Assembly: GCA_025455865.1 (NCBI GenBank)
Contig: JALOLS010000001.1
Location: 1-54,633 of the forward strand
Origin: Thermoleophilia bacterium
GTDB taxonomy: Bacteria; Actinomycetota; Thermoleophilia; Miltoncostaeales; Miltoncostaeaceae
Reading direction: 5' to 3'
DNA: 54,633 bases
Shown: one piece after another, positions 1 through 54,633 of the stretch
Layout of the letters: each line of letters opens with the position of its first letter
How positions within the stretch are numbered: the stretch's first letter is position 1
Notes under the pieces: generated by a model
Seen by the model: only the letters and a program-made list of their open reading frames with translations
What the model was told of the DNA's origin: nothing
Databases searched by the model: none
Made by a program: the position numbers and the translations under genes

Positions 1-28
1 CCTGCCCCCCGGGGCCGCCGGCGCGGGA

Positions 29-48
29 TGACGCCCCGGGGGGCGTCA
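29..48 (-). terminator. Hairpin at the end of the chemoreceptor gene
   Basis: A perfect inverted repeat, TGACGCCCC / GGGGCGTCA with a 2-base centre, includes the TGA stop codon of the chemoreceptor gene. No T-run follows, so it is a terminator-like hairpin rather than a textbook intrinsic terminator. Confidence 0.5.
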
Positions 49-1746
49 GACCGTGAAGCGGGCGACGAGCTGATCGAGGTCGGTGGCGGCCCGGGCGACC
101 TGCTCGGCCGAGCCCGCCGCCTCCTCGGCGGCGGCCGAGGACTCCTGCGTGGCCGCCGAGACCTCCTCGGCCGAGGCCGCGTTCTCCTGGCTCACCGCGG
201 CGATCTGACCGATCTGCTCCTCGACCGCCCCCGCCCCCTGGGCCAGGCGCCCGGTGGCGGCGGCCACCCGGGCGACCTGCTCGCCCATCCGCTCGACCTC
301 GGCGCGGATGTCGGCGAACGCCCGCCCGGCGGCCTCGACCTCCGAGGATCCGGCGACCACGTCCCGCTTGGCCGTCTCGACCGCCTCCACCGCGCGCTCG
401 GTCTCGGACTGGATCTCGGTGATGATCCCGCTGATCGAGCCGGCCGAGCCGTTGGCCTGCTCGGCCAGCTTGCGCACCTCCTCGGCGACCACCGCAAAGC
501 CGCGCCCGGCGTCGCCGGCCCGGGCGGCCTCGATCGCCGCGTTCAGGGCGAGCAGGTTGGTCTGGTCGGCGATCTCCCCGATCTGGCCGACGATCTGGCC
601 GATGGCGTCGCTGCGGCGGGCCAGCTCCGCGATGACCCGCGCGACCTCATCCGAGCCCTCCGCCACCTTGCCCATCGCCTGGCCCGCCTGGGTGACGGTC
701 CGGGTCCCGGCCTCGGCCACCTCGCGGGCCCGGTCGGCCGCCTCGCTGGCGCCCTGGCCGGCGCCGGTGAGCTCATCGACCTCCCGCATCATCTGGCCGA
801 CGTTCTCCGAGGCCGCCTGGGCGGAGGTCGCCTGGTCGGACGATCCCCGGGCCACCCCGTCCACCGTGGCCGCGATCTGCCCGACGGCCTGGCCGGACTG
901 CTCGGCCACCGCGGCCATCTCCCGGGCGGCCGAGGTCTGGGTGCGTGCCCCCTCGGCGACCCGCTGGACGATGTCCCGGATCGAGCCGAGCATGCGGTCG
1001 AAGCTCTGGGCCACCGAGCCCACCTCGTCGCGGCTCGCGATGCCCGCCTGGGCGGTCAGGTCGCCGTCGGCGGCGCGGCCGGTCGCCTCGCGCAGGCGCC
1101 CGAGCGGCCGGGCGACCGACCGGGCGATGAGGAGCGCGACCGCGCCGCCGATGGCCAGCGCGAGCCCGAGCAGGGCGAGCACCAGCCACTCCGAGGTTCC
1201 CGCGGCCGAGCGGGTCACTGCGGCGCCCTGGGCGAGGCTGTCCTGCTGCTGGTCCACCAGGGTGCCGAGCGTCGTCATGAGCGCGTCCTTGGCGGGCTTG
1301 CCCTTGGCCTCGGCGAGGGCGACCGCGTCCGCGGTCCGGCCGGCGCGGCGCAGGGCGATCTCCTGCTCATAGATCGGGGCGAGGGTCCGGTACTGGGCCT
1401 CGGCCCGCTCCAGGGTCGCCTGCTCGGCGGGGGCGAGGTCCCGCCCCTCGAGCGAGGCGAACTCCTGCTGGATGGACTTGGAGGCCTCGGTGTAGGGCTT
1501 CAGGTAGGCCTCATCGCCGGTCAGCAGGTACCCGCGCACGCCGACGACCTGGTTGGCCAGGGCAAGCTCGGCCTCCAGGGCGTCCTTGGTGCCCCGGGCG
1601 TCGTTCTCGATCAGCGCGTCGTAGGTGCCGGTGGTCGAGCGAAGCTGCGACCAGGCGACGACGCCCATCACCGCCGTGAGGGCGAGCACCGCGCCGAAGG
1701 CCGCCAGCAGGCGGGTGCGGATGCGCAGGTTCTGGATCCAGGACAC
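46..1746 (-). CDS. Methyl-accepting chemotaxis protein with CHASE3-like sensor region
   Basis: Transmembrane chemoreceptor that passes a signal to a CheA/CheW array. Seen: a hydrophobic helix at about residues 8-32, a periplasmic segment containing [15 protein letters not shown] (typical of CHASE3), a second membrane helix at 186-208, a HAMP linker at about 209-262, and a long Ala/Glu-rich coiled coil. The coiled coil carries the signalling-tip sequences [17 protein letters not shown] and [17 protein letters not shown]. The GTG start is chosen because an AGGAGG-type ribosome site lies just upstream and the membrane helix follows at once; longer in-frame readings add only low-complexity sequence. 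Length is 566 residues, normal for the family. No che genes lie nearby, so it is an orphan receptor in this window. The ligand is not predictable. Confidence 0.93.
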
Positions 1747-2272
1747 GGGACAGGCCTCCTCAGGCGACGAGGGCACCGCGGGGGCGCCCGGTGGTGGTCG
1801 TCGGTCCACGTGCTGAATCGGAGCGGCCACGCGCACCCGCCTATCCGGCGGCCATCGCTCCGAGCGCCGGCCTGTGTCAGACCGGACCGGTCTCCGGGGC
1901 TCTACGGAGCCGGTCTGCGGCACTTCCCGGGGACGGATCGCGCCCAGTGAGACGCCGGCGCACACCGCCACCGTCGGCGTGGCCCGGCGGGCCCGCTCAG
2001 GGCATCAAGATCTCCCCGGCCCGGCCGACCGGGGGGCCGGGGGGCTCGGGCGCGACGAGCGTGCCGGCGAGGACCCGCGCGCCCACCCCGGGCCGCCGCG
2101 ACCTCGGGATCCGCTCCCCCGGGCGTTCCCGCCCGGCCGGGCGCGGCCACGCCGCACGCCCTGCGAAGCCCCCATCGTCCGACCGCGGCGCCACCCTCGC
2201 CGCGCGCGGGTGGCCCGCCCACCGCGCCTCCGGCGAGGCGTGCGTCCTGGTCAGACCACCCGATGGAGGAGT
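1747..2272. other. Gene-poor spacer between the chemoreceptor and rplS
   Basis: About 525 bases with no convincing gene, tRNA or other RNA. Reading frames here are short, Arg/Pro/Gly-rich and look like GC-driven noise. The only structure I see is the hairpin at 1885-1915. The promoter of the chemoreceptor should lie here but I could not identify it. Confidence 0.5.
1885..1915. repeat. Inverted repeat upstream of the chemoreceptor
   Basis: GACCGG-T-CTCCG pairs with CGGAG-CCGGTC across an 8-base loop: 11 base pairs with one bulged base. It lies about 140 bases upstream of the chemoreceptor start, where a regulator site or a leader hairpin could be. Function unknown. Confidence 0.4.
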
Positions 2273-2290
2273 GCCCGCATGGACGCGGGC
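2273..2290 (-). terminator. Weak hairpin downstream of rplS
   Basis: GCCCGC and GCGGGC form a 6-bp stem with a 6-base loop, 7 bases past the rplS stop. No T-run is visible. Probable end of the rplS transcript. Confidence 0.4.
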
Positions 2291-2297
2291 GGCGTGG

Positions 2298-2645
2298 CTA
2301 GAAGCGCTGCTTCTCGCGGATGCGGGCCTTCTTGCCGACCTTGCCGCGCAGGTAGTAGAGCTTGGCGCGGCGGACGTCGCCCTCGAAGACCCGCTCGATG
2401 CGCTCGATCTTCGGGGAGTGCACCGGGAAGGTGCGCTCGACGCCGACGCCGAAGCTCTGCTTGCGGACCGTGAACGTCTCGCGGGAGGTCGAGCCCTGGC
2501 GCTTGATGCAGGTGCCCTCGAAGACCTGCACGCGCTGGCGCGAGCCCTCGATGACCCGGAAGTGGACCTTGACCGTGTCGCCCGGCTTGAACTCCGGGAT
2601 GTCGTCGCGCAGCTGCATGCGCTCAAGGGACTCGATGACGCTCAC
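2298..2645 (-). CDS. rplS: 50S ribosomal protein L19
   Basis: Large-subunit protein at the interface with the 30S subunit. The 115-residue product has the full L19 pattern, including [47 protein letters not shown] and the basic end. The GTG start has AAGGAG 8 bases upstream. It follows trmD in the usual rpsP-rimM-trmD-rplS order. However, a large hairpin after the trmD stop and a TACCCT hexamer separate it from trmD, so it may be transcribed independently. Confidence 0.98.
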
Positions 2646-2678
2646 GGCCGTGCTCCTTCCGGGGACAAAACGACGACG

Positions 2679-2684
2679 AGGGTA
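2679..2684 (-). promoter_or_regulatory. Putative -10 element of rplS
   Basis: On the minus strand this reads GGTACCCTCG, the -10-like motif (TANNNT) that recurs in this window. It lies 33 bases before the rplS start. No clear -35 hexamer. Confidence 0.45.
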
Positions 2685-2687
2685 CCA

Positions 2688-2725
2688 CCCCGGGGCCGCG
2701 GCGCGAAGGCGCGCGGCCCCCGGGG
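2688..2725 (-). terminator. Large hairpin after trmD
   Basis: The arms CCCCGGGGCCGCG and CGCGGCCCCCGGGG, plus an inner GCG/CGC pairing, make a stem of about 16-17 bp with single-base bulges and a GAAG loop. It begins directly after the trmD stop codon. No T-run follows it on the minus strand. It could terminate or attenuate trmD transcription, or protect the 3' end. Confidence 0.5.
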
Positions 2726-2726
2726 C

Positions 2727-3404
2727 TCAGCCCCCGCCGGCGGGGACGACATGGGCCTGGCGCCAGCGCTCGACCGCCCCGTGGTCGCCGGAGCGCAGGA
2801 CGGCGGGCACCTCCCAGCCGCGGAACTCGGCCGGGCGGGTGTAGTGGGGGTGCTCGGTGCCGCCGCCGAGCGCCTCGGAGAACGACTCGCGGTCCAGGCT
2901 CTCGGCGTTGCCGAGCGCCCCGGGCAGCCGCCGGCCGACCGCGTCGATGACCGCCATCGCGGCCACCTCGCCGCCGGCGAGGACGAACGGGCCGAGGCAC
3001 ACGGCGTCGCCGGCCAGGTGCTCGTGCACCCGCTCGTCGAATCCCTCGTAGCGGCCGCACAGCAGGGTGAGCGCGGGGAGCGCGCCGAGCTCCCGGGCGA
3101 CCGGGTCGGCGAAGCGCCGGCCCCGCGGCGTGAGCACCGCGACGTGGCGGCCCTCGCGCACCCGCTCGGCGCTCACGCCGTAGACCGCCTCGAGCGCGGC
3201 GGCCACGACGTCCACGCGGATGACCATCCCGGGGCCGCCGCCGAAGGGGGAGTCGTCGACCTGGCCGTGCGAGAGCGGCGTGTAGTCGCGGAAGTTGAAG
3301 CAGCGGACCTCGAGCCCCGCCGTGAGCGCGGCGTTGGCGAGGTGCCGGGGCCGGCGCATCCAGTCGAACCACTCCGGGAAGAGCGTGAAGACGTCGATGG
3401 TCAC
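2727..3404 (-). CDS. trmD: tRNA (guanine-N1)-methyltransferase
   Basis: Methylates G37 of tRNAs that read CNN codons, using SAM, which prevents frameshifting. The 225-residue product has the N-terminal IDVFTLFPEWF, the substrate loop GGGPGMVIR and the knot-forming LLCGRYEGFDER and GPFVLAGGE, all typical of the SPOUT-class TrmD. The GTG start shares a GTGA overlap with the rimM stop, implying translational coupling. It is followed by a strong hairpin before rplS. Confidence 0.96.
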   Translation of the reverse strand: MTIDVFTLFPEWFDWMRRPRHLANAALTAGLEVRCFNFRDYTPLSHGQVDDSPFGGGPGMVIRVDVVAAALEAVYGVSAERVREGRHVAVLTPRGRRFADPVARELGALPALTLLCGRYEGFDERVHEHLAGDAVCLGPFVLAGGEVAAMAVIDAVGRRLPGALGNAESLDRESFSEALGGGTEHPHYTRPAEFRGWEVPAVLRSGDHGAVERWRQAHVVPAGGG

Positions 3405-4006
3405 GCGCCCGGCTCCCGGGCCCAGGCCCACGCGGGCAACAGGTCGGGGCGGATGCGGATGGTCCGGGCCTCGCGGTCGAGCTCGACGACCGCATCGGCG
3501 GTGAAGGGCAGGAGCAGGGGGCCGCCCGGCGCGGCGACCTCGAGGGCGTCGTTGGCCGGGGCGGGATGCACTCCGGTCACCGGCCCGAGCGGGTCGTCGC
3601 CGGCGAGCACCCGGAAGCCGATCAGATCGCGCACGTACAGCTCGTCCGGATCGGCCGGGGCGGGCAGCCGCGACGCGGGGACGACCAGGTCGGCGAGGGT
3701 CAGGGCGGCGGCGTCCTCGCGCGTGGCGACCCCGTCGAAGCGGATGAGCAGCGCGCCCGGGCCCTCACCGAGCGAGGCGACCCGCAGCCGCCGCCCGCGA
3801 GGCACGGCCCCGGGGGCGCCGGAACGGGGCAGGGGCGGGCGGGCGACGACCTCCTCCCCGGGCCGCAGGGTGGCCAGCGTCGGCCCGGTCGGGGTCGCGC
3901 GCAGGGCGCCGGCCACGCCGTGGGGACGCCCCAGGCGCCCGATGACCACGAGATCGGCGGGGCCGCCCGGCGGGGCCGGTCCGGACCCGCCCGGGTCCTC
4001 GCTCAT
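3401..4006 (-). CDS. rimM: Ribosome maturation factor RimM
   Basis: Assists maturation of the 30S head near protein S19. The N-terminal RimM beta-barrel begins at about residue 18 with VVIGRLGRPHGVAGALR. A C-terminal PRC-barrel contains DELYVRDLIGFRV and LLLPFTADAVVELD. Length is 201 residues, slightly long because of a Gly/Pro-rich N-terminus. Starts with ATG 6 bases after khpA and ends in a 4-base overlap with trmD. Confidence 0.94.
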   Translation of the reverse strand: MSEDPGGSGPAPPGGPADLVVIGRLGRPHGVAGALRATPTGPTLATLRPGEEVVARPPLPRSGAPGAVPRGRRLRVASLGEGPGALLIRFDGVATREDAAALTLADLVVPASRLPAPADPDELYVRDLIGFRVLAGDDPLGPVTGVHPAPANDALEVAAPGGPLLLPFTADAVVELDREARTIRIRPDLLPAWAWAREPGA

Positions 4007-4012
4007 CCGGTG

Positions 4013-4288
4013 CTAGTCGACGATGTCCAGGGCGACCGGCGCGCCCACCACCGGCTGCGCCGCCCGCAGGAGCACGCGCAGGGCGTGGGCCGAGCGGCCG
4101 CCGCGGCCGATGACCTGGCCGCGGTCCTCGGGGGCCACGTGCAGCTCCAGCCGGACCGAGCCGCGGTCGTCACGGCGGACCACCCGGACCGCGTCCGGAT
4201 GGTCGACCAGCCCGCGGGCGATCTCGGCGATCATCTCCTCGACCGCGTCGGTCTGGACGCCGGGGGCGTCATCCGTCCCGGGGGCCAC
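4013..4288 (-). CDS. khpA: KH-domain RNA-binding protein KhpA
   Basis: Small single-KH protein of 91 residues. The KH core includes VRLELHVAPEDRGQVIGRGGRSAHALRV, split here as LHVAPEDRGQV and IGRGGRSAHALRV, with the nucleic-acid-binding GXXG loop read as GRGG. Known members bind RNA and pair with KhpB; no khpB is seen here. The GTG start lies 2 bases after the rpsP stop, which fits the usual rpsP-khpA-rimM order. Confidence 0.9.
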   Translation of the reverse strand: MAPGTDDAPGVQTDAVEEMIAEIARGLVDHPDAVRVVRRDDRGSVRLELHVAPEDRGQVIGRGGRSAHALRVLLRAAQPVVGAPVALDIVD

Positions 4289-4290
4289 GA

Positions 4291-4554
4291 TCAGGCCGCG
4301 GCGACGGGCTCGGCCTCGCGGCGGCGGACGATGGTCATGAGCCGGCGGACCGCGTTGGTCGGCTGCGCGCCGTTGGCGATCCACTCGTCGGCCTTCACGA
4401 GGTCGATCTCGACGATGGAGGGGTCGGTCTGGGGGTTGTAGCGGCCGATCGTCTCGATCGTGCGCCCGTCGCGGGGCGAGCGGGAGTCGGCCACGACCAC
4501 CCGGTAGATGGCGTTCTTCTTGCTGCCCACGCGGGCGAGGCGGATCTTGACCAC
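4291..4554 (-). CDS. rpsP: 30S ribosomal protein S16
   Basis: Small-subunit protein needed for 30S assembly. The 87-residue product shows the complete S16 pattern [34 protein letters not shown] and a basic tail. The GTG start is preceded by GAGGAG at good spacing. It lies 34 bases downstream of ffh and begins the ribosome-maturation cluster that runs to trmD. Confidence 0.98.
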
Positions 4555-4588
4555 GGGTCTCCTCAGGAGGGGATTGGGGGCGGGCGGA

Positions 4589-5911
4589 CTAGGTGCCCAG
4601 GACTCCGGGCGGCAGCCCGCCCTTGCCGATGCGCTTCATGAGCTTGCGCATCTGGTTGAACTGCGAGAGCAGCTGGTTGACCTCCTGCACGCTCGTCCCG
4701 CTGCCGCGGGCGATGCGCTGGCGACGGCTGCCGTTGATGGTCTCCGGCCGGCGTCGCTCACCGGGGGTCATGCTCATGATGATGGCCTCGACCCGGTCGA
4801 GCTGGCGGTCGTCGACCTGCAGGTCCTTGAGCTTGGCCTGCGACCGGAAGCCCGGGATCATCCCGAGCAGCTGGCCGATGGGGCCCATCTTGCGCACCTG
4901 CTTGAGCTGGTCCAGGAAGTCCTCGAGGGTGAGCGACCCCCCGCGGATCTTGGCCTCGAGGTTCTTCGCGCTCTGCTCGTCGACGTTCTGCTGGGCGCGC
5001 TCGATGAGCGAGAGCACGTCGCCCATGCCGAGCACCCGCGAGGCCATGCGGTCCGGGTGGAACGGCTCGAGGGCGTCGAGCTTCTCGCCGGTGCCGACGA
5101 ACAGGATGGGCTTGCCGGTGACCGCCCGCACCGAGAGCGCCGCGCCGCCGCGGGCGTCGCCGTCGAGCTTGGTGAGCGCCACGCCGTCGAACTGGACGGC
5201 GTCCTGGAACGCCTTGGCCACCTCGACCGCGGTCTGGCCGGTCATGGCGTCGAGGACCAGCACCACGCTGGTCGGGCGCACGGCGTCGCGGATGCGCACC
5301 AGCTCGTCCATCATCTCGGCGTCGATGCTGAGCCGGCCGGCGGTGTCGACGATGACCAGATCGCGGCCGGTGCGCTTGGCCTCGGCCACCCCGCGCTCGG
5401 CGACGGCCACGGCGTCGGTCGCGCCGTCCTCGCGGTGGACCGGGACCCCGATCTGGCCGCCGAGCACGCCGAGCTGCTCCATGGCCGCCGGCCGGCGCAC
5501 GTCGCAGGCGACCAGGAGGGGCGCCCGCCCCTCGGCCTGGAAGTGCCGCGCGAGCTTGCCGCAGAAGGTGGTCTTGCCCGACCCCTGCAGACCGGCCATC
5601 AGCACGATGGTGGGCGGCCGGGACGCCATGGCCAGGCGCACCTGCGCCCCGCCCATCAGGGTGGTGAGCTCCTCGCTCACGATCTTCACGACCTGCTGGT
5701 CCGGCGTGAGCGAGGCCATGACCTCGGCCCCCGTCGCCCGGGCCTTGATCGCGCCGGTGAGCTGCTTGACCACCGGCAGGCTGACGTCGGCCTCGAGCAG
5801 CGACAGGCGGATCGCCCGCATCGCCTTGTCGATGTCGGCCTCGGTGAGCTTGCCCCGGCCCTTGAGGCCGGAGAAGACGCCCTGGAGCTTGTCGGTGAGG
5901 GTGTCGAACAT
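4589..5911 (-). CDS. ffh: Signal recognition particle protein (SRP54)
   Basis: GTPase that binds 4.5S RNA and signal sequences and docks with FtsY at the membrane. Order of domains: N helical bundle (1 to about 85); G domain with [24 protein letters not shown] and [12 protein letters not shown]; then a Met-rich M domain with LLGMIPGF and the RNA-binding [12 protein letters not shown]. Length is 440 residues, as expected. A -10-like TATCCT lies 42 bases upstream of the ATG, after the ftsY hairpin. The neighbouring ftsY encodes its receptor. No 4.5S RNA gene was recognised in the window. Confidence 0.98.
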
Positions 5912-5953
5912 GTGCAGCGTCGAGCGTGACCCCGGCGGGCCCGCAAGCGGAGA

Positions 5954-5959
5954 AGGATA
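5954..5959 (-). promoter_or_regulatory. Putative -10 element of ffh
   Basis: Minus-strand GGTATCCTTC, matching the window's TANNNT pattern, 42 bases before the ffh ATG and just past the ftsY hairpin. Confidence 0.4.
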
Positions 5960-5964
5960 CCGCA

Positions 5965-5983
5965 GCGCGCCCGGGGGGCGCGC
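5965..5983 (-). terminator. Hairpin downstream of ftsY
   Basis: GCGCGCCC pairs perfectly with GGGCGCGC around a 3-base loop, 6 bases past the ftsY stop. No T-run. It lies directly upstream of the putative ffh promoter. Confidence 0.5.
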
Positions 5984-5989
5984 GGGCGC

Positions 5990-7027
5990 TCAGGCGGGCG
6001 ACCCCTCGGGGGCGAAGATGGCCCGGGCGAAGCTCCGGGCGTCGAACGGCTGCAGGTCCTCGAGGGTCTCCCCCGTCCCCACCAGCTTGACCGGCAGGCC
6101 GAGGTCCTGGCGGATGGCGAGGGCGATGCCCCCCTTGGCGCTGCCGTCGAGCTTGGTGAGCGCCACGCCGGTGAGCGGCACCGCCTCGCTGAAGAGCCGG
6201 GCCTGGCTCAGGCCGTTCTGGCCGGTGGTCGAGTCGAGCACCAGCAGCGTCTCGTGCGGGGCCTCGGCGTCGACCTTGCCGATGACCGCACCGACCTTGC
6301 GCAGCTCCTCCATGAGGTTGTGCTGGGTCTGCAGGCGGCCCGCCGTGTCGATGATGACCACGTCGGCCCCGCGGGCCCTGCCCGCCGCCACCGCGTCGTA
6401 GGCCACCGCCCCGGGGTCGGCGCCGTGGGCCTGGCGGACGAGCTGTGCGCCGGCGCGGTCGGCCCACACCTCGAGCTGGTCGATGGCCGCCGCCCGGAAG
6501 GTGTCGGCCGCCCCGATGACCACCCGCTGTCCGAGCTGCCCGAGCCGGAACGCGAGCTTGCCGATCGTGGTCGTCTTGCCGCTGCCGTTCACGCCCACGA
6601 CCAGGATGACGGTGGGCGCGTGGCCGAGCCGGATGCGCGCGGGCTCGGGGGCCATGCGCGCGGCCACCTCCTGCCACAGCGCCTGGGCGAGGCTCTCACC
6701 GGAGATGATCCGCCCCTGCCCGGCCTCCTCGCGCAGGTGCTCGACCAGCGCGTCGGTCGCCTGCATGCCGCAGTCGGCGGTGATGAGGGCCTCCTCGAGG
6801 TCCTCCCAGGTCGCGGCGGTCACCAGCCTGGGGGCGAAGATGCCGGCGAGCTGCGGCGAGATGGCCTGCCGCGGCTTGGTCAGGTTGGCCTTGAGCCGCG
6901 CGAACAGGCCGCGCCGGCGCGGGGCCTCCTCCTCGGCCGGGGCGGGCGGGGCATCGAGGCCGAACAGCTCGGCCCACGCGGCGACGTCGCCGGCCTGGGC
7001 CTCGTCGGCGGGGGGATCGGCGGTCAT
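5990..7027 (-). CDS. ftsY: Signal recognition particle receptor FtsY
   Basis: SRP receptor GTPase at the membrane. The 345-residue product has a short acidic N-terminal extension of about 45 residues, then the N domain (GLFARLKANLTKPR). The G domain follows with GVNGSGKTTTIGKLA, AADTFRAAAIDQLE, IIDTAGRLQ, ALTKLDGSAKGG and the closing GTGETLEDLQPFD. All GTPase motifs are intact. The ATG overlaps the smc stop in ATGA, so smc and ftsY are coupled, as in many bacteria (rnc-smc-ftsY). Confidence 0.98.
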   Translation of the reverse strand: MTADPPADEAQAGDVAAWAELFGLDAPPAPAEEEAPRRRGLFARLKANLTKPRQAISPQLAGIFAPRLVTAATWEDLEEALITADCGMQATDALVEHLREEAGQGRIISGESLAQALWQEVAARMAPEPARIRLGHAPTVILVVGVNGSGKTTTIGKLAFRLGQLGQRVVIGAADTFRAAAIDQLEVWADRAGAQLVRQAHGADPGAVAYDAVAAGRARGADVVIIDTAGRLQTQHNLMEELRKVGAVIGKVDAEAPHETLLVLDSTTGQNGLSQARLFSEAVPLTGVALTKLDGSAKGGIALAIRQDLGLPVKLVGTGETLEDLQPFDARSFARAIFAPEGSPA

Positions 7028-10000
7028 GCCCCCATCCTCGCGCTCCCGCCCATCGCGCGCCGCACCCAGGGCCGGGCGGCGCCCTCGGGGTTGCGGTCGA
7101 GCCGCCGGGCGAGCACCTGGGACACCCCGTTGCCCCCCATGGTCACGCCGAACAGCGTGTCGGCCGTCTCCACCGTGGGCTGCTGGTGGGTGATGAGCAG
7201 GAACTGGGTGTCGCCGGCCAGCCGGCGCACGACGCCCAGGAACCGGCGCAGGTTGACGTCGTCGAGGGCGGCCTCGACCTCGTCGAGCAGGTAGAACGGC
7301 GCGGGCCGGGCCATCGCCACCGCCAGGCAGAACGCGAGGGCCACCAGCGACCGCTCCCCGCCGGAGAGCAGCGAGAGCGCCCGCGGGCGCTTCCCGGCCG
7401 GGACCACCTCGACCACGACGCCGTCCTCGCCCTCCAGCGCCACCGGGCGGATGCGCCCCTCCCCGCCCGGGAAGAGGAGCCCGACCACCTCGGTGAAGCG
7501 CCGGCCCACGGCGTCGAGCACCTCGTCGAACCCCTCGGCCACGGCGGCGTCGAGCTCGCCCAGGTGGCCGCGCAGCGCGGCGGCGGCGGCCTCGACGTCG
7601 GCCACCTGCCCGTCGATCTCCGCCTGCCGCTCGGCGAGCTCGGCCCGCTCGTCCGCCGCGAGCGGGTTGACCTCGCCGAGCGCCCGGCGCCGGCGCTCCA
7701 GGTCGGCCACCCGGGCCTCGAGCGCGGGCACGTCGTCGCCCGGGAGGGGCCCCGGGGCGGCCGGTCCGTCGGGGTCGAGGCCGGCCTCGCGCGCCCGCTC
7801 GGCCGCGAGGGCGAGCCCCACCTCGGCCTCCTGCGCCGCCCCCCGGTGCGCGCCGGCCGCCCGCTCGGCCGCCGACGCCTCGGCCTCGGCGGCGGCCAGG
7901 TCCCGGTCGGCCGCGGCGAGCGCGGCGCGGCGCGTGGTCATGCGCCCGGCGGCGGCGTCGGCGTGGGGGCCGAGCGCCCCGGCGGCGGCGCGGAGCGCCT
8001 GCACCGCCCGCCCGGCGTCGGCGTGGTCGGCGGCCCGGCCCGGCGCATCGGCCACCGCGCGGGCCCGGGCCCGGCGGACCTCGACCGCCGCGAGCCCGCC
8101 CTCGGCGGCGGCGGCGGCCTGCCGGGCCGCGTCGCGGTCGCGGGCGGCGGCCGCCCGGGCGGCCCGGGCAGCCTCGGCGGCGACCTGGGCCTCGCGGGCG
8201 TCCGTCCCGGACCCGCCGGCGGCGGCGAGCACGGCGAGCGCCCGGGCCGCGTCGTCCAGGTCCGCGGCCGCCGCCCGCGCGTCGGCGTCGGCCCGGGCGG
8301 CCCGGGCGGCGGCATCGTCGCGCTCGGCGTCGCGCCGGCGCGCGGACTCCCGGCCGGCCCGCAGCCGCGCGTCGGCCCGGGCGGCGCCCCGCTCGGTGGT
8401 CCGCCGGCGGCGCTCGGCGGCGCGCAGCCGGCCGTCGGCGTCGGCCCAGGTGACGGCGGCCGCCTGCGCGTCGGCCTCGGCCGCGCGCACGTCATCGAGC
8501 AGGCGCCGGTGCACCGCGCGCCGGGCCCAGGCCCCGCGCTCGCCGCGCAGGACGCCGGTCGCGGGCCGCAGGGCCAGGCCCTCGGCGGTGACCAGCAGCG
8601 ACCCGTTCGCCGCCGGCGCGGGGTCGAGGCCGCCGACGAGCCACGCCTCGCCGAGCGCCCGCTCCACGTGCGGCCGGGCCGCATCGGGACAGGCGCGGAC
8701 GGCCGCAAGCAGCGGTTGCGCCCCGGGCACGGGCGGCGGATGGGCCGTCCCCCGTGCGGGGGGGGCCACGCAGGCGGCGGGCGCCCCCGCGGCGATCGCA
8801 CGGGCCCCGGCCTCGACCCCGGAGACCAACGGCGCGTCGGCCAGGTCGCCGAGCGCGGCGGCGACCGCCCGCTCCAGGCCGGGCTCGACCTCCAGGCCCG
8901 CACCCAGGGTGCCGGCGTCGCCCGCCTCGCCGGCCGCCGGCTCGGCCCGGCGGGCCGCCGCCCGGACCTCGCGAAGCCGGGCGTCGGCCGCGGCGCGCAC
9001 CGCGGCGAGGTCGGCCGCGGCCCGGGCGGCGTCCTCCATGCGGGCGGCGTCCCGGGCCGCGCGGGCGGCCGAGACCTCGGCGCGGCGCTCCAGGCGGGCC
9101 AGGTCGGGGGCCGGCAGGGCGTCGGCCTGGGCGAGCCGGGCGGCCTCGCGATCGCGCCGGCCGGCCGCCTCGCGTGCGGCCCGCTCGGCCCCGGCGTGGC
9201 GCCGCTCGGCGGCGGCCCGATCGGCCCGGGCGGCGTCGGCGTGCGCCTGGGCCTCGGCCGCGCGGGCGACCGCCTCGCGCTCGGCGCCCTCGGCGCCGGC
9301 GAGCGTGTCCTCGGCGGCCGCGAGGGCCTCGCGGGCCCGCTCGACCCGGGACCGGGCGGCGTGGGCCTCGGCCTCGAGGGTGGCAAGCTCGCGCCGCGCG
9401 GCGTCGGCCTCGGCGCCGCGGCGCTCGGCGCCCTCGCGGGCCGCGGCCAGGCGCTCGGCGCCCACCTCGGCCCGTCCGGCCAGGCGATCGGCGGCGGCGC
9501 GGACCTCACTCGCCAGGGCGACGGCCGCCTCGTGGGACGCGGCGGCAGCGGCCCGCTCGGCCGCGGCGGCGTCGCGGGCCCCGCGCGCGTCGCCCAGGCG
9601 CTCATCGGCGGCCCGGGCCACCTCGGCCGCGGCCGCCTGCTGGGCCCGCGCGAGGGCCAGGTCGCCCGCCGCGGCCCGCCGGCGCGCAGCGGCCAGGGCC
9701 GCGTTCGCCTGGGCGAGATCCCGGTCGGCGTCCTGCGCCCGCTCGGCCGCCCGGGCCTGCCGGTCCAGCGCCCGCGCCCGGTCGCCCAGCTCGACCGCCA
9801 GGTCGCGCGCGCGGGCCAGCCGGTCGTCCAGGCGGGCCAGGCGCTGCTCGGCCCGCCGGCGGCGGCGCTTGGGCAGGCCCACGCCGGCCGCCTCGTCCAG
9901 CACCGCGCGCAGCTCGGCCGGGTGGCTCGCACACACCGCCTCGACCTGGCCCTGGCGGATGACCGAGAGCGAGCGCGGGCCGAGGCCGTGGGTGGCCAGG

Positions 10001-10371
10001 GCGTCCTGCACATCGAGGAGCCGGCACCGGCCGCCGTTCAGGCGGTAGCCGGCGTCGCCGGCCCGGGTGAGCCGCCGGGTGACCTCGAGCTCGGCCGGCC
10101 GGCCCTCGCCGCCGGGTCCGGCGAGGCCCATGGTCACCTCGGCGACGCCGACCGCCTGCCGGCCGGGGCCGCCGGAGAACAGGACGTCCTGCATGCCCGG
10201 CGCGCGCAGGCGGGCGGGGCGCTGCTCGCCGAGGGCCCAGAGGATGGCCTCGGCCACGTTGCTCTTGCCCGATCCGTTCGGGCCCACGATGACGTTGACC
10301 CCGGGGCCGAAGCGGAGCTCGACCGGCTCGGCGAACGACTTGAACCCGCGCAGGGACAGGCGGGTCAGCAC
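7024..10371 (-). CDS. smc: Chromosome segregation ATPase SMC
   Basis: Structural-maintenance-of-chromosomes ATPase. The N-terminal head carries RGFKSFAEPVELRF and Walker A GPNGSGKSN. Two very Ala/Arg/Glu-rich coiled coils flank a hinge at roughly residues 480-620 (PGLERAVAAALGDL, LGEAWLVGGLD). The C-terminal head has the signature LSGGERSLVALAF and Walker B FYLLDEVEAALDD. At 1,115 residues it is somewhat shorter than typical SMC. The GTG start is set by the conserved head; in-frame sequence upstream lies inside rnc and looks like noise. It overlaps rnc by 7 bases and ftsY by 4. No scpA or scpB is in the window. Confidence 0.96.
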   Translation of the reverse strand: MLTRLSLRGFKSFAEPVELRFGPGVNVIVGPNGSGKSNVAEAILWALGEQRPARLRAPGMQDVLFSGGPGRQAVGVAEVTMGLAGPGGEGRPAELEVTRRLTRAGDAGYRLNGGRCRLLDVQDALATHGLGPRSLSVIRQGQVEAVCASHPAELRAVLDEAAGVGLPKRRRRRAEQRLARLDDRLARARDLAVELGDRARALDRQARAAERAQDADRDLAQANAALAAARRRAAAGDLALARAQQAAAAEVARAADERLGDARGARDAAAAERAAAAASHEAAVALASEVRAAADRLAGRAEVGAERLAAAREGAERRGAEADAARRELATLEAEAHAARSRVERAREALAAAEDTLAGAEGAEREAVARAAEAQAHADAARADRAAAERRHAGAERAAREAAGRRDREAARLAQADALPAPDLARLERRAEVSAARAARDAARMEDAARAAADLAAVRAAADARLREVRAAARRAEPAAGEAGDAGTLGAGLEVEPGLERAVAAALGDLADAPLVSGVEAGARAIAAGAPAACVAPPARGTAHPPPVPGAQPLLAAVRACPDAARPHVERALGEAWLVGGLDPAPAANGSLLVTAEGLALRPATGVLRGERGAWARRAVHRRLLDDVRAAEADAQAAAVTWADADGRLRAAERRRRTTERGAARADARLRAGRESARRRDAERDDAAARAARADADARAAAADLDDAARALAVLAAAGGSGTDAREAQVAAEAARAARAAAARDRDAARQAAAAAEGGLAAVEVRRARARAVADAPGRAADHADAGRAVQALRAAAGALGPHADAAAGRMTTRRAALAAADRDLAAAEAEASAAERAAGAHRGAAQEAEVGLALAAERAREAGLDPDGPAAPGPLPGDDVPALEARVADLERRRRALGEVNPLAADERAELAERQAEIDGQVADVEAAAAALRGHLGELDAAVAEGFDEVLDAVGRRFTEVVGLLFPGGEGRIRPVALEGEDGVVVEVVPAGKRPRALSLLSGGERSLVALAFCLAVAMARPAPFYLLDEVEAALDDVNLRRFLGVVRRLAGDTQFLLITHQQPTVETADTLFGVTMGGNGVSQVLARRLDRNPEGAARPWVRRAMGGSARMGA

Positions 10372-11057
10372 GGCGGGCTCCCGGCCCCGAGCCGTTCCAG
10401 CGCCCGGCGGGCGGCCGCCTGCTCGCTGGCCTGCTTGGAGGGGCCCTCGCCCTCGCCCAGCGCCCGCCCGCCGACCAGGGCGCGCGAGCGGAACGTGCGC
10501 CGGTGCGGCGGCCCGTCGACCCCGACGACCTCGTAGGCCACCGACTCGCGGCCGCGCTGGGCCGCCTCCTGCAGGGCGGTCTTGGGGTCGCGCATCCGGT
10601 GGGGGGCCTGGTCCAGCGCGGGGGCGAACGCCGCCCGGACCAGGTCGCGGGCCGCGTCGGGCCCGAGCTCCAGCCACACCGCGCCGATGAGGGCCTCGGC
10701 CGCCGCCGCCCGCACGCTGGTGCGGGTGGCGAGGTCGGCCATCTGCGCCCGCCGGGCGGCCGGGGCGGCGTCGACCAGCCGGTCGGGCAGCCCGAGGGCC
10801 AGGGCGGCCTCGGCGCACGACTCGCCGGCGACCACGCGCTGGCACATCAGGGTGAGCTCGCCCTCGCTCGCCCGCGGGTGGCGGTCGAAGAGCTCGGCCG
10901 CGGCCACCAGGCGCAGCACGGCGTCGCCCAGGAACTCGAGCCGCTCATACGTCGCACCCGGGTCGTCCTCCCACGAGGGGTGGGCGACGACCTGCCGGCG
11001 GCGTGCGGCGGACAGCCGGCCGAGGGGGTCCGGCGGGCCGCCGTGACCGGCGCCCAT
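10365..11057 (-). CDS. rnc: Ribonuclease III
   Basis: Cuts double-stranded RNA, including rRNA precursors. The signature ERLEFLGDAVL lies at residues 38-48, with the second acidic cluster in EALIGAVWLE. A C-terminal dsRNA-binding domain spans about residues 155-225 (DPKTALQEAAQ, GPSKQASEQAAARRALE). Length is 230 residues. Starts 4 bases after acpP and overlaps smc, giving the usual acpP-rnc-smc order. Confidence 0.97.
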   Translation of the reverse strand: MGAGHGGPPDPLGRLSAARRRQVVAHPSWEDDPGATYERLEFLGDAVLRLVAAAELFDRHPRASEGELTLMCQRVVAGESCAEAALALGLPDRLVDAAPAARRAQMADLATRTSVRAAAAEALIGAVWLELGPDAARDLVRAAFAPALDQAPHRMRDPKTALQEAAQRGRESVAYEVVGVDGPPHRRTFRSRALVGGRALGEGEGPSKQASEQAAARRALERLGAGSPPC

Positions 11058-11061
11058 CAGC

Positions 11062-11304
11062 TCATTGGACGTTCGCCACCACGTAGTCGACCGCGTCCCC
11101 CACCGTGGTGATCTTCTCGGCGTCCTCGTCGGGGATCTTCAGCTTGAACCGGTCCTCCATCTCCATGATGAGCTCGACCAGGTCCAGCGAGTCGGCGTTG
11201 AGGTCCTCCTGGAATGACGCCGTCTCCGTGACCTCGGAGGCGTCCACCCCGAGCTGCTCCACCAGGATCGCCCGGATGTCGTCGAGGGCCTTGGCTCGCT
11301 CCAC
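11062..11304 (-). CDS. acpP: Acyl carrier protein
   Basis: Carries growing fatty acyl chains on 4'-phosphopantetheine. The 80-residue acidic product has the attachment motif [14 protein letters not shown]; the modified serine is Ser39. The GTG start has AGGGAGAAG just upstream. It has its own putative promoter (TAGGGT) after a hairpin that follows plsX, and it leads into rnc, smc and ftsY. Confidence 0.97.
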
Positions 11305-11357
11305 CGCTTCTCCCTTTTCGTGACGCGACCCACCACGGCGCGGCCGGTCGCTTGTCG

Positions 11358-11363
11358 ACCCTA
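11358..11363 (-). promoter_or_regulatory. Putative -10 element of acpP
   Basis: Minus-strand GGTAGGGTCG, 53 bases before the acpP start and beside the plsX hairpin. Matches the TANNNT pattern. No clear -35. Confidence 0.4.
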
Positions 11364-11366
11364 CCA

Positions 11367-11394
11367 GCGCCCCCGGACGCGCCACGGCGGGCGC
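11367..11394 (-). terminator. Hairpin downstream of plsX
   Basis: GCGCCC-CCG pairs with CGG-C-GGGCGC (one bulged C) around a 9-base loop, about 20 bases past the plsX stop. No T-run on the minus strand. Confidence 0.4.
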
Positions 11395-11414
11395 GGACGG
11401 GAGCGGCGGGGATG

Positions 11415-12428
11415 CTACGCGGCCCCCCGCAGACCGGCCTCCACCTGCCCGATGAGGCCCTCGCGGACCCCGCGGGCGGCCAGGGACAGCGCGTTGGCGA
11501 TGCCCCGCTCGCCGAAGTTGCCGTGCCCGATGACCGCGAGGCCGCGCACCCCGAGCAGGTAGGCGCCGCCGTACTCCTCGGGGTCGGCGAATCGCTTGAG
11601 CGACCGCAGGGCCGGGCGGGCGATGAGTCCCCCCATCCGCCCGCGGACCGATGAGGTGAGCGTGGTGCGGACCTTGTTGAAGATCATCGCCCCCGCGCCC
11701 TCGTACAGCTTGAGGGCAACGTTGCCGGTGAAGCCGTCGGTCACCACCACCCGCGCGGTGCCCATGGGGATGTCGCGGCCCTCGACGTTGCCGACGAAGC
11801 CCGGGGTGCCCTCGAGCAGCGCATAGGCCTGCTGCACCAGCTCGGTGCCCTTGCCCGCCTCCTCGCCGATGGACAGCACGCCCACGCTCGGCGCGGGGAT
11901 GCCGAGCACGTCCTCGGCGAGCAGACGGCCCATGAGCGCGAACTGCGCCAGGTGCTCGGGCCGGCACTCGGCGTTGGCGCCGGCGTCCAGGAGCACCATC
12001 GGCCCGGCCATCGAGGGGAGCACGACCGCGAGGCCGGGCCTGAGCACCCCCGGCACGCGCCGCATGTGCAGGGTGGCGGCCGCCATCATCGCCCCGGTGT
12101 GGCCCGAGCTCATCGCCGCGTGGGCGCGGCCCTCGGCCACCAGCCGGCAGCTCATCACCAGCGACGCGTCGGGCTTGGCGCGCACCGCGCGGGCGCCGTC
12201 CTCCTCGGAGCGGATGCGCTCGGGCGCGTGGACGACCTCGAGGCCGGGCGGCGGGCCGCCGGCGCGATCGAGCTCCGGGCCCATGAGGGCCTCGTCGCCG
12301 ACCAGCAGCACGCGCACGCCGGTCCGGGCGGCGGCGATCGCGCCGGCCACCGGCTCACGCGGCGCGTGGTCGCCGCCCATGGCGTCGAGGGCGACGACCA
12401 CGTCGTCGCCGGGCACCGCGCCGGTCAC
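11415..12428 (-). CDS. plsX: Phosphate acyltransferase PlsX
   Basis: Converts acyl-ACP to acyl-phosphate for phospholipid synthesis; peripheral membrane enzyme. Seen: N-terminal [57 protein letters not shown]-type [36 protein letters not shown] and [13 protein letters not shown]. Length is 337 residues. A GTG 37 bases after the rpmF stop is taken as the start; its ribosome site is poor, and a second GTG lies four codons later. The order rpmF-plsX-acpP-rnc is common, although the fab genes are not between them. Confidence 0.96.
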
Positions 12429-12465
12429 AGAGGCCCCGCCGGGCCGGGGCCCCGGACCCCGATAC

Positions 12466-12645
12466 CTAGAGCTCGGTCTCGACGACCTCGCGGCCGCGGT
12501 AGTGCCCGCAGACCAGGCACACGTGGTGCGGGCGCACCGGGGAGGTGCACCGCGGGCAGCGGCCGAGCCGGTCCGCCTGGATGGCGTGCGTGGCCCGCCG
12601 GGTGTCGCGGCGCTGGCGGGACGTCTTTCGCTTCGGGACGGCCAT
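12466..12645 (-). CDS. rpmF: 50S ribosomal protein L32
   Basis: Small ribosomal protein of 59 residues starting MAVPKRKTSRQRRDTRRATH. It has a zinc ribbon formed by CPRC at residues 30-33 and CLVC at 43-46, so it is the zinc-binding (C+) form. The ATG has GAGG 6 bases upstream. It lies between DUF177 and plsX, the widely conserved yceD-rpmF-plsX arrangement. A TACCCT hexamer lies 35 bases upstream. Confidence 0.97.
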   Translation of the reverse strand: MAVPKRKTSRQRRDTRRATHAIQADRLGRCPRCTSPVRPHHVCLVCGHYRGREVVETEL

Positions 12646-12680
12646 CTGATCCTCAAGGGCTCGGGACGGGGCGGCCGGGA

Positions 12681-12686
12681 AGGGTA
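12681..12686 (-). promoter_or_regulatory. Putative -10 element of rpmF-plsX
   Basis: Minus-strand GCTACCCTTC, 35 bases before the rpmF ATG, in the 74-base gap after the DUF177 gene. Same hexamer as at rplS, recQ and the nitroreductase. Confidence 0.4.
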
Positions 12687-12719
12687 GCGCCCGGCGCGCG
12701 GGATGCGCAACCCGGAGGC

Positions 12720-13283
12720 TCAGGGGGGGTCGTCGCGCAGGCGTCGCGCGAGCTCGCCCAGGGCGTCCCAGCGCGGGTCGGGCTCGTCGGTCGCGCAGTC
12801 GTGGCCGGGGTCGCCGGCCAGGTCGACCCCGCAGCGCGGGCAGAGACCGGCGCAGTCCTCCCGGCAGAGCACCGCCATGGGCAGGTCGTCGGCCAGCGCG
12901 TCACGGGCCCAGCCGGCGACGTCGAGCTCCTGGCGCCGGGGCCCGGAGAGATAGGCCGAGTCGAGGTCCTCATCCGGCTCGTCCACCCCCTCCCGGCCGG
13001 CGGCCTGGAACTCGCGGGCGTCGACCCGCACGCCGACCCGGGCGTCCTCCAGGCAGCGCTGGCACGGGCCGACCAGGTCGACGCCGAAGCGCAGGCGCAT
13101 GTGCAGCCCCGACCCCGAGCGCGAGACGTCCAGGCGCACCTCGGGGTGCGGTGGGTCGGGCCGGTAGGCCTGCCCGCCGAGCTGGAGGCCCTCCACGGGC
13201 ACGGCGAGGTCGACCCGGGCGGCCGCCCCCGGGCGCAGGGCGAGCCGCGCGAGGTCGACGCTCGACGCGCGGGGCGGCGCCAT
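12720..13283 (-). CDS. yceD: DUF177 (YceD-family) protein
   Basis: A 187-residue member of the DUF177/YceD family, which is tied by gene order and literature to 23S rRNA accumulation. Seen: GPCQRCLEDARVGVRV in the middle and the C-terminal cysteine cluster LCREDCAGLCPRCGVDL, which may bind a metal. ATG start, 19 bases downstream of the SepIVA-like gene. Neighbouring rpmF supports the assignment. The exact biochemical role is not settled. Confidence 0.9.
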   Translation of the reverse strand: MAPPRASSVDLARLALRPGAAARVDLAVPVEGLQLGGQAYRPDPPHPEVRLDVSRSGSGLHMRLRFGVDLVGPCQRCLEDARVGVRVDAREFQAAGREGVDEPDEDLDSAYLSGPRRQELDVAGWARDALADDLPMAVLCREDCAGLCPRCGVDLAGDPGHDCATDEPDPRWDALGELARRLRDDPP

Positions 13284-13302
13284 CGGGCCCGCGGTCCAGC
13301 GC

Positions 13303-13797
13303 CTAGGGGGTGGACACGGGCTCGGCCACCTCGGCCTCGTCCCCGGCGACCTGGCTCTTGCCCTGCAGCTTCTCGCGGCCGCGACGGACGGCCGAGAGGA
13401 ACTTGCCCAGGTTGACCTCGAGGGTGCCGAGCACCTCGTCGGCGTAGTCCTCGGCGCCCAGGCGCACCTCGCGCTCGCGCATGCGCGCCTCCTCGAGGAT
13501 CTGCGCCGCCTCGCGCTCGGCCCGCTTGACCACCTCCTGCTGGGACGCCTCGTAGGCCGCCTTCTCGCGGGCCTCGGACAGGATGCGGTCGGCCTCGCGC
13601 TTGGCCTCGGCCAGCATCTCCTGGCGCTCCTTGACGATCCAGCGCGCCTGCTTGATCTCCTCGGGGATCGTCGAGCGCATCTGGTCCAGGAGCTCGTAGA
13701 TCGCCTCCCGGTCGATCCGCACCTGGTCGGTCAGCGGGACCGCCCGGGCGTTGTGGACCAGGTCGTCCATCTTGTCGATCAGGGCAAGTACGTCCAC
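13303..13797 (-). CDS. SepIVA/DivIVA-like coiled-coil protein
   Basis: A 164-residue, charged, nearly all-helical protein. The N-terminal part (VDVLALIDKMDDLVHNARAV, then LTDQVRIDREAIYELLDQMR) is followed by a long Ala/Glu/Arg coiled coil. In mycobacteria the DivIVA-domain division factor SepIVA is encoded beside the DUF177 gene, and both the position and the sequence character match here. Databases often label such proteins as ATP synthase subunit b-like because of the coiled coil. The GTG start has GGAGG only 4 bases away; longer in-frame readings overlap coaD. Division role inferred. Confidence 0.72.
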   Translation of the reverse strand: MDVLALIDKMDDLVHNARAVPLTDQVRIDREAIYELLDQMRSTIPEEIKQARWIVKERQEMLAEAKREADRILSEAREKAAYEASQQEVVKRAEREAAQILEEARMREREVRLGAEDYADEVLGTLEVNLGKFLSAVRRGREKLQGKSQVAGDEAEVAEPVSTP

Positions 13798-13807
13798 GAG
13801 GCCTCCA

Positions 13808-14317
13808 TCATGATCCGGTGCGGGCGGTCCTGTGGGCACGGTCGCGAAGCGCCGCGGCCACGTGGGGGGGCACCCAGTCGTCCACGCTGCCGCCCCATGC
13901 CGCCACCTCCCGGACGCCGCTGGAGCTCAGGAAGCTCCAGTGAGCCGACGCCGGCAGGTAGACGGTGTCGATCTCCCGGTCGAGATGCCGGTTGATCTGC
14001 GCCATCTGGAACTCGTAGTCGAAGTCCGAGATCGCCCTGAGCCCCTTCACGACCACGAGCGCGCCCACACGGCGGGCGTGCTCGATGACCAGGCAATTGA
14101 AGACCTGCACCTCGACGTTGTCCAGATGGGCGACGCTCATCCGGATGAGCGACTGGCGCTCCTCCGCGTCGAAGAGGGGGCGCTTCTTGACGCTGCCCTC
14201 GACGACTGACACCACCACGCGGTCGAACAGCCGCGCCGCGCGCTCGACGATGTCGAGATGGCCGTAGGTGACCGGGTCATAGGTGCCCGGGCAGATGGCG
14301 ACACGCGGCGCGCTCAC
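13808..14317 (-). CDS. coaD: Phosphopantetheine adenylyltransferase
   Basis: Transfers AMP to 4'-phosphopantetheine, the fourth step of CoA synthesis. The 169-residue product has CPGTYDPVTYGHLDIVERA (nucleotide-binding TxGH), VVKGLRAISDFDYEFQMA and LSSSGVREVA, which replaces the usual ISSTxVRE. The GTG start overlaps the rsmD stop in GTGA. The rsmD-coaD pair is conserved in many bacteria. Confidence 0.97.
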   Translation of the reverse strand: MSAPRVAICPGTYDPVTYGHLDIVERAARLFDRVVVSVVEGSVKKRPLFDAEERQSLIRMSVAHLDNVEVQVFNCLVIEHARRVGALVVVKGLRAISDFDYEFQMAQINRHLDREIDTVYLPASAHWSFLSSSGVREVAAWGGSVDDWVPPHVAAALRDRAHRTARTGS

Positions 14318-14892
14318 CCGGGCCCCCCGGCACCCAGGCGCCAGACCGTCACCGCGGTGTCACCGTAGTGGCGGGTGATGCGCTCGGCGATGGGCAGGTT
14401 GATCTCCAGGGGCTCGGGCGTCGGCCCGCCCCGCGCGCGCGCATGTTCCACGCAGATCGTCGCCCCGGGGGCCACGATGGGGGCGATCGCGCTCGCGAGC
14501 GGGCCCGCGATCCGCGGCAGGAGGCTATACGGGGGGTCGATGAGGCACAAGTCGTACCGCCGCCCGGCCGCGGCCTCGGCCGCGAGCGCCGCCCGCCAGT
14601 CGCGGGCGGCGACCCGCGCCCGCGCCTCCAGCCCGAGGGCCGCGAGGTTGCGCCGGCACACCGCGGCGGCGCGGGCCGAGGACTCGACCAGCAGCGCATC
14701 CCCCGCTCCGCGGGAGAGCGCCTCGATCGCCAGGGCCCCGGAGCCGGCGAAGAGGTCGATGACCCGCTCGCCCTCCAGCGGCCCGACGATCGCGAAGAGC
14801 GCCTCGCGCACCCGATCCGACGTCGGGCGGGTGTCCCGCCCGGGCGGGGCCTCGATCCGCCGGCCGCGGAGCCCCCCGGCCACCACCCTCAT
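14314..14892 (-). CDS. rsmD: 16S rRNA (guanine-966-N2)-methyltransferase
   Basis: Methylates G966 of 16S rRNA using SAM. The 192-residue product has the N-terminal MRVVAGGLRGRRIEAPPG, TRPTSDRVREALF, the SAM loop VIDLFAGSGALAIEALSRGA and the catalytic DPPY in LIDPPYSLLP. The ATG overlaps the recG stop (ATGA), and its own stop overlaps coaD. Confidence 0.96.
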   Translation of the reverse strand: MRVVAGGLRGRRIEAPPGRDTRPTSDRVREALFAIVGPLEGERVIDLFAGSGALAIEALSRGAGDALLVESSARAAAVCRRNLAALGLEARARVAARDWRAALAAEAAAGRRYDLCLIDPPYSLLPRIAGPLASAIAPIVAPGATICVEHARARGGPTPEPLEINLPIAERITRHYGDTAVTVWRLGAGGPG

Positions 14893-17069
14893 CCGTCGAG
14901 GAGGCGCGGCAGGTCGGTGAAGAGCGCGAGCACCGCCCGGCGCAGCAGCAGGTGCTCGGGCCCGGTCAGGTGCGGATCACGCTGGAGCGTCCACGCCGCC
15001 ACGCGCCGGGCCTGCGCGAGCTCGCGCCGGTCGCGCCCCAGGCGCGCGTGGCGCAGGTCGGTGGGGCCCGCCTGGCGCAGGCCGAGGATGCTGCCCTCGC
15101 CGCGGATCTCCAGGTCCAGCTCGGCCAGGCGGAAGCCGTCGGTGGTCTGGGCGACGGCCTCCAGGCGGCGGACCCCGTCCTCGGTGGCCGGATCGGCGAA
15201 GAGCAGGCAGAGCCCCGGGTGGCCGCCGCGCCCGACCCGCCCGCGCAGCTGGTGCAGCTGGGCCAGGCCGAAGCGGTCGGCCCCCTCGATCAGCATGACG
15301 GTGGCGTTGGGGACGTCGATGCCCACCTCGACCACGGTGGTGGCGACCAGCACGTCGGTGTCGCCGGCGGCGAACGCCCGCATCGCCTCCCGCCGCTCGT
15401 CGGGGCGCTGGGCGCCGTGGGCGAGCCCGACCCGGAAGGCGGCGAGCGGCCCCGCGCGCAGGCGGTCGGCCTCGCGGACGGCCGAGCGGGCCTCCCCCCC
15501 CGCCCCCTCGCCCTCCACCAGCGGGCAGATGACGTAGGCCTGCCGGCCGGCCCGGAGCTCGGCGCGCAGCTCGTCGTAGGCGTCCTCGCGCCCGGCCTCG
15601 CGCACCCACCGGGTGGCCACCGGCTCGCGCCCCGGGGGGCGGCCGCGGATGGTCGACACCCGCAGGTCGCCGTAGGCGGTCAACGCGAGGGTGCGCGGGA
15701 TCGGGGTCGCGGTCATGTAGAGCAGGTGGGCGGCCTCCCCCTCCGGCCCCGAGGCCCGGTCGGCCAGGGCCTGGCGCTGCTCGACCCCGAAGCGGTGCTG
15801 CTCGTCGACCACCACCAGCCCCAGCCGGTGGAAGCCCACCCCCTCACTCAGCAGCGCCTGGGTGCCGACCGCGACCTCCCCGGTGCCGGTCCGGAGGGCC
15901 AGCTCGCGCCGCTCCCGCTCACCCCTGGGCACGCTGCCGGTCACGAGCACCGGGCGGATGCCGGCGGGCCCGAGCACCGCGTCGAGGGTCCGCAGGTGCT
16001 GCTCGGCGAGCGTCTCGGTGGGCACCAGGAGCGCCGCCTGGGCGCCCGCCTCCACCGCCTGGCACATCGCGAGCGCCGCGACCACCGTCTTGCCCGACCC
16101 CACCTCGCCCTGCAGCAGCCGGCGCATCGGGGCCGGCTGGGCGAGGTCCCGGGCGATCTCGGCCACCACCCGGCGCTGCTCGCGGGTGAGGGTGAAGGGC
16201 AGCGCCTCCAGGAGCGGGCCGGAGCGCGCCCCGGTGCCGGCGAGCGGCGCCGCCCGGCGCCGGGTCGCCTCCGAGCGGCGCACGGCGGCCAGGCCGAGCT
16301 GGAGGACCAGGAGCTCCTCGAGCACCAGCCGCCGCCGGCCCCCGCGGTGCTCGGCGGCCGAGCGGGGGAAGTGGACCGCCACCAGCGCGTCGGCCGCCCC
16401 GGGCAGGCCGAGCCGCTCGCGGATCCAGGCCGGCAGGGGCTCGAGGGCCGCGCGGGCGTCGGGCCGGGCCAGGTCCACCAGCTCGCGCACCCGGCGCGCC
16501 GGAAACCCCTCGGTGGCCGGGTAGACCGGCACCAGCCCCTGGGTGTGCACCCCCTCCGACCCGGCGCCGCCCAGGACCTCGTGCGCCTTCACGCCGATCT
16601 GCCGCTCGGGGCGCACCGACACCCTGCCGCGCAGGAGCAGCCGGTCCCCCGGATGGAGCACCTGGAGGAGGTACTCCTGGTTGAACCACACCGCGCTGAT
16701 CGATCCGGTCTCGTCGTGCACCCGGGCGCGCACGATCACGAGGCCGCGCCGGCGGGTCGGCCGGAGCGAGATGCGGTCGAGCACCACCCGCACCGTCGCC
16801 TCCTCCCCGTCGGCGAGGTCCGCGAGCGGCCGGGCCTGCTCGTAGGCCAGGTAGCGCGTGGGCGTGTGGTGCAGCAGGTCGCCGACGGTGCGGATGCCGA
16901 GCCCCGCGGCCCGCGCGGCCGCGGCCCGCCCGACCCCCGGGAGCGCCGTGATGGGCTCATCGAGGCGCTCGGGCGCCGGCCGGTGGGGCGGCGGGGGGGC
17001 GTCCCAGCGCGCGGAACGGGCGTCGCCGAACGGCGGGATCGGCACCTCGTCGACCGCGGGTGTGGTCAC
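14889..17069 (-). CDS. recG: ATP-dependent DNA helicase RecG
   Basis: Superfamily 2 translocase that remodels stalled replication forks and Holliday junctions. Seen: a helix-hairpin-helix-like start (ITALPGVGRAAAARAAGLG) and the OB-fold wedge (about 90-180). The helicase core has LLQGEVGSGKTVVAALA, VVDEQHRFGVEQR, TATPIPRTLALTAYGDL, VATTVVEVGIDVPNATVM and QLRGRVGRGG. Length is 726 residues. GTG start. First gene of the recG-rsmD-coaD run; its upstream region carries the large palindrome shared with divergent rpmB. Confidence 0.97.
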   Translation of the reverse strand: MTTPAVDEVPIPPFGDARSARWDAPPPPHRPAPERLDEPITALPGVGRAAAARAAGLGIRTVGDLLHHTPTRYLAYEQARPLADLADGEEATVRVVLDRISLRPTRRRGLVIVRARVHDETGSISAVWFNQEYLLQVLHPGDRLLLRGRVSVRPERQIGVKAHEVLGGAGSEGVHTQGLVPVYPATEGFPARRVRELVDLARPDARAALEPLPAWIRERLGLPGAADALVAVHFPRSAAEHRGGRRRLVLEELLVLQLGLAAVRRSEATRRRAAPLAGTGARSGPLLEALPFTLTREQRRVVAEIARDLAQPAPMRRLLQGEVGSGKTVVAALAMCQAVEAGAQAALLVPTETLAEQHLRTLDAVLGPAGIRPVLVTGSVPRGERERRELALRTGTGEVAVGTQALLSEGVGFHRLGLVVVDEQHRFGVEQRQALADRASGPEGEAAHLLYMTATPIPRTLALTAYGDLRVSTIRGRPPGREPVATRWVREAGREDAYDELRAELRAGRQAYVICPLVEGEGAGGEARSAVREADRLRAGPLAAFRVGLAHGAQRPDERREAMRAFAAGDTDVLVATTVVEVGIDVPNATVMLIEGADRFGLAQLHQLRGRVGRGGHPGLCLLFADPATEDGVRRLEAVAQTTDGFRLAELDLEIRGEGSILGLRQAGPTDLRHARLGRDRRELAQARRVAAWTLQRDPHLTGPEHLLLRRAVLALFTDLPRLLDG

Positions 17070-17109
17070 GGGCGCCCCGGCGTGGCATCATCCGCGGGTC
17101 GCGGCCTGA

Positions 17110-17270
17110 GGGCCTGTCCAAGAATCCGGCCGCACCTCCGGCGGCTGCATCCCGGCGCCTGTCGGCACCCCCGGAACGGGACGTACCACCAGTACGCCCC
17201 ATGTCCTGCGGTCGCCGACATGCTTGGGATCCGCACCCCGGAGGCACAGCCTCCGTTCCTGGTCAGTCCC
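17110..17270. repeat. Long interrupted palindrome between recG and rpmB
   Basis: The region folds back on itself around CACCA at 17187-17191. Paired blocks, outside to inside: GGG 17110-17112 with CCC 17268-17270; CTG 17114-17116 with CAG 17264-17266; CCA 17118-17120 with TGG 17260-17262; GAA 17122-17124 with TTC 17256-17258; CCTCCGG 17135-17141 with CCGGAGG 17238-17244; ATCCC 17149-17153 with GGGAT 17226-17230; TGTCGGC 17160-17166 with GCCGACA 17214-17220; GGG 17178-17180 with CCC 17198-17200; CGTAC 17182-17186 with GTACG 17192-17196. Unpaired spacers on the two sides are nearly equal in length. Two small extra hairpins follow on the rpmB side (17239-17255 and 17275-17289). It may be a mobile palindromic element, a bidirectional regulator, or the leader of rpmB. 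Confidence 0.65.
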
Positions 17271-17317
17271 CTGAGTCGCCGCAGGCGACGACGAGCGATC
17301 TCCCGACGGAGGACCGA

Positions 17318-17518
17318 ATGGCGAAGGTCTGCACCGTCTGCGGCAAGGGTCCGCAGTTCGGCAACCACCGCTCCCACTCGATGCGAGCGGAGAGCCGGCG
17401 CTTCGACCCCAACGTGCAGAAGGTCCGCATCCTGGTGGGCGGCACGCCCACCCGCGCCTACGTCTGCACCCGCTGCCTCAAGGGCGGCAAGGTCCAGAAG
17501 GCCGTCTCCGGCTCGTAG
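17318..17518 (+). CDS. rpmB: 50S ribosomal protein L28
   Basis: Large-subunit protein of 66 residues. MAKVCTVCGKGPQFGNHRSH and the later YVCTRCLKGGKVQ give two CXXC pairs (residues 5-8 and 50-53), so this is the zinc-binding C+ form. The ATG has GGAGG 6 bases upstream. It is the one plus-strand housekeeping gene in the first 35 kb, divergent from recG and convergent with ribH. Confidence 0.97.
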   Translation: MAKVCTVCGKGPQFGNHRSHSMRAESRRFDPNVQKVRILVGGTPTRAYVCTRCLKGGKVQKAVSGS

Positions 17519-17541
17519 CCCGGCGCGTCGGGCGGAGGGGC

Positions 17542-18039
17542 TCACCCCGCGGGGAGCCGGCTCCCCGCCCGCGCGAGCAGGTTCACCATGGCGACGGCCG
17601 CGTCGGCCGCCTCCTCGCCCTTGTTCCCCACCGCCCCTCCCGAGCGCGCGTCGGCCTGCGCGGCGGTGTCGGTGGTCAGGATGCCGAAGGCGCACGGCAC
17701 CCCGGTCTCCAGCGCGACCTGCATGAGCCCCTGGGCCGCGGCCTGGCAGACGTAGTCGAAGTGCGGGGTCTCCCCGCGGATGACCGCCCCCAGGGCGAGC
17801 ACCGCCGCGTAGCGGCCGCTGCGGGCGAGGGCCTGGGCGGCGAGCGGGGCCTCGTAGGCCCCGGGGATCCACACGACCTCCAGGCGCCGGTCGGGCAGGC
17901 CCGCCGCGGCGAGGCGGGCCCGGGCGCCGTCCAGCAGCCGGCCGGCCACCTCGCGGTGGAAGCCCGCCACCACCGCGGCCATCCGCACGTCGGGGTTCTC
18001 GAGCGCCGGCGCCGGGCCGGCGGGCTCCGTGCGCGCCAC
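17542..18039 (-). CDS. ribH: 6,7-dimethyl-8-ribityllumazine synthase
   Basis: Condenses 5-amino-6-ribitylaminouracil with dihydroxybutanone phosphate, the penultimate riboflavin step. The 165-residue product has the substrate loops WIPGAYEAPLAAQALA, LGAVIRGETPHFDYVC and PCAFGILTTDT, and ends with the usual NKGEEAADAAVAM helix. The GTG start overlaps the ribBA stop by one base. Last gene of the riboflavin unit. Confidence 0.97.
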   Translation of the reverse strand: MARTEPAGPAPALENPDVRMAAVVAGFHREVAGRLLDGARARLAAAGLPDRRLEVVWIPGAYEAPLAAQALARSGRYAAVLALGAVIRGETPHFDYVCQAAAQGLMQVALETGVPCAFGILTTDTAAQADARSGGAVGNKGEEAADAAVAMVNLLARAGSRLPAG

Positions 18040-19313
18040 TATGGCCCGGTCTCGGGGGCCTGCTCGGGGCCCTCGCCGTCCAGGCCGAAGCGGAGGTCCT
18101 GGTGGTGGAGCATGTGCCCCATCTTCTCCCGCTTGGTGGCCAGGTACCGGCGGTTCTCATCGCCCGGGAGCACCTCGATCGGCACCCGCTCGACCACCTG
18201 CAGGCCGTAGCCCTCGAGCCCCACGATCTTCTTGGGGTTGTTGGTGAGCTGGCGGATGGTCGTGAGGCCGAGGTCGACGAGGATCTGGGCGCCGATGCCG
18301 TAGTCGCGCAGGTCGGCCGGGAAGCCCAGCTCGAGGTTGGCCTCGACGGTGTCGCGGCCCTCGTCCTGGAGCTCATACGCCCGGAGCTTGTTCAGCAGGC
18401 CGATGCCGCGGCCCTCCTGGGCGATGTACAGGAGCACGCCGGCGCCCTCGGCCGCGATGATCTGGAGGGCGGCGTCCAGCTGCTCGCCGCAGTCGCAGCG
18501 CAGCGACCCGAAGACGTCGCCGGTCAGGCACTCCGAGTGCACGCGCACCAGCACGTCCTCGGCGCCGTCCACGTCGCCCATGACCAGCGCGACGTGGTGC
18601 TTGCCGTCGACGATCGATCGGTACCCCACCGCCGTGAACTCGCCGAAGCGGGTCGGCATGCGCACGCTCGGGCCGCGCTCGATGAGGCGCTCGGTGTGCC
18701 GGCGGTGCTCGATGAGCTCGGCGATGGTGATCATCTTGAGCCCGTGCTCGGCCCCGTAGGCGATGAGGTCGTCGACCCGGGCCATCGAGCCGTCGTCGTT
18801 CATGATCTCGCAGATGACCCCGGCCGGGATGATCCCGGCCAGCCGCGCCAGGTCGACGGCGGCCTCGGTGTGCCCGGCCCGCTCGAGCACCCCGCCCGCC
18901 TTGGCCCGCAGCGGGAACACGTGCCCGGGCTTGACCAGGTCCTCGGGGCAGGAGCTCGGGTCGATGGCCACCGCGATGGTGCGGGCCCGGTCCGGTGCGG
19001 AGATGCCGGTGGTCACGCCCTCGCGCGCCTCGATGGCCTCGGTGAACGCGGTGCCGTGGGGCGACTCGTTGCGGCGGACCATCCGGGTGAGGCCGAGCTG
19101 CTCGCAACGCTCCTCGGTCAGCGCCAGGCAGACCAGGCCGCGGGCGTGGGTGACCATGAAGTTGACCGCGTCGGCGGTGGCGAACTGCGCGGCCATGACG
19201 AGGTCGCCCTCGTTCTCGCGGTCCTCGGAGTCCACGACGATGACCATCCGCCCGTTGCGGATGTCGTCGATGGCCTCCTCGATGGTCGCGAAGTGCGAGG
19301 TGTGCGTGCTCAC
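18039..19313 (-). CDS. ribBA: Bifunctional DHBP synthase / GTP cyclohydrolase II
   Basis: Supplies both riboflavin precursors. Residues 1 to about 205 are 3,4-dihydroxy-2-butanone-4-phosphate synthase ([32 protein letters not shown]). The rest is GTP cyclohydrolase II with the zinc-binding [20 protein letters not shown] and [15 protein letters not shown]. Both halves look complete at 424 residues. The GTG start shares GTGA with the ribE stop. Confidence 0.98.
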
Positions 19314-19921
19314 TGCTCCCCCCGGGTGGCCGTGTAGGGGCCGGCCAGCGCCTCCACGTACTTTGCCACGACGTCGGCCTCCAGGTTCACGCGGCGGCCC
19401 ACGGCGCCGGGGCCGAGGGTCGTCTCCTCCATCGTGTGCGGGATGAGCGCCACGGTGAACCCCCCCGCGCCGCGCCCGGCCACGGTGAGGCTGACCCCGT
19501 CGACGGTGATGCTGCCCTTCTCGACCACGTAGCGCAGCACCTCCGGCGGCGCCGTCACCTCCATGACCACGCTCGCCCCCTCGGCCCGCGCCCCGGCCAC
19601 GCGGCCGGTGCCGTCGACGTGCCCCTGCACGATGTGCCCGCCCAGCCGGTCGCCGAGGGCCATGGCCCGCTCCAGGTTCACCTCATCGCCGGGGGCCAGG
19701 TCGCCCAGGGCGGTGCGCCGGAGCGTCTCGTGCACGCAGTCGAAGGCGACCGCCCCCTCGGGCAGGTCGACCACGGTGAGGCACGCGCCGCTCACGCTCA
19801 CCGAGTCGCCGATCCGCAGCCCGTCGAGCACCCGCGCGGCCCGCACCACCAGGCGCGCCCCGGCCGGCGCCGCCTCGCGCGCGGTGACCGTGCCCCGCTC
19901 CTCGACCAAGCCCGTGAACAC
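19310..19921 (-). CDS. ribE: Riboflavin synthase, alpha subunit
   Basis: Dismutates two lumazines to riboflavin. The 203-residue protein consists of two lumazine-binding repeats: [12 protein letters not shown] with VSGACLTVV, and [15 protein letters not shown] with [12 protein letters not shown] and [14 protein letters not shown] start, 4 bases after ribD. Sits in ribD-ribE-ribBA-ribH order. Confidence 0.97.
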
Positions 19922-19925
19922 CCGC

Positions 19926-21065
19926 TCACCCCCCTGCGTCCGGCGGGGGCCTGAGCCGCCCGCTCACCAGCACGTCCTCACCCACCCGGGTGACCGTCGC
20001 GCCCGCCAGGCGCGGCACCTCGGCGAGCGGTCCGAGCCCGGGCCCGCCCACCGCGCCCGGCGCGGCGTCGCCCCCGATGATGACGGGTGCGACCACCCAC
20101 TCGACCCGGTCGACCGCCCGCGCGGCCAGGAAGGCCGCGGCGAGCCCCGGGCCGCCCTCCAGGAAGAGCGACTGCACCTCGCGCGCGCCCAGGGCGTCGA
20201 GGCCGGCGTCCACCCCCACCCGGCCGCCCGGGCCGGGCGCCGCGACGACCTGGGCCCCGGCCGCGGCGAGCGCGGCCACCCGGTCCGCCGGCGCGGCCTC
20301 GCCGACCAGGACCACCAGCGGCACCTGCCCGGCGGAGCGCACCAGCGCCGAGGTGAGCGGCAGCCGTGCGAGCGAGTCGAAGACCACCCGCGCCGGCTGG
20401 CGGACCGGGCCCTCGAGATCGCGCGCGGTGAGCATGGGGTCGTCGGCCAGCGCGGTGCCGATGCCCACCGCGACCGCGTCGGAGTCCGCCCGCCAGCGGT
20501 GGACCAGGGCCCGGGCGGCGGGCCCGGAGATCCAGCGCGTCTCGCCCGTGGCGGTCGCCACCCGCCCGTCGAGGGAGGTCGCGAGCTTCAGGGTGACCAG
20601 CGGCCGGCCGGTGAGCGCCCAGGTGAGGAACGGGGCGTTCAGCGCCCGGCAGGCCTCGGCCTCCTCGCCCCCGGCCACGGCGACCTCGATCCCGGCGGCG
20701 GCCAGCACGCGCACCCCCTGGCCGCGCCCGCGCTCCAGCGGGTCCAGGCAGCCGACCACCACCCGGGCGACGCCGGCGGCGATGACCGCCTCCGCGCAGG
20801 GCGGCGTGCGCCCGTGGTGGGAGCAGGGCTCCAGGGTGCAGACCAGCGTGGCGCCGCGCGCGGCGTCTCCGGCGGCCCGCAGGGCCACCGGCTCGGCGTG
20901 CAGCGTGCCCGCCCCCTCATGCCAGCCCTCCCCGACCACCCGCCCGTCGCGGACCACCACGGCGCCGACCATCGGGTTGGGGCCGGTCCGCCCCCGGGCG
21001 CGGAGCGCGAGGTCGCGCGCCCGGGCCAGCCAGCCGTACTCGAGGTCGCCGACCGGCGCGGTCAC
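19926..21065 (-). CDS. ribD: Bifunctional pyrimidine deaminase / reductase RibD
   Basis: Deaminates and reduces the pyrimidine intermediate of riboflavin. The N-terminal deaminase has zinc ligands in HAEPVAL and PCSHHGRTPPC, with GRTGPNPMVGAVVV before them. The C-terminal reductase starts at about residue 150 (LVTLKLATSLDGRVATATGE, GIGTALADDPMLTAR, FLEGGPGLAAAFL). Length is 379 residues. The GTG start overlaps the rpe stop in GTGA, leaving no room for an FMN riboswitch directly upstream. Confidence 0.97.
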   Translation of the reverse strand: MTAPVGDLEYGWLARARDLALRARGRTGPNPMVGAVVVRDGRVVGEGWHEGAGTLHAEPVALRAAGDAARGATLVCTLEPCSHHGRTPPCAEAVIAAGVARVVVGCLDPLERGRGQGVRVLAAAGIEVAVAGGEEAEACRALNAPFLTWALTGRPLVTLKLATSLDGRVATATGETRWISGPAARALVHRWRADSDAVAVGIGTALADDPMLTARDLEGPVRQPARVVFDSLARLPLTSALVRSAGQVPLVVLVGEAAPADRVAALAAAGAQVVAAPGPGGRVGVDAGLDALGAREVQSLFLEGGPGLAAAFLAARAVDRVEWVVAPVIIGGDAAPGAVGGPGLGPLAEVPRLAGATVTRVGEDVLVSGRLRPPPDAGG

Positions 21066-21736
21066 GCCCCCACCAGCGCGACGAGCCCCCGGTAGGCGGC
21101 CACCGGGTCGGGCGCCCCGAAGATGCTCGACGCCGAGACGATCAGGTCGGCGCCGGCCGCCCGGGCCTCGGCGGCGTTGGCGGGGCCGATGCCCCCGTCC
21201 ACCTCGACGCGCACCCGGTCCGGGAGCAGGTCGCGCAGCCGGGCGATGCGCCCCGGGGTGGTCGCGATGTACGCCTGCCCGGAGAAGCCCGGGTTGACCC
21301 CCATGCAGTTCACGTAGTCGAGCCCGTCGACGAGCTCGGCGACCGCTTCGGGCGGGGTGCCCGGGTTGATCGCGAGGCCGGCGAGGCACCCGTGGGCGCG
21401 GATCTGCTGGAGGAGCGCGTGCGGGTGCGGGTCGGCCTCCAGGTGCACCGAGACCGCGCCGGCGTGCGGGGCGAACAGGTCGACCGCGAGGCCCGGCCGC
21501 TCGACCATGAGGTGCACGTCGAGCAGCCCCCCGGCGGCGCGCACCGGCCCGGCGAGCGCGGCCGCGGTGCCGGTGCCCAGGGTGATGTTGGGCACGAAGC
21601 GCCCGTCCATGACGTCGACGTGGACGACGCGGGCGCCCGCACCGACGAGGGCGTCCACCTGGGCGCCGAGCCGCAGGAGGTCGGCCGACATCACCGAGGG
21701 GAGCACCTGCACACCGGCCGGGAAGGTCGCGGTCAC
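21062..21736 (-). CDS. rpe: Ribulose-phosphate 3-epimerase
   Basis: Interconverts ribulose-5-phosphate and xylulose-5-phosphate in the pentose phosphate pathway. The 224-residue TIM barrel shows LPSVMSADLLRLG, HVDVMDGRFVPNITLG, VHLMVERP, CMGVNPGFSGQAYI and VEVDGGIGPANA. The GTG start lies 19 bases after rsmB. The rsmB-rpe-rib order is typical of actinobacteria and ties ribulose phosphate supply to riboflavin synthesis. Confidence 0.96.
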   Translation of the reverse strand: MTATFPAGVQVLPSVMSADLLRLGAQVDALVGAGARVVHVDVMDGRFVPNITLGTGTAAALAGPVRAAGGLLDVHLMVERPGLAVDLFAPHAGAVSVHLEADPHPHALLQQIRAHGCLAGLAINPGTPPEAVAELVDGLDYVNCMGVNPGFSGQAYIATTPGRIARLRDLLPDRVRVEVDGGIGPANAAEARAAGADLIVSASSIFGAPDPVAAYRGLVALVGA

Positions 21737-21755
21737 AGGCCCCAACGGTAGTCGC

Positions 21756-23102
21756 TCACGCCTCCAGGCGGGCGACGACGAAGCCGTCGGTGCCCTGGCG
21801 GTGCGGCAGGGTGCGAAGGGCGCCCGCAAGATCGGGATGCGCCATCCCCGGGAAGGCCGGGGTCAGGTCCGCCACCGCCGCCCCGCAGGCACGCACCACG
21901 TCCTCGTTCTCCTCCGGGAGCAGCGTGCAGGTGGAGTAGACGACCCGGCCGCCGGGCCGGACCGCGTCCAGGGCGCGGGCGAGGAGCTCCGCCTGGAGGA
22001 CGGCGAGGGGGCCGAGCGACTCCTCGCGCCGGCGCCAGCGCGCGTCGGGGCGCGCGGCGAGGACCCCCAGGCCGGTGCAGGGCGGGTCGACCAGGGCGGC
22101 GTCGAAGCGGCCCTCCAGCGCGACGGTGCGCGCGTCGCCCTCGACCACCTCCACCCGCGCGCCGAGCCGGCGCGCCAGCGCGCGCAGCGCGCGCGCCCGG
22201 GCCGGGTGGAGCTCGACCGCCACCACCTCGGCGCCGTTCCGGGTGAGCGCCGCGAGGTGCGTGGCCTTGGCCCCCGGCGCGGCGCACAGGTCGAGCACGC
22301 GCTCGCGCGGGCGGGGGTCGAGCGCGCGGGCCGGGAGCATGGACGCGCGGCTCTGCCCCATCGCCCGGCCCCGGGCCCAGGCGGCCGAGGACTCCAGGGC
22401 GAACGGCCCCTCGAGCACGACCGCCTCGGGGAGCAGCGGGTCGCCGTGCCAGGCCGGGAGCTCGGCGAGCAGGGTGGCGCGGGGTCCGCGCAGGGGGTTC
22501 CAGCGCAGCGCCGACTCAGGCCGCCGGTTGGCGGCCGCCATCACGCCCACCGCGTCCTCGGGCCCGAGTGCGGCGAACAGGCGCACGGCGATCCAGTCCG
22601 GGAACGAGTGGCGCAGCGCGGCCGCCGCCGGATCGTCGTCGTCGAGCCCGTCGAGGCGCGCCCGGGCGTCGCCCGCCACCCGCCGGAGCACCGCGTTCAC
22701 CAGGCCCCCGCGGGCCGAGCCGCGCCGGGGCCCGCCGGGCAGGGCGCGGGCCAGGCGCACGGCCTGGTCGACCGCCGCACGGTCGGGCACGCCGTCCGAG
22801 AAGGCGATCTCGTACGCGCCCAGGCGGAGCACGTCGCGCACCGCGGGCTCGACGTCGGCCGGCCGGTCCAGGTGGCCGTCGACCAGCCAGTCGAGGGTGC
22901 GCCGCATCTGGACCGCCCCGAACGCGAGCCGGTGGGCCTGGGCGCGCTCGCGCGGCCCGAGCCCGGCGCGCGCGGCCTCGCCGCCGAGGGCCCGGTCGGC
23001 GTAGGCCCCCCCGTCCACCCGCCGCAGCACCGCGAGGGCCACCGCCCGCTCGGGCGCGACCTCGCCGGCGGCCGGGGTGACGGGCCTACGCGAGCGCGCC
23101 AC
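21756..23102 (-). CDS. rsmB: 16S rRNA (cytosine-967-C5)-methyltransferase
   Basis: Methylates C967 of 16S rRNA. An N-terminal NusB-like helical domain (residues 15 to about 150) precedes the methyltransferase domain. That domain has the SAM-binding VLDLCAAPGAKATHLAAL, VDPPCTGLGVLAARPDARW and the catalytic YSTCTLLPEENEDVV; both conserved cysteines are present. Length is 448 residues. The GTG start lies inside the end of fmt (17-base overlap). Confidence 0.96.
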   Translation of the reverse strand: MARSRRPVTPAAGEVAPERAVALAVLRRVDGGAYADRALGGEAARAGLGPRERAQAHRLAFGAVQMRRTLDWLVDGHLDRPADVEPAVRDVLRLGAYEIAFSDGVPDRAAVDQAVRLARALPGGPRRGSARGGLVNAVLRRVAGDARARLDGLDDDDPAAAALRHSFPDWIAVRLFAALGPEDAVGVMAAANRRPESALRWNPLRGPRATLLAELPAWHGDPLLPEAVVLEGPFALESSAAWARGRAMGQSRASMLPARALDPRPRERVLDLCAAPGAKATHLAALTRNGAEVVAVELHPARARALRALARRLGARVEVVEGDARTVALEGRFDAALVDPPCTGLGVLAARPDARWRRREESLGPLAVLQAELLARALDAVRPGGRVVYSTCTLLPEENEDVVRACGAAVADLTPAFPGMAHPDLAGALRTLPHRQGTDGFVVARLEA

Positions 23103-23985
23103 GGAAGCCGCGCAGGAAGGCGGCCGCCGCCATCCGCCCCTTGCCGGGCGGCTGCAGCTCGAGGATCTCCAGGGCGCCGTCCCCGGTGCCGGCCAGGAGG
23201 CGGTCCCCGTCGCGGGCGAGCCCGGCCGGCGCCAGGTCGGGGACCACGCGGGCCCGCCAGACCTTGAACGGATGCCCGGCCACCGTGAGCGTGGCGCCGA
23301 TGTGGGGGCTGAGCGCGCGGACCCGGTCGGCCAGCACGCGGGCCGGACGGGTGAGGTCCAGGGGCCGGTCCTCCTCGGTGATCTTGGGCGCGAGCGACAC
23401 CCCGGTCCCGGGCTGCGGCGTCGCGGCCAGGCGGCCGGCCTCCAGGTCGTCGAGCGCGCGCACGAGCAGGGGCCCGGCCAGGTCGGCCAGGCGCGCGGTC
23501 ACGCTCCCGGCGTCCTCCTCCCCGCCCACCGCGATCCGCCCGGCCGAGATCATCGGCCCGGTGTCGAGCCCCGCGTCCATCTGCATGATGGTCACCCCGG
23601 TCTCCTGGACCCCGTCCATCAGCGCCCGCTCCACCGGCGCCGCGCCCCGGTAGGCCGGAAGCAGCGAGTAGTGCACGTTGATGCAGGGCCAGCCGGCCAG
23701 CACCTCGTCGCGGAGGATCTGCCCGAAGGCGGCCACGCAGAGCGCGCCGGCCCCGGCCGCCCGCAGCTCGTCGAGGTGCTCGGGCAGGTTGATCGAGCGC
23801 GGCTTCATGACCGGGATCCCCAGGGCGCCGGCCGCGTCGGCGACGGGCGTCTGGACCAGCCGCCCGGAGCGCCCCCTCGGCTTGTCCATACGGGTGACCA
23901 CCAACCCGACCTCATGCCGGGAGGCGGCCAGCGCGCGCAGCACCGGCACGGCGGCCTCCGGGCTGCCGGCGAAGGCGACCCGCAC
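23086..23985 (-). CDS. fmt: Methionyl-tRNA formyltransferase
   Basis: Formylates initiator Met-tRNA. The 299-residue product has VRVAFAGSPEAAVPVLRAL at the start, CVAAFGQILRDEVL, NVHYSLLPAYRGAAPVERAL (usually HxSLLPxWRGAAP) and QMDAGLDTGPM, then a C-terminal OB-like domain. The GTG start lies 7 bases after the def stop. The def-fmt pairing matches their joint role in starting and trimming proteins. Confidence 0.97.
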   Translation of the reverse strand: MRVAFAGSPEAAVPVLRALAASRHEVGLVVTRMDKPRGRSGRLVQTPVADAAGALGIPVMKPRSINLPEHLDELRAAGAGALCVAAFGQILRDEVLAGWPCINVHYSLLPAYRGAAPVERALMDGVQETGVTIMQMDAGLDTGPMISAGRIAVGGEEDAGSVTARLADLAGPLLVRALDDLEAGRLAATPQPGTGVSLAPKITEEDRPLDLTRPARVLADRVRALSPHIGATLTVAGHPFKVWRARVVPDLAPAGLARDGDRLLAGTGDGALEILELQPPGKGRMAAAAFLRGFRGALA

Positions 23986-23992
23986 GGGGGGC

Positions 23993-24535
23993 CTACCGGG
24001 AGCCCGAGCGGAGCTCGCGCAGCGCCTCGCGGCGCTGCTCGGGAGTGGTGCGGTCGAGCATGAGGACCCCGTCCAGGTGGTCCATCTCGTGCTGCACCAC
24101 GCGGGCCGTGAAGCCCTCGTACTCGGCGGTGAAGGGCTGCCCGTCGATGTCCTGGGCCTCCACGCGGATCGCGACGGCCCGGGGCACCTCGACCGTGACC
24201 TCACCGATGGACAGGCACCCCTCGGGGGCCACGTCCTCCTCGTCCGACCGCCAGGCGATGACCGGGTTGCAGATCACCTCGGGCGGGTCGTCCTCGCCCG
24301 ACTGCATCACGAACATGCGGTGCAGCCGGCCGACCTGGTTGGCCGCGAGGCCGGCGCCGCGGCCCTCGTCCATGAGCTGGATCATCCGCTCGGCCTCGGC
24401 CCGCAGGGCGTCGTCGAACGTGGTGATGGGATCGGCGGGCGTGCGGAGGACCGGGTCGCCGAACTGGCGGATCTGCCCGAGCGCGGCGATGCGCCGCTGC
24501 TCGCGGACCGGGTCGTCGTAGGCGCGGGTCGACAC
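23993..24535 (-). CDS. def: Peptide deformylase
   Basis: Metal-dependent removal of the formyl group from new proteins. The three family motifs are complete: GAGLAANQVG, EGCLSI and QHEMDHLDGVL. Two GTG starts are possible, at 24553 and 24535. I prefer 24535 because TACCAT lies 8 bases before it, the spacing expected for a leaderless message, and neither start has a good ribosome site. Product 180 residues. First gene of the def-fmt-rsmB-rpe-rib run. Confidence 0.95.
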   Translation of the reverse strand: MSTRAYDDPVREQRRIAALGQIRQFGDPVLRTPADPITTFDDALRAEAERMIQLMDEGRGAGLAANQVGRLHRMFVMQSGEDDPPEVICNPVIAWRSDEEDVAPEGCLSIGEVTVEVPRAVAIRVEAQDIDGQPFTAEYEGFTARVVQHEMDHLDGVLMLDRTTPEQRREALRELRSGSR

Positions 24536-24543
24536 GGCGCGAG

Positions 24544-24549
24544 ATGGTA
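24544..24549 (-). promoter_or_regulatory. Putative leaderless -10 element of def
   Basis: Minus-strand GGTACCATCTC with TACCAT 8 bases before the preferred GTG start. Suggests that the def-to-ribH unit starts here without a 5' leader. Confidence 0.5.
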
Positions 24550-24569
24550 CCACCGGCCCCGCGGCCGCC

Positions 24570-24812
24570 TCAGCCCGGGGCGCAGCCCGGGTGCGCGGCC
24601 CGCACCACGCGCGCCCCGGCCGGATGCCGGGCGAGCGCCCCCGCCGGCCGCGTGGGCCGGAGCACCAGGTCCCCGCCGCAGTTCGGGCACGGCCCCAGGC
24701 GCTCGGCGCACGTCGCGCAGAACGTGCACTCGAACGAGCAGATGCGCGCGTCGGGGTCCCCGTTCGGCAGCGCCCGGCCGCAGCACTCGCACACCGGCCG
24801 GAGCTCCAGCAC
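24570..24812 (-). CDS. DUF1272 cysteine-rich protein
   Basis: An 80-residue protein of the DUF1272 family. The hallmark sequence is present: LELRPVCECCGRALPNG, ICSFECTFCATCAERL and CPNCGGDLVLRP. Eight or more cysteines suggest bound zinc. Family function is unknown. The C-terminal 25 residues are Arg/Ala-rich and poorly conserved in type. The GTG start lies 2 bases after the kinase stop, so it is probably co-transcribed with the kinase. Confidence 0.85.
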   Translation of the reverse strand: MLELRPVCECCGRALPNGDPDARICSFECTFCATCAERLGPCPNCGGDLVLRPTRPAGALARHPAGARVVRAAHPGCAPG

Positions 24813-24814
24813 GC

Positions 24815-26290
24815 TCAGACCGCGAGCACGCCCCCGGGCCGCGAGGCCGCGAGGCGCTCGGCGTACCGGGCCACGTCCCAGCCGGTGCCGTGGACCATCA
24901 CCGCGACCGCGTCGGCCTCGCCCCCGCCCTCGGTGGTGACCAGCAGCAGGGCCCACTGCTCGCCCAGCCCCAGCACGTCCCCGGCGCCCACGGCGATGAG
25001 GCCGATGGGGGCGGACCCCTGCGAGGCCTCGAGCGGACGCACGTCGAAGCCGCGGGCGGCGAGCTCGGCGCGGGCGAGGGCCACGGCCTCGCGGGCGGGG
25101 GTGCCGGGGGCGCCGGCGACCGCCGCGACCCGCACGCCGTCGACCCCGGCCGCCGACGCCGGCCGGCCGGCCGGCAGGCCCGGGGTGTCGGCACGCGTGG
25201 CCGGGACGCCGGTCACCTCACCGGCCGGGGTCGGCACGGCGGGGCGGGGCGGCGGGGCGGGGGCCTCGGCGGCCGGGGCCGCCGGGTCGTGCCCGGTCAC
25301 CACGACCACGCCCAGGGCGACCAGGGACCCGGTCAGGAGCACGGCGCCGGCCGCCACCGTCGCGAGGGCCAGGCGGGGGCCGCGGGGCCGGCGCGCGCGG
25401 CGCGGCAGGGCGACGGTCGGGGCCAGTCGGGGCGTGGTCGCCGGCGGCGGCCCGGGGACCGCGGGGAGGGCCGGCGCGGCCCGGGCGAGCAGCGCGACCT
25501 GGGCGGCGGCGGCGGCGGGCCGGCGGGCCGGATCCTTGCCGAGGCCCGCCGCCAGCGCCCGGTCGACCCCCCGGGACAGGCCGGGCCGGACGGTGCTCGC
25601 GCGCGGCGCCGGCCGGTGGACGTGGGCCCAGAGCAGGCTCGCCACGTCCTCGTCGGGGAACGGCCGGCGCCCGGTGACCGCCTCGAAGGCCACCACGCCG
25701 AGGGCGTAGCGGTCGGCCGCCGGGGTGGGCGCCGCGCCCGCGATCACCTCGGGCGCGAGGTAGCCCATGGTGCCCACGATCTCGCCCTCGCCGGTCGGCG
25801 TGGTCGCGGCCATCCGCCGGGCGACCCCGAAGTCGGCGAGCCAGGCGTGGCCGTCGCCCTCGAGCAGCACGTTCCCGGGCTTGACGTCGCGGTGCAGGCG
25901 GCCCGCGGCGTGGGCGGCGTCGAGCGCCGAGGCGACCTGGGCGAGCACGGCGGCGGCCTGGGCGGGGTCCATCGGCCCGCGCTCCAGCCGGTCGGCCAGG
26001 CTGCCGCCCCGGGCCAGGCGCATGACCAGGAAGCCCCGCCCGTCATGCTCGCCGGCGTCATAGACCGGGATGACGTGCGGGTGCTCCAGCGCGACCAGGG
26101 CGTCGCACTCCCGGCGGAAGCGGACCCGGAAGGCCGGGTCGGCCCACACGTGGGGGTGGAAGACCTTGACCGCCGCCGGGCGGCCGAGCGAGGCGTGACG
26201 GCCCCGGTAGACCGTGGCCTGCCCGCCGTGGGCGATCAGCCCCTCGACGGCCCAGCGGCCGACGAGGGTGCCGTGGGTGAGGGCGCCCAC
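24815..26290 (-). CDS. Membrane-anchored Ser/Thr protein kinase
   Basis: PknB-type kinase with the catalytic domain at about residues 11-270. It has the Gly-rich loop IAHGGQATVYRG, Lys42 in AVKVF, catalytic HRDVKPGNVLL (Asp135), DFGVAR at 153-158 and LAPE at 178-181. All catalytic residues are intact. A basic, Pro-rich linker leads to one membrane helix at about 307-332. The outer part of about 160 residues has no PASTA repeats; it contains a Pro/Ala linker and a small alpha/beta-looking domain (AREAVALARAELAARGFDV, LLLVTTEGGGEADAVAV). The start directly abuts the stop of the upstream unknown gene. Substrate unknown; the DUF1272 and upstream proteins are candidates by context. Confidence 0.92.
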   Translation of the reverse strand: MGALTHGTLVGRWAVEGLIAHGGQATVYRGRHASLGRPAAVKVFHPHVWADPAFRVRFRRECDALVALEHPHVIPVYDAGEHDGRGFLVMRLARGGSLADRLERGPMDPAQAAAVLAQVASALDAAHAAGRLHRDVKPGNVLLEGDGHAWLADFGVARRMAATTPTGEGEIVGTMGYLAPEVIAGAAPTPAADRYALGVVAFEAVTGRRPFPDEDVASLLWAHVHRPAPRASTVRPGLSRGVDRALAAGLGKDPARRPAAAAAQVALLARAAPALPAVPGPPPATTPRLAPTVALPRRARRPRGPRLALATVAAGAVLLTGSLVALGVVVVTGHDPAAPAAEAPAPPPRPAVPTPAGEVTGVPATRADTPGLPAGRPASAAGVDGVRVAAVAGAPGTPAREAVALARAELAARGFDVRPLEASQGSAPIGLIAVGAGDVLGLGEQWALLLVTTEGGGEADAVAVMVHGTGWDVARYAERLAASRPGGVLAV

Positions 26291-27136
26291 CTACCTCCGC
26301 GCCGGCAGCAGCCCGGCGGCCGCGGCGAGCGCCCAGGAGCGGGCCGAGGTCCAGTCGGCCGGCGAGGCGATCGCCAGCCGCGACCAGCCCGGCCGGCCGT
26401 CGGCCGCAAAACCCGGGCCGCCCTCGGCCGCGACGGCCAGGTGCAGGCCCCCGTCGGCGAGGATGATCTCGACCCCGGGCTCGCCCGTGCGCGGGAACGC
26501 GATGCGCGGCGCGCCGGCCAGGTCGTGCAGCGGCGCCGGGTGGAGCGCCTCCAGGTCGAAGTAGACGGCGGCGAACGTCTCGCGCACGGCCGCCGGGACC
26601 AGGGGCATGAGGCCCTCCAGGCGGTAGAGCTCGGCCACCCGCGGGGTGAGCAGGTACTCGGCCTCGCGCAGCAGGACGAGGTCGACCCCCTGGGCGTTGC
26701 CCCGCTCCGGGCGCTCCTGCACCCAGTCGCGCACGCGGAGCCACGAGCGGTGCAGCGCGCCCTCGGGGAGGTCGGCCGGCGGCACGCGGTCGGCGGTGAC
26801 CGCGAGTGGGATGACCCGCGCGGCCATGTTCCCCACCGCCGCGGCCGCCGCGGCGACCGCCGGGCCCGGCGCCCCGCCGAAGGCCAGCGAGGTGGTGGCC
26901 GCGAGCACCCAGGTGCGGGCCGGGTCGTGGGCGACGATGTCGACCACCCCGCCGCCCGGTGAGGGCCGCCGCTCGCGCACCAGCATGCCCTCGGTGTCCG
27001 GGAGCTCCTCGCCGACGAGCTCCGCGACCATGGCGGCCCGCGTGTCCGGCCCGGTCAGGGCCAGCAACGACGCGAGCGTGTGCGTCCACTGCTCGCGCGG
27101 GTCGTGGTAGGACTCGAAGAGGCGGGGCACCGGCAT
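26291..27136 (-). CDS. Unknown protein, possible degenerate PD-(D/E)XK fold
   Basis: Not confidently recognised. It is 281 residues, cytoplasmic and Ala-rich. The ATG has GGAGG 7 bases upstream and a TACCCT 33 bases upstream, so it is well supported as a gene. The N-terminal half (YHDPREQWTHTLASLLALTG, then VVDIVAHDPARTWVLAATTS) resembles the D...(E/D)XK layout of restriction-like nucleases or sensors, but the second acidic residue and the lysine are not visible (LAATT). The rest has LREAEYLLTPRVAELYRLEG and a beta-rich end. It is immediately followed by the Ser/Thr kinase. The fold idea is inference only. Confidence 0.75.
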   Translation of the reverse strand: MPVPRLFESYHDPREQWTHTLASLLALTGPDTRAAMVAELVGEELPDTEGMLVRERRPSPGGGVVDIVAHDPARTWVLAATTSLAFGGAPGPAVAAAAAAVGNMAARVIPLAVTADRVPPADLPEGALHRSWLRVRDWVQERPERGNAQGVDLVLLREAEYLLTPRVAELYRLEGLMPLVPAAVRETFAAVYFDLEALHPAPLHDLAGAPRIAFPRTGEPGVEIILADGGLHLAVAAEGGPGFAADGRPGWSRLAIASPADWTSARSWALAAAAGLLPARR

Positions 27137-27169
27137 TCGGGAACCTCCGGGAGGATGCGGACCGCGGGC

Positions 27170-27175
27170 AGGGTA
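27170..27175 (-). promoter_or_regulatory. Putative -10 element of the kinase operon
   Basis: Minus-strand GGTACCCTGC, 33 bases before the ATG of the unknown protein. Same motif as at rplS and the DUF3352 gene. Confidence 0.45.
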
Positions 27176-27374
27176 CCCCACCGGCGGGCGCACATCGCGG
27201 TGCGAGGGTCGGCCTCCGGGAACACGCGGCCCGCGCCCAGCTGGGACCGGCACCGCGCGGTGGAAGGCTCGGGGCAGGGTCGACCGACCGGTGGCCGCCA
27301 TGTCCGCCTCACCCGTATCCGCGCCCCATCCCGACTCCCGGCCCGCACGGCCGGGCGCGGAACGCGCCGCGCTC

Positions 27375-27695
27375 ATGAGCGGGCACGGCGGGTCGCCCCC
27401 CTCCCCGCCGCCCGCCCCGCCGGTCCGCGGGCGCCGGATCCTGGCGCTCGGCGCGGCCGCCCTGGGCCTGCTCCCGGCGATCGTCCTCACCGTGCGCACC
27501 ACCGGACCGTCGACGGCTCCCCTCGCCCTCGTCATGGCCCTGGCGAGCCTGCTGTGCACGATCGTCGTGCTCGTGCGGGGCCGGCCCCGGCAGCTGGGAT
27601 GGGCGCTCGCTCTCGCCGCCGGCGTGATCTGGGCCTTCGTCCTGGTCACGCTCGTCGTCCTGGTGGTCGGCGGCCTTCCCGCCGGCTCCGACTGA
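27375..27695 (+). CDS. Small three-helix membrane protein
   Basis: 106 residues if it starts at this ATG: a Pro-rich cytoplasmic start, then hydrophobic stretches ILALGAAALGLLPAIVLTV, APLALVMALASLLCTIVVLV and a final long one ending LVVLVVGGLP. In-frame starts at 27291 (GTG) or 27300 (ATG) would add 25-28 low-complexity residues; no good ribosome site picks one. It ends 3 bases from the end of convergent priA. No family recognised. Confidence 0.55.
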   Translation: MSGHGGSPPSPPPAPPVRGRRILALGAAALGLLPAIVLTVRTTGPSTAPLALVMALASLLCTIVVLVRGRPRQLGWALALAAGVIWAFVLVTLVVLVVGGLPAGSD

Positions 27696-27698
27696 GGC

Positions 27699-29903
27699 TC
27701 AGGTCTGCTGGGGGTCCACATCCACGGTGACGCGCACGCCGGCGCGGTGGTCGGCGTCGCCCCGCAGGGCGAGCACCTCGCGGACCACGCCGGCCGCCCG
27801 GGAGGCGCGCTCGGCGCGCAGCAGGATCGCCCGGCGGGTGCGCCCGCGCAGGCGGTGGAGCGGGGCGGGGCCGAGCACCGCAAGATCGGGTCCGGCCGCG
27901 ATCAGGTCGGCGGCGATCCCGGCCGCCGACCCGCGCACCGCCTCCGGCCCGTCGCCCTCGGTCACGATGCGCACCAGGTGGCCGAACGGGGGGAAGCCGC
28001 GGGGCTCGCGGCGCGTGAGCTCGCCCTCCAGGAACACCTCCACGGCGTGCTCGGCCCCCAGCCGCACGGCCCGCGCGGCGGGCTCCCAGGCCTGCACGAT
28101 GACCCGTGCGGGCTCCCCCCGCCGCCGGCCGGCCCGGCCGGCGAGCTGGACGATGAGCGAGAAGGCCCGCTCCTCGGCGCGGAAGTCGGCGTGCTGCAGG
28201 GCGGCGTCGGCGTCGAGCACCCCGGCCACCGTGATCGCCGGCAGGTCGTGCCCCTTGGCGACCATCTGCGTGCCGAGGAGCACCGCCGGGCCCGGCCGCG
28301 AGAACTCGGCGATGAGGGCCGGCAGGGCGCCCCGCCGGCCCGCGGTGTCGGCGTCGAGCCGGAGCAGCGGCACCCCGGGGACCACCGCGCCCAGGGCCCG
28401 CTCCAGCCCCTGGGTGCCCGACCCCTGCCGGGCGACGTCGACCCCGCGGCAGGACGGGCACACCCGGGGCACGGGGCGGGTGAGGCCGCAGTGGTGACAG
28501 GCGAGCAGGTCGGGGCGGCCGTGCTCCTCGTGCACCACCAGCGCGACGTCGCAGTCGGGGCAGCGGGCGATCCACCCGCAGCCCCGGCAGAGCACCATGC
28601 GCGAGAAGCCGCGGCGGTTCAGGAGCAGCACGGCCTTCTCGCCCCGGTCGGCCGCCCGCTGGAGGGCGTCCTGAAGCGGCCGGGAGACCGGCCCGGGAGC
28701 CTGGGTGCGCATGTCGACCACCTCGACCGGCGGCAGCACCGCGCCGTCGGCCCGTTCGGGCAGGCTCACCCGGGGCAGCGCCCGCCAGCTCTCCGGGCGC
28801 GGGGTCGCGCTCCCGAAGACGGCCACCGCGCCGGCGTCGCGCGCCCGCCGCCAGGCCACCTGCCGGGCGTCGTAGCGGGGGGTCGCGTCCTGCTTGTAGG
28901 ACGCGTCGTGCTCCTCGTCGACCACCACCAGGCCGACGTCGCCGAGCGGGGCGAACACCGCGCTGCGGGCGCCCAGCACCACGTCGGCGCGGCCCTCGCG
29001 GATGCGCCGGTCCTCGGCCACCCGCTCCCCCGGGGCGAGGGCCGAGTGCCAGACCGCGACCCCGTCCCCCAGCCGGGCGCGCAGGCGGCCGAGGAGCTGC
29101 GGGGTGAGCGCGATCTCGGGCACCAGCACCAGGCTCGTGCGCCCCCGCGCCCGGGCCGCCTCGATGGCCCGCAGGTACACCTCGGTCTTGCCCGAGCCGG
29201 TGACCCCGTGCAGGAGCACCGCACCGCCGCCGGAGTCCATCGCGCGCACGACCCCCGCGACCGCCGCCGCCTGCGCGGGGGTCGGGTCGGGGACGCGCGC
29301 GGCCTCGGGCGGCCCGGCGCCGAACCAGTCCAGTCCGGACCGGTCGGGCGCCACCGCGGCCAGGTCGATCTCCCCCGCCGCGCCCATGCGCCGGAGCGTC
29401 GGCATGGTGGTGCCGGCGGCGCGGACCAGGTCGGCCGCGGGCATGGCCCCGCCCGCCGCGGCGAGGGCGGCGACCACCGCCTGCCGGCGCGCCCCGGAGG
29501 GGGCGGGCGCCCCGCGGGGGAGCGTGACCACCAGGCGCGGGGCCGCGGGTGGCCGGGGCGCGGCCAGGTGCCACTCTCCGCCCGGCCCGCGCCTGAGCGC
29601 CCCCTCGGCCCCCGGCGGGAGGACGAGCCTCACGCACGCTGCGAGCGGCGCCAGGTAGTACCGGGCCACCCACCGCGCGAGATCCAGGAGCTCCGGGGGG
29701 ACCGGAGGCGCGTCGACCACCCCGTGGAGCCCCGCGAGCGTGCCGTCATGGGTGGCCGCGGCGCGGCCCATCACCACGCCGAGCACCGCCCGCCGCCCGA
29801 GCGGCATGGCCACCAGCGCGCCGGGCACGGCCCGGTCGTGCAGGTGGGCCGGCACCGCGTAGTCCAGGGCCCGGTCGAGCGCGCGGACCGGGACCAGGGG
29901 CAG
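27699..29903 (-). CDS. priA: Primosomal protein N' (PriA helicase)
   Basis: Restarts replication at collapsed forks. Seen: an N-terminal DNA-binding region (DRALDYAVPAHL, MPLGRRAVLGVVMG), Walker A LHGVTGSGKTEVYLRAI, Walker B VVVDEEHDASYKQD and a zinc region with CRGCGWIARCPDC and CHHCGLTRPVPRVCPSC. The helicase C motifs LGTQMVAKGHDLP and IVQLAGRAGRRRG follow. The motifs are intact, unlike the helicase-dead PriA of some actinobacteria. The start is uncertain: between the metK stop and the conserved first strand there is no ATG, GTG or TTG. A CTG at 29903 is used here; the first standard start is a GTG at 29855, which would remove that strand. Confidence 0.92.
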   Translation of the reverse strand: MPLVPVRALDRALDYAVPAHLHDRAVPGALVAMPLGRRAVLGVVMGRAAATHDGTLAGLHGVVDAPPVPPELLDLARWVARYYLAPLAACVRLVLPPGAEGALRRGPGGEWHLAAPRPPAAPRLVVTLPRGAPAPSGARRQAVVAALAAAGGAMPAADLVRAAGTTMPTLRRMGAAGEIDLAAVAPDRSGLDWFGAGPPEAARVPDPTPAQAAAVAGVVRAMDSGGGAVLLHGVTGSGKTEVYLRAIEAARARGRTSLVLVPEIALTPQLLGRLRARLGDGVAVWHSALAPGERVAEDRRIREGRADVVLGARSAVFAPLGDVGLVVVDEEHDASYKQDATPRYDARQVAWRRARDAGAVAVFGSATPRPESWRALPRVSLPERADGAVLPPVEVVDMRTQAPGPVSRPLQDALQRAADRGEKAVLLLNRRGFSRMVLCRGCGWIARCPDCDVALVVHEEHGRPDLLACHHCGLTRPVPRVCPSCRGVDVARQGSGTQGLERALGAVVPGVPLLRLDADTAGRRGALPALIAEFSRPGPAVLLGTQMVAKGHDLPAITVAGVLDADAALQHADFRAEERAFSLIVQLAGRAGRRRGEPARVIVQAWEPAARAVRLGAEHAVEVFLEGELTRREPRGFPPFGHLVRIVTEGDGPEAVRGSAAGIAADLIAAGPDLAVLGPAPLHRLRGRTRRAILLRAERASRAAGVVREVLALRGDADHRAGVRVTVDVDPQQT

Positions 29904-29965
29904 GACCTGGGCCGCCCCCGCCGGCGCGGGGGCGGGCCCGGGGTCCGGGAAGAGCGCGGGGTCGG

Positions 29966-31165
<1,200 letters not shown>

Positions 31166-31211
31166 GCCGGGGCTCACCTGCCGGGTCGGGACCGGGACGG
31201 AAACGACGGCG

Positions 31212-31217
31212 AGCATA
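31212..31217 (-). promoter_or_regulatory. Putative extended -10 of metK
   Basis: Minus-strand TTGGTATGCTCG, 46 bases before the metK ATG. TATGCT is close to the bacterial -10 consensus. No convincing -35 at normal spacing. Confidence 0.45.
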
Positions 31218-31261
31218 CCAACCGCCACCGCGGCGACCGGCCGGCGCGCGCGAAATGCCTG

Positions 31262-31310
31262 CAAAACCGGCGAGCGCCGCGACCCGGGGACCCGGGCCGC
31301 GGCGCTCGCC
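31262..31310 (-). terminator. Strong intrinsic terminator of the DUF3352 gene
   Basis: The arm GGCGAGCGCCGCG (31269-31281) pairs perfectly with CGCGGCGCTCGCC (31298-31310). After one mismatch, CCCGGG pairs with CCCGGG around a 2-base loop. On the minus strand the stem is followed by CCGGTTTTGC, a short T-run. It lies 20 bases past the stop of the lipoprotein gene and insulates metK. Best-formed terminator in the window. Confidence 0.85.
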
Positions 31311-31330
31311 GCACCGCACGAGCGGCGGTC

Positions 31331-32995
31331 CTACTTCGTGATGGTCACGAAGGCCTCGAACGTGGGCTCGCTGCCGCCGGTGCTCCAGGCGACGACGTTC
31401 TTGACCGGCCGCAGGTTGTCCAGCGCCTGCTGGCCGTCGGCGCCCTCGAACGCGCCGGCCGCCTCGAGCAGGGGCAGGCCCTCCTCGATGTTCAGCCAGA
31501 AGAGCCCGGCGACGTCCTGACCGGCGATGCCGGCGCTGGCCGCCTTGAAGGCCGCGTCCTGGTCGAGGGTGGTGGTCGGCTCGAGGATCTCGGCCACGCC
31601 GTCGGGCAGGGTGCCGATGACGACGGTGTTCCCCTTGACCCCGTAGACCACGCCGGCCTGCGGGGAGAGCGGGAGCTGACGCATGGTCACGCCGCCCACG
31701 GTGACGTTCTTCCAGGCCGGAAGATCCGCGGCCTGCCCGAACTGGGTCAGCGCGCGCGGCACCGAGACCGCGAGCTTGTCGAGCGTGGCCTTGGCCTTGG
31801 CGCCGTCCTCGACCTCGAGCACCAGCGCGACGGTCGGGACCGGCGAGCCCTTGGTCACCACCACGGCGTGCTCACCCGAGGTGAGGGCCTTGAGCTCGTC
31901 GAGGTTGACCCCGATCAGCTGGTCGAGCTGGGTCGCGAAGGCCTGGAGCTGCCGCTGCACCTCCGGGCTCGCGCCCTGCACCTGGCCGATGCTCTGCTGG
32001 ACGGTGCCGGCCAGGTTCGCGAAGCCGACGTAGACCAGGGAGTCCTGGGGGGCCTGCTTGACGAGCTCCGGCGTGAAGGTGCCCTGCTGGGCGGCCTCGG
32101 GCGCGTCGATGATGACGGCCTTCATCCGCACGCCGTTCTCCTCGGCGGCCAGGGACATGGCCATGGCGCCGGTCTGCGGGAGCTGCCCGCCGAGCTGGGC
32201 GAGCTGCGGGGTCCCGGCCAGGACGGCCTTGGTGAACGCCGCGATGTCCACGAAGCCCTGGACGAACGGGCCGTCGGGCAGGGCGCCGAGCGCCGACTTG
32301 AAGCGGTCGCTCCCGGCGAGCTGCTGGCCGGAGCCGCCCTTCTTGGCGTCCAGCGCCGCGTTCAGGTCGCCCTGGGTCGAGGCGATGAGCAGCGCGTCGT
32401 CGGTGACCGCCGCGAACATGTCGTCGCCGTCGGTGTAGAGGCTCGCGCCGTCACGGGTGCCGGTCTTCTTGGCGCTGTCGGCGCCGCGGGTGATGAGCGC
32501 CTCGACCTCGGCGCGCTTGCCCGTGGCGATCTCCACCACGACCAGCACGTGCTGCTCCTCCGCGGCGCGCGACGGGGCGGCCGAGGTGGTCGCGCCGGGC
32601 ACCGGGAGCTGGTCGACGGCCTGCTGGACGTCGGGGACCTGGAGGATCGCGAGGGCCGCCTTGCCGCCGAGCAGCGGGCGCACGTCGCGCTCGAAGTCCA
32701 CGTTGCCGGAGCTCAGGCCCTCACGGACCTGCTTCTCGATGTCCGGGTAGGCCGGGAAGTTCTTGGCCAGGGCGATGAGCTGGGTCCACTGGGCCCCGGC
32801 CGTGTCGGTCGAGACCTCGAAGTACATCGGTGCAGTGGCCGGGACGTAGTCGGCGGCCGCCCCGGCGGAGGAGCCCGACTGACTGCCGTCGCCGCCGCCG
32901 CAGCCGGCCGCGACGAGCGCCGTGCCGAGCGCGAGCAGGAGGGCGACGAGGACCCAGGCTCGCCCGCGGGTCCGGGCGAGGGGCATCGTATGCAT
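31331..32995 (-). CDS. DUF3352 lipoprotein
   Basis: A 554-residue exported lipoprotein. It has a basic start, a hydrophobic segment and a lipobox ending LVAAGC, followed by a Gly/Ser linker. The body matches the DUF3352 family of cyanobacteria and actinobacteria: it opens DYVPATAPMYFEVSTD and contains repeated ALAILQV-, LIASTQGDLNAAL- and VVIGTLPDGV-type strands. The family has no assigned biochemical function. ATG start with AGGAGG 9 bases upstream; a second ATG lies three codons later. It has its own promoter-like TACCCT and a strong terminator, so it is probably monocistronic. Confidence 0.85.
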   Translation of the reverse strand: MHTMPLARTRGRAWVLVALLLALGTALVAAGCGGGDGSQSGSSAGAAADYVPATAPMYFEVSTDTAGAQWTQLIALAKNFPAYPDIEKQVREGLSSGNVDFERDVRPLLGGKAALAILQVPDVQQAVDQLPVPGATTSAAPSRAAEEQHVLVVVEIATGKRAEVEALITRGADSAKKTGTRDGASLYTDGDDMFAAVTDDALLIASTQGDLNAALDAKKGGSGQQLAGSDRFKSALGALPDGPFVQGFVDIAAFTKAVLAGTPQLAQLGGQLPQTGAMAMSLAAEENGVRMKAVIIDAPEAAQQGTFTPELVKQAPQDSLVYVGFANLAGTVQQSIGQVQGASPEVQRQLQAFATQLDQLIGVNLDELKALTSGEHAVVVTKGSPVPTVALVLEVEDGAKAKATLDKLAVSVPRALTQFGQAADLPAWKNVTVGGVTMRQLPLSPQAGVVYGVKGNTVVIGTLPDGVAEILEPTTTLDQDAAFKAASAGIAGQDVAGLFWLNIEEGLPLLEAAGAFEGADGQQALDNLRPVKNVVAWSTGGSEPTFEAFVTITK

Positions 32996-33076
32996 CCTGG
33001 AGGACCTCCTGGGGTGTGGTCGGAAGGGCGCGTCGGCCATGGGCGCCGCGCGCCGGCGGTGGGTGGGACGTCTCCG

Positions 33077-33082
33077 AGGGTA
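33077..33082 (-). promoter_or_regulatory. Putative -10 element of the DUF3352 gene
   Basis: Minus-strand GGGTACCCTCGG, 81 bases before the ATG. A CCCGGG-CAG-CCCGGG hairpin (33101-33115) lies just upstream and may end the gpsA transcript. Confidence 0.4.
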
Positions 33083-33195
33083 CCCGGGGTCACGGCGCGC
33101 CCCGGGCAGCCCGGGTAAAGGCTCGGTGAAGAAGCCGTGCCGACACCGGTCACCACTTCCTCGGCCGCCGGGGGCCGCGGCATGAGCCCCTCGGC

Positions 33196-34200
33196 CTACT
33201 CCTCCGCGGCGGGCGCGCGGGACATGAGCGAGGCGAGGCATTCGGCCGCCGGCCGGCCGGCGAACGCGGCCCGCTCGACCTCGCGCGAGATGGGCAGCTC
33301 CACCCCGGCCTCGTCGGCCCGGGCGAGCAGGCCGCCGACCGTCGCGAGGCCCTCGACCACCTGGTGGAGGCGCCCCTCGATCTCGGCGGCGGGCACCCCC
33401 TGCGCCATGAGCTCGCCGGCCATGCGGTTGCGCGAGTGGCGGCTGGTGCAGGTGGCGACCAGGTCGCCCATCCCCGCGAGGCCGCGGAACGTGGCGGCCG
33501 ACGCCCCGAGGGCGGTGCCCAGGCGCGTCATCTCGGCCAGGCCGCGGGTGAGCAGGGCGGCCTTGGCGTTGTCGCCGAACCCCAGGCCGTCGCTCATGCC
33601 CGCCGCGACCGCGATCACGTTCTTCGCCGCGGCGCAGACCTCGACGCCCAGCAGGTCGCCGTTCACGTAGACCCGGAAGCGCGGGCCGGTGAGCAGGTCC
33701 TGCACGCGCGCGCAGAGGTCCGGCTCGCCGGCCACCACCGCCGCGCAGGGCTGGCCCAGGGCCACCTCCTCGGCGTGGTTCGGCCCCGAGAGCACCGCGA
33801 AGGGGGTGCCCGGGGGCAGGAGCGCCGCCCACGCGTCCGAGAGGCGCCGGCCGGTGCCCGGCTCGAGCCCCTTGGTGAGCGAGAGCACCCCGCACCCGGC
33901 GGGCAGGCGGGGGGTGAGCCACGCCCCCGCCTCGGGCACGGCGCGGCTCGGGAGCGCGAGCACGACCAGCCCGGCGCCGGCGAGGGCGGCCGGGTCCTGC
34001 AGCGCGGTGACCTGCACCGAGGGCGGCAGGCTGAGCTGGGGCAGGTAGGCGGCGTTGCGGCGGGTGGCCGCCATCTCGGCGGCCTGCCCGGACGTGCGGC
34101 AGACCAGCGTCACGGCGTCGCCGTGCAGCGCGACCAGGCGCGCGAAGGCGCTGCCCCACGAGCCGCCCCCGACCACCACGACGCGCCCGGCGGCGCTCAC
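33196..34200 (-). CDS. gpsA: Glycerol-3-phosphate dehydrogenase [NAD(P)+]
   Basis: Makes sn-glycerol-3-phosphate for phospholipids. The 334-residue product has the Rossmann start VVVVGGGSWGSAFARL, LPSRAVPEA, SLTKGLEPGTG, SGPNHAEEVALG, the catalytic-lysine segment AAAKNVIAVAAGMSDGLGFG and TRGLAEMTRLG. The GTG start overlaps the der stop (GTGA). The der-gpsA pairing is common. Confidence 0.97.
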   Translation of the reverse strand: MSAAGRVVVVGGGSWGSAFARLVALHGDAVTLVCRTSGQAAEMAATRRNAAYLPQLSLPPSVQVTALQDPAALAGAGLVVLALPSRAVPEAGAWLTPRLPAGCGVLSLTKGLEPGTGRRLSDAWAALLPPGTPFAVLSGPNHAEEVALGQPCAAVVAGEPDLCARVQDLLTGPRFRVYVNGDLLGVEVCAAAKNVIAVAAGMSDGLGFGDNAKAALLTRGLAEMTRLGTALGASAATFRGLAGMGDLVATCTSRHSRNRMAGELMAQGVPAAEIEGRLHQVVEGLATVGGLLARADEAGVELPISREVERAAFAGRPAAECLASLMSRAPAAEE

Positions 34201-35579
34201 CGGGTGCGCACCTCGATGATCAGGGGGACGCCGTCGAGGCCGAAGCGCTCGCGCAGCCGGTTCTCGAGCCAGAAGCCGTAGTCGCGGGTCATCAGCGACC
34301 GGTCGTTGACGTCCAGGCGGAAGGTCGGCGGCGCGACCCCGGTCTGGACCAGGTAGCGCAGCGACAGGCGCCGCTTGCCCTTGCGCGGGCCGGGCCGCTC
34401 CTCGGCGAGCTCGCGCAGGGCGGTGTTGAGCTTCCCGGTGGGGATGCGGCTGCGGCCCTTCTCATACAGCCGGAGGGCCGCCGGGATGATCCGGTGCAGC
34501 CCCTCCCCGGTGACCGCCGAGCAGACCTCGATCGGCGGCCGCTGCCGGCTCTTGCGCCGCGCGCGGCCGTGCAGCTGGTCCAGGTCGGGCTGCGCGAGGT
34601 CCCACTTGTTGACCACCAGCAGCGTGGCGCAGTGGGCCTTGGCCGCCTGGTCCACCGCCCCGAGGTCGGCGTCGGTGACCCCCTCGGTGGCGTCGCAGAC
34701 CACGAGCGCCACGTCGCTGCGCTCGGCGGCCTGCAGGGCGCGGATCTGCGAGTAGTGCTCGACGCCCTCGCGCATCCGCCCGCGGCGGCGCAGGCCGGCG
34801 GTGTCGATGAGCACCACCTCGCGCCCGTCCACCTCGATCAGGGTGTCCACCGGGTCGCGCGTGGTCCCGGGCACGTCGTGCACCACCACCCGCTCCTCGC
34901 CGAGCAGCGCGTTCAGGATCGAGCTCTTGCCGACGTTCGGCCGGCCCATGATGCACAGCGCCGGCGGCGAGGTGCGCTCCAGGTCGTGCTCGGGGGCGTC
35001 GGGCAGGCGGGCCACCAGCTCGTCCAGGAAGTCCCCCACCCCCCGCCCGTGCAGCGCCGACACCGGGATGACGTCGCCGATCCCCAGGCCCCAGAGCGCC
35101 TGCGCCTCCAGCTCGGCGCGCTCGTTGTCGCACTTGTTGGCCACGACCACGACGGGGCGGCCGGAGCGGCGCAGGCGCTCGGTCACCTCCAGGTCGCCGG
35201 CGGTCGCCCCGGCCGTCGCGTCGACCACGAACAGGATGAGGTCGGCGTCCTCCACCGCCCGGGCGGCCTGGGCGGCCACCTGGCGGCCGATGGGCGTGGG
35301 GTCGGCCTCGTCGATGCCGCCGGTGTCCACCAGCTGGAACGCGCGCCCGTTCCAGTCCGCGCCGGCCTGCCGGCGGTCGCGGGTGACCCCGGGCATGGCG
35401 TCGACCACCGCGTCGCGGCGGCCGCTCAGGCGGTTGAAGAGCGTGGACTTGCCGACGTTGGGGTAGCCCACGATCACCACCACCGGCTGCCCGGCCGCCA
35501 CCGTGGATCCGGCCGGCGCGGGGCGGTCGCGCACGTGCCGGCGGCGCGGCGGGGTCTGGGGATCGGGGGGCTCGGGCAT
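34197..35579 (-). CDS. der: GTPase Der (EngA)
   Basis: Ribosome-assembly GTPase with two G domains in tandem. The first has GYPNVGKSTLFNRL, DTGGI and ANKCD. The second has GRPNVGKSSILNAL, DTAGLRRRG and VNKWDLA. A C-terminal KH-like domain ends in LRERFGLDGVPLIIEVR. Length is 460 residues, with a Pro/Arg-rich N-terminus. TACGCT lies 6 bases before the ATG, which suggests a leaderless message. Start of der-gpsA. Confidence 0.97.
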   Translation of the reverse strand: MPEPPDPQTPPRRRHVRDRPAPAGSTVAAGQPVVVIVGYPNVGKSTLFNRLSGRRDAVVDAMPGVTRDRRQAGADWNGRAFQLVDTGGIDEADPTPIGRQVAAQAARAVEDADLILFVVDATAGATAGDLEVTERLRRSGRPVVVVANKCDNERAELEAQALWGLGIGDVIPVSALHGRGVGDFLDELVARLPDAPEHDLERTSPPALCIMGRPNVGKSSILNALLGEERVVVHDVPGTTRDPVDTLIEVDGREVVLIDTAGLRRRGRMREGVEHYSQIRALQAAERSDVALVVCDATEGVTDADLGAVDQAAKAHCATLLVVNKWDLAQPDLDQLHGRARRKSRQRPPIEVCSAVTGEGLHRIIPAALRLYEKGRSRIPTGKLNTALRELAEERPGPRKGKRRLSLRYLVQTGVAPPTFRLDVNDRSLMTRDYGFWLENRLRERFGLDGVPLIIEVRTR

Positions 35580-35585
35580 CGGGTG

Positions 35586-35591
35586 AGCGTA
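35586..35591 (-). promoter_or_regulatory. Putative leaderless -10 element of der
   Basis: Minus-strand GTCTACGCTCACCCG leading straight into the der ATG, with 6 bases between hexamer and start. No ribosome site is present. Confidence 0.5.
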
Positions 35592-35609
35592 GACCAGGCG
35601 CCCGGCGAA

Positions 35610-35615
35610 TAGGAT
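35610..35615 (+). promoter_or_regulatory. Putative -10 element of the Gmad2 operon
   Basis: TAGGAT 28 bases before the ATG at 35644. It lies about 20 bases from the divergent der promoter. Confidence 0.4.
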
Positions 35616-35643
35616 CGGCCCACATCGGCCCAGGGGAGGCGGG

Positions 35644-36099
35644 ATGCGCGGGATCGCGGCGATGGCGGCCATCGGCCTGGGGGCGCTCGCCCTGGCCGGC
35701 TGCGGTGGCGGGGACACCACGACGGTGACCGAGACGGTGGGCGGCGGCGGGTCGGACCCCTGCGCCGGGGCGCCGGCCGACCTGGGGTTCGTGTTCGTGA
35801 CCCGGCCCGTGCCCGGGGAGCGGGTGACCTCGGGCTTCGCGCTTGAGGGCTGCGCCCGCTCCTTCGAGGGCAACGTGCCCTGGCGCCTGGTCGACGCCCA
35901 GGGCCGCGAGCTCGTGCGCGGAGCCGCCACCGGCGGGTCGGTCGACGGCCCGCAGCCGTTCCGCGCCGAGGTGTCCTACGGGGTCGGCGAGCAGCAGGTC
36001 GCGCTCCTCGAGGTCCAGGAGGACGACCCATCGGGCGGCGAGGGCCGGCCCCCGGTCCGCAACGTGATCCCGGTGGTCCTGAGCCCCACGGGGCCCTGA
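35644..36099 (+). CDS. Gmad2-domain lipoprotein
   Basis: A 151-residue exported lipoprotein with signal peptide and lipobox ALAGC at about residue 20. A Gly/Thr linker is followed by one immunoglobulin-like Gmad2 domain (VTRPVPGERVTSGFALEG, GNVPWRLVDAQGRELVRGAA, PFRAEVSY). Gmad2 domains occur in spore germination and other surface proteins; no sporulation role is implied here. The ATG has GGGGAGG upstream. It is coupled to the next gene through TGATG. Confidence 0.85.
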   Translation: MRGIAAMAAIGLGALALAGCGGGDTTTVTETVGGGGSDPCAGAPADLGFVFVTRPVPGERVTSGFALEGCARSFEGNVPWRLVDAQGRELVRGAATGGSVDGPQPFRAEVSYGVGEQQVALLEVQEDDPSGGEGRPPVRNVIPVVLSPTGP

Positions 36100-36536
36100 T
36101 GGAGCCCGTCACCGCGCTGCTCATCGTGCTCGGCGCCGGCATCGGCCCGGTGGCCGTGGGCGACGAGCGTGCGGTGGTCGAGTCGCGCGTCGGCCCCGGG
36201 GTGGTGGTGGCCCGCCTGCCGCCGGAGCGGGGCGGGATCCCCCTCCCGGGCGAGCGGGTGCGCTACCGGCGCGCCGGCCTGGTCGTCACCTTCCCCACCC
36301 CGGAGGCCTCGTCCGGCGCCCGGGTCGTCGCGACCGCCGACCCCCGGTACCGCACCCGCCGGGGCGCGGGCGCCGGGACCGCCCGGGCGGCACTCGCCGC
36401 CGCCCACCCGGTCCGCTGCCGCCCGGCGGCGTGCCTGGTCACCCGCCGCGCCCCCGGACGCCTGGAGGTCACCCGCTTCGCGCTCGGGCCCGACGGCCGG
36501 GTGGGCGAGGTCACGGTCACCCGGCGCCCTCGATGA
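36099..36536 (+). CDS. Unknown exported or anchored protein
   Basis: 145 residues; no family recognised. A hydrophobic start (ALLIVLGAGIGPVAVG) could be a signal or anchor. The rest is Arg/Val-rich and probably beta-rich, with two cysteines close together (VRCRPAACLV) and an ending that resembles a C-terminal beta pair (LEVTRFALGPDGRVGEVTV). The ATG overlaps the stop of the Gmad2 gene by one base, so the two are translated together. Its last 20 bases overlap the convergent SRPBCC gene. Confidence 0.65.
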   Translation: MEPVTALLIVLGAGIGPVAVGDERAVVESRVGPGVVVARLPPERGGIPLPGERVRYRRAGLVVTFPTPEASSGARVVATADPRYRTRRGAGAGTARAALAAAHPVRCRPAACLVTRRAPGRLEVTRFALGPDGRVGEVTVTRRPR

Positions 36537-36927
36537 CCGCCTTCAGGTTCGCGAGACCCGACTCCATCACCCGTCCGAGGCGCCGCTCCAGATCGAACTC
36601 CGGATCGCCGGAGGTGGCCTGCTGGCGCCAGTCCACCCGCGCGCCCTCGCCCGCGGCCGTCACGGTGATCGACGCCCGGTGCGTGGCGAGCCTGGGGTTG
36701 CCCTCCACGACCGAGTAGGCGTAGGTCATCGCGGCGTCGTCGCGGTCGGTCAGGCGCTCCACGAGCGTCATGCCCTGCGCGGTCGTCACCCGCCGCAGGT
36801 CGCCCTCCACGGCGCACGCGGTGATGGGCGGGAACCAGTCCGGCACCCGGGCCGGGTCGCCCACCAGCGCCCAGACCGCCGCGGGCGGGGCCTCGACGTG
36901 GACGGAGCGGGTCAGGTCGTTGGCCAT
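36517..36927 (-). CDS. SRPBCC-family protein
   Basis: A 136-residue START-like (SRPBCC / polyketide cyclase type 2) protein, a fold with a hydrophobic ligand cavity. Seen: the usual opening SVHVEAPPAAVWALVGDPAR, VPDWFPPI, then TYAYSVVEGNP and a long C-terminal helix (RLGRVMESGLANLKAVIEG). The ATG has GAGGAGG upstream. It overlaps convergent 36099-36536 at the 3' end and diverges from the nitroreductase. Ligand unknown. Confidence 0.88.
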   Translation of the reverse strand: MANDLTRSVHVEAPPAAVWALVGDPARVPDWFPPITACAVEGDLRRVTTAQGMTLVERLTDRDDAAMTYAYSVVEGNPRLATHRASITVTAAGEGARVDWRQQATSGDPEFDLERRLGRVMESGLANLKAVIEGAG

Positions 36928-36971
36928 CGGATCCTCCTCGGGGTTCGGCCGTCAGGGGGATCCTGCCCGGC

Positions 36972-36977
36972 TACCCT
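36972..36977 (+). promoter_or_regulatory. Putative leaderless -10 element of the nitroreductase
   Basis: GGCTACCCTCGCCCC directly precedes the ATG, with 6 bases between TACCCT and ATG. The same 11-base GGCTACCCTCG occurs before recQ. Confidence 0.55.
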
Positions 36978-36983
36978 CGCCCC

Positions 36984-37505
36984 ATGGAGACCTGGGACGC
37001 CATCCGCGCCCGCCGCAACGTGCGGGCCTTCGACGGCCGGCCGGTCGCGCCGGGCGATCTCGACCGCATCCTGGAGGCCGGCCGGCGCGCGCCGTCGTCG
37101 CGCAACCTGCAGCGCTGGGACTTCGTGGTGGTGACCGGCCGCGATGCGCTCCGGCGCCTGGCCGGCGTGTGGATCGGGGCGGGGCCGGTCGCGACCTCGG
37201 CGGCGACCGTCGCCCTCATCGCCCCGCGATCGGACGACCCGCGCGAGATCGCCTCGATCCACTACGACCTCGGGCAGGCGACCATGGCGATGATGGTGGC
37301 GGCCGCCGACCTCGGCATCGGGAGCGGGCACTCGGCGGTGGCCGACCAGGACCTCGCCCGGTCGCTCCTCGGCCACCCGCCGGACCGCACCCTGGCGTGG
37401 CTCATCCCCCTCGGGTACCCGGCCGACCGGCCGCTGCGGCCCCTGCGCGCCCCGGCCCGGCGCCCGTTCACCGACGTGGTCCACCGGGAGCACTGGCGGG
37501 CCTGA
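36984..37505 (+). CDS. Nitroreductase-family protein
   Basis: FMN-dependent oxidoreductase fold, 173 residues. Seen: the N-terminal IRARRNVRAFDGRPV (FMN phosphate-binding Arg), LEAGRRAPSSRNLQRWDFVVV, the central HYDLGQATMAMMVAAADLGIGSG and IPLGYPADRPLRP. Substrates of this group are varied (nitroaromatics, quinones, flavin precursors), so none is assigned. No ribosome site; a -10-like TACCCT right before the ATG suggests leaderless expression. Confidence 0.9.
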   Translation: METWDAIRARRNVRAFDGRPVAPGDLDRILEAGRRAPSSRNLQRWDFVVVTGRDALRRLAGVWIGAGPVATSAATVALIAPRSDDPREIASIHYDLGQATMAMMVAAADLGIGSGHSAVADQDLARSLLGHPPDRTLAWLIPLGYPADRPLRPLRAPARRPFTDVVHREHWRA

Positions 37506-37521
37506 GCGCCGGCCGGGCTCA
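37503..37521. terminator. Palindrome spanning two convergent stop codons
   Basis: A near-perfect palindrome, TGAGCGCCGGCCGGGCTCA, contains the stop codons of both the nitroreductase (+) and the M15 peptidase (-). It could act as a two-way transcript end. No T-run on either side. Confidence 0.35.
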
Positions 37522-38157
37522 GCCCCCGTCGCTCGAGAAGTGCTGGTAGTCCTTGACGCCGTTCCAGCGGCCGCCCCACTCCCAGCCGGCGGCGTCGAAG
37601 GCACGGACCAGGGCGCCCCCCTCGACGGCCATCCCCGGCCGCGGGCGCCGGTCGACGTAGGCGCGGCTCCCGCGGTGGTACACCCGCCCACCCGCCTCGA
37701 CGTAGGGGTTCAGGATCGGGTTCACGTCGATCGCCCGGCCGTAGGCGTGCTGGGACCAGTTGCGCGACCCGGTGGCCGCGCGGCAGTTGAACGCGGAGGT
37801 GTTGTCGGCCTCGATCGAGTCGAAGTCGCTGCCGCCGTAGGCCTCGATCGGGCGCATCTGGCGGATGGGGAACCGCGCCCGGAAGAGGTCGCGGAAGACC
37901 CGGACGACGTCGGGGGCCACGTCCTCGTGGACCACGAGCACCCCGGTCCGCACCCGCCCCTGGTAGTCCCAGTGGCGCATCCGCACCCAGCGCAGGTCCT
38001 CCAGGCCCACCGGGCAGCCCGGGCGCCAGGCCGAGGGGGTCATGCGCTCGCGGGCGTCGGACGGGATGGGCGTGACCCGGGCGGCGAAGCCGGGGGCGGC
38101 GGCGGCCGGCGCGGCGGCGGCGAGCAGGCCGAGGGCGGCGAGGGCGAGGGGGCGCAT
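37519..38157 (-). CDS. Secreted M15-family peptidase (D-Ala-D-Ala or L-Ala-D-Glu type)
   Basis: Peptidoglycan-cleaving zinc peptidase, 212 residues. A signal peptide (LALAALGLLAAAAPAAAAPG) is followed by the M15 core. Metal and catalytic motifs are SQHAYGRAIDVNP (His and Asp ligands) and the C-terminal GWEWGGRWNGVKDYQHF (catalytic Glu-region and third His). The product is outside the membrane. ATG start. It is convergent with the nitroreductase. M15 members cut different stem-peptide bonds, and I cannot tell which. Confidence 0.9.
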   Translation of the reverse strand: MRPLALAALGLLAAAAPAAAAPGFAARVTPIPSDARERMTPSAWRPGCPVGLEDLRWVRMRHWDYQGRVRTGVLVVHEDVAPDVVRVFRDLFRARFPIRQMRPIEAYGGSDFDSIEADNTSAFNCRAATGSRNWSQHAYGRAIDVNPILNPYVEAGGRVYHRGSRAYVDRRPRPGMAVEGGALVRAFDAAGWEWGGRWNGVKDYQHFSSDGG

Positions 38158-38259
38158 GGACGCGATCTTCGCGCATGGAGCGCCCTTCCCCTGCCGCCGG
38201 GGGTGCCCGGGACCTCCTTCCGCCCGCGACGCCTCCCGATGCGGAGGGCGGAGGTCCCC

Positions 38260-38466
38260 GTGCCCGACCCGCGCATGGCCACCCGCCTGGAGATGGACGC
38301 CGAGCGCGTCGAGCGCCGCGCGGAGCGTGCGGCGCGCGCCGGCAACCCGGCGCTGGCCGCCCGTCTGGCCGAGGAGGCCCGCTCGCGGCGCCTGGCCGCC
38401 CGGGTGCTCAGGGCCGGCCCGGGCGGGATGGGCGCGGTGTTCGGGCCCGCCCCCTGGACGCTCTGA
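38260..38466 (+). CDS. Small Arg/Ala-rich helical protein
   Basis: A 68-residue reading frame starting at GTG with GGAGG 5 bases upstream. The product is one long charged helix (RLEMDAERVERRAERAARAG, then RLAEEARSRRLAARVLRAG) with a Gly/Pro end. No family recognised. Codon pattern is compatible with a gene, but the short length and GC bias leave doubt. It diverges from the M15 peptidase. Confidence 0.4.
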   Translation: MPDPRMATRLEMDAERVERRAERAARAGNPALAARLAEEARSRRLAARVLRAGPGGMGAVFGPAPWTL

Positions 38467-38500
38467 GGGAACCCGCGGGCTCGATTCGCCTGATCTTCCA

Positions 38501-38506
38501 TACGAT
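38501..38506 (+). promoter_or_regulatory. Putative -10 element of the propeller/PKD gene
   Basis: CCATACGATGCTG, with TACGAT 35 bases before the ATG at 38542. The nearby sequence is unusually AT-rich for this window. Confidence 0.4.
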
Positions 38507-38541
38507 GCTGCCTCGATCGTCGGCAGACCCCGGGGGGCGGC

Positions 38542-40608
38542 ATGCGCGGAGCACGGCTCCTGGCGGCGCTCGGGGTGCTCGGAGTGGCCACGCCCTCCGC
38601 GCTGGGCGTGGCCCCGAACTGGACGCCGTCCGAGCAGGTGCCCCGCCGGCCGACGCGGACGACCTGGCCCTGGCCGCCGACGCCTCCGGATGGATGGCCG
38701 CCGCCTGGGACGGCCCGGGCACCGACGTCGTCGCCGCCGTCCGGCCGCCGGGCGGCCCGTGGGGGGCGCCCGAGACCATCGGATCGGGCCTGCAGAACGG
38801 CACCCGCCCCCTCGACGTGGCGGTGGACGCCGACGGCGACGTCATCGTGGTGTGGGCCCGCAACCTCACCGCGCCGAACGAGGAGATCGCGACGCGGTTC
38901 CGGCCCGCCGGAGGCCCCTGGCAGGCGCAGCAGTCGGCCACCGCCGGGGTCGATGCGACCGCGCTCGCCCGCGGGCCGGTGGTGCTGTTCGAGCCGTCCG
39001 GCGCGGCGACGCTGCTCTACTCCCTCGACACCGGCCCCGCCGCATCCGACGACCTGGTGACCCGTGCCATCACGCGGAGCCCGGCGACCGGGGTCTGGGG
39101 CGGCGGGGCGGCGCTCTCGGCGGCCGGCTTCAACGCCGCACCGAAGGACGCGGCGATCGACCAGGCCGGGAGCATCACGGTGGTCTGGGCGCGCTCCGGC
39201 AGCGGCATCCAGGCGATGCGCCGGCCGGCCGGCGGCGCCTGGCCGGCGCAGGGCACCGTGGACCAGGTGTCGGACCCCGCGGCGGCGACCTTCAGCCCCC
39301 GCGTGGCGGTCGATCCCAGCGGGCGGGCCACCGCGGTCTGGGAGCAGGACGTCGACCCCGACCCCGCCGTGACCCGGACCAGCATCGTCTCGGCGCGGCG
39401 GACGACGGCCGCCGGCGCCTTCGCGAACCCCCTGGAGGTCGTCTCCGGCGCCGCCTTCGGCAAGCGCGAGCCGCGCGTCGCGATGACCCCCAACGGCACG
39501 GCCGCCGCGGTGTGGCGGACCGACACGTCCACCCCGGGGCTCGAGTCGGCCCAGGCCCGCGTGATCCTGGCCGCCGACGGGGCGTGGGGGCGCCACGCAG
39601 CCGCTCTCGACGCCCGGAGTGGACAGCGGCGTCCCGGCGGTCAGCGCCCACGGCTCGGGGTTCATCGCGGTGTGGGCCGACGACGCGGTGGACGCGATCC
39701 GGTTCGCGACCCGCGGCGACGGCGCCCCGAACACCCTGGCCTGGACGCCCGGCGCCGACCTGCTCTCGGCCGCCGGCACGAACACCTTCCAGCCCCGCGT
39801 CGTGGCCGTGCCCTCGGGGAACGCGGTGGCGCTCTGGCTGCGGGGGACGAACCCGTGGGCGGTCGAGTCGGCGCTCCGGGACCTCGAGGATCCCGTGGCG
39901 GGCGCCCTGGACGTGCCCGCGGCCGCCGTGGCCGGCGAGCCGGTCGCCATGAGCATGCCGGGGACCGACGCCTGGTCGGGGGTCCAGAACGTGCTGTTCT
40001 CCTTCGGGGACCTCACCGGTGCGATCGGCACGCCGACGTTCCACGCCTGGGCGATGCCCGGCACCTACCCGGTCACCGCGACGGTGACCGACCGCGCCGG
40101 GCGTCAGGCATCGCGCACCCAGCCCATCGTCATCTCCGCCCCTCCGGCCCCGCCGGTGGTCACGCCGCCGCCCGCCGACCCGGTGCCGGCGCCGCCGCCC
40201 CCGCCCCCGGCGCCGATCGCGGCCACCCCGCCGGCGGCCCCGCCGCTCATCCCCTCGCCCCGCGCCCTCACGGTCGGGGCCGCCCGCCTGACCGTGCCGG
40301 GACGGCTCACCCGGACCTCGCTGCGCACGGCGAAGTGCGTCAACGTCCGGGCGCGGGCCCTCCGGCCCGCGACCGTGACGGTGCGGGTGTTCTCGGGCAT
40401 CCGGTCCCTCCGGCTCTTCGGCCAGGCCCGGGCGCGCTTCACGCGACCGGCCACCCGGGTGCTCTGCATCGCGGTGCCGGCCCGGGCCCGGACCTTCGCG
40501 CCCCGCACGCGGCTGGTGATCCGGGTCGAGACCGCGCTGGGCGTGCGGCTCGCGGTGACCGGGGCGACCGTCTCCCGGCGGGAGGTGACCGTCCCGCTGA
40601 CCGGCTAG
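38542..40608 (+). CDS. Secreted beta-propeller/PKD protein with two compensating frameshifts
   Basis: Signal peptide MRGARLLAALGVLGVATPSA, then at least six related strand repeats (IVVWARN, ITVVWARSG, TAVWEQD, AAVWRTD, FIAVWADD, VALWLRG). These are each preceded by a DPSG- or DADG-like turn, the look of a beta-propeller. A PKD-like domain follows (LFSFGDLTGAIGTPTF, MPGTYPVTATVTD), then a Pro/Ala linker and a basic beta-rich end. The reading frame shifts twice. Near 38641-38644, CCCC needs one more C; near 39586-39590, GGGGG needs one G fewer. The first shift moves out of the starting frame and the second returns to it. Corrected, the product is about 688 residues. Likely surface or secreted; partners unknown. 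Confidence 0.75.
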
Positions 40609-41126
40609 GAGTCGGTGTAGCCGAAGCCGGCGAGCGCCTGCTTGATGGCGTCACCCCGGTCGACCGCCGCCAGGTCCTCCCGGGAGGGGGCCACGACCAG
40701 GTAGACGAGCGCGACGGGGTCCCCGGCGCCCTTGATGACCCGCGACCCGAAGCCGCTCACCCCGGTCGCATCCACGTCGATGCCGGCCAGCGGCCCCAGG
40801 GCCGCCTTGGTCTCCTCGGTGAGGTCCACGGTCCCCCCCTGCGGGGCGATCGCGATGACCAGGCGCTGACCGGCGACCTCGTCGGGGCCGCTGGTGAGCA
40901 CCGCGGCCACGCCGGCGGCGCCGGCGGGGACCGGGGCCTCGGTGAGCGTGAGGCCGCTCGCCTGCTCGACCGCGGCCTTCACCTCGGCCACCGGCGCCGC
41001 GGTGGCGGCCTGGCCCGCCGCCGTCGTCGCGGCCTCGCCGTCGTCGCCGCCGCCGCAGGCGGCCAGGCCGGCGACCGGGACGGTGAGCGCGAGCGAGGCG
41101 AGCAGGATGCGGGCGGTCCGGCGCAC
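40605..41126 (-). CDS. Small secreted lipoprotein
   Basis: 173 residues. The signal peptide ends in a good lipobox (VAGLAAC), then comes a Gly/Asp/Thr linker and a mixed alpha/beta domain (VAEVKAAVEQASGLTLTEA, RLVIAIAPQGG, AVDRGDAIKQALAGFGYTD). No named family recognised. The GTG start is chosen because TAGCAT lies 7 bases before it (leaderless) and it gives a normal signal peptide. Its TAG stop shares the CTAG tetranucleotide with the TAG stop of the convergent propeller gene. Confidence 0.78.
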   Translation of the reverse strand: MRRTARILLASLALTVPVAGLAACGGGDDGEAATTAAGQAATAAPVAEVKAAVEQASGLTLTEAPVPAGAAGVAAVLTSGPDEVAGQRLVIAIAPQGGTVDLTEETKAALGPLAGIDVDATGVSGFGSRVIKGAGDPVALVYLVVAPSREDLAAVDRGDAIKQALAGFGYTDS

Positions 41127-41133
41127 GGGCGCG

Positions 41134-41139
41134 ATGCTA
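41134..41139 (-). promoter_or_regulatory. Putative leaderless -10 built on the plsC stop codon
   Basis: Minus-strand TAGCAT begins with the TAG stop codon of plsC and ends 7 bases before the GTG start of the lipoprotein gene. Confidence 0.45.
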
Positions 41140-41814
41140 GCGACGGGGCGGGAGCGTCGCACTGCCCGACGGGGGGTCCTGGGCCGGCCCGCCCACGCGC
41201 GGGACCAGCGCGGCGATGGCCGCCATCATCCGGTCGGTGACCACCTGGGCGCGCCGGCCGCGCGGCCCGGAGCCCAGGTCGTCGACCCGCACCGGGGGCC
41301 CGAACCGCACGCGCACCGGGCCGAACGGATGCTGGCTGCCCCAGATGGCCGCCGGCACGATCGTGATGCCCGGCTCCAGGCCGAGCAGGCCCGCCCCGGG
41401 GAAGCCCGGGCGCAGGTGCCCGCTCGTGGTCCGGGTGCCCTCGGGGAACATGATCACGCACTCGCCGCGGGCGAGCAGGTCCCGGGCCATGCGGATGGAG
41501 TTGCGGTCCGGGCTCCCCCGGACCACCGGGAAGGCGCCGAGCGCGCGGATGTACCAGGCGAGGCCGCGGATGCGGAAGAGCTCGGACTTCGCCATGTAGT
41601 AGCTCCGCCGCGGGATGGTGGCGTAGCCGACCAGCGGCGGGTCGGCCTGCGAGACGTGGTTGCTCACCACCAGCACCCCGCCGCGCCGCGGGATGTGCTC
41701 GCGCCCCCGCACCCGGAAGCGCATGGGGCCGAACAGCCACGGCATCATCAGCACCCGGGAGGGCTCCCAGGCCCACCGGCGGATGCGCGGGGTCTCGGGC
41801 CCGCCGTCGCTCAC
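41137..41814 (-). CDS. plsC: 1-acyl-sn-glycerol-3-phosphate acyltransferase
   Basis: Second acylation of phosphatidic acid synthesis at the membrane. The 225-residue product has the catalytic VVSNHVSQADPPLVG (NHXXXXD), the substrate motif MFPEGTRTTSG and VPAAIWGSQ. A hydrophobic N-terminal part (WAWEPSRVLMMPWLFGPMRF) may dip into the membrane. The GTG start overlaps the cmk stop (GTGA). aroA-cmk-plsC form one unit. Confidence 0.95.
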   Translation of the reverse strand: MSDGGPETPRIRRWAWEPSRVLMMPWLFGPMRFRVRGREHIPRRGGVLVVSNHVSQADPPLVGYATIPRRSYYMAKSELFRIRGLAWYIRALGAFPVVRGSPDRNSIRMARDLLARGECVIMFPEGTRTTSGHLRPGFPGAGLLGLEPGITIVPAAIWGSQHPFGPVRVRFGPPVRVDDLGSGPRGRRAQVVTDRMMAAIAALVPRVGGPAQDPPSGSATLPPRR

Positions 41815-42473
41815 CGCGCCGCGGCCTCCACCAGCCCCGCCACGCGGTCCACGACCCCCTCGACGTCGAGGTCGGACGTGTCGACCACGACCGCCCCCGG
41901 GGCCACGATGAGCGGGCTCTCGGCGCGGCCCGAGTCCAGGGCGTCGCGGCGCTCCACGTCGGCGCGCACCTCGTCCAGGCTCGCCGCGACCCCCATGCCC
42001 TCCAGGTCGGACAGGCGCCGGCGGGCCCGCTCCTCGCCGCTCGCGGTGAGGAAGACCTTCACCTCGGCCTCGGGCCACACCACGCTCCCGATGTCGCGGC
42101 CGTCGGCCACCCAGCCGCCGGCGGCCATGATCTCGCGCTGACGGGCCACCATCTCGCGGCGCACCCCCGCGTGGGCCGACACCTCCGACACCCGGGCGGT
42201 GACCTCGGGGCGGCGGATGGCCGTGCTGACGTCCGCCCCGGCGATCTCCACCCGGAGACCCGCATCGGAGGCGGTGAGCGACACGGGTTCGGCCCGGGCG
42301 AGGGCCGCGAGGGCGGCGCCGTCGGCGGCCGGGACGCCCTCACGCAGCGCCAGCCAGGTCAGCGCGCGGTACATCGCGCCGGTGTCCAGGTAGCCGAGGC
42401 CGAGGCGCCGGGCCAGGGCCCGGGCCACCGTGCTCTTGCCCGCGCCGGCCGGCCCGTCGATGGCCACGATCAT
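41811..42473 (-). CDS. cmk: Cytidylate kinase
   Basis: Phosphorylates CMP and dCMP. The 220-residue product shows the P-loop IDGPAGAGKSTVARALA, YLDTGAMYRALTW, VADGRDIGSVVWPEAEVKVF and RRDALDSGRAESPL. The ATG overlaps the aroA stop (ATGA) and its stop overlaps plsC (GTGA). Confidence 0.97.
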   Translation of the reverse strand: MIVAIDGPAGAGKSTVARALARRLGLGYLDTGAMYRALTWLALREGVPAADGAALAALARAEPVSLTASDAGLRVEIAGADVSTAIRRPEVTARVSEVSAHAGVRREMVARQREIMAAGGWVADGRDIGSVVWPEAEVKVFLTASGEERARRRLSDLEGMGVAASLDEVRADVERRDALDSGRAESPLIVAPGAVVVDTSDLDVEGVVDRVAGLVEAAAR

Positions 42474-43777
42474 CCGATCCGCCCGCCGATCGCCGCGACG
42501 TCCGCGGCGAACCCCGGGTAGCTCACCGCCGCCGCGTCGAAGCCGGTCACGGTGACGCCCTCGTCGCTGACCAGGCCGGCCACCGCCCCGAGCATGGCCA
42601 GGCGGTGGTCGCCCCCGGCGTCCACCGCACCGCCGCGAAGGCGCGGGGCGCCGGTGACCGCGAAGCCGTCCTCGCGCTCCTCGGCCCGCACGCCGAGCGC
42701 ACGGAGCGCCCCGACGACGGTCGCGATGCGGTCGCTCTCCTTCACCCGCAGCTCCTGGGCGCCCCGGACCACGGTGGTCCCGGCCGCGAGGGCCCCGAGC
42801 AGGCCCACCAGCGGGAGCTCGTCGATGAGCGCCGGGACCTCCTCGGGGGCGACCTCGGTGGCCTGGAGGGTGCCGGCGCGCCGCACCACCAGGTCGCCCG
42901 CCGGCTCCCCGGCCACGTCGGGGCCGGGCTCCACCGCGACCCGGGCGCCCATGCGGGCGAGCACCCTGAGCAGCCCGGTGCGGGCCGGGTTGAGGTTGAC
43001 GCCGGTCAGGCGGACCTCGGGGCCGGCACGCAGCACGCCGGCCACCAGGTGGAAGGCGGCCGACGACGGGTCGCCGGGGACCCGCAGGTCGGGCAGGTCG
43101 ATCCCGGCCACCGGGCCGCGGATGCCGACCGCACCGTCCGGGGCCCGCAGGACCTCCACCCCGGCCGCGGTGAGCATCCGCTCGGTGTGGTCGCGCGACG
43201 GGGCCGGCTCGTGCACCCAGGTCTCACCCTCGGCGAACAGGGCGGCCAGCAGGATGGCGCTCTTCACCTGGGCGCTCGCGACCTCCAGGTCCTGCCGCAC
43301 CCCCCGGAGCGGACGGCCCGGCACCACCACCAGCGGCGGCGTCCCGCCCGGCGCGGTGAAGACCTCGGCCCCCATGGCCCGCAGGGGCCGGGCCACGCGG
43401 CGCATGGGCCGGCGGCGCAGCGAGTCGTCGCCGTCGAGCACCACGTGGTGGCCGCCCTGGCCCACCAGCAGCCCGGGCAGCAGGCGCATGAGGGTGCCCG
43501 CGTTCTGGCAGTCGACCGCCGGCGGGGGGCGCAGCCCGCGAAGGCCGCGGCCGCGGATCAGCACGCGGTCCCCGAGCGCGCCCTCGGCGTCCACCCCGCA
43601 CGCGCGCACGGCGCCGAGCGTGGCCGCGGTGTCCGCCGAGTCGAGCGGCCGGTCGACCGTGACCTCGCGACCGGAGACCGCCGCCAGGAGCAGCGCGCGG
43701 TGGGTGATCGACTTGTCGGGGGGCACCGCGACCGTCCCCGAGAGCGCCGTCGCCGGCTCCGCACGCACCGTCGTCAT
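42470..43777 (-). CDS. aroA: 3-phosphoshikimate 1-carboxyvinyltransferase (EPSP synthase)
   Basis: Sixth step of the shikimate pathway. The 435-residue product has PPDKSITHRALLLAAVSG, the PEP-binding QNAGTLMRLLPG, DGDDSLRRRPM, SAQVKSAILLAAL, VPGDPSSAAFHLVAG and LRVKESDRIATV. TAGGCT lies 7 bases before the ATG, and its TAG is also the stop codon of the upstream DUF5519 gene. First gene of aroA-cmk-plsC. Confidence 0.97.
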   Translation of the reverse strand: MTTVRAEPATALSGTVAVPPDKSITHRALLLAAVSGREVTVDRPLDSADTAATLGAVRACGVDAEGALGDRVLIRGRGLRGLRPPPAVDCQNAGTLMRLLPGLLVGQGGHHVVLDGDDSLRRRPMRRVARPLRAMGAEVFTAPGGTPPLVVVPGRPLRGVRQDLEVASAQVKSAILLAALFAEGETWVHEPAPSRDHTERMLTAAGVEVLRAPDGAVGIRGPVAGIDLPDLRVPGDPSSAAFHLVAGVLRAGPEVRLTGVNLNPARTGLLRVLARMGARVAVEPGPDVAGEPAGDLVVRRAGTLQATEVAPEEVPALIDELPLVGLLGALAAGTTVVRGAQELRVKESDRIATVVGALRALGVRAEEREDGFAVTGAPRLRGGAVDAGGDHRLAMLGAVAGLVSDEGVTVTGFDAAAVSYPGFAADVAAIGGRIG

Positions 43778-43784
43778 CCGCGGG

Positions 43785-43790
43785 AGCCTA
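43785..43790 (-). promoter_or_regulatory. Putative leaderless -10 of aroA built on the DUF5519 stop codon
   Basis: Minus-strand GCTAGGCTCCCGCGG runs into the aroA ATG. TAGGCT starts with the TAG stop codon of the DUF5519 gene; 7 bases separate hexamer and start. Confidence 0.5.
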
Positions 43791-44117
43791 GCGACGCCCC
43801 CCCGTGGCGCGGTCGTAGTTCATGCGCAGCAGCGCCACCACGTCGTCGGCGTCCTGGTCGGTGCGGATGCGCCGGCTGCTCCAGCCCGAGTCCGGAAGCC
43901 GGTGGTGGCGCTCCACGCGGCCCTCGGCGATCAGCTCGTCCCGGATGCGCACCGGGAACGGGATGTCGGCCAGCCGGTCGCCGTGCAGGTGGCCGAGCTC
44001 GCGGCGGCCGACGCGGAACTCGACCCCGCCGAAGCGGTGGGGCGCCGCCGTCACCCCGGGCCACGAGGTGACCTCGTCGGTGATGCGGGCGGCGTGGCCG
44101 GGTGTCGTGGTCGCCAT
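43788..44117 (-). CDS. DUF5519 (luciferase-domain-like) protein
   Basis: A 109-residue protein of the DUF5519 type. Seen: PHRFGGVEFRVGRRELGHLH, GDRLADIPFPVRIRDELIAEG, RVERHHRLPDSGWSSRRI and a C-terminal helix. The family appears alone in many genomes and has no known reaction. ATG start with GGGGG upstream. It lies just upstream of aroA. Confidence 0.8.
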   Translation of the reverse strand: MATTTPGHAARITDEVTSWPGVTAAPHRFGGVEFRVGRRELGHLHGDRLADIPFPVRIRDELIAEGRVERHHRLPDSGWSSRRIRTDQDADDVVALLRMNYDRATGGRR

Positions 44118-44230
44118 CGGATCCCCCTCTCGTCCCCTCCGATGGTGGCAGCCGCGTCAACCGGCGCCGGGACGGACGCCGACGACGAGGCGCGCAGCCG
44201 GGCCCCAGGGCGCCGGCGGTCGCGGAGCCC

Positions 44231-44770
44231 CTACCGCACGCTGCGGGCGATGGTGAGCATCTGGGCCAGGCTGAGCCCACGCGCGCTCATGTCATAGAGC
44301 GTGTCGTTGCGCGACCACATGAGCATGGCCGGCCTGGACCCGCGCGCGGGGAGGTACTGGCCGGGGAGGCGACCGACGCGCACCGCCCGTGGCGTGCCGG
44401 GCAGGCCGCGGCACTCGGGGCCCTCCTCGGGGATCACCAGCACCATCGAGCGCCCGGCCCCGCGGTAGGTGCCGGTGACCGCGGTGGCCGGCGGGCACGC
44501 GTTCTCCTCCTCCTCGGGCGGCGGTGCGTCGGGGATCGCCACCGTGACCTTGGTGAGGCGGAGCCCCGGGGTGGTCCGCGGGAAGGTGACGGGCCGGCCG
44601 AGGAGCCGGGCGGCCTCACCCCAGGTCCCCGGCGGGACGAACGTGAACTCACATCCCGGGGCCGGGCTCGGGCAGGGCGAGGGAAGCTGACGGGCCGAGG
44701 CGCCGCCGGCGGCGGCGAGGGGGATCGCGGCGGCGGCGAGCGCAAGGGCGATCGTGACGGAAGTTCGCAT
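44231..44770 (-). CDS. Secreted protein of unknown function
   Basis: 179 residues with a clear signal peptide (ALALAAAAIPLAAAGGASA). Four cysteines in the mature part could form disulfides. The end (LMWSRNDTLYDMSARGLSLA, then QMLTIARSVR) resembles the closing segment of DUF4367/DUF4245-type surface domains, where a W...Y..S...S motif precedes a final helix; that resemblance is weak. TAGTCT lies 6 bases before the ATG, suggesting a leaderless message. Divergent from recQ. Confidence 0.75.
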   Translation of the reverse strand: MRTSVTIALALAAAAIPLAAAGGASARQLPSPCPSPAPGCEFTFVPPGTWGEAARLLGRPVTFPRTTPGLRLTKVTVAIPDAPPPEEEENACPPATAVTGTYRGAGRSMVLVIPEEGPECRGLPGTPRAVRVGRLPGQYLPARGSRPAMLMWSRNDTLYDMSARGLSLAQMLTIARSVR

Positions 44771-44776
44771 TGCGCG

Positions 44777-44782
44777 AGACTA
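44777..44782 (-). promoter_or_regulatory. Putative leaderless -10 of the secreted protein gene
   Basis: Minus-strand GGGTAGTCTCGCGCA precedes the ATG at 44770, with 6 bases between TAGTCT and ATG. Confidence 0.5.
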
Positions 44783-44827
44783 CCCAGGCCGCGTGCGCCG
44801 CTGCCCGGAGGGGTCCGACCCGGGGGC

Positions 44828-44833
44828 TACCCT
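44828..44833 (+). promoter_or_regulatory. Putative leaderless -10 element of recQ
   Basis: GGCTACCCTCGGGCGG precedes the GTG at 44841, with 7 bases between TACCCT and GTG. Shares 11 identical bases with the nitroreductase promoter. Confidence 0.55.
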
Positions 44834-44840
44834 CGGGCGG

Positions 44841-46826
<1,986 letters not shown>

Positions 46827-47058
46827 GCCCAGCCCGCCGCGGACCCGTGCGGGGCCCGCCGACGCCAGACCGGGAGCGAGACCCGCCCATGGGGATCGGG
46901 CCGAGGCCGGTGGGTGCCGGCAGGAGCCGCACCGCGGCGACCCGCCTCCTCCCCGCCGGGGGTCACGCTCGCGATCGTGAGCGGCCGCACCGCCGTCTGG
47001 ACCGCCGCGACCGCCGCGACCGGCACCGCCTCCTCGCCGGCCCGAGCCATCGTCCTCC

Positions 47059-48321
47059 TCATCGCTCGAACCGCCCGGCGCCGGCGTCGCCCGGCGCGTC
47101 CGCGGGCTGGGCCGGGGTGGCCGGGACCGCACGCAGGCCGGCGCGGGCGAGGACCCGCCGGCCCAGGGCATCGAGCAGCGGGGTGAGCGCGATGAGCAGC
47201 ACCGCGACCGCGATGAAGGCCTGGGTGGTGTCGGCGCTCCGGCCCGCCACGACCAGGCCCGCGTCGGTGCCGACGGTGTTCAGCACGAACGAGAACTCAC
47301 CGATCTGCGCCAGCAGCAGGCCGGCCGCGGCGGCCACGGCGAGCGGCTGCCGGAAGACGACCGCCGCCAGGGCGCCGGTCGCGAACTTGATGAGCACGAC
47401 CACGGCCGCGAAGAGCAGGACCGGGCCGATCGTCTCGGCCACGAAGCCCATGTCCAGGAGCATGCCGATCGACGCGAAGAACACCGCGGCGAAGACGATC
47501 TGGAAGGGCATGACGTAGCGCTCGGCCCGCTCGCGGTGGCGGCCGGAGCTGACCACCAGGCCGGCGATGAACGCTCCGAGCGAGGCGGTCAGGCCGACCA
47601 GGGTCACCAGCCAGGCGATCCCGACGCCGATCGCGAGGATCGCGAAGAGGAACTGCTCGTCGCCCGTCCGCCGCGAGACCGGGTCGAGCAGGCGGGGCAC
47701 CACCCACCGCGCCGCGACCAGGACGACGGCGATCAGGAGCAGTGCCTTGCCCGCCTCCAACGCGATGTCGGCCGCCCCGCCGCCCTCGCCGCCCAGCATC
47801 GGCACCAGGAGCACCATGATCACCACCGCGAGGTCCTGGAAGATCAGGAACGACACCGCCACCCGCCCGACCGGCGAGTCGGTCTCCCCCCGCCCCTGCA
47901 GCAGCTTGAGCACGACCGCGGTGGACGAGAGGGCGACCAGGCAGCCGGTGAACACCGCGTCCGCCCCGGACACGCCGAACAGCAGGAGCGCCCCGGCCAC
48001 CACCCCCACGGTGAGCCCCACCTGCAGCGCCCCGCCCCCGAGCATGAGCCACCCCATGCGGCGCAGCGCGTCGCCCGAGAGCTCCAGGCCGATCGAGAAC
48101 ATCAGGAAGATCACCCCGACCTCGGCCATCTGCTCGACGAGGCCCGGATCGTCGACGAGGCCGATCCCGAAGGGCCCGACCAGGGCGCCGGCCACGAGGT
48201 AGCCGACGATCGGGACGACGCCCGCACGGTGGCAGGCGTAGCCCAGCAGCGCCGCGGCGATGAGCAGCACCGCGAGCTCGGCGACGAGCGGCGGCGTCTC
48301 GACGGCGAGCGGCAGGTTCAT
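47059..48321 (-). CDS. Kef/CPA2-type cation:proton antiporter
   Basis: Polytopic membrane protein of 420 residues with about 12-13 helices and the Na_H_Exchanger fold. Seen: LGYACHRAGVVPIVGYLVAG, MFSIGLELS, the conserved ALSSTAVVLKLLQG with FLIFQDLAVVIMV (paired charged site) and SLGAFIAGLVVS. It ends with a short Pro/Ala tail and lacks the RCK/TrkA-N nucleotide-binding domain of full Kef proteins. Ion (K+ or Na+) not certain; the TMEM175 neighbour points to K+. It follows that gene by 25 bases. Confidence 0.92.
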   Translation of the reverse strand: MNLPLAVETPPLVAELAVLLIAAALLGYACHRAGVVPIVGYLVAGALVGPFGIGLVDDPGLVEQMAEVGVIFLMFSIGLELSGDALRRMGWLMLGGGALQVGLTVGVVAGALLLFGVSGADAVFTGCLVALSSTAVVLKLLQGRGETDSPVGRVAVSFLIFQDLAVVIMVLLVPMLGGEGGGAADIALEAGKALLLIAVVLVAARWVVPRLLDPVSRRTGDEQFLFAILAIGVGIAWLVTLVGLTASLGAFIAGLVVSSGRHRERAERYVMPFQIVFAAVFFASIGMLLDMGFVAETIGPVLLFAAVVVLIKFATGALAAVVFRQPLAVAAAAGLLLAQIGEFSFVLNTVGTDAGLVVAGRSADTTQAFIAVAVLLIALTPLLDALGRRVLARAGLRAVPATPAQPADAPGDAGAGRFER

Positions 48322-48346
48322 CGGCCGCCGCCGGGTCCGGCGACCG

Positions 48347-48994
48347 TCAGGCCCTGGGCGCCCGTAGGTGGCGGAGCGCCCCGGGCGGGATGGCCAGGAC
48401 GACGCTCGCGACGAGCATGCCGACGACCGCGAGCTTGGGCACCACCAGGGCGGCCAGGATGGCCAGTGCGTAGAAGCCGAAGCTGGGGGCCATCGCCGTC
48501 CCGATCGCCTGGGTGTCCTCGCGACCCAGGGACGGGTCGAGCAAGCCCTCGGCGAGGGCGTAGCGCCAGAGCAGGGCCAGGAACACGCTGATGGCCAGCA
48601 GCACCAGGCCGAAGAACACCACCGCCACCCGCTCGGCGCCGTCGTTGGCCTCCAGGTTCTCGGCCACCAGGCGGGTCGGGAACGGCAGGAACGACACGAA
48701 CAGCAGCAGCCCGAGGTTGAGCCGCAGGAACACCTGGTCGGTGTGCGGCATCAGATCGGTGATCGCCGTGTGCTTGAGCCAGGCGGCCCCGATCGTCGCG
48801 AAGCTCACCAGGTAGGCGAGGTAGGACGGCCACTGGTCGGCGATCGCCCCCAGCAGGTCGTCCTCCGCGCCCGCCGGCACGGTGATCTCCAGCACCAGGA
48901 TCGTGATCGCGATCGCGAACACCCCGTCGCTGAAGGCCTCCAGCCGGGTGGTCGGGCGCCGGGTGAGCCGGCTCGGTGGGTTCGCTCGGGCCAC
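48347..48994 (-). CDS. TMEM175-family potassium channel protein
   Basis: 215 residues, one six-helix TMEM175 (DUF1211) repeat. The selectivity-filter helix motif is clear: RLEAFSDGVFAIAITILVLE. It continues with WLKHTAITDLMPHTDQVFLR and several further hydrophobic helices. Bacterial homologues form tetrameric K+-permeable channels. GTG start. It precedes the antiporter in one transcription unit, suggesting a K+/proton balance module. Confidence 0.9.
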   Translation of the reverse strand: MARANPPSRLTRRPTTRLEAFSDGVFAIAITILVLEITVPAGAEDDLLGAIADQWPSYLAYLVSFATIGAAWLKHTAITDLMPHTDQVFLRLNLGLLLFVSFLPFPTRLVAENLEANDGAERVAVVFFGLVLLAISVFLALLWRYALAEGLLDPSLGREDTQAIGTAMAPSFGFYALAILAALVVPKLAVVGMLVASVVLAIPPGALRHLRAPRA

Positions 48995-49119
48995 GGCACA
49001 GAGCCTGCCCCCTCCGGCCCCGGCGGACGGTTGCGGGACGGGTGCGCATGTGGCCGGGCGGTCCCCACCGGCCAGCCGCGTGGCGAGTATCGGGTGGACA
49101 CCGGGACGGGGGGGCGATC

Positions 49120-50487
49120 ATGGCGCTGATGACGGCGGAGGGGACGGGGACGACCAGGGCCGAGCGGACCGCGGTGGGCCGGGCGGCCCGGGCGCAGGTC
49201 CCGCGCGGCAGCCACGCCGGCTGGGCGCCCGCCCCGGGACGGCCGGACCCGGTGGACCTGCTGGAGGCCGACTCGGGGGACCGGCTGCAGTCGCTCCTGC
49301 CCATCCGGCGCTGGCGCATGGCGCAGTCGCCCTTCGCCTTCCTGCGCGGGTCGGCGGTGGTCATGGCCCGGGACCTCGCCCCCACCCCCCGGTCGGGCCT
49401 GCTGGTGCAGGCGTGCGGGGACGCCCACCTGTCGAACTTCGGCATGTACGGCACGCCCGAGCGCGACCTGGTGTTCGACCTGAATGACTTCGACGAGAGC
49501 TTCCCCGGCCCCTGGGAGTGGGACGTCAAGCGCCTCGCGGCGAGCATCACGGTGGCCGGCCGGGAGATCGGCGCGGGCCAGGCCGAGCAGCGCGGCGCCA
49601 CGGTCCGGGCGGTGGCCGCCTATCGGTCGATGCTCCGCCAGTACGCCGCCATGAGCCCGCTGGAGGTCTGGTACAGCCGCATCGACGAGGCGACCCTCTC
49701 CTCGCTGGTGCGCAGCCGCAAGGGGCAGGCGGCGCTGCGCAAGGGCACCGACAAGGCCCGGCGGCGCACCGGGGACCAGATCGCCGGGAAGATCGTGGAG
49801 CTGCGCGACGGGTGGCCGCGCATCGTGGCCCAGCCGCCCCTGATCGTCCCCGTGGGCGACGACCCCGAGGTCATGGCGCGGGTGGAGGAGGTGCTCGCCC
49901 AGTACCGGCGCACGCTGCTGCCGGACCGCCGGATGCTGCTGGAGCGCTACGCGGTGCGCGACGCCGCGCTCAAGGTGGTCGGGGTGGGCAGCGTGGGCAC
50001 CCGCTGCTGGATCGCCCTGCTGGCGACCGGCGACGGGGAGACGCTGCTGCTGCAGGTCAAGGAGGCCGGCGCCTCGGTGCTCGAGGCCGCCCAGGGCCGG
50101 CGCAACCGGGGCAACGCCGGGCGGCGCGTCGTCGACGGCCAGCGCATGACCCAGGGGGCGAGCGACGCGTTCCTCGGCTGGATGCGCGCCGACGACGGCC
50201 GCGACTACTACGTGCGACAGTTGCGCGACATGAAGCTCTCGGCGGAGATCGCGCTCATGGGCCCGCAGGACCTCGAACGCTACGCGGGCCTGTGCGGCTG
50301 GGTGCTCGCCCGGGCGCACGCGCGCACCGGCGACCCGGTGGCGATCAGCGCCTACCTGGGCACCGGGGACCGCTTCGACCGGGCGCAGGCCGACTTCGCC
50401 CGCGACTACGCCGACCAGACCGAGCGCGACCACCAGGCGCTCTGCTCGGCCATCGCCCAGGGGCGGATCGAGGCGGCCGAGGGCTGA
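49120..50487 (+). CDS. DUF2252 protein
   Basis: 455 residues, DUF2252 (COG4320). Family features: SPFAFLRGSAVVMARDLA, VQACGDAHLSNFGMYGTPER, FDLNDFDESFPGPWEWDVKR, LLQVKEAGASVLEA and YYVRQLRDMKLSAEI. The HxxN and DxND patterns recall a kinase-like or aminoglycoside-phosphotransferase-like site, but no reaction is established for the family. ATG start (a second ATG is three codons later) after a G-rich stretch. Its stop overlaps the next ATG (TGATG), so the two are coupled. Confidence 0.88.
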   Translation: MALMTAEGTGTTRAERTAVGRAARAQVPRGSHAGWAPAPGRPDPVDLLEADSGDRLQSLLPIRRWRMAQSPFAFLRGSAVVMARDLAPTPRSGLLVQACGDAHLSNFGMYGTPERDLVFDLNDFDESFPGPWEWDVKRLAASITVAGREIGAGQAEQRGATVRAVAAYRSMLRQYAAMSPLEVWYSRIDEATLSSLVRSRKGQAALRKGTDKARRRTGDQIAGKIVELRDGWPRIVAQPPLIVPVGDDPEVMARVEEVLAQYRRTLLPDRRMLLERYAVRDAALKVVGVGSVGTRCWIALLATGDGETLLLQVKEAGASVLEAAQGRRNRGNAGRRVVDGQRMTQGASDAFLGWMRADDGRDYYVRQLRDMKLSAEIALMGPQDLERYAGLCGWVLARAHARTGDPVAISAYLGTGDRFDRAQADFARDYADQTERDHQALCSAIAQGRIEAAEG

Positions 50488-52478
50488 TGGGCCGGCTCCG
50501 GGCCGTGAGTGCCGCGCTGGTCGTCCTGGCGGCGCTCGCGGCCTGGCTGGCGGGTGGGGCCGGTGCTGCCCCGGACCCCGGGGTGCCGGCCGCCGAGGCG
50601 GAGCTGGCGCGCACCTACGCCCCGGTGCTGCGCCTGAAGGAGCAGTCCGAGGCCTGCGGGCCCGGGGAGCCGTACGAGCCCATCGACGTCGACGTCATCC
50701 TGCCGAGCGTCGAGGTGGCCCTGCGTGGGCCCTGGAACCCGACGGACCTCGTCCGCATCGCGCCGACCGGCGCCGACCTGACCGGCGGGCTCTACGACTA
50801 CGCGCTGGACTTCCCCGGCGTCGCGCTCGACCCCGGATGCGACTACGAGCGCTGGGCGGAGCGCCTGGCCGGGCAGCGCCCGGCCACCACCTATGCGCGC
50901 GTGGTCACCCAGGCGGACCGGCCGGGGAAGCTCGCCCTGCAGTACTGGTTCTTCTACATCTTCAACGACTTCAACAACAAGCACGAGGGCGACTGGGAGA
51001 TGATCCAGATCGTCTTCGACGCCGCCGACGCCCGCCAGGCCCTCGCCGAGGGGCCCACCGAGGTGGGTTACAGCCAGCACGAGTCGGCCGAGCGGGCGGC
51101 GTGGGGGTCGGCCAAGCTGCGGGTGGTCGACGGCAGCCACCCGGTCGTGTATCCCGCCGCCGGATCGCACGCCAACTACTTCGACTCGGGCCTCTACCTG
51201 GGCCGCACGGCCCAGGAGGGCCTCGGCTGCGACGACACCACCGGCCCGTCCCGCGAGGTCCGGCCGGCGGTCCGCCTGGTCCCCACCGACCGGGCGGCGT
51301 ACCTGCGGCAGTACCCGTGGCTCGGCTTCGTCGGCCACTGGGGCGAGCGCCGGCCCGCCTTCTACGACGGCCCGCTCGGGCCGAGCGCCAAGCTGCAGTG
51401 GACCAGGCCGATCACCTGGGCCGAGCAGGACTGGCGCGATCAGAGCTTCGCCGTGCCGGCCGGCGGGAGCGCCGGCACCACCGCGACCGGCTTCTTCTGC
51501 GGGGCGGTGGGCCTGGGCGCCGAGGTGCTGCGGGTGACCACGGCCCACCCCTGGCCGGTGCTCGCGGTCCTCGCGGTGCTGCTGCTCCTGCTCGCCTGGG
51601 CCGGCACCCGTACTCGGTGGCGCCCCTCGGCGCCGTTCCGCATCGCCCACGAGCGGGCGCTCGGCCAGATCCTCTCCGCGTCCTGGCGCATGTACACGCG
51701 CCACCTGCGCCTGTTCCTCGGGATCGGCCTGCTCTTCGTGCCCATCGCGGTCGTGACCACGATCGTGCAGCAGATCGTCTTCCGCGTCGGGTCCCTGGAC
51801 GGGTTGGTCGAGACGGCGGGTGAGCAGAACGGGCTGGTGGCGACGCTGGCCCTCCTGCTGGGCGTGGCGTTCGCGCTGCTGGCCTACGCGCTGGTGGTCG
51901 CGGCGACGGCGCGGGCCATGCTCGACCTGGACGAGCGCCGGCGGGCGACCCCGCTGTCGGCCTACCGCGAGGCGCTCGACAGCGCCCGGCCCCTGCTCGG
52001 GTCCCTCGCGATCGCCGTGGGCGTCCTGCTGCTCTTGAACCTCACCGTGGTGGGCATCCCGGTGGCGGTGTTCCTGCTCGTGCGCTGGTCGCTGCTGGCG
52101 GTCGTGGTCGAGGTGGAGGAGCACGGGGCCCGGGGGGCCCTGCGCCGCAGCGCCCACGTCGTCTCGGGACACTGGTGGCGGGCGTTCGTGGTGGCGATCG
52201 GCGTGGGCGGAGCGGGCCTGGTGATCGGCCCGCTGGTCGGCGCGCTCGCGCTGCTGGCCACCGGCGCGGCGTTCGCCTGGATCAACCTGATCTCCGCGCT
52301 GGTCTCGGTGCTGGTCATGCCGTTCGCCGCGGTCGCCACCACCTACCTGTACCTCGACCTGCGGGTGCGCGGGGAGCGGGAGGGCGCCGATGCGCCGGTC
52401 GCCGAGCTTCCCTCGATGCTCCAGATCGCCGCGCCGCGCCCCCGGCCGGCCGACGGCCCCGCGCTGCCGTCGTCGTGA
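50487..52478 (+). CDS. Vps62-like domain fused to a polytopic membrane domain
   Basis: 663 residues. It starts with a signal or anchor helix (AALVVLAALAAWLAGGAGAA). A Vps62/DUF946-like extracytoplasmic domain (about 30-330) follows, with YAPVLRLKEQSEACGPGEPY, QYWFFYIFNDFNNKHEGDWE, EVGYSQHESAERAAWG and VYPAAGSHANYF. After one membrane helix near 350, the second half has several more helices (LFLGIGLLFVPIAVVTTIV, LLGVAFALLAYALVVAATAR, VGVLLLLNLTVVGIPVAVFL and others) like the DUF7544 or GDPD-membrane type. Vps62 domains are best known from fungi. Translationally coupled to DUF2252. Function unknown. Confidence 0.85.
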   Translation: MGRLRAVSAALVVLAALAAWLAGGAGAAPDPGVPAAEAELARTYAPVLRLKEQSEACGPGEPYEPIDVDVILPSVEVALRGPWNPTDLVRIAPTGADLTGGLYDYALDFPGVALDPGCDYERWAERLAGQRPATTYARVVTQADRPGKLALQYWFFYIFNDFNNKHEGDWEMIQIVFDAADARQALAEGPTEVGYSQHESAERAAWGSAKLRVVDGSHPVVYPAAGSHANYFDSGLYLGRTAQEGLGCDDTTGPSREVRPAVRLVPTDRAAYLRQYPWLGFVGHWGERRPAFYDGPLGPSAKLQWTRPITWAEQDWRDQSFAVPAGGSAGTTATGFFCGAVGLGAEVLRVTTAHPWPVLAVLAVLLLLLAWAGTRTRWRPSAPFRIAHERALGQILSASWRMYTRHLRLFLGIGLLFVPIAVVTTIVQQIVFRVGSLDGLVETAGEQNGLVATLALLLGVAFALLAYALVVAATARAMLDLDERRRATPLSAYREALDSARPLLGSLAIAVGVLLLLNLTVVGIPVAVFLLVRWSLLAVVVEVEEHGARGALRRSAHVVSGHWWRAFVVAIGVGGAGLVIGPLVGALALLATGAAFAWINLISALVSVLVMPFAAVATTYLYLDLRVRGEREGADAPVAELPSMLQIAAPRPRPADGPALPSS

Positions 52479-52577
52479 ACGGATGGCCGGGGTGCGCGGC
52501 AGGTGCGGACGGGCGGGGGCGCCCGCCCTGCACCCGTCCCGCACCCGTGCCCGGCGCCGGCGTGGCGGGCGGCGCCG

Positions 52578-52583
52578 TAGCGT
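52578..52583 (+). promoter_or_regulatory. Putative -10 element of the lipoprotein-sensor kinase operon
   Basis: CCGTAGCGTCGG, with TAGCGT 31 bases before the ATG at 52615. Matches TANNNT only; no -35 seen. Confidence 0.3.
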
Positions 52584-52614
52584 CGGGCTCCACGCCAGCA
52601 CGATCGGAGGACGC

Positions 52615-53211
52615 ATGGGGATGAGCTTCGCGCACGGGCGGCGCCGGGCCGCGGGCGGGGTGGCCGCCGTGACCCTGGCCGCCGCGGCCCTCGGCCTGGC
52701 CGCCTGCGGGTCGTCGGGGTCGGACGCCACCACAGCCGCCGCGACCGCCCCCGTGAGCCAGGGCGCCGCCTACGTGAGCGGCCTCCGGGAGGCGACCGGC
52801 GCCCTCAGCGACATCGCCGTCGCGGTGCTCGACCCGGGCCTGGAGGCCGGACAGCGGGGGCCGCAGATCGAGGCGGGCCTGACCCGGCTGGAGGCCGCGG
52901 GCACCGCCATGCAGCCGCTCACGCTGGACGACCGGGCCGTGGATGAGCAGCGCCAGGCGCTGCTGGACGCCATCGGGCCGTTCACCACGGCGATGGACGA
53001 CGTGCTCGCGGCCGGCCGTCAGGACCCGGTGAACGGCGGCCTCGAGCTGGTGCAGCAGCGCGAGCCCATCCTGGCGGCCTACCAGGCCGCGCTGGCCGCC
53101 GACGCGGGCGCCATCCAGGCGCTCGGCGAGACGGCCCGGAGCACCCTGGAGCAGGCGCGCGCGGAGCTCGAGCGGCAGCTCACCCAGCTCCGGAACCAGG
53201 CCCAGGGGTGA
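52615..53211 (+). CDS. Helical lipoprotein upstream of a sensor kinase
   Basis: 198 residues. The signal peptide and lipobox (LGLAAC) are followed by a Ser/Thr linker, then a nearly all-helical body (SGLREATGALSDIAVAVLD, LTRLEAAGTAMQPLTLDD, and a C-terminal coiled coil LEQARAELERQLTQLRNQAQ). No named family recognised. The ATG has GGAGG just upstream. Its stop overlaps the GTG of the PAS gene (GTGA), so it may be the surface partner of the sensor kinase. Confidence 0.8.
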   Translation: MGMSFAHGRRRAAGGVAAVTLAAAALGLAACGSSGSDATTAAATAPVSQGAAYVSGLREATGALSDIAVAVLDPGLEAGQRGPQIEAGLTRLEAAGTAMQPLTLDDRAVDEQRQALLDAIGPFTTAMDDVLAAGRQDPVNGGLELVQQREPILAAYQAALAADAGAIQALGETARSTLEQARAELERQLTQLRNQAQG

Positions 53212-53552
53212 GCGGCGGCGGGGAGGGACGGGAGGCGACCGGGGTGCCGGCCGCCGCCCCCTCCCCGCGGGCGGTCCTCCAGGGGCTGCTCGACGCCTCC
53301 CCGGACCCGATCCTCGTGATCGACCGGGACGGGGTGGTGCGGGCCCTCGGCCGCTCGGCCGAGCGCGAGCTCGGTTGGCCGGCCCAGGAGCTGGTGGGAC
53401 GGCCGCTCGCTGCGGCGCTGGTGGCCGGCGACCGGCACCACCGCCTCCCGCCCCGCCTCCTGGGGCGGCGGGGCCCCGGGTCGGCCGGCACCGAGAGCCG
53501 GACCGGCGTCCCCTGCCGTCGCCGCGACGGGTCGGAGCTCCCGGCCGAATAA
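53208..53552 (+). CDS. PAS-domain N-terminal fragment of a sensor kinase
   Basis: 114 residues before an in-frame TAA. A PAS domain begins at about residue 22 (LLDASPDPILVIDRDGVVRA, then ELGWPAQELVGRPLAAALVA) and stops at DGSELPAE, where the last two PAS strands would normally follow. The GTG start is coupled to the lipoprotein gene. The next codons in the same frame continue directly into another PAS domain of a histidine kinase. This is therefore probably the broken front part of one gene, not a separate short protein. TAA is rare in sequence this GC-rich. Confidence 0.65.
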   Translation: MSGGGEGREATGVPAAAPSPRAVLQGLLDASPDPILVIDRDGVVRALGRSAERELGWPAQELVGRPLAAALVAGDRHHRLPPRLLGRRGPGSAGTESRTGVPCRRRDGSELPAE

Positions 53553-54633
53553 CTGTTCGAGCTGATCTTCCACAACGCCCCGGACATCATCACGATCATG
53601 GAGCCCGAGCGGGGGCAGCTCCTCGTGAACGCCGCGGCGGAGCGACAGCTCGGCCACAACACGCGACGGCTCGACGACAACCACTCGTTCGTGCACCCGG
53701 ACGACCTGCCGCGGGTCCGGCGCGACCTCATGAACGGCGGCCCGGTCCGCTACCGGGTGAGGACCGCCTGGGACGAGTGGCGCCACATGGAGTCGACGGC
53801 CACCGACCTGCGCCACCTGCCCCCGGTGAGCGGCGTCCTGGTGTTCACCCGCGACGTGACCGACATGGTCGAGACGACCGAGCGTGTGGCGGCCGGCGAG
53901 GCGCGCATGACCGCCCTGGTGACGGGGCTGCAGGCCGGCATCCTGGTCCAGGACGAGGACCGCCGGGTGGTCGCGGCCAACGACGCGCTGTGCACCATGT
54001 TCGGGATCGCCGGTTCAGCGCGGGAGCTGGCCGGGCGGCCCGCCGGGGAGGTGATCCGGGCGGTGGCGGCGGAGCTGGCGGACCCGGCCGCCTTCGTCCC
54101 CGCGCTCGAGCACCTGGGGGGCGAGCGCGCCCCCGGGGTCGCGGTGCACACGACGGCCGACGGGCGGAGCGTCGAGCTCGAGGTCACCCCCATCCGCGCG
54201 CCCGGCGGCCATCCCCTCGGCCACCTGCTGGCCTTCCGCGACGTCAGCGAGCGGGTGGCCGACGAGGCCCGCCGGTCCCGCATGGTGGCCCTGGAGCAGG
54301 AGGCGCGGCGGGCGGCCGAGGAGCAGAGCCGGCGCCTGCATGAGCTCGACCGCATGCGCACCCAGCTCATCGCGACCGTCTCCCACGAGCTCCGCACCCC
54401 GCTCACCCCGATCGCGAGCCACGTGGAGCTGCTGCTGGAGGGCTTCCCGGCGCCGCCGACCGGCGAGCAGCGCACCATGCTCGAGGCGATCCAGCGCAAC
54501 GTCGCGCGGCTGCGCCGGCTGGTGGACGACCTGCTCACGGTGCGCCGGGTGGAGCAGGGCCTGTTGGAGATCACCCCCGGCCCGCTCGACCTGCCCGCGC
54601 TGGTGGCCGCCCAGGTGGACCAGTTCCGCCCGT
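53553..54633 (+). pseudogene. PAS-PAS-HisKA sensor histidine kinase, cut by TAA upstream and by the window end
   Basis: In frame with the preceding PAS fragment, beginning right after its TAA stop. It holds a second PAS (LFELIFHNAPDIITIMEPE, HPDDLPRVRRDL, VFTRDVTDMV), a third PAS (LVTGLQAGILVQDEDRRVVA, LLAFRDVSERV), a coiled coil and the HisKA dimerisation helix with the phosphorylated His in IATVSHELRTPLTPIASH. The ATP-binding domain lies past the window end. A first possible internal start is the ATG at 53598, but coding-like PAS sequence precedes it. It could be a nonsense mutation, a small deletion, a sequencing error, or two genes. Confidence 0.6.

What the first reader, a model, noticed from the sequence alone, without database searches (positions are those of the whole stretch)
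17110..17270. A 161-base interrupted palindrome sits between recG and rpmB
Nine paired blocks are in the same order and at nearly equal spacing on both sides of one centre. That is hard to get by chance even at high GC, because the mismatched spacers interrupt it regularly. It looks like a decayed perfect palindrome: a mobile or REP-like hairpin element, a structured L28 leader, or a two-way regulator of a divergent pair. It is the only such structure I found in the window.
Basis: seen in the sequence. Interest (0 to 1): 0.62.

Follow-up and report, generated by a model that had tools for sequence, protein, structure and literature searches.

The report
Class-wide mobile hairpin near rpmB
The 161-base palindrome beside the ribosomal-protein gene rpmB is one copy of a small jumping DNA element, repeated dozens of times in this genome and found in about half of the related bacteria tested; its folded middle has been preserved while its ends differ from genome to genome and match different jumping genes.

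Summary
It is a non-autonomous mobile element, not an rpmB leader. About 38 copies lie in this genome; 29 relatives keep the same recG/rpmB pair without it, with gaps of 62-93 bp against 248 bp here (83 bp once the insert is subtracted). Its mismatches are not decay. They are conserved internal loops in a strongly covarying structure: 34 of 43 pairs change on both sides across genera. A covariance model finds the family in 193 of 399 genomes of the class (probably Thermoleophilia), up to 108 matches per genome, length nearly constant at about 160 bp. It is absent from Rfam and from the literature I could search. Unusually, the core is conserved across the class while the terminal repeats differ between genomes, and four end types match ends of IS5, IS1182 and IS1634 insertion sequences. 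G-T mismatches far outnumber A-C in the stem arms of one strand, so that strand appears selected to fold (RNA or ssDNA). I read it as a palindromic MITE moved in trans, with a selected structured core of unknown role.

The parts
17106..17109 (.). left target-site duplication, CTGA
   Evidence: read directly; 4-bp duplications significant over 31 copies, z 4.7
17110..17270 (-). the mobile element, 161 bp; sense (better folding, model) strand is minus
17110..17124 (+). left terminal inverted repeat GGGCCTGTCCAAGAA
17256..17270 (-). right terminal inverted repeat (minus strand GGGACTGACCAGGAA)
17226..17236 (-). 5' conserved core box on the sense strand (GTGCGGATCCC; class consensus GAGCGAA...), one side of a conserved internal loop
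17140..17153 (-). 3' conserved core box on the sense strand (GGGATGCAGCCGCC; class consensus TGCAGCCG), other side of the loop
17179..17198 (-). central hairpin (sense strand GGCGTACTGGTGGTACGTCC); sequence varies between genomes, pairing kept
17271..17274 (.). right target-site duplication, CTGA
14889..17069 (-). recG, neighbour, not part of the element
   Evidence: Pfam RecG_wedge, DEAD, Helicase_C, RecG_dom3_C
17318..17518 (+). rpmB (ribosomal protein L28), neighbour, not part of the element
   Evidence: Pfam Ribosomal_L28

Best explanation
The feature is one insertion of a short (about 160 bp), non-coding, palindromic mobile element of MITE type. Shown here: many dispersed copies, terminal inverted repeats, 4-bp target duplications (YTAR-like: CTAG, TTAG, CTGA), insertion into a recG-rpmB spacer that is empty in relatives, and a class-wide core with conserved internal loops and covarying stems. 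Inferred: it is moved in trans by DDE transposases of insertion sequences that recognise its ends, and lineages of the element have changed ends to follow different insertion-sequence families (IS5, IS1182, IS1634). Also inferred: one strand of the element is selected to fold as a single strand, RNA or single-stranded DNA, which serves the spread or survival of the element rather than rpmB.
For: Copies: BLAST; 46 model matches, about 38 distinct places. Ends and 4-bp duplications: (z 4.7 at length 4). Empty site: 29 other family genomes have recG and rpmB divergent, 62-93 bp apart, with no element; here 248 - 165 = 83 bp. Structure: (covariation score 0.575 against at most 0.112 for slid controls). 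Class-wide: 193 of 399 genomes, 79 of 128 genera. Core more conserved than ends: mean pairwise identity 0.71-0.72 in the core against 0.44-0.45 in the ends. Ends match insertion-sequence ends over 15 bases: IS5 of G018/G019 vs own-genome elements 13/15; IS1182-like of G107 vs G107 elements 14/15; IS1182 of G121 vs a G018 element 13/15; IS1634 of G121 vs G017 elements 11/15; other combinations 2-9/15, the second end of the G107 IS apart. Strand-specific wobble in the arms: class set positions 20-40, 35 G-T against 5 A-C; own-genome copies found by BLAST, positions 20-82, 36 against 8 distinct events.
Against: No DDE_Tnp_1, DDE_Tnp_1_2 or DDE_5 transposase was found in the window's own genome, so its mobiliser is extinct, unassembled or of another family. 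Of the four matches, only in G107 do element and matching insertion sequence share a genome. No movement was observed. Ends could have drifted rather than been exchanged. The G-T excess is absent or reversed in the central core of several sets, where conserved loops dominate.
Confidence: 0.85

Rival explanations
1. A structured 5' leader of rpmB that autoregulates L28, or a two-way regulator of recG and rpmB.
For: It lies between the two divergent starts and folds better than chance.
Against: None of 29 other family rpmB loci contains it; about 38 copies are dispersed over the genome; the better folding strand is antisense to rpmB.
Confidence: 0.03
2. A REP/REPIN-type palindrome moved as single-stranded DNA by a RAYT (Y1 tyrosine) transposase.
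For: Imperfect hairpin with conserved unpaired bases, a strand-specific fold and high copy number.
Against: 4-bp target duplications and terminal inverted repeats, ends matching DDE insertion sequences, about 160 bp against 20-40 bp for REPs (PMC3733652). Y1 transposases were not searched for.
Confidence: 0.07
3. An ordinary decayed deletion derivative of an insertion sequence whose middle is neutral; the palindrome is a by-product of how it arose.
For: MITEs are thought to derive mainly from insertion sequences, and their transcripts often fold (PMC10969869).
Against: A neutral middle should not keep length, loops and pairing across genera while the ends differ. Arm-to-arm copying could mimic covariation but not conserved mismatches.
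Confidence: 0.08
4. A structured RNA or DNA site with a host function (nucleoid binding, mRNA stability) that was spread by transposition and is kept by hosts.
For: Class-wide core conservation and a strand-specific fold.
Against: The position at rpmB is not conserved, matches per genome vary from 1 to 108, many genomes show none, and between co-directional genes the sense strand is more often antisense to them (36 to 20, crude gene calls).
Confidence: 0.15

Closest known systems
ERIC elements of enterobacteria (127-bp MITE-like repeat)
   Same: Short element, mostly intergenic, tens to hundreds of copies varying by taxon, shared across genera (PMC10969869, PMC2759123); imperfect palindrome (own knowledge).
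   Different: No direct sequence comparison was made; 4-bp YTAR-like target duplications here; ends differ between genomes and match several insertion-sequence families; different phylum.
Insertion-sequence-like MITEs such as Correia/NEMIS, RUP, Nezha, YPAL
   Same: Terminal inverted repeats, no coding capacity, folding transcripts, thought to be moved by transposases that recognise the ends (PMC3733652, PMC10969869).
   Different: Here the core, not the ends, is the part conserved across the class.
REP / REPIN with RAYT
   Same: Dispersed imperfect hairpins with conserved unpaired bases.
   Different: Target duplications and DDE-type ends; much longer; GTAG tag not a feature.
IS5 (NF033580) and IS1182 (NF033551) insertion sequences
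   Same: Ends and YTAR-like targets match those of the elements.
   Different: They carry a transposase; the elements carry none and contain a structured core.

Membership tests
MITE | short, non-coding, dispersed multicopy | tested here: met
   about 160 bp, about 38 places in the own genome
MITE | terminal inverted repeats | tested here: met
MITE | target-site duplication | tested here: met
   4 bp, z 4.7 over 31 copies; CTGA at the window copy
MITE | autonomous relative sharing the ends in the same genome | tested here: inconclusive
   found in G107 (14 of 15 bases); not found in the window's genome
MITE | internal sequence free to vary (usual, not required by all authors) | tested here: not met
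   core is conserved and covarying while ends differ
REP/REPIN | 20-40 bp palindrome with GTAG at one end, no target duplication | tested here: not met
   length and 4-bp duplications
REP/REPIN | RAYT gene in the genome | not tested
ERIC | ERIC sequence homology | not tested
   no direct alignment was made
rpmB (L28) leader | conserved upstream of rpmB in relatives | tested here: not met
   0 of 29 other loci
Any Rfam 15 RNA family | reaches the family's gathering score | tested here: not met
   window; eight other copies at a permissive threshold: only a cspA neighbour and chance hits

The most novel reading that the evidence does not exclude
A class-wide selfish genetic element whose identity is a folded core about 100 nt long, selected as a single strand (RNA or ssDNA), and which has repeatedly replaced its terminal repeats to use transposases of different insertion-sequence families. 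In ordinary MITEs the ends define the element and the middle is free.
Probability: 0.45. Interest if true: 0.82.

Novelty: new variant of a known kind. Interest (0 to 1): 0.66.

Why it matters
The family appears undescribed, common (about half of the sampled genomes of a major bacterial class) and findable only by structure: BLAST from this copy found nothing convincing outside its own genome. A mobile element whose core is preserved while its ends follow different transposases would change what is taken to define a MITE. It raises a testable question: what recognises the conserved loops? It also has a practical side, since contigs of draft genomes of this class often break at these hairpins.

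Tried and rejected
rpmB leader or divergent regulator. Rfam family (only a cspA neighbour of one copy and chance hits). Transposase in the own genome by PF01609, PF13586 and PF13546: none. BLAST in the family: only chance-looking hits outside the own genome. Core-only hits in G284 and G016 looked like larger elements but are copies cut by contig ends. Search for paired ends about 1 kb apart by pattern: nothing usable. Plasmid and phage collections: no match. One ncbifam call failed on a wrong frame. Strand bias relative to replication was considered but not run for lack of power.

Full report
OBSERVATION. The stretch 17100-17280 folds into one long hairpin, z -4.9 on the plus and -7.8 on the minus strand, with 0 of 200 dinucleotide shuffles as good in either case. 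The neighbours are recG (14889-17069, minus) and rpmB (17318-17518, plus).

IT IS A DISPERSED REPEAT. BLAST with this segment gives 46 matches in its own genome. A covariance model from 20 full copies (R1) gives 46 matches at about 38 distinct places, the rest being the opposite strand of the same palindromes. Copies are bounded by inverted ends GGGCCTGTCCAtGAA and are mostly 163-165 bp in the model's coordinates. A shuffle test on 31 copies gives target duplications of 4 bp (z 4.7; the 2- and 3-bp signals seen at shifted offsets are parts of the same match, and longer lengths give nothing), with sequences such as CTAG, TTAG, CTGA, TTAT and TCAA.

THE rpmB SITE IS AN INSERTION. Thirty family rpmB loci were fetched. 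Only the window's own has the element. In the other 29, recG and rpmB are also divergent, with an estimated spacing of 62-93 bp. Here it is 248 bp, and 248 minus element and one duplication is 83 bp. This refutes a conserved L28 leader.

THE MISMATCHES ARE CONSERVED. On the 20 own-genome copies 92.6% of cells pair, 24 of 62 pairs change on both sides, and no shuffle reaches this. BLAST found no convincing copies in the family outside this genome, but R1 found 36 more matches in four genomes of two other genera. On an alignment of copies from these and the own genome, 34 of 43 pairs change on both sides, with a covariation score of 0.575 against 0.066-0.112 for slid partners. The structure was predicted on that alignment, which favours it over slid versions to some degree, but the gap is large. 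Fixed boxes are GCGAA on the 5' side, TGCAGCCG on the 3' side, and GGACGCAGG / CCGAGGAC around the central hairpin; the hairpin itself changes sequence freely but stays paired.

RANGE. A second model (R2) matches 193 of 399 sampled genomes of the class at E <= 0.001, in 79 of 128 genera. Fuller scans of 15 chosen genomes give 1 to 108 matches (both strands of one palindrome can count twice, so these are upper estimates of places, while assembly breaks at the elements push the other way). E-values are rough because calibration was shortened, and weak single hits should not be trusted; the strong ones carry the conserved boxes. The class is inferred to be Thermoleophilia from recG neighbours; one element lies in a named Solirubrobacterales MAG (L148). 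Plasmids and phages give no match, and IMG/VR gives one contig.

ENDS VERSUS CORE. Over the class, mean pairwise identity is 0.44-0.45 in the outer 20 bases at each end but 0.71-0.72 in the core. Ends fall into distinct types by genome: GGGCCTGTCCATGAA (window genome), GTGTCCTGAGTCAGAA (G017), GTGTCCCGATTCGG (G019), GGAGCCTGTCGAAGAA (G018), GAACTCGTTTCAGAA and CAGGCTGCTGAAGAA (G107). A search for DDE_Tnp_1 in 17 genomes turned up insertion sequences whose ends match four of these types specifically: IS5 in G018 and G019 matches the window genome's elements 13/15; an IS1182-like IS in G107, with 4-bp flanking repeats (CTAG/CTAG, TTAA/TTAA), matches G107's own elements 14/15; IS1182 in G121 matches a G018 element 13/15; IS1634 in G121 matches G017 elements 11/15. 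Other pairings score 2-9, apart from the second end of the G107 IS (12/15 to G107 elements). The pairs were picked after a scan, so the shuffle values are optimistic; the matches do lie at the very ends of the insertion sequences. So the core is shared while the ends appear to follow the available transposases. Ends exchanged by recombination and ends drifting under selection cannot yet be told apart.

ONE STRAND FOLDS. When each copy is aligned to its own reverse complement with a score blind to wobble, G-T mismatches exceed A-C mismatches in the arms on the sense strand: class set positions 20-40, 35 to 5; G107, 36 to 1; own-genome copies found by BLAST, positions 20-82, 36 to 8 distinct events. 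Copies found by model could be biased towards wobble pairs; the BLAST-found set is not. G017 and G019 do not show it at positions 20-40, and the central core outside the own genome does not show it, because conserved loops there supply A-C cells. The signal fits selection on one folded strand, RNA or ssDNA, rather than on a double-stranded cruciform. Read-through mRNA is not an obvious explanation: between co-directional genes the sense strand is antisense to the genes more often than not (36 to 20, p 0.04; gene calls by a crude script).

MECHANISM, WITH STATUS. Shown: repeated insertion with duplication, conserved fold, insertion-sequence-like ends. Inferred: trans-mobilisation by DDE transposases; selection on the folded strand for the element's own spread. 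Not shown: the transposase that moved the window copy (none of three transposase families is present in this assembly), transcription, any effect on recG or rpmB.

COMPARISON. It works like, and meets the core features of, a MITE; ERIC is the closest analogue in form (PMC10969869). It departs in that the middle is the conserved part. It is not a REP (PMC3733652). No description of such elements in this class was found in the library searched, which lacks most subscription journals.

Noticed in passing
L334 1207-2292 (genome G018): A single ORF fuses the front half of an IS5 transposase (DUF4096, DDE_Tnp_1) to the C-terminal domain of a TnpB nuclease (PF07282), inside IS5 ends.
   Followed up: partly
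L007, L008, L028 (window genome): Three copies, from two subfamilies, carry the same kind of extra hairpin of about 28 bases at one internal position.
   Followed up: no
L068 (G000 C130), 292-454 and 457-619: Two elements of different subfamilies sit head to tail sharing a TTAG, as if one inserted into the target duplication of the other.
   Followed up: no
56 element loci: In 36 of 56 a predicted CDS stop lies within 6 bp of an element end, sometimes with the next gene's start at the other end; YTAR targets contain stop codons, so target choice, chance framing and purifying selection may explain it.
   Followed up: partly
L084 (G000 C79), 102-264: A copy that joins the 5' arm of one subfamily to the 3' arm of another, hence a recombinant or template switch.
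   Followed up: no
L351 (IMGVR_UViG_3300026300_000009): A full element in a contig classed as viral, the only one found in IMG/VR; may be a misclassified host contig.
   Followed up: no
contig ends of G000, G017, G284: Several contigs begin or end inside elements, so assemblies of this class break at them and copy numbers may be underestimated.
   Followed up: no
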